Of a stretch of 21,874 nt of DNA, positions 1 through 21,874 are shown in pieces. The notes beneath the pieces are model-generated. The model was not told where the DNA came from, did no database searches, and saw nothing but the letters and a program-made list of their open reading frames with translations. The first letter of the stretch is position 1. Every line of letters begins with the position of its first letter. Both the position numbers and the translations under genes were made by a program. Source of the DNA: a virus; IMG/VR virus record IMGVR_UViG_3300021165_000541, positions 1-21,874 of that record. The stretch is one strand, 5' to 3'.

Positions 1-71
1 CAAAAGCATTAGCTCCAAGACCTACAGCACTATTAGCACCTGCTATTGTTGCAGAAGCAAAAGCATTAGCT
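1..71 (-). repeat. In-frame direct repeat in the left-edge structural gene
   Basis: The 14-base string caaaagcattagct occurs at 1-14 and again at 58-71, 57 bases (19 codons) apart. Both copies encode the residues ANAF on the minus strand. Because the first copy touches the window edge, a longer tandem array may continue outside. The pattern fits a fibrous structural protein but rests on only two copies. Confidence 0.45.
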
Positions 72-205
72 GTCACACCAATATTATTAGCATAGGCATA
101 AGTTGGCAAATTAGTTTCATAGTAATTACTTTGAACTACCAACTGATTCGTTCTAGTACGCCATTCATCAAATGTGTTTGTTAGTGCTACGTTTGCTAAT
201 GCCAT
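1..205 (-). CDS. Tail-fibre-like or virion structural protein, N-terminal 68 residues (cut by window edge)
   Basis: This reading frame starts with ATG at 203-205 and stays open to the left edge, so only the first 68 codons are present. The protein opens with MALANV and then TNTFDEWRTRTNQLV. From memory, that signature begins many fibre-like or structural proteins of marine T4-like phages. After about residue 45 it becomes rich in Ala, Asn and Gly, and the tetrapeptide ANAF appears twice, 19 residues apart, which suggests the start of a repetitive fibrous region. The start lies 4 bases after the stop of the 71-aa gene, so it is the next cistron of the leftward baseplate operon, where T4 carries its peripheral wedge and fibre genes. 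No clear Shine-Dalgarno sequence precedes it. Structural role is fairly likely; the exact identity is unknown. Confidence 0.7.
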   Translation of the reverse strand, partial: MALANVALTNTFDEWRTRTNQLVVQSNYYETNLPTYAYANNIGVTANAFASATIAGANSAVGLGANAF

Positions 206-209
206 TTGT

Positions 210-425
210 CTATTCTACCAACTTTTTTAATAGTGATTTGATTTCTTCCAGATCGTTTTCCAGCTTATCAATCTTAGATACTTTTTCTTCTAAAGTATTT
301 ATCTGCTGCTCAGTTCTTCTCTTAGCTGCGCGTCTCTTTTTATACTTATCAAGAGCTTCGGTATCCCTGTTTACAAGGATACCTTCTGCTACTTTATATA
401 CACCTGGAATCTCAGTTTTTTTCAT
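210..425 (-). CDS. Small charged coiled-coil protein (71 aa), function unknown
   Basis: The protein has 71 residues. The N-terminal third (KKTEIPGVYKV...GILVNRDTEALDKYKKRR) contains a predicted short beta-type segment followed by a very basic KYKKRRAAKRR patch. The rest is heptad-patterned and charged (Leu, Ile and Val alternating with Lys and Glu), consistent with a coiled coil. It sits between the DUF4815 gene (4-base gap) and the left-edge structural gene (4-base gap), so it is co-transcribed with baseplate genes. Small proteins with this layout are, from memory, common beside structural genes in marine T4-like phages, but no function is established that I can name. A role as a virion linker or assembly factor is only an inference from position. 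The real-gene call rests on tight packing on both sides and a clean frame. Confidence 0.65.
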   Translation of the reverse strand: MKKTEIPGVYKVAEGILVNRDTEALDKYKKRRAAKRRTEQQINTLEEKVSKIDKLENDLEEIKSLLKKLVE

Positions 426-429
426 GGTT

Positions 430-3400
430 TTAAATCTGCAACGCTACTGTTCTTAGATCAGCAACTCTTGGAACAACTGCACTGTTATTACCAAGAAGAC
501 CGACTTTGATCTGGAATGACTTGAAGGTGCTGAATGTCACATCTGCACTGTTTTTATATGTAAATATACCATTGGTAGCATTAAGTCCACCAGTGTTTAC
601 AGTTTGTGCTGGTAAGAGGTACTTATATTCTTTAAAATCGTTCTTGTTAGCAATTGAAGCATACGTACTATCACCACCATAACTCTTTTCCATTTCAATC
701 CAAACTTTCTGAGACATAGGATCAGAATCTTCACCATTCAATAACTTGATCCAAACCTTTACATCTGTTTCAGGAGGACGATAAGCTGTCAAGAACACAT
801 TCATATCTTCTGCATCTTGATAGTCGGCCAATGTCACAATCTTCGAAATGTACTTATTAAATAGTTGCCCACCCTGTGTAGCAGCTTCATCAACAGTATT
901 TGCATTTATAAGATTATCAACGACGATTGAATGTGTTCTTCCAATATCAAATACCGGAGATAGATAATCTGTAGATGTTGATATTGTGGATTTAATTTTA
1001 TTTGAATAGTTTGAAGACAACGTTGCAATTTCGTTAGAACGAGAGAACACAGCTTTTTCTTCATTAAATAAATAATTTTCACCAGCATCAAAAGTAAAGT
1101 ATGCGTCTGCTGTTCCAGTATTTGAATATGTTGCCATTTCATACGAAACGCCAGTTCGAACAAAGTTAATAACTGCCGGTTCAAAATCTATAACAGAATA
1201 TCTTAAGTTATTGATAGAAGCAATATTTGCTGAACCTTCATCTGAGATATCAAATATTGTTTCGCCTACAGAGAACTTGCCATTTGAACTTGATAGGATC
1301 ATTTGGGTTGATGTTGGAGATTCCTTATAGTATTCAAGGAATCCAACACCTCTAGTGATACTTGAAACGGTACTTACATTTGAAGCTTCCGAATCTGCCT
1401 TGACTACACCATTTGCACCATACTTAATCGTTACACCTTCACTAGATGTAAATCTAATATTTGATGTTTTATAAGTTCCACTAGAAATACTAATAACTTT
1501 AGCATTGATTCCAGACGATTTGCCAATAATGAAGTCCCCAGTATTGGCCTGAATTCCAGATAGAGTGATTCTATCACCTGTGACGAATGGTTCACCGAAT
1601 CCTTCAAGACTACCTACAATGCTATTCAAATACAACTTTTCTTTTGGTTGATTTCCAATTTCAAAATATCCTGATCCTACATTGAATGATGCACGATACC
1701 ACTTGCATGTTAGATCGGTCTTTTCTTCTAATACCCAAATTGTATCATTGTTTGTTGTGAATGTTGCACCATTATAAGCACGACCTGTTACTTGCAAATT
1801 TGTATTTCTATCTGTCTGACCAATTCTTGAGATCCAAAAATAATAGTTTGGATTTGTCGCTTCTGGATGGATAATGAAAGCATAAGACTTATTAGCATAC
1901 AAGAAGATTGGAGCTTCAAATGCAACATTTAATGGGTTATCTCTACCATTAGTAGAAATAGGAACTTCAGCATTTGTAAACCATACAGCAGAGAATGGAA
2001 CAGCATTACCTGTAATTCCACCGCCACTGTCAAGTTCTCTTACTTCACACCACATACCAAGAGTAGGATGTTTTTCAGCACAGAATATATCAACGGAAGT
2101 TAAGAAAATACCTTCTTCACCGTTAGGAACTTTAATTGGCAATACATATGCAAGACACGATCTGTTGTTTCTTGGCACAATATTGTCAGGTAAATCACGA
2201 TTAAAATTTCTTTTTTTCTTAGGTGGAGTTAAAGGAGGTAAAGTTTGGAATGTTGCACTATTGTTTGTTTCGAATAGCGGAACATTTCTTATATCAACCT
2301 GTCTCGTCGAAAGAATAGTATCTTGCTTTGTTTGAATAGTGCCTTGTGCAAAGAAAGCTTTTTCAGCAAAAGATGTTTCTTCTCCAGAGTTTGTCAAACT
2401 GTCTGTAATTCTTACAAGTTTTGAACCTACAGTAAATCTTAAATTATCTGTATTTGGTAAACTCAATCTAAACCACAACTCACCATTAGCATCAGCTAAA
2501 ATATCACTGCCCACATTATATGTCCAACTTGTGATATTTCCAGCATTTAGATATTCAGCATATGTAACCGGTCTTACATAAGAGGTCATATCAATATTAT
2601 CAAAGAATAACTTATATTTTGCGTAAGGTTTAATACCAGTAACAGATCCGACAATAACTTGTGGTCTAATATATGGCACAATATCGGTATTTACAACTTT
2701 ACTACCTGTTGAAACGCTGTCAGCATCAGAAAAAGTGTATGCTTCCGAACCTGTTCTTTCATTTATAGATGTTGTTTCAATAGTAGCTCCAAAGCTTGTC
2801 GTTCTAATATTTTCAGCGGCTGCCTGAGCGGCAGTAAGATTTGTATATGTTCCAACTAAAGTCTTTGTGGCACCTTCTCCTTTGTAAACTGTATATCCAC
2901 TAACATAAGTTTTCCAAGCATTCCATGTGGTTGTTACGCCACCTACTTGTTGAGCATCACCTAGGCCATCCAAACTAGCATCTTGTATGTCAATAACATT
3001 TGGTGGTAGAGTGATAGTGTCGATCCAAATATCACTTTCTGGAACAAGTGTCATATTACCAACAAAGCTATATGTTGATCTTTCAGTGTTCAATGTTGCG
3101 GTAACAGAAGATATGTTTGCATACTCGACTTCACTATAGTCAAGAGTGATCAGATCACCGGTCTTTCTTACGTTCGAACCAGAAAGATAATCATAGTTGA
3201 TAGATTGCATAGAATATAGAGGACGGATGCTATTTTCAACAGGATCAACAACAATACGATAATCTGGATTTGATGAGTCTCCTAATGAGTGATTACGGAA
3301 AGTATCAACGAAGATACCATTTTTAAACCTATCAAGACCGGCTTCATCTTGAATTAACATATCAGCAGCACTCTTTTCTAACAAGCTGAGTGACGCATAA

Positions 3401-6400
3401 TATTCAAGATTTGCAATTCTACTCTTCATAACACCAAGATCACGCATTGTTTGGCGGACAGAAGCAAGTCTTCTGCTTGAAGATGCGATATCTTGTCTAC
3501 CAATAATCTTACCATAATAAGATGAGATAGATGGATATGGAGCAATGGTCAATTCAGCTATGGCCAATTCATCTTCTGGTATTTGAGGAGTAATAGGAAG
3601 AGCGGCCGGTTGTCCCTGTGTGATAGAGAATAGTTTATTCTTGCTCACATGAACAATATCTTTTCTCGCAACATAATATGAGTAATCGAAATTAATTTCG
3701 GAAGATGGTGAAGCCAGAGCAAGTGTGCTAGATGTAAAATTAAACGAATTTGATTTTCCTGGATCTTCTGTAGCACTGCCTGGAGATGTTGCGTCTGTTG
3801 CTGTAATTGTCTTTACAGGTCTAAAGTCAATATGATTTCTCAAGTCATATTTTTTACCTGATGATGGTGATGTGTAGATAGGAATTTCGGCTGTGCCTAT
3901 TGTTGTGCTTGAAGATGCGATATCGTTAACTGGATAAGAATCGACAGTAAAGAATCCTTTACCTTGTGAGAAATCTGGTATAAAATAATCCAATTCAACA
4001 AGAAGTCTGTCTGTTGTAGCAAGACTTGTTGTTGGTTTAATAGTAGCTATATCGTATAGAGTATCTTTTTGTCCATTATTGAAAATGAACTGGGATGTAA
4101 CTACTGTTCCATCAGTATTTGATGTTGGGAAACTTGAAGATTTCTTTACAATGCTCTTTATTCTATAAACATCAGAGAATCCAAGATTAAATGGTCCAGC
4201 AGTAGTGACAGCATTTGCACAATTAATTTTAACATATCTGCTTGGTCTTAATGTTTTACCTGTTTGTATAGCAGATGTTCTGGCTGATCTAAATGATAAT
4301 GCTGCTGTTGTGCCTCCCGCAGGGAAAGTTTCATTTAGATTCAATGTTAATGTTGGAGTAGCAGCGGTTACAGAACGTACTGTGCCACTTGTTACACCTT
4401 TCGTTGTTAAGTCAATAAAGCTACCTGCACCGTAGTGTCTGAAAAGTGTATTGCCGTTAAGCGATGGTACATTAAGTTCTGCTAATTGTAATATACCAGT
4501 GCCAGAGTCACTTGTAGGTGTACTCAAAACTGTAAATGTGAGAGAATTTCCTGAGAACTGAACTTTTTCTCCGGCATTTAAACGAGTGCAAGTGGTTGAA
4601 AAACCATTAACAAGGTTACTACCAATAGTAGCATCAACAGTTCCTGACATAGCAACGTTTACGGATGTTTCAAGATTTAAGAAAAGTTCTCTCTTGTCTG
4701 TTGTAGAAAGTGTTCCTGTATAAGGAAGAGAGTCCGAACCTGGCGCAGACGCAGTGAATGAACCATCCGATGCAATTGTTACGGGTATTGTCGTAGTATA
4801 GTAATATGTTGTGTCTGGTAGATCACTATAATCTTTTACTTTTCTGGTAAAATTAGAACCAGTGTAATACAATAGAGGCGCGTTAAACGGTTCTCTTAGA
4901 ACTGTAGTATTTGTTGTGCTATCTGGAACAATATCGGCGCCAAAATCAGCAGTTGTTGCATTGTTACTATACAAGCTCTTCACAGATGAGAAGCTGTTGC
5001 TTCCTAGCATACGGATATCAGTGATATAGATATCTACTCTACCATCAGATGTTCCTAATACACCGCTGTTATATTCAACGCTCATAACGGTAGCTGTACC
5101 GATAGTATTACCTACAGCCGCTGCTGTAAATATGCCATTTGAAACTCTTCTATTATATCTGTCAAGAAGATCGATAGTAATACCTTCATCAAGTTCAAGA
5201 TGACCCGACATGTTATTGGCAGTAACATAAGATCCCATGAAAGCAGATACAATTTGAGAATTTACATTAATATATTGTGTAGATTTAGGAGTAATCAAAT
5301 ATTCTGGACGAATTATTTCAACTTCGTATCCCTTAACATAAGCTGTACCAGGATTAACGCGAACGGAAATTAAGTTTGCATCTGGATTAAGTGCTGCTAA
5401 AATTAAACCTCCATTTGTGCCTGAATCTGCGTTTTCTCTTAATTCAACATCGAGACCAGAAACATAGTAATCTCCGGACTCATCAAATGTTCTCTTTGCC
5501 AATTCATCCTTAAGAATACTGTATTGAGTTCTTTGATTGTATGTTTGAATAACACCATCTTTGATAGTGAAAAGAGTGGTAAAGTTTGGAACACCTTCAG
5601 TGTCATCAAATGCGCGAGATTCCAAAACTGCTGTTAGTTTTAAACGATCAGCACCTGGTGCAGAATAGTTTGAAGATTCAAGAGCTGGATCAAGTAGAGT
5701 GCTATCAACAGTATAATCAACAATATTTTCAATAATATTAAATCCAACTTTAGCTGTTGGATTATCATTATATCGATCTAAAATAACTTCCTGTTCTGGG
5801 AAGTATACAAAATGTTCTTTTGAGAATATAACACCTTCTGTAATACGAAAAACTGATCCTTTTCCTGTAGCATTTGATGATACAGTAACAACATTACCTA
5901 CATTTGATACGAGAGTTTCATTGTTAAGAAATGTTTTTTGTGCTGTATTTGAAGAACTGACTGAAAGATAATCAACATAAAGTGTTTTGGTATTAGAGCT
6001 AATTTCAGAACCATCAGCAATAATATTAACATATGCGGTAATATTAGATGTTGCGCCACGAAGTACAACACCATCAAAGTTTGATAGTGTTATGTTATTA
6101 TTTGAGTTATCAACATCTCTAATCTTTACATAATTTAAACCTTTAGAAACCGAAGAATCGTTATTTGCAAATAATTGGAAGTTACCGGGAAGAACAATGG
6201 TACCCTCGTCAAAAATATGTCTACCAAATCGTGTGATCTGCTTTTGCAGAATTGTCTGCATTTGAGTAAGTTCACGCCCCTGAACGGCAAATCCAGGCTT
6301 ATAGAGGATTCTGTAATACTCTTTATTATCTTCATAATCATCATAATATGGAGTTACATTCAAATCTGTCGATAAGTTGTAAGCCTCTGTATTTGCGTAA

Positions 6401-6417
6401 TCTGAACCTACAGTCAT
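430..6417 (-). CDS. Giant DUF4815-type virion structural protein (1995 aa), probable peripheral baseplate component
   Basis: At 1995 residues this is by far the largest protein here. Residues about 1-100 carry the hallmark opening of phage DUF4815 proteins, with GRELTQMQTILQKQ at 47-60 and RFGRHIFDEGT at 63-73. The middle is Ser/Thr/Asn-rich and beta-like. A conserved-looking segment around 1256-1282 (GIKPYAKYKLFFDNIDMT) resembles a motif I associate with large phage tail proteins. A beta-rich C-terminal part follows. The ATG at 6415-6417 has AGAGGA about 10 bases upstream. The gene follows gp8 after 25 bases, where T4 has genes 9, 10 and 11, none of which I can recognise in the window. Structural status is well supported. 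Replacement of gp10-type wedge pins or fibre attachment is an inference from position and size. The frame is intact, with no stop or frameshift. Confidence 0.8.
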   Translation of the reverse strand: MTVGSDYANTEAYNLSTDLNVTPYYDDYEDNKEYYRILYKPGFAVQGRELTQMQTILQKQITRFGRHIFDEGTIVLPGNFQLFANNDSSVSKGLNYVKIRDVDNSNNNITLSNFDGVVLRGATSNITAYVNIIADGSEISSNTKTLYVDYLSVSSSNTAQKTFLNNETLVSNVGNVVTVSSNATGKGSVFRITEGVIFSKEHFVYFPEQEVILDRYNDNPTAKVGFNIIENIVDYTVDSTLLDPALESSNYSAPGADRLKLTAVLESRAFDDTEGVPNFTTLFTIKDGVIQTYNQRTQYSILKDELAKRTFDESGDYYVSGLDVELRENADSGTNGGLILAALNPDANLISVRVNPGTAYVKGYEVEIIRPEYLITPKSTQYINVNSQIVSAFMGSYVTANNMSGHLELDEGITIDLLDRYNRRVSNGIFTAAAVGNTIGTATVMSVEYNSGVLGTSDGRVDIYITDIRMLGSNSFSSVKSLYSNNATTADFGADIVPDSTTNTTVLREPFNAPLLYYTGSNFTRKVKDYSDLPDTTYYYTTTIPVTIASDGSFTASAPGSDSLPYTGTLSTTDKRELFLNLETSVNVAMSGTVDATIGSNLVNGFSTTCTRLNAGEKVQFSGNSLTFTVLSTPTSDSGTGILQLAELNVPSLNGNTLFRHYGAGSFIDLTTKGVTSGTVRSVTAATPTLTLNLNETFPAGGTTAALSFRSARTSAIQTGKTLRPSRYVKINCANAVTTAGPFNLGFSDVYRIKSIVKKSSSFPTSNTDGTVVTSQFIFNNGQKDTLYDIATIKPTTSLATTDRLLVELDYFIPDFSQGKGFFTVDSYPVNDIASSSTTIGTAEIPIYTSPSSGKKYDLRNHIDFRPVKTITATDATSPGSATEDPGKSNSFNFTSSTLALASPSSEINFDYSYYVARKDIVHVSKNKLFSITQGQPAALPITPQIPEDELAIAELTIAPYPSISSYYGKIIGRQDIASSSRRLASVRQTMRDLGVMKSRIANLEYYASLSLLEKSAADMLIQDEAGLDRFKNGIFVDTFRNHSLGDSSNPDYRIVVDPVENSIRPLYSMQSINYDYLSGSNVRKTGDLITLDYSEVEYANISSVTATLNTERSTYSFVGNMTLVPESDIWIDTITLPPNVIDIQDASLDGLGDAQQVGGVTTTWNAWKTYVSGYTVYKGEGATKTLVGTYTNLTAAQAAAENIRTTSFGATIETTSINERTGSEAYTFSDADSVSTGSKVVNTDIVPYIRPQVIVGSVTGIKPYAKYKLFFDNIDMTSYVRPVTYAEYLNAGNITSWTYNVGSDILADANGELWFRLSLPNTDNLRFTVGSKLVRITDSLTNSGEETSFAEKAFFAQGTIQTKQDTILSTRQVDIRNVPLFETNNSATFQTLPPLTPPKKKRNFNRDLPDNIVPRNNRSCLAYVLPIKVPNGEEGIFLTSVDIFCAEKHPTLGMWCEVRELDSGGGITGNAVPFSAVWFTNAEVPISTNGRDNPLNVAFEAPIFLYANKSYAFIIHPEATNPNYYFWISRIGQTDRNTNLQVTGRAYNGATFTTNNDTIWVLEEKTDLTCKWYRASFNVGSGYFEIGNQPKEKLYLNSIVGSLEGFGEPFVTGDRITLSGIQANTGDFIIGKSSGINAKVISISSGTYKTSNIRFTSSEGVTIKYGANGVVKADSEASNVSTVSSITRGVGFLEYYKESPTSTQMILSSSNGKFSVGETIFDISDEGSANIASINNLRYSVIDFEPAVINFVRTGVSYEMATYSNTGTADAYFTFDAGENYLFNEEKAVFSRSNEIATLSSNYSNKIKSTISTSTDYLSPVFDIGRTHSIVVDNLINANTVDEAATQGGQLFNKYISKIVTLADYQDAEDMNVFLTAYRPPETDVKVWIKLLNGEDSDPMSQKVWIEMEKSYGGDSTYASIANKNDFKEYKYLLPAQTVNTGGLNATNGIFTYKNSADVTFSTFKSFQIKVGLLGNNSAVVPRVADLRTVALQI

Positions 6418-6442
6418 TTAGTCTTTTTCCTCTTCACTGGGA

Positions 6443-7771
6443 TTAAAATGAAACCACGATCTTAAAATCTTCTGTTTGATCTGTAGCTCTTTGAATTGGT
6501 GTAATATTATTTATGTACAATAAACTTCCTGTATATGGAGTAAAAGCTTTGTTAATGCTGCTTTGAACCTGACGAGAAGCTTTTGATGTGTCGCCTGTTA
6601 ATGGATCAGTTGTTAAAGTTCCAGACACATCTATCAAGTTTAAAAGATTCAATCCAGAATTCCAACTTACAACTCTACCTTTAAATGATGCAGACGCTAG
6701 ACTTATTCCTTGATAAACATATTCATCTTCTACATAGTTGTCGCCTACTGGATCTAACGTTACCGATGTTGTTTGTGAATATACTAGTCCAGAAGCTATT
6801 GTAGTACCATCTCTCAATACAGGATTTTTAATTAATGCTATCTGTCTAATTTCGTTTTGAGTGTCTATGATATCTGATTCCGAGCCTCTTAGTCTTGGAT
6901 TAAGTATAACAAAAGATCCTCCAAGTTCTTCTACAGGATTAGCACCATGACCACCTGTAGGACTCATAATAACTCTTGCATTTGCTCCACTGCCATTAGC
7001 AGAAGTAAAGGCTGCATTAGCGTATGTGTAATTTTGCCCTTTGTTTGTAATTAAAATGCTTTCTATGCCAAATGTTGTTGTATTGACAGTTGCGGCAGCT
7101 TCAGCACCTGTTCCATCGCCAGTAATAGTGATTGTAGGAGGAGTAGCTACAGAATAAGCAGATCCTGCATTTACAATCTTTATTGATCCAATCGAACCTT
7201 GTACAGCACTATTTTGAACATGCCATTGCAATGTTCCATTGTCTTCTGTTAATGTGCGAACTGGAATATAATTTACCGTTGTAAAACGAAGTTTTTCTTC
7301 ATCCGAAAGTGTATACATATATTTCCAGATGTACTTATCGGATAACTGTTCGGCCAAATATGTATTGATGCTTGTTGGTTTAACTGTCGATGCACCGCTA
7401 TTGTTATTGCCAAGGCATTTATATACATTCCATTCATCAGTAACAACATAAAACTTAACATCAGGATCATTCATATCTAAAGTTGCTTCGGAATCATCAT
7501 ATGCTGTATAAACTGTTCCTGATACCCAATCAAATCTGCGGATAGCAAGACGAATATCATTACCAACAATCTTCTTAGCACCAATCATATTTTTCCAAAC
7601 TTGATTGAATGTGTCGATAGAGCTATTAGCTTGAGGAGGAGCACCTTCACTTGCCCATTCATCTACCTTACCGAATGTAAAGTAAACGTATGGCAGACTT
7701 GTATCTCCAATTGATGCCTTAAAATTCTCGGCATTATAGATTTGCATACTTTTAGTGTAAATTGAAGACAT
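6443..7771 (-). CDS. gp8: Baseplate wedge protein gp8
   Basis: This matches T4 gp8, which dimerises in the baseplate wedge. The N-terminus (YVYFTFGKVDEWASEGAPP) corresponds to the FITFGRSEPWSS region of T4. The segment QVWKNMIGAKKIVGNDI fits T4's MWTHMMGTVKVLPSMLDAV. EIRQIALIKNPVL (307-319) fits FRQISIITNPLE, and the C-terminus RATDQTEDFKIVVSF matches MAMDQTEEINILFTF. The protein has 442 residues against about 334 in T4. Much of the excess is a Gly-rich repeat insert at about 193-273, with TGDGTGA and NKGQNYT signatures that also occur in the neighbouring gp6 and gp7-like proteins. The start has AGGA about 6 bases upstream and lies 21 bases after the previous stop. It follows the gp7-like gene, as in the T4 order 6-7-8. 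Confidence 0.92.
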   Translation of the reverse strand: MSSIYTKSMQIYNAENFKASIGDTSLPYVYFTFGKVDEWASEGAPPQANSSIDTFNQVWKNMIGAKKIVGNDIRLAIRRFDWVSGTVYTAYDDSEATLDMNDPDVKFYVVTDEWNVYKCLGNNNSGASTVKPTSINTYLAEQLSDKYIWKYMYTLSDEEKLRFTTVNYIPVRTLTEDNGTLQWHVQNSAVQGSIGSIKIVNAGSAYSVATPPTITITGDGTGAEAAATVNTTTFGIESILITNKGQNYTYANAAFTSANGSGANARVIMSPTGGHGANPVEELGGSFVILNPRLRGSESDIIDTQNEIRQIALIKNPVLRDGTTIASGLVYSQTTSVTLDPVGDNYVEDEYVYQGISLASASFKGRVVSWNSGLNLLNLIDVSGTLTTDPLTGDTSKASRQVQSSINKAFTPYTGSLLYINNITPIQRATDQTEDFKIVVSF

Positions 7772-7792
7772 TTCTTTTCCTATTTTTACTAT

Positions 7793-10000
7793 TTAGTATA
7801 TAACTTTACCAACATTCACTGTTCCTGATGTATTAGGAAGAAGAGTATTTGCTAGATATGTGCGAATAGAAGTATTGGCTATGTAAGAAACAGTGTTGAT
7901 TATAAAATGGTCTGTGTTCACTACTGTTTTGATCTTATATGGTCCAGCCACACTGTCGTAAGGAACATTTATAACGTTAGCAGCAACAGCAGTTGCTATG
8001 TTAGATGGAGATAAGTTACCAGTCAACCATTCCAGATATACAATGTCGTTGACATTTAAACCGTGAGAACTGTAATTGATACCTACATTTCCTTTAGAGA
8101 AATTATATGTTTCTGTTTTGGTAGATAATAGATTGTCCGATGTTCCTCTAACAGAAAGATTTAGATTTGCTCCTTCATCCACAGTTAAATACTCACCAAA
8201 TAGTTTCATACCAGCAGGATGTATTAGATTTTTAAGAACCGAACGATACTTATCTAAAGATTGCTTTACCTTAACAACATAAGAGAACTTCTGATAATAA
8301 TCTCTGTCTTGAATAAAGTTGTATGAAGAGATATGACCATCGTCGTTTAGATATCTACCAGGATATGTAAATGCTCCTGTAATGATTGTAGCTACAGCTT
8401 GTGCAGTTCCATCACCAGATTGTGTAAGATTTAAAGTTGGTATGGTTGTGTATCCTGAACCGCGAGATAGAATTTCAAGACTTAAAATTTGACCTTCTAC
8501 AGAGTTCGCAGAATATAAGGTTTCTCCTGATCCAAGAACAGCGGTAACTTGAATATTGGCATTAGAAGCTTGAGCATTTGCCGATACAACATTAGCTATT
8601 GGTAGCAATAGTTGTTCATATCCTGAACCGCCAGTAATTTGACCAGGAACACTCACGAACGCCACAGCACTGATTGTATTGGATTGTGCCATATCAACAT
8701 TAGCAACTCTAGCTGCTGCACCAGATCCAGTTCCGCCAGGAACGTTTATAAACTCAATAGTGTCTCCAATATAGTATCCAGTACCACCATTAACAATTCT
8801 CATTTTACCAAGAATACCAAGATTTCTCACTCTTGTATTAGCTTGAGCGGTAATTGTAGGAGCGGTTAGATAACCAGAACCTAAATTGTATAGAAGAACG
8901 CCTGTGATTGGACCAGTGTTGGCATAAACAAAGTAAGAAAGAGAGTTTGCTAGTGTAGTGTTAGCATTAGCAGGATTTGTAAACCCAGAGAAATGCAGAC
9001 CATAGTTAAGGTTATTGATATTTGCATTTGCTATCGATTGTATAGTAGTATAGATAATATTGTATGAGTTAGGATGATAAAAGTTGTCTGCTGAAACTGA
9101 AGAAACATTTGCATTTGCTCCTGATCCGCCGCCACCAGTAATCAGGACTTGATTTCCTTTTTGGAATCCAGCACCACCATTTAGTGCTGCAATAGAGCTT
9201 AGATTACCACTACTAACGGATGTGACAATAACAACGCCGCCACTTCCAGTTCCACTCTCAATTATTACCTGATCACCAACTTGATATCTTGTTCCGCGAT
9301 TAGTGATCTCAACAGTATTGATACCGCCAGAGAAAAGATTGGCCGTGATTGTCTTTTCAACACCGTTTTCAATAAAATTTGATGTTATTCCTTCACCCGA
9401 ATCAAATGTTTTATACTGGTTTGATAGCTTAAGCTCACGAACAAGAGAAGTGCCTTCGTAGTATGATGAAGTTCTTTCGATTAGAGCAAATGCATTTGAA
9501 ACATCGCCTGTGATTCTTCTATTGACGAATTTAGTTTCTATTCCTAAAGAACTGTTAGCAACACCATTAACTTTTATATTTGTGATCTTGACAGATTTTT
9601 CTTGGAACCATTTACCATCGGATACTCTTAGAATATCTCTCTGTGGGTAATAGAATTCAACATCTTCATCAAACAAAATTCTCATAAGGAATCTGATAGA
9701 CTTTTCGGTACCTCTTGAACGATAGAAGTCCTTGATGTGCTTTAGAATAAGAGTTTTATCTACAGCAGTATCTTTTGGAATAAATGGAAGAAAGTTATCG
9801 TAGAATTTCTCAACAAAGATATCAGTCAGGTCAACATCTGCTTGATCTAATAGGTTCTTAGTGACGTTCACAACACCTGTTTGCTGTTCTAAGAATTCAT
9901 AGTAAGCTTCCACAAAAGCGACGAAGTTTTCATGGTCGTTCCTAACAAAGAACGGAACTTGCGATTCGATTAAATTTGATATTTTGTTGTTGCTGATCAT
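7793..10000 (-). CDS. gp7-like baseplate wedge protein with inserted GxGY repeats
   Basis: The protein has 735 residues. The N-terminal 120 residues include NFVAFVEAYYEFLEQQTG and FYRSRGTEKSIRFLMRILF (92-110). The second resembles the RKGT-A motif of the P2 gpI tail-protein family, whose counterpart in the T4 wedge is gp7. Residues about 225-541 hold several Gly-rich beta repeats (NRGTRYQVGD, NLGSGYLTAPTI, NGGTGYYIGD, SRGSGYTTIPTL). Residues about 565-605 form a conserved-looking block, YYQKFSYVVKVKQSLDKYRS then LIHPAGMKLFGEYL, seen from memory in large tail proteins of marine T4-like phages. It lies between gp6 (3-base gap) and gp8, exactly where T4 gene 7 lies, and would tie gp6 dimers and gp53 into the wedge. 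There is no convincing full-length similarity to the 1032-residue T4 gp7, so the assignment rests on position plus the gpI-like N-terminus. Confidence 0.65.
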   Translation of the reverse strand: MISNNKISNLIESQVPFFVRNDHENFVAFVEAYYEFLEQQTGVVNVTKNLLDQADVDLTDIFVEKFYDNFLPFIPKDTAVDKTLILKHIKDFYRSRGTEKSIRFLMRILFDEDVEFYYPQRDILRVSDGKWFQEKSVKITNIKVNGVANSSLGIETKFVNRRITGDVSNAFALIERTSSYYEGTSLVRELKLSNQYKTFDSGEGITSNFIENGVEKTITANLFSGGINTVEITNRGTRYQVGDQVIIESGTGSGGVVIVTSVSSGNLSSIAALNGGAGFQKGNQVLITGGGGSGANANVSSVSADNFYHPNSYNIIYTTIQSIANANINNLNYGLHFSGFTNPANANTTLANSLSYFVYANTGPITGVLLYNLGSGYLTAPTITAQANTRVRNLGILGKMRIVNGGTGYYIGDTIEFINVPGGTGSGAAARVANVDMAQSNTISAVAFVSVPGQITGGSGYEQLLLPIANVVSANAQASNANIQVTAVLGSGETLYSANSVEGQILSLEILSRGSGYTTIPTLNLTQSGDGTAQAVATIITGAFTYPGRYLNDDGHISSYNFIQDRDYYQKFSYVVKVKQSLDKYRSVLKNLIHPAGMKLFGEYLTVDEGANLNLSVRGTSDNLLSTKTETYNFSKGNVGINYSSHGLNVNDIVYLEWLTGNLSPSNIATAVAANVINVPYDSVAGPYKIKTVVNTDHFIINTVSYIANTSIRTYLANTLLPNTSGTVNVGKVIY
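8378..9328 (-). repeat. Array of degenerate Gly-rich beta repeats inside the gp7-like gene
   Basis: This span encodes residues about 225-541 of the gp7-like protein. It contains at least four or five degenerate units that pair a hydrophobic strand, a (N/R)xGxxY turn, a short beta strand and a GxGSGA or GDGTA turn. Examples are ITNRGTRYQVGDQVII with GTGSGG, IVNGGTGYYIGDTI with GGTGSGAAARV, and ILSRGSGYTTIPTL with GDGTAQA. Related units occur in gp6 and gp8. They are diverged at DNA level and look like a structural beta domain, not a recent slippage array. Confidence 0.7.
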
Positions 10001-10003
10001 CTT

Positions 10004-12073
10004 TTATGCTGAAACAATTTCTATTTGATATGAGAGCGGATTATCAACATCAATGTCTATAATCTTATTTCTGATAGAGGTAATAATTTCTTTGTCTACA
10101 AATGTATTTATCGTCAATACATTTGGTTCATAATAAGCATTTGTTGCTACCGACACAGGTAATAGAGACTTAAGAACAATTATACCATTATCATAGTCTA
10201 TTGTTCCAGCATTATTGTTGACGAATACTTTTTCGCCATTTTCGTTTAGATAGTATGTTCTAAGAGTTCCGACGCGAGACTGAAGAATAGGATCCACAAC
10301 AACACCTGATCCTGTTTCTCCCGATATAGTTACAATAGCTCTTGTATAATTAGAACCTTTATTGGTCAATTCAATCGACGCAATTCTACCACCATAAAGT
10401 TTAGCAATACCTGTTGCTCCTGTGCCATCGCCAGTGATAGTGACTGTCGGAACTGTAGTATAGTTTATACCACCATTTACAATATCGATTCTATCAATAC
10501 CAGAGCTTATTGATGGCACCTCTTCAAAGAATATCTGTCTTGTAACAAAGTTAGTATCAACAATGCCTAATGAAGGATAAGATGATATTGAGCTATTGAA
10601 ATCGCCTTTCTTTATAGGTATTCCATAATCAACGGTATAGCTTTTTGTTTGACTTAGTGTGATTGGAATTCTCTTTTGAAGTATAACCTTAATATCGGAA
10701 CCAGTGATAGATTTTTCCGAGTCCTGAATATACTGCTGTATTACCGACTTTTGAAAACCAGACTTAAACTTACCGAGATAGTCTGTCTTATAGTCTTCAA
10801 TAGAAGCAACGACAAAGCTTTTAATCTGGGCCGCTGTGTATTGAGTTAAAGTCGGATCATAATATACGTATCCGCGAACAAAGATGTATGTATAAGACGG
10901 ATCAACGATTTCAGGTATAACAGTTAAGACGTTTCTATTTGTGATTAGACTGTTCTTAATGCTTTCTTTTTCCAAATTAGTTAAGAAGTAGTTTTCCTTA
11001 GTCTTCAATGATAAGAATACCTTACCGTAAACAACAGGAATATTGTCTTCACCGCCCCATACAGCCACTGAATCGATGTTTGGATAGTCTTTGGTAACCA
11101 GAGTTTCATAGTCATATATGGTAATAGCGCGGTTCTGTGCTGAGTAGAAGTATGGTGCACGATACTTGACCTGCTCAATTGTTTCTTTCTCAGTACCAGA
11201 ATATGATGCACCAGTAGAAGATATGCGAACATTATCATTGAATGAGCCAACCGATTCAACAATTGTAAAGACATTGATCTTATTGGCTATTGAACCGGCA
11301 TTGTCAATGTATGTGATATTGATGATATTGCCATTTGTAGGTTTCTTGCCAATTACATCATCACCGAAGTAAACTCTATAATTTCCATCTTCGTTTTCTT
11401 CAATAAAGTATACCTTTGAATCTCTTGTAATTTCGGTCAAATCTTCTGCAATATTATAGACAAAGGTATCTGTATTAGATGAAGATTGTTGAACAGTAAC
11501 AATTACTGTATTGAGATCAACGTTTGCAGATGGTATTTCAAATCTTCTCTTGGTATTTGTTGAATCCATTAGAAACTGGCGTGTGACAACTTCACCTTGC
11601 TTGATGGTAACATTACTGAATAAGAATGAACTTCCGTCTTTATTGACTGTATCCGAATTCAAAGCAACAAATGGATAGTTGATACCATCAAGAGAACCAC
11701 CGAAGAATCTGGTATATTTGTCTAGTGTTAGAGTAGAGGTTCCTTGATCTTCATTTACTGAAGGCGTTACTAGAATGTTCAGCTTAGTTTCCGCGCCATG
11801 GCTGCTTTCCGGCACGTAATTGATAAGCTTGGCATGGGATACGGTAGACTGGCGCAGCTTCGAAGTATCAAGGAACATTTCATTGGCAATCATGTTCAGG
11901 TAGAACGCATTATAGTGAGTGTTATAAGCCAAAAGATCCAGCAGAACATTCATACCTGAACCTTCAAAGTCAAAGTCCTGGAATCGTGACTGGCTTCTTA
12001 GGAATGTCTTGAGATTATTCTTGATTGAATCAAAATCAAGATCGGTAACTGTTAGCGTTGTATTAGCTGGCAT
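10004..12073 (-). CDS. gp6: Baseplate wedge protein gp6 (baseplate J-like)
   Basis: This protein has 689 residues; T4 gp6 has 660. The N-terminus is diagnostic: LTVTDLDFDSIKNNLKTFL, then GSGMNVLLDLLAYNTHYNAFY (38-58), ANEMFLDTSKLRQSTVSHA (63-81) and INYVPES. The middle (YRVYFGDDVIGKKPTNGN, about 232-249, and YRAPYFYSAQNRAITIYDYE, about 304-323) is typical of the baseplate J/gp6 family. gp6 dimers build the inner ring of the wedges around the hub and trigger sheath contraction. Residues about 526-598 carry an insert with VNGGINYTTVPTVTITGDGTGA and NKGSNYTRA, shared with gp8 and the gp7-like protein. The start codon overlaps the stop of gp25 by one base (TAATG), suggesting translational coupling with GAAAGAG upstream. 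Confidence 0.95.
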   Translation of the reverse strand: MPANTTLTVTDLDFDSIKNNLKTFLRSQSRFQDFDFEGSGMNVLLDLLAYNTHYNAFYLNMIANEMFLDTSKLRQSTVSHAKLINYVPESSHGAETKLNILVTPSVNEDQGTSTLTLDKYTRFFGGSLDGINYPFVALNSDTVNKDGSSFLFSNVTIKQGEVVTRQFLMDSTNTKRRFEIPSANVDLNTVIVTVQQSSSNTDTFVYNIAEDLTEITRDSKVYFIEENEDGNYRVYFGDDVIGKKPTNGNIINITYIDNAGSIANKINVFTIVESVGSFNDNVRISSTGASYSGTEKETIEQVKYRAPYFYSAQNRAITIYDYETLVTKDYPNIDSVAVWGGEDNIPVVYGKVFLSLKTKENYFLTNLEKESIKNSLITNRNVLTVIPEIVDPSYTYIFVRGYVYYDPTLTQYTAAQIKSFVVASIEDYKTDYLGKFKSGFQKSVIQQYIQDSEKSITGSDIKVILQKRIPITLSQTKSYTVDYGIPIKKGDFNSSISSYPSLGIVDTNFVTRQIFFEEVPSISSGIDRIDIVNGGINYTTVPTVTITGDGTGATGIAKLYGGRIASIELTNKGSNYTRAIVTISGETGSGVVVDPILQSRVGTLRTYYLNENGEKVFVNNNAGTIDYDNGIIVLKSLLPVSVATNAYYEPNVLTINTFVDKEIITSIRNKIIDIDVDNPLSYQIEIVSA

Positions 12074-12480
12074 TAGCGGACTCTTTCTAGGAATATTGTG
12101 GTGGTCAGTGGCTGGTTTCTATTAATAACTATGAAATCAAGTCTTGCTGTATATCCATTATTATCATAATCGGGTTCTACTGTAACTTTTATAACCTCTA
12201 CGCGCGGTTCATAGTTTTGAATGACTTCATATATCGCATTCTCTAAGAAATTGGAAACAAGCGGAGACATATTGTCGAATAGTAATTTAGCTGCATTTGA
12301 ACCAATACCAGGTCTAAAAGGCTTCTCATAGAAATTAGATAGAATTAGATTGCGTACCGAACGCTTGATAGCATCCGCACCAGTCTTCACAACCACATCC
12401 TTTGTTGTAGGATGTGCGATGAAATCCAAATCTAGATCGGAATAGTCTGGTGTTCTTGATATTACTATTGGTTGTGCCAT
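12073..12480 (-). CDS. gp25: Baseplate wedge protein gp25
   Basis: This protein has 135 residues against 132 in T4. It belongs to the gpW/gp25 family: ISRTPDYSDLDLDF, then DVVVKTGADAIKRSVRNLI, the core SNFYEKPFRPGIGSNAAKLLF (about residues 49-69), and NYEPRVEVIKVTVEPDYDNN near the C-terminus. The conserved region resembles the EPR motif of gp25-family proteins, including the TssE component of type VI secretion. gp25 joins the wedge to the hub and helps start sheath assembly. The start lies 8 bases after the needle gene stop, and the stop overlaps the gp6 start by one base. No strong Shine-Dalgarno sequence lies next to the ATG, and translation may depend on coupling with the upstream cistron. 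Confidence 0.95.
   Translation of the reverse strand: MAQPIVISRTPDYSDLDLDFIAHPTTKDVVVKTGADAIKRSVRNLILSNFYEKPFRPGIGSNAAKLLFDNMSPLVSNFLENAIYEVIQNYEPRVEVIKVTVEPDYDNNGYTARLDFIVINRNQPLTTTIFLERVR
12394..12416 (-). other. Perfect 7-bp inverted repeat within the 5' part of gp25
   Basis: CACATCC at 12394-12400 and GGATGTG at 12410-12416 form a perfect 7-bp stem with a 9-base loop, starting about 65 bases into the gp25 coding sequence. It is richer in G and C than its surroundings. There is no following U tract, so it is not a classical terminator. It could affect mRNA stability or translation, or simply reflect codon choice. Confidence 0.35.
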
Positions 12481-12488
12481 GTGATTAT

Positions 12489-13304
12489 TTATGTTTCTCT
12501 AGCAGGTGATGTTGGTGTCTTAAATGTAACTTCGGTAGAATCGGCATCAGCAGAAGCACCAGAAGCAAGTAGAATATTGGGTGCGCCATCAGAACCATCA
12601 GCAGCAATAGAACCGCCTTTTAGTGATATTTTGCCGCTCGATTTTAGATTCAAAGCTGAATCCGATTTCATATGCATACTGCTACCAGCTTCTATCATCA
12701 TTTTTCTACCCGATTTAATTCCAACGCTTTGCTTTGCGCCAAGGGCTACGGAATCACTGGTAGACAATAAAGACAGACCACCATCCGATGCAATAGTGGT
12801 AATACCCTGAGATGTGATCTTGCTTGACCCTTCAATATTGGTAGACATTTCCTTGGCTGTGGTGTCCATATTACCACGAATTGTTTGATTTAAATTCTTT
12901 GCTGTCAAGTTCATATCGCCATGGACAACCGTATTATGATTACCCTTAACGGTTACATTATAATCTCCGTCTACACTAAGGCTTCCTCCGCCTTGGACAG
13001 TAATATCCTGAGCGCCAGTGACCAGAATTCTATTCTCACCAAAGATAATCTGATACATTCCATTCTGTGCGCCAATCGATATAGCACCATCAGGCATAAA
13101 TTGAATCATAGAACCACCGCGATGCTGGATAGTTACATGCTCAGAACCATTGGTATCATCTGCCATAATCACATGGCCTGATCTAGTCTTGGCTATGACA
13201 TTATAATTCGGATACTCACCGCCACTATCTCTGGCATCTGGTGGCCCAGCCCAATCAGTTGGTGTTACATTCTTAGGATTACCTGGTGGTTTATAAACGC
13301 CCAT
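12489..13304 (-). CDS. Baseplate spike needle (gp5 C-terminal beta-helix, separate protein)
   Basis: This protein has 271 residues and corresponds to the C-terminal, trimeric beta-helix needle of T4 gp5. Residues 31-75 (YPNYNVIAKTRSGHVIMADD, then HVTIQHRGGSMIQFMPDGAI) align with the T4 segment YPYVHTMETESGHIQEFDDT and HPTGTYEEVSPSG just before the helix. Residues 95-129 show exact eight-residue VxG repeats with Val at 95, 103, 111, 119 and 127, the gp5_C octad pattern. Looser repeats continue to about 235, and a SADADS/TPTSPARET tail ends the protein. There is no OB fold and no lysozyme domain; the OB part is encoded by the preceding gene. The two are in different frames and separated by 14 bases, so this is a genuine split, not a single frameshift. 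The trimer would pierce the outer membrane, perhaps with a PAAR-type tip not seen here. Confidence 0.88.
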   Translation of the reverse strand: MGVYKPPGNPKNVTPTDWAGPPDARDSGGEYPNYNVIAKTRSGHVIMADDTNGSEHVTIQHRGGSMIQFMPDGAISIGAQNGMYQIIFGENRILVTGAQDITVQGGGSLSVDGDYNVTVKGNHNTVVHGDMNLTAKNLNQTIRGNMDTTAKEMSTNIEGSSKITSQGITTIASDGGLSLLSTSDSVALGAKQSVGIKSGRKMMIEAGSSMHMKSDSALNLKSSGKISLKGGSIAADGSDGAPNILLASGASADADSTEVTFKTPTSPARET

Positions 13305-13318
13305 AATTCATCACTTTC

Positions 13319-14572
13319 TTATTCTAATACTGAAAAAATTTCAGTTGCTTTTTGTCCAAATTCATTTGCTTTATTTAATAGTGTTTGAGCTTGTGTGCCT
13401 GGAGCAATTACTTTTTCCATCATACTCTTTGCTACTGTCTGCTTATCTGATGGTAGTCTATTAAACATCTCTGACATGACTCCAGAAGAATTGCCGAACA
13501 TATTGCCAAGAGAAGCGCCCGGGAATCCAGCACCAGAAGACATTAGAGAGCCAAACGCATCTATTGCTTTCTGCACAGCCTCTGGAGTTGTTATCTGAAT
13601 TGCACCAGTAGCAGATAAATCCATAGATATATTTCCAAACGCTGTAGGAATAGTAAATGGTGTAGAAGCTAATTTATCTAGGCCAAATAATGAGGTATCA
13701 TATTGTAGACGTTGAATATTGCTAATTACTTCACCGAGAGACTGATTACCTTTTAATAGAGAAACAGCATTGGTCAAGTATGTAGTTGGATCTACCTTAC
13801 CAGATGTGGCAAAGCCACCGCCTTCTGTTACTTCCATTGTCTGCATTAAACTAAACATATTCTGCATACCTTGAGCTAATTCGGGCGGTAATGAAGATAA
13901 TAATTCGTCAGCTACGGATGAGGTAAGCGATGACAAAATAGAACCAACTGAGAAATTAGCACCAGGCAATGCGGAAAGCATAGAGCCAGTTAGAATATTA
14001 CTGAAAGCCTGAGTAGCTGTAGAAACGCTAGTTATTTGCTTTAATGGCATACCAGCTAGATTATATGATGCACCGTGAGACGGTAGACCCTTCAATAGAT
14101 CATTCTTATGTCTCTGTCCCTTTTCATTTATCTGACGAATCCGAGTGCCGCCAGACATTGTTTCTTTAACATTTGGTGGAATATTGATATTTAATTCGGT
14201 AGAAAAAGCTTCAGCCATAGCATTTAAAAAGGTATTTAAATTTCTATTACCTGGTTGCCCACCATCTTGTCTATTTGTTGGTATTGAACCAAGAACAATC
14301 AATGTAGAATCGCCCGGAGGGCCGCTCTTCATACAAAGCATTTGTTGACCTGGATCAGCCACACCATTAAACTGTGTAGCACCAGCCTGATTCGGTGGCA
14401 TTAATACGACAGAAAAGCCAAGGTCTTCTTTCTTTACATTATTACCATGTATCTGTGGCAAATAAACACGAACAAGACCGTTCTGATTTGGGTCTGGATC
14501 TGCGTCATGACCACCACACACAATACCACATAATAAGCTATTTTCTGTTGTAGGATCTTTTGGTCTACTCAT
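13319..14572 (-). CDS. gp5: Baseplate hub protein gp5, OB-fold part without lysozyme
   Basis: The protein has 417 residues. Residues about 11-100 fit the gp5/VgrG OB fold: NSLLCGIVCGG..., NGLVRVYLPQIHG, LGFSVVLMPP and STLIVLGSIP, which compares with T4's WFVGVVEDRMDP...LGRVRVRVVGLHP and GIVLGTYGG. The rest (about 105-417) is rich in Ala, Ser, Met and Gly, looks mostly helical, and has no lysozyme signature: I see no recognisable E/D/T catalytic arrangement like that of T4 gp5. The beta-helix needle is encoded by the next gene. The ATG lies one base after the stop of the gp27-like gene, with GGGAAT about 10 bases upstream. The protein would sit on the hub trimer and carry the needle. The function of its long C-terminal region is unknown; it may replace the linker and lysozyme as a scaffold. 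Confidence 0.8.
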   Translation of the reverse strand: MSRPKDPTTENSLLCGIVCGGHDADPDPNQNGLVRVYLPQIHGNNVKKEDLGFSVVLMPPNQAGATQFNGVADPGQQMLCMKSGPPGDSTLIVLGSIPTNRQDGGQPGNRNLNTFLNAMAEAFSTELNINIPPNVKETMSGGTRIRQINEKGQRHKNDLLKGLPSHGASYNLAGMPLKQITSVSTATQAFSNILTGSMLSALPGANFSVGSILSSLTSSVADELLSSLPPELAQGMQNMFSLMQTMEVTEGGGFATSGKVDPTTYLTNAVSLLKGNQSLGEVISNIQRLQYDTSLFGLDKLASTPFTIPTAFGNISMDLSATGAIQITTPEAVQKAIDAFGSLMSSGAGFPGASLGNMFGNSSGVMSEMFNRLPSDKQTVAKSMMEKVIAPGTQAQTLLNKANEFGQKATEIFSVLE

Positions 14573-14573
14573 A

Positions 14574-15836
14574 TTATACTATTCCCTGCCCTGCTGTCTG
14601 TGCTACACATTCCATCGTAGTGGTAGAGAAACCACCATTTTTAATTGAGTGAGTTAAATTAACGATCAAATATCTACCAGAACCATATAATAATTTATCT
14701 TCATTGCCTGCATTACCTTCGACGCCTTTTCTAGGTAGCTCAACATCAATCATCTTACCCGCATGAAGCATTGGATTCCATGGTACTGTGAGAGATAGAG
14801 CTATTTTGTCTTGCTCTAGTAATGACATTCTGGCCTGTCTTTTTAATAGGTATTTTTCAATTTCAGAGGCGCACTGATCTTGAGCTTTTTCTGTATTAAA
14901 ATTAGTCTTGGCTATATTATTTACACCACCACCAAGACCACATACCGCAGCTTGATTACCAAATAAGCTATTAAATCCACCTAATAAATTCGTGCCAACC
15001 ATTGAATTAATAAACTTACCATCTGTATCAATACCATTAAGAATATCGGATAATAGGTCAAAATCACATGGAAAATTATAGGTCATAATACTAAGTGGAT
15101 TACCAAAACCAGAAGCTGCACCTGTTTCAGCAAATACGAATGGCTTATTAATTGGTGGAGCTTCTTTAGTTAGAGCATATACTGATCTAAAATGGTGTGT
15201 ACCGAAGTCCTGATATGTCATATAATGAACAAACGATGGGTCATTACCATTAGCCAGAGCAGCGTTGGCTTGCTGTGTTACTACCTGAAATGGGTGAATA
15301 TTCTCAGCAATATAATCGCGCATTGGTGTGCAAGATTCTACATCCAAGTTTCTTACACCAGCACACGCTTGAAGAACCTGCTTAACAATAGTCGATGGAG
15401 CGGTACATTTCCATGATTGAGATACTAGCGACCTGGCATCATTCAATAAGCTATCATCACATGCATGAACACGAAATTGCTCATTACTATTATTTAATAG
15501 CTTACGCTGGTCTACTCGGTATATTCTCTGAGAAACATCTAGAGTAGTTTCCATGCCAAAATAATCGAGAAGCTTTCTCTCAATTTTAATTTCCATTTTT
15601 TTATTCTTGAAATCATCATAATTCTTTGGTTTACCTGTTTTACCCTCTTCATCCGGTGATGCATGAAGGAAACTATTTACCAGTACAGACGTTTGAAGAC
15701 CGGGAGTTAATAAGCTCTCTCCTAATGTAATCTCACGAATAGTTATTTCTCTGGTATTCTGTTCATCGACACCATTAAAGGCTACCGTAAAATCGACCTT
15801 TGACTCTTCAATTGGTGGTAAATTAACGTTGACCAT
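14574..15836 (-). CDS. gp27: gp27-like baseplate hub protein
   Basis: The protein has 420 residues; T4 gp27 has about 391. It lies immediately upstream of the gp5 OB gene and downstream of gp53. The beta-rich N-terminus (VDFTVAFNGVDEQNTREITI, LGESLLTPGLQTSVLVNSFL) looks like the tube-like first domain of phage hub proteins. The middle has IYRVDQRKLLNNSNEQFRVHACDD and YIAENIHPFQVVTQQANAALA, similar to the region in gp27/gpD/VgrG proteins where the second tube domain begins. The C-terminus (LTVPWNPMLHAGKMIDVELP..., YLIVNLTHSIKNGGFSTTTMECV) is typical of hub proteins of this superfamily. It would form the trimeric ring that joins spike and tail tube. Similarity to T4 gp27 itself is low by eye; the call rests on the domain pattern plus gene order. 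The start is supported by AGAAGAG about 11 bases upstream. Confidence 0.78.
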   Translation of the reverse strand: MVNVNLPPIEESKVDFTVAFNGVDEQNTREITIREITLGESLLTPGLQTSVLVNSFLHASPDEEGKTGKPKNYDDFKNKKMEIKIERKLLDYFGMETTLDVSQRIYRVDQRKLLNNSNEQFRVHACDDSLLNDARSLVSQSWKCTAPSTIVKQVLQACAGVRNLDVESCTPMRDYIAENIHPFQVVTQQANAALANGNDPSFVHYMTYQDFGTHHFRSVYALTKEAPPINKPFVFAETGAASGFGNPLSIMTYNFPCDFDLLSDILNGIDTDGKFINSMVGTNLLGGFNSLFGNQAAVCGLGGGVNNIAKTNFNTEKAQDQCASEIEKYLLKRQARMSLLEQDKIALSLTVPWNPMLHAGKMIDVELPRKGVEGNAGNEDKLLYGSGRYLIVNLTHSIKNGGFSTTTMECVAQTAGQGIV

Positions 15837-15839
15837 GCT

Positions 15840-16601
15840 TTATGATACTCTTCTCAGGAATATTGGTGTATTTCTATTGGTAAGAATACCAAACTCGGTA
15901 TTGATTTGAGTATAATACTCTTTCTTTATTATTCGAATGGTGCGCTTGGCCTCGTTTAATTCGTTCTCATAATCATAGTAAGTGACTGCATTACCGTATA
16001 CTGTCTCAATAATTGTTTGCCCATCTATTGTTAGATTAATCGGAGTAACATCTTGTACAGCCGCAATACTTCCTGTACCCTCATAGTAATCGTATGGCAC
16101 ATCGAGACTATTATTGGTCAGCTTTGTTTTATTGATTTTAAATCGTGTTTCCGTAGTTACTTGAGCTGCTTGATTTTCTCGTATTACCACCTTCTCATAA
16201 TGGTGATAGGATGCATCATTGGTGGTATCTTGTGTCCATGCAACCACCTCATAATCTTCTAAAGTCTCACCGCGATCTGCTTCCGCAGCCGCGCGATACT
16301 TATCTACCAAGTATTTTGAAAAAACAGTTGAGGTCATTGGCCAATCATATTGAGCGTCTATTATATCATTGGCATATAAGATCATCCAGTGAGCTTGTGG
16401 ATCACCATATACCTTCGAAGCCAGTATTTCTGGTGTATCGCCATCACGAATAATATATCGAATATATGATGATGAATTACTTAGAGCTTCACGAATAATA
16501 GAGGTACGGAATAAAAGGTTCCTGATAGTCTGGAAACTTGAATATTTAACACCTGATATTTGATAGCGAATTAATGGGAATTTATCAAAAAAACTACTCA
16601 T
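15840..16601 (-). CDS. gp53: Baseplate wedge protein gp53
   Basis: The protein has 253 residues; T4 gp53 has about 196. Residues 46-82 (YIRYIIRDGDTPEILASKVY, then GDPQAHWMILYANDIID) match the T4 segment RTYYIKGSPRPEELANAIYGNPQLYWVLLMCNDNYD and have a LysM-like layout. The C-terminal YDYENELNEAKRTIRIIKKEY corresponds to the Lys/Arg-rich T4 end LENEKLRQIKIIAKSD. In T4, gp53 surrounds the hub and links neighbouring wedges during star-shaped baseplate assembly. The ATG has AAGGA about 8 bases upstream and lies 2 bases after the gp48 stop; its own stop is 3 bases before the gp27-like start. The extra length relative to T4 lies mainly in the loop between the LysM-like part and the C-terminal helix. 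Confidence 0.87.
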   Translation of the reverse strand: MSSFFDKFPLIRYQISGVKYSSFQTIRNLLFRTSIIREALSNSSSYIRYIIRDGDTPEILASKVYGDPQAHWMILYANDIIDAQYDWPMTSTVFSKYLVDKYRAAAEADRGETLEDYEVVAWTQDTTNDASYHHYEKVVIRENQAAQVTTETRFKINKTKLTNNSLDVPYDYYEGTGSIAAVQDVTPINLTIDGQTIIETVYGNAVTYYDYENELNEAKRTIRIIKKEYYTQINTEFGILTNRNTPIFLRRVS

Positions 16602-16603
16602 TC

Positions 16604-17650
16604 TTAGAATCCTTGGAGAACGCGGCGCTTGTGGATAACTTCAATTTCTCTCATGCCTAAGCTAAGTCTGGCTGCTACTGGATGGCCATTAGAGAAGGTC
16701 GAATATACTCCCTGTGGTGCATAGTCTACCTCGATACGATCCAGAACACATGTATTTACTCTTGGAATATTTGTATTTTCTTTGCCCTTATTATAGAAGG
16801 TAACATCGAATTCAGCTGGTGGAATCCATGTAAATCCCGCAGTAGCAGAATCCAACTCTGGTGCTGAGTGGAATCTAAGAGTACGAATAATAGCCTTCAT
16901 ATTCTCGGACTCTTGCTCATTGCGTGGTGCCATTAAAAATTCAAATACGAACTGGCGGAGATTTGTTTTAGAGAACATTACCTCAACGCGCGGATTAATT
17001 GGATAACCACCTAGTCTTGCTACTTTACCAGCCGCTTCACCTGCACCATTAGCTAGAGCAGCGCCTGTTTCACCAAATAATGCACCACCAACAAGAGCAG
17101 CCACACCAGTGGCCAATCCAGCACCCATTGCTGTCAAGCTTATTTCTTGAAATTCATTAACAGTATTAAATGTCACAGGAGTAGGCATAAACATAGCGAT
17201 GGATTCTTTAATACGGCGAGTATATCTTGGTATGGCTAGTGGCTCTTTTGTTAATGCAGCACCACCTGTAATTGGACTGGTACCGCCTATATTTTCTGCA
17301 TTACCAAAGCGTAGTGTGTCTACCTTTGAAAATTCGCCTGAATTTGCACCACCAGGAAATAAATTCTGACCAAAAGCAGACCCACCATACGATGTTCTAG
17401 CTGAACCATCTTTGGCAAACACGGGTACGTTGATATTAATTACCATATAATGACCAACATAATCATTGGCTAGATCAGAAGGAAATACGCGATACCTAAA
17501 ATCATATTCTGACTGACCAAGAGTGCTATCATCAATATTATATTCGAATAAATTTCGTGATCTTATATCAGCTTCGTTAATAACTGATCCTACGTTTTGA
17601 ATACCACCTAATATCCCATCTAGTATCCCGCTGTACCAACTATCGCTCAT
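16604..17650 (-). CDS. gp48: Baseplate tail-tube cap protein gp48
   Basis: The protein has 348 residues against 364 in T4 gp48. It has two tube-like parts: an N-terminal QSEYDFRYRVFPSDLANDYV segment with HYMVININVP, and a C-terminal block with INPRVEVMFSKTNLRQFVFEF, MAPRNEQESENMKAIIRTLRF (about 241-261), TWIPPAEFDVTFYNKGKEN and IPRVNTCVLDRIEVDYAPQG. Between them lies a hydrophobic Gly/Ala stretch (AMGAGLATGVAALVGGALFGETGAALA, about 172-198). It resembles a membrane helix but here is probably buried or a tape-measure contact. gp48 sits on top of the hub and starts tube polymerisation with gp54. It is the first gene of the leftward operon, with AAGGAAATAAA ahead of the ATG and a late promoter box at 17680-17687. 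Confidence 0.85.
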   Translation of the reverse strand: MSDSWYSGILDGILGGIQNVGSVINEADIRSRNLFEYNIDDSTLGQSEYDFRYRVFPSDLANDYVGHYMVININVPVFAKDGSARTSYGGSAFGQNLFPGGANSGEFSKVDTLRFGNAENIGGTSPITGGAALTKEPLAIPRYTRRIKESIAMFMPTPVTFNTVNEFQEISLTAMGAGLATGVAALVGGALFGETGAALANGAGEAAGKVARLGGYPINPRVEVMFSKTNLRQFVFEFLMAPRNEQESENMKAIIRTLRFHSAPELDSATAGFTWIPPAEFDVTFYNKGKENTNIPRVNTCVLDRIEVDYAPQGVYSTFSNGHPVAARLSLGMREIEVIHKRRVLQGF

Positions 17651-17679
17651 TTTATTTCCTTGTGGAATTGTTTTCTATA

Positions 17680-17687
17680 TATTTATA
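17680..17687 (-). promoter_or_regulatory. T4-type late promoter box TATAAATA driving the leftward baseplate operon
   Basis: The minus strand reads TATAAATA at 17687-17680, a perfect match to the T4 late promoter element recognised by the gp55-type late sigma factor. Transcription would start roughly 17668-17674 and give a leader of about 20 bases containing AAGGA ahead of the gp48 ATG at 17648-17650. It is the only exact TATAAATA I saw on either strand. The box overlaps the first base of the gp4 ATG on the opposite strand. The motif and spacing are seen; use of the box by a late RNA polymerase is inferred. Confidence 0.75.
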
Positions 17688-18127
17688 TGAAAACTTACAA
17701 GGGCAGGTACAGCCCCAAGAACCCTGGAAAATATAAAGGTGACCCAACAGGAATCATATACCGTTCTTTATGGGAACGAAAGCTTATGGTATATCTGGAT
17801 GAGAATAAATCGATTATTCAGTGGTCATCTGAGGAGATAGCCATACCATATATATCACCACTGGATAATAGGTATCACAGGTATTTCCCAGACTTCTATA
17901 TAAAAGCCATAGACAAAGATGGCAATATCACAGAACAGCTATTGGAAGTAAAGCCAAAGAAAGAGACCAGAGAACCAGCCAAGAAAAAGAGAATAACCAA
18001 ACAGTATATAACCGAAGTGACCACATGGGGCAAGAATCAGGCTAAGTGGAAAGCAGCCGAAGAATACTGTTTAGATAGAGGTTGGCAATTCAAATTAATT
18101 ACGGAAGACCATTTAGGTATTAAATAA
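17687..18127 (+). CDS. gp4: Head completion protein gp4 (restriction-nuclease fold)
   Basis: The protein has 146 residues from the ATG at 17687 and is strongly similar to T4 gp4 (about 150 aa). Shared stretches include KYKGDPTGIIYRSLWERK, QWSSEEIAIPYISPLDNRYH, RYFPDFYIK, LLEVKPKKETREP and VTTWGKNQAKWKAAEEY. It finishes the head after DNA packaging and prepares it for tail joining. Residues Glu30, Asp69, Glu87 and Lys89 (WER, FPD and EVK) fit the Tn7 TnsA-like/PD-(D/E)xK nuclease layout. An in-frame TTG at 17660 would add nine residues, but the extension is hydrophobic and the T4 alignment begins near the ATG, so I chose the ATG. Neither start has a Shine-Dalgarno sequence. gp4 opens the rightward unit, divergent from gp48. 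Confidence 0.95.
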   Translation: MKTYKGRYSPKNPGKYKGDPTGIIYRSLWERKLMVYLDENKSIIQWSSEEIAIPYISPLDNRYHRYFPDFYIKAIDKDGNITEQLLEVKPKKETREPAKKKRITKQYITEVTTWGKNQAKWKAAEEYCLDRGWQFKLITEDHLGIK

Positions 18128-18135
18128 ATACAATT

Positions 18136-18645
18136 ATGGCAAAGAATTACACAAATCAAGAAATCGGCGCATGGATGACGGGCAAGGCTAAGAGTGCTTC
18201 TGGCTACCGTAATAAAATCATGTCCAATAAAGAGCGTAATGTACCAAGATATGAGCCTGTAATAGGCAAAATGTATTTCTTCTGGTATGATCCAAAGCAC
18301 AAAAAAACTCTTCCAATGTATGATCGATTCCCCTTGGTATTTCCCATTGAAGAATACAATGATGGATTTTTGGGGCTTAATCTACATTATCTCTCATTCA
18401 GTGAGCGCAGCGCATTATTAGGCAATTTAATGAAGTTCCGTAATAATGATAAAATGAATGCCACCACCAAGCTCCGTGTCACATATGACTTATTAAATAA
18501 AACCAGTAGAATATCTAGTGCAATGCGCCCATGCATTAAGAGATATCTATTTTCACAGATAAAATCACCATTTGTAGAAGTTATAGCAGAAGAATGGGAT
18601 ATAGCCGCACAATTGCCTGTCGCCGTATGGGTTTCAAAAGGATAA
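18136..18645 (+). CDS. Conserved T4-like phage protein of unknown function (169 aa)
   Basis: The protein has 169 residues. I see a basic N-terminus with SASGYRNKIM, then a block IGKMYFFWYDPKHKKTLPMY, DRFPLVFPIE and DGFLGLNLHYLS, and a C-terminal block IKRYLFSQIKSPFVEVIAEEW. From memory, proteins with a K-Y-DPK-LPYYDRFPL-DGFLG-N-HYL signature are widespread next to gp4 in marine T4-like phages and are usually annotated as hypothetical. No catalytic motif, signal peptide or membrane segment is evident. It is mostly globular with several Phe, Tyr and Trp residues. It lies 8 bases after gp4 and 5 bases before the gp54-like gene. A role in head completion or tail assembly is an inference from these neighbours alone. 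There is no clear Shine-Dalgarno sequence before its ATG. Confidence 0.78.
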   Translation: MAKNYTNQEIGAWMTGKAKSASGYRNKIMSNKERNVPRYEPVIGKMYFFWYDPKHKKTLPMYDRFPLVFPIEEYNDGFLGLNLHYLSFSERSALLGNLMKFRNNDKMNATTKLRVTYDLLNKTSRISSAMRPCIKRYLFSQIKSPFVEVIAEEWDIAAQLPVAVWVSKG

Positions 18646-18650
18646 AATAA

Positions 18651-19367
18651 ATGCCTAGTTTTCAAATAAACAATCAACCGACATTCCTGAGAATGCAGGA
18701 CTTCTTTGCTTATTCTTCAGCATTTAATGGATTGGTTAAATCAAGTCGATTTGCTGTGCAGATTGTGCCAAGTGGTGTTAATTCATTTCTATCTAAGATT
18801 GGTTATGGTGATTTTATGAAGCAATTTACATATCTGTGTGAGTCCGCTGAATTCCCTGGCCGTGGTTTTATGAATATGGATATGAGATATCATGGCCCAA
18901 ACTTTAAAGTGCCATACCAGTCTGACTATCAAGAAACAGCTATGACATTCTTATGCCGTACGGACTCATTTGAAAGACAATTCTTTGATGATTGGATGGA
19001 AATAATTAATCCAACCAATACATTTGACTTCTCATATAAAGACAATTATAAGTGCCAGATTAATATGTTTCAATTCAGCGAACAGGCTGCAACGGCCGAT
19101 CTAACTGAACCTGTAGCAACATATGCGTGGACACTTCATGACGCTTGGCCTGTCCTTGTTAATCCACAGCCAGTTACATGGGCAGATGATAATTTTCAGC
19201 GTCTAGCCGTTTCTTTCTCATATTCCAATTGGACACGTAAGAACAGAGATCCAAAATCAGGCACATTTACATTAGCGTCAGGGTCACGCGCTAGTGGTCA
19301 AGGTCAAGGTAGAGGTCCATTAGAGATTACCATACCTGGCGGCGATCTGCCAACTGGCCGACGATAA
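18651..19367 (+). CDS. gp54: gp54-like tail-tube initiator protein
   Basis: The protein has 238 residues; T4 gp54 has 320. It shows the tail-tube fold pattern. FTYLCESAEFPGRGFMNMDMR (about 60-80), then YHGPNFKVPYQSDYQETAMTF and FERQFFDDWMEIINP (about 107-121), parallel T4 gp54's MIYSVKMPENRLSYETDWNYN, NSPNIRIT, PLVISFRMDSEACNYRAMQD and DWVNSVQDP. The end of the fold (FQRLAVSFSYSNWTRK) resembles gp54's DVTFAYRVM and gp19's VTLALDYWE. gp54 binds gp48 on top of the hub and lets gp19 polymerise into the tube. The last 35 residues are a low-complexity Gly/Gln/Arg tail. AAAGGA lies about 10 bases before the ATG. A gp19-type tube protein is the main alternative, but the length, gp48 nearby and the assembly genes downstream favour gp54. 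Confidence 0.66.
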   Translation: MPSFQINNQPTFLRMQDFFAYSSAFNGLVKSSRFAVQIVPSGVNSFLSKIGYGDFMKQFTYLCESAEFPGRGFMNMDMRYHGPNFKVPYQSDYQETAMTFLCRTDSFERQFFDDWMEIINPTNTFDFSYKDNYKCQINMFQFSEQAATADLTEPVATYAWTLHDAWPVLVNPQPVTWADDNFQRLAVSFSYSNWTRKNRDPKSGTFTLASGSRASGQGQGRGPLEITIPGGDLPTGRR

Positions 19368-19392
19368 TATTAATTATAGAGGATGAAAATAT

Positions 19393-20118
19393 ATGACTAT
19401 ACCTAAAATTGATGTGCCGATTTATGATATAACCTTGCCATCGACTGGCAAGACTATTAAGATTCGACCATTTGTGGTAAAAGAAGAAAAGCTTTTACTT
19501 ATGGCAATCGAATCAAAAGACAATGAGAATATCATCAAGACCACCAAGCAAGTGATCAATAACTGTATTATATCTGGTGATCTTGACCTAGAAAAGATGC
19601 CATTTTTTGATGTGGACTACCTGTTTATTGCCCTGAGAGCTAAGTCAATAGGCGAAAATATTGAGACTTCCTATGTGTGTAATAATATGGTGGATGGTAA
19701 TAAATGTGGTGGTGTATTTACAGCCAATATTGATATATCCAATTGTGTCATCGAAAAGAAAGATGATATTACCATGGATATTAACATATCAGGCAAGATT
19801 TCTATCAAGATGAAATATCCATCTTATTCTATCATGAAAATGATCACAGGCAATGAGAGTAATTTTCAAAAGAAAATACGAATTATTTCCAGCTGTATTG
19901 ACCGAATTACAAATGGCGATCAGACATATTCAAGTAAAGACTTCTCAAAGGAAGAATTGATAGAGTTTATTGAGGGTCTTACCAGTGAGCAATTCGTAAA
20001 GCTGGAAGCTTTTGTGGACAATCTACCCTCCTTTGTAATTGAATCTGGTGGAACATGCCCTAAGTGTGGATTCGAACATAAGGTTAAATATACGGACTTT
20101 ACCCGTTTTTTTCAATAA
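19393..20118 (+). CDS. gp26: Baseplate hub assembly protein gp26 (T4 baseplate family)
   Basis: The protein has 241 residues; T4 gp26 has about 208. The opening (PIYDITLPSTGKTIKIRPFV, VKEEKLLLMAIES, about 9-41) and DVDYLFIALRAKSIGENI (73-90) are typical of the gp26 family (Pfam T4_baseplate, by recollection). Four cysteines, Cys96 and Cys105 (CNNMVDGNKC) and Cys222 and Cys225 (CPKC), could bind zinc. The central KISIKMKYPSYSIMKMITGN and the C-terminal EFIEGLTSEQFVKLEAFVDN fit the same family. gp26 helps build the hub and is thought, from its position, to act like the tape-measure chaperones of other phages. AGAGGA lies about 9 bases before the ATG. Its last sense codons contain seven Ts in a slippery register, and the next ORF lies in the -1 frame. 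Confidence 0.87.
   Translation: MTIPKIDVPIYDITLPSTGKTIKIRPFVVKEEKLLLMAIESKDNENIIKTTKQVINNCIISGDLDLEKMPFFDVDYLFIALRAKSIGENIETSYVCNNMVDGNKCGGVFTANIDISNCVIEKKDDITMDINISGKISIKMKYPSYSIMKMITGNESNFQKKIRIISSCIDRITNGDQTYSSKDFSKEELIEFIEGLTSEQFVKLEAFVDNLPSFVIESGGTCPKCGFEHKVKYTDFTRFFQ
20106..20112 (+). other. Candidate -1 ribosomal frameshift site (T TTT TTT)
   Basis: Seven consecutive Ts end the codon CGT and fill the next two Phe codons (239 and 240) of gp26, in exact X XXY YYZ register. A -1 slip would read on TCA-ATA-ATG and enter the 65-aa frame with no intervening stop, giving a 307-residue fusion. ATAATG (20115-20120) can pair with CATTAT (20145-20150), but the stem is weak and close to the slippery site. 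The heptamer and the open -1 frame are seen; frameshifting is an inference. Confidence 0.5.
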
Positions 20119-20315
20119 TGCTTGGCCATGACAAACTAATGAATCATTATAAGACTAACTTTGCACTGATGCAGTTCCATAAGTATAGTCTAACCGAATT
20201 AGAGGGAATGATTCCTTGGGAAAGATTTATTTACGTTGATTTGCTCAAAGAACACCTAAAAGAACAAGAGCAGAAAAATCGTGACCGGGCAGCAACATTT
20301 AAAAAGAGAAGATAA
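20118..20315 (+). CDS. Small protein after gp26, candidate second tail-assembly chaperone (65 aa)
   Basis: The protein has 65 residues: a short polar start, then FALMQFHKYSLTELEGMIPW, FIYVDLLKEHLKEQEQKNRDR and a basic end (AATFKKRR). The layout, an aromatic-rich helix, a TELEGMIPWERF turn and a long charged helix, recalls the short downstream ORFs of G/GT- or E/E'-type tail chaperones, which are expressed by frameshifting. Its ATG overlaps the gp26 TAA by one base (TAATG), and there is no Shine-Dalgarno sequence, so translation should be by reinitiation or by -1 slippage at 20106-20112. It ends directly against the hydrolase ATG. Similarity to a named T4 protein such as gp51 could not be established by eye. 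Confidence 0.72.
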   Translation: MLGHDKLMNHYKTNFALMQFHKYSLTELEGMIPWERFIYVDLLKEHLKEQEQKNRDRAATFKKRR

Positions 20316-21874
20316 ATGGCATTTAATCTAGAAAATATGACAATTGATTATAAGAAAATGCTCCGCATGATACCATCGGATCGAACAACGCTGGCTCAAA
20401 GCGGTGCAATTAGTGATCTAATATCATCACTAACTCCTGGTCAATTGACTAATCTATTTCCTAGATACTACCGTGATCGTCTACCAGATGTTGGTAGAGC
20501 AGTTGCAACGGGTTCAGGTTCAACTCTTGGCGGTGCTTTATCTGGAGGAACATCATTTAGCGGTGGAGGTGGTACATATACAGCAGGCACAACAAAACCT
20601 CCTAAAAGCATTTCAGCAGAAGAAAAAGCAATTCAAGAGCTTTTTCAAAAAGCAAAAGTTGGCCAATATGCCGATTTACCTAAAGGTAAAATTGGATTAT
20701 ATAGACCAGCATATGGTTTGACAAACGCAGATTTAAGTGATGAAGTTATCCGAACAATTGCTGGTGAAGCTAGATTAAGCAGCAAAGAGGGCGTTGATGC
20801 TGTTATCAATGTTATGTTGAATAGAGTTGGCTCTGATCAATACGGTAGTAATTTGCTTGAAGTTGCTTCTCAAGGACAAGGCACTGGAGGCGTACAATTT
20901 GAAGGATTTAACAAAGGTAAAGTATCCGAAGAACAAGCGGAATATATTCGTCAAAGAATTAAAGTATTATCTTCTGGTGCTGCGCCCGACAATACTTTTG
21001 GAGCAAATGAATTCAGAGGTGACTATTATGTCTATGGACAAGGTAGAGGAAAAGATTTTTATAGAGATGCGGAAAAACAAGGATTTGTAAATATTGGAGG
21101 AAATATTTTTGCTGCTAGAGGAAACTATTCTGGACCTTACCAAGGATATGATCAGACTGAAGTGCAGGAAAGATTGCAGCAGATTGAGATAGAAAGTGCC
21201 TCGCAAAACATACAGACCATAGAAAAAGCTATGGGCAAATTTGAAGTTAGTATGGTTGATCAACTTGATGAGAGATTGAGAAATTACTATACAAATGCTA
21301 ATCCTATCCAAAAGAAAAACTTCGAAGAAGCTTTAGGAAAATTAGGTCCAGATCAATTTAATGAGACTATGAAGAGACAACCAATCAATTCTGCAACTCT
21401 CCAAGCCGCACCGGGATCTCCTCTAATGCTTCCTGTCGGAGGAAGTATGGCAGGTAAAAGTATCACATCTGAGGAATCTGTTCCATTTTCAGGAGGTGCA
21501 CCGGGTTCTAGATCATTTGGTGGTCCAAGAGGAACAAATCAACTTCATACTGGTGTAGATATTCCAGGTGCACCGGGTGATCCTGTAATCGCTGTTGATA
21601 ATGGCACTGTTGTTGGCATGAGAAAAAGTCCATCGGGATATGGTTATATTCTAGACGTTCAATATCCTGATGGCACTGTTCACAGAATGGCTCACTTGGG
21701 TCAAAATGGTGGTGGTGAAGAATCAGCTTATGCAGAAGGCTTGAAAGTTGGAGATACTGTATCTGCCGGACAACAGATAGGCATATTAGGATACTCAGGT
21801 AATGCTGGTCCAGAATTTCCACATGTACACTATGAAGTAATTAGACAAGACTATTATGAAGATACTCACGGAAG
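20316..21874 (+). CDS. Tail-associated cell-wall hydrolase with SleB and M23 domains (cut by right edge)
   Basis: At least 519 residues are present and the frame is open to the right edge. After a 70-residue start (IPSDRTTLAQSGAISDLISS) and a Gly-rich linker comes a SleB-type cell wall hydrolase domain, residues about 141-270, with DEVIRTIAGEARLSSKEG and VDAVINVMLNRVGS; Glu151 in the GEA motif is the likely catalytic residue. A Gln/Glu-rich helical region spans about 290-360. Residues about 390 to the edge are an M23 zinc endopeptidase with HTGVD (His411, Asp415), His460, and HVH (His503, His505), a full LytM ligand and catalytic set. The pair would cut peptidoglycan glycan strands and peptide cross-links. 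It follows the 65-aa gene with no gap (TAA-ATG), where other T4-like phages have hub or tape-measure genes. Being virion-borne rather than an endolysin is inferred from this context and the lack of a signal peptide. Confidence 0.87.
   Translation, partial: MAFNLENMTIDYKKMLRMIPSDRTTLAQSGAISDLISSLTPGQLTNLFPRYYRDRLPDVGRAVATGSGSTLGGALSGGTSFSGGGGTYTAGTTKPPKSISAEEKAIQELFQKAKVGQYADLPKGKIGLYRPAYGLTNADLSDEVIRTIAGEARLSSKEGVDAVINVMLNRVGSDQYGSNLLEVASQGQGTGGVQFEGFNKGKVSEEQAEYIRQRIKVLSSGAAPDNTFGANEFRGDYYVYGQGRGKDFYRDAEKQGFVNIGGNIFAARGNYSGPYQGYDQTEVQERLQQIEIESASQNIQTIEKAMGKFEVSMVDQLDERLRNYYTNANPIQKKNFEEALGKLGPDQFNETMKRQPINSATLQAAPGSPLMLPVGGSMAGKSITSEESVPFSGGAPGSRSFGGPRGTNQLHTGVDIPGAPGDPVIAVDNGTVVGMRKSPSGYGYILDVQYPDGTVHRMAHLGQNGGGEESAYAEGLKVGDTVSAGQQIGILGYSGNAGPEFPHVHYEVIRQDYYEDTHG

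Follow-up and report, generated by a model that had tools for sequence, protein, structure and literature searches.

The gp26-like gene of the window (the 21,874-nucleotide stretch of viral DNA analyzed here, which comes from an unclassified environmental T4-like phage) and the -1 reading frame extending past its end very probably encode a frameshifted pair of short and long tail-assembly chaperones, with a predicted slip on the heptamer T_TTT_TTT. An initial annotation of the DNA had proposed that gp26 plus a small downstream open reading frame (ORF) is the T4-like equivalent of a tail-chaperone pair, and this proposal is now supported by a slip site and -1 phase found in 240 of 240 relatives as well as by homology to T4 gp51.

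The gene for the short form (TAC-N) occupies 19393..20118 on the + strand and encodes 241 aa followed by a stop, with codons 238-241 and the stop reading CGT TTT TTT CAA TAA. The T_TTT_TTT heptamer is made up of the last base of codon 238 together with codons 239-240 (20106..20112, +) and lies in exact X_XXY_YYZ register in the 0 frame, ahead of the gp26 stop. Past the slip, the -1 frame stays open as far as 20312 and ends in a stop at 20313-20315, and the predicted product of a -1 slip is a fusion of 240+67 residues (307 aa). The post-slip residues of this 67-aa extension (TAC-C; 20112..20312, +) begin with SIMLGHDK. Within the same frame, the 65-aa ORF begins at the ATG at 20118, which is found inside a TAATG (20116..20120, +) where it overlaps the gp26 stop and could be a secondary reinitiation site. 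No Shine-Dalgarno-like sequence was found ahead of this ATG in the window. The initial annotation had the slippery register, the open -1 frame with its 240 + 67 fusion, the TAATG overlap, and the missing Shine-Dalgarno sequence right on every point. Among the genes of the window, gp26 is alone in having an in-register X_XXA_AAN or X_XXT_TTN within its last 12 codons, and just one other in-register T6 occurs in the window, at codon 3 of another gene.

Both parts of the predicted fusion have relatives among T4 hub proteins. gp26 matches Pfam PF12322 (T4_baseplate, E=2.9e-59) and PHROG 150 (baseplate hub, E=1.9e-61). For the 67-aa extension, the match is to PHROG 634 (baseplate hub assembly catalyst, T4 gp51 family; E=1.3e-25). 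The extension also matches positions 235-282 of PHROG 150, the last 48 positions of that profile (E=1.1e-5), which immediately follow the region covered by gp26. Because gp26 and the extension match adjoining parts of PHROG 150, this gp26 profile of PHROG has both parts joined in it. As judged by these profile matches, the extension is a homologue of the T4 gp51 C-terminus. An AlphaFold model of gp26 (pLDDT 85) had no credible match in the PDB, nor did a PDB sequence search with the gp26 and C-domain profiles return one; the C-domain itself was modeled with middling confidence as a helical hairpin (pLDDT 76.5). A relationship of the 65-aa protein to lambda gpT and P2 E', which the initial annotation had suggested looking for, was not detected when the C-domain profile was compared with single sequences of lambda T, P2 E', and HK97 using hhalign, a comparison of low sensitivity. 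In a separate observation, the gp26 proteins of marine cyanophages were found to lack the cysteine pairs of the zinc-ribbon-like segments present in the gp26 of the window (alignment A1).

Conservation of the slip site and of the frame relation carries most of the argument for frameshifting. A first scan with gp26 alone returned 79 loci, and an in-register T_TTT_TTY was found 3-4 codons before the gp26 stop in 78 of the 78 loci with a readable stop, each with a -1 frame that is open as far as the contig reaches. Two profile scans, one using gp26 and the other just the C-domain, together with a first group of annotated phages enlarged the set to 241 loci with both domains. One of these, from phage IME08 of the T4 group, has the domains on opposite strands and was left out. 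The remaining 240 loci carry both domains on the same strand, and every one of them, including those fetched from the C-domain side alone, has the C-domain in the -1 frame relative to gp26 and T_TTT_TTN in register. Four of the 240 have their gp26 stop displaced about 20 nt downstream with no matching displacement of the slip site. The initial annotation had named loss of the T run or of the -1 phase in relatives as the observation that would speak against its proposal; both are kept in 240/240 loci, and the flanking sequence varies.

Phe-Phe is near-invariant in gp26, and codon choice was therefore examined rather than the residues alone, using 171 non-redundant lineages (below 85% nucleotide identity). 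TTT serves as the first Phe codon in 171/171 lineages compared with 72% gene-wide, and the base before it is T in 171/171 where 102 would be expected. The residue preceding Phe-Phe varies (Ser, Asp, Asn, Ala, Arg or Phe), yet the third base of its codon is always T. A per-codon bias statistic peaks at slip codons -1, 0 and +1. The 171 lineages are not fully independent, such that the computed p-values overstate the strength of this bias, and no exceptions to it were seen. Between the window and 13 relatives, there are 0 differences in the heptamer versus 1 to 16 in the 30 nt upstream, and differences within the -1 frame are concentrated at the third positions of the -1 codons, which marks this frame as one under selection. 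As a control, a T6 motif was found in the last 12 codons of only 14 of 647 other ORFs of related loci (2%), as opposed to 171/171 for gp26. By these measures of codon choice, the slip site is conserved beyond protein constraint. A chance run of T was rejected on the basis of the 240/240 conservation, the codon choice, and the 14/647 control ORFs.

The form T_TTT_TTC, with six T residues followed by C, is found in 117/171 lineages, and the base after it is G in 106 of those 117 compared with 17% gene-wide. This G keeps Arg as the first residue of the -1 frame, and the 0-frame position is taken variously by Gly, Val, Ala, Glu and Asp; a 3' context effect on slippage would fit the pattern equally well as retention of Arg. 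The prevalence of T_TTT_TTC also bears on whether the fusion might arise by slippage of RNA polymerase on the T run rather than of the ribosome, as the homopolymer of seven T in the window could suggest. We give this reading only a very slim chance, since the majority of lineages have six T then C and strictly keep the register and the tRNA re-pairing rule. A run of six T is short for polymerase slippage.

Homopolymers are prone to error, and an indel introduced into the T run by sequencing or assembly could split what is really one gene. One case in line with this idea is Stenotrophomonas phage IME-SM1 (L265, about position 2215), where the junction has only five T, the annotated gp26 extends ~28 residues further, and the C-domain is in another frame relation; this junction may reflect a sequencing error or loss of the signal. 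For the family as a whole, an indel artefact is refuted by a frame relation shared across 240 records, some of them from cultured phages, and the probability of such an artefact in the window is negligible.

The initial annotation had also raised stop-start coupling as a competing idea. Here, ribosomes terminating at TAA would reinitiate at the overlapping ATG to make a free 65-aa protein, and the T run would be incidental. In accord with this possibility, the TAATG overlap is kept in the window and its clade (closest lineages L001-L021), and the annotators of Cr30, CZ01 and S-CRM01 called separate ORFs. However, start codons are missing in many relatives. In 69/171 lineages, no ATG, GTG or TTG occurs within 16 codons of the slip in the -1 frame, a span that covers the conserved LxHDxLxNYYKTN core; in 99/171 this span is without ATG, and all of these lineages retain the slip site. 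Because 69/171 lineages have no start before the conserved core, independent initiation of the second ORF cannot be general. The centring of the codon bias on the slip codons argues in the same direction, and we regard stop-start coupling as the source of the second product as highly improbable.

What survives of the competing idea is a possible second route in the TAATG clade, where reinitiation may add a free C-domain but cannot replace slippage. Slippage to the fusion and reinitiation to extra free C-domain are not exclusive, and their joint use in the window's clade would refine the frameshifting explanation. The slip site and TAATG are indeed jointly kept in lineages L001-L021. On the other hand, there is no Shine-Dalgarno sequence, and little can be read into the conservation of the ATG, which forms readily wherever TG comes after a TAA stop; we think the use of both routes unlikely. 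It is similarly doubtful that the clade makes a three-product chaperone set, in proportions set by the heptamer and, in sister lineages, also by an internal Shine-Dalgarno-like GAGGG located ~9 nt upstream.

Potential stimulators of the -1 frameshift were sought on both sides of the slip site. The initial annotation had seen only a weak stem downstream, and the 45-60 nt after the slip in the window accordingly fold no better than shuffled sequences (z +0.6 and +1.8). Across the family, downstream RNA structure was near background (mean z -0.15 to -0.97 versus about -0.4 at control offsets), and no conserved stem or pseudoknot was found downstream of the slip in either the window or the family. 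Upstream, a Glu-Gly pair five codons before the slip is encoded as GAG GGN in many relatives (68/107 GAG compared with 18/108 at Glu-Gly pairs elsewhere in gp26), resulting in a Shine-Dalgarno-like GAGGG ~9 nt upstream of the heptamer (for example in L055, L058 and L084). This codon choice points to GAGGG as a possible internal Shine-Dalgarno stimulator in those relatives; the element is absent from the window and its clade. A Shine-Dalgarno-like element upstream of a slip site is an arrangement known from dnaX.

The gene following the extension (20316..21874, +) is cut by the window end and encodes a large tail protein with cell-wall hydrolase (PF07486) and M23 peptidase (PF01551) domains. 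Its relatives range from 715 to 986 aa and have kept their N- and C-termini while their muralytic domains were swapped, and one of them matches the PHROG 9570 tape measure (E=3.5e-12) via its central domain. From these matches, the gene probably encodes a tape measure/tail lysozyme. Comparison with a related locus (L259, 855-3107) showed that the first 120 residues of the protein are 78% identical and that the cell-wall-cutting domains differ, with gp26 being 90% identical. As read from this comparison, the pattern looks like a modular enzyme swap inside a tail protein.

In the mechanism we propose, gp26 would serve as the short tail-assembly chaperone (TAC-N), and a minority of ribosomes arriving at T_TTT_TTT would slip back one base, with the P-site and A-site tRNA-Phe re-pairing on TTT TTT. 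The slipped ribosomes would bypass the TAA and continue for 67 codons, yielding a low-abundance long form (TAC-NC, 307 aa) with a gp51-like C-terminal domain. Going by lambda gpG/gpGT and P2 E/E+E', the probable role of the two forms while the tail tube is assembled is to coat and deliver the tape measure, the likely product of the next gene, and neither form is expected in the virion. We infer the occurrence of slippage, the product ratio, and the chaperone role, the last of these from homology and position.

The same arrangement, T_TTT_TTN and a C-domain placed in the -1 frame, was found in the sequenced phages S-PM2, P-SSM4, P-TIM40, ACG-2014d/e, Cr30, CZ01, AF3, V05, phiM7, S-CRM01, avDM6, PhiW-14 and XG4. 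The two ORFs were joined in none of the annotated T4-like records inspected, and the C-domain is unannotated in ACG-2014d/e and avDM6. Public records thus miss the frameshift, leaving the ORFs unjoined in the annotated T4-like records inspected and omitting the C-domain in several. Taken together, the findings support the view that tail-chaperone frameshifting is the rule among environmental and cyanobacterial T4-like phages. Ackermannviridae-type relatives (Vi01, VAP7, Kevin, D508 and Bue1; L264, L269, L271, L272 and L274) were also observed to have a C-domain-like ORF in the -1 frame of gp26, with the motif PWH/PWQ. The canonical heptamer is absent from the junctions of these five phages, which have NTT TTC or, in VAP7, GTT TTT.

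Both T4 gp26 and T4 gp51 are classed among the chaperones of hub assembly in PMC3004832, according to which the particle contains no gp51. Tail chaperone genes were assigned in T4-like phages by Vladimirov, Gautam & Davidson (2022, Virology 566:9-15), as cited in PMC12846349 and PMC10885494, and according to the citing text of PMC12846349 that study described poly-T -1 slip signals in the TAC-N genes of these phages. The window shares with that system a gp26 corresponding to TAC-N and a gp51-like domain corresponding to TAC-C, and it does not differ fundamentally from the system as the citing papers present it. Frameshifting of T4-like chaperones having thus been published in 2022, the window represents a further example, strongly supported by sequence comparison. 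The likeness extends to P2 E/E+E', where a -1 slip also occurs near the end of the short form, in P2 directly ahead of the tape-measure gene, and the annotated -1 site is T_TTT_TTG, although P2 E, a protein of 91 aa, has its slip 24 nt ahead of the stop and is unrelated in sequence at the sensitivity used. Lambda G/GT likewise consists of a short and a -1 frameshifted long tail chaperone, placed in lambda ahead of the tape measure, but it slips on GGGAAAG 21 nt before the stop and has a C-domain of 144 aa for which sequence homology was not detected. Some T4-like phages have separate short and fused genes instead, as summarized in PMC10885494. In Aeromonas phage 25 and IME08 of the T4 group, the N- and C-domains are homologous to those of the window, but gp26 lacks the slip site and gp26 and gp51 are separate genes on opposite strands, with gp51 combining a gp26-like N-domain and the C-domain in one frame. 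The two separate genes of T4 itself can be seen as an alternative arrangement to frameshifting.
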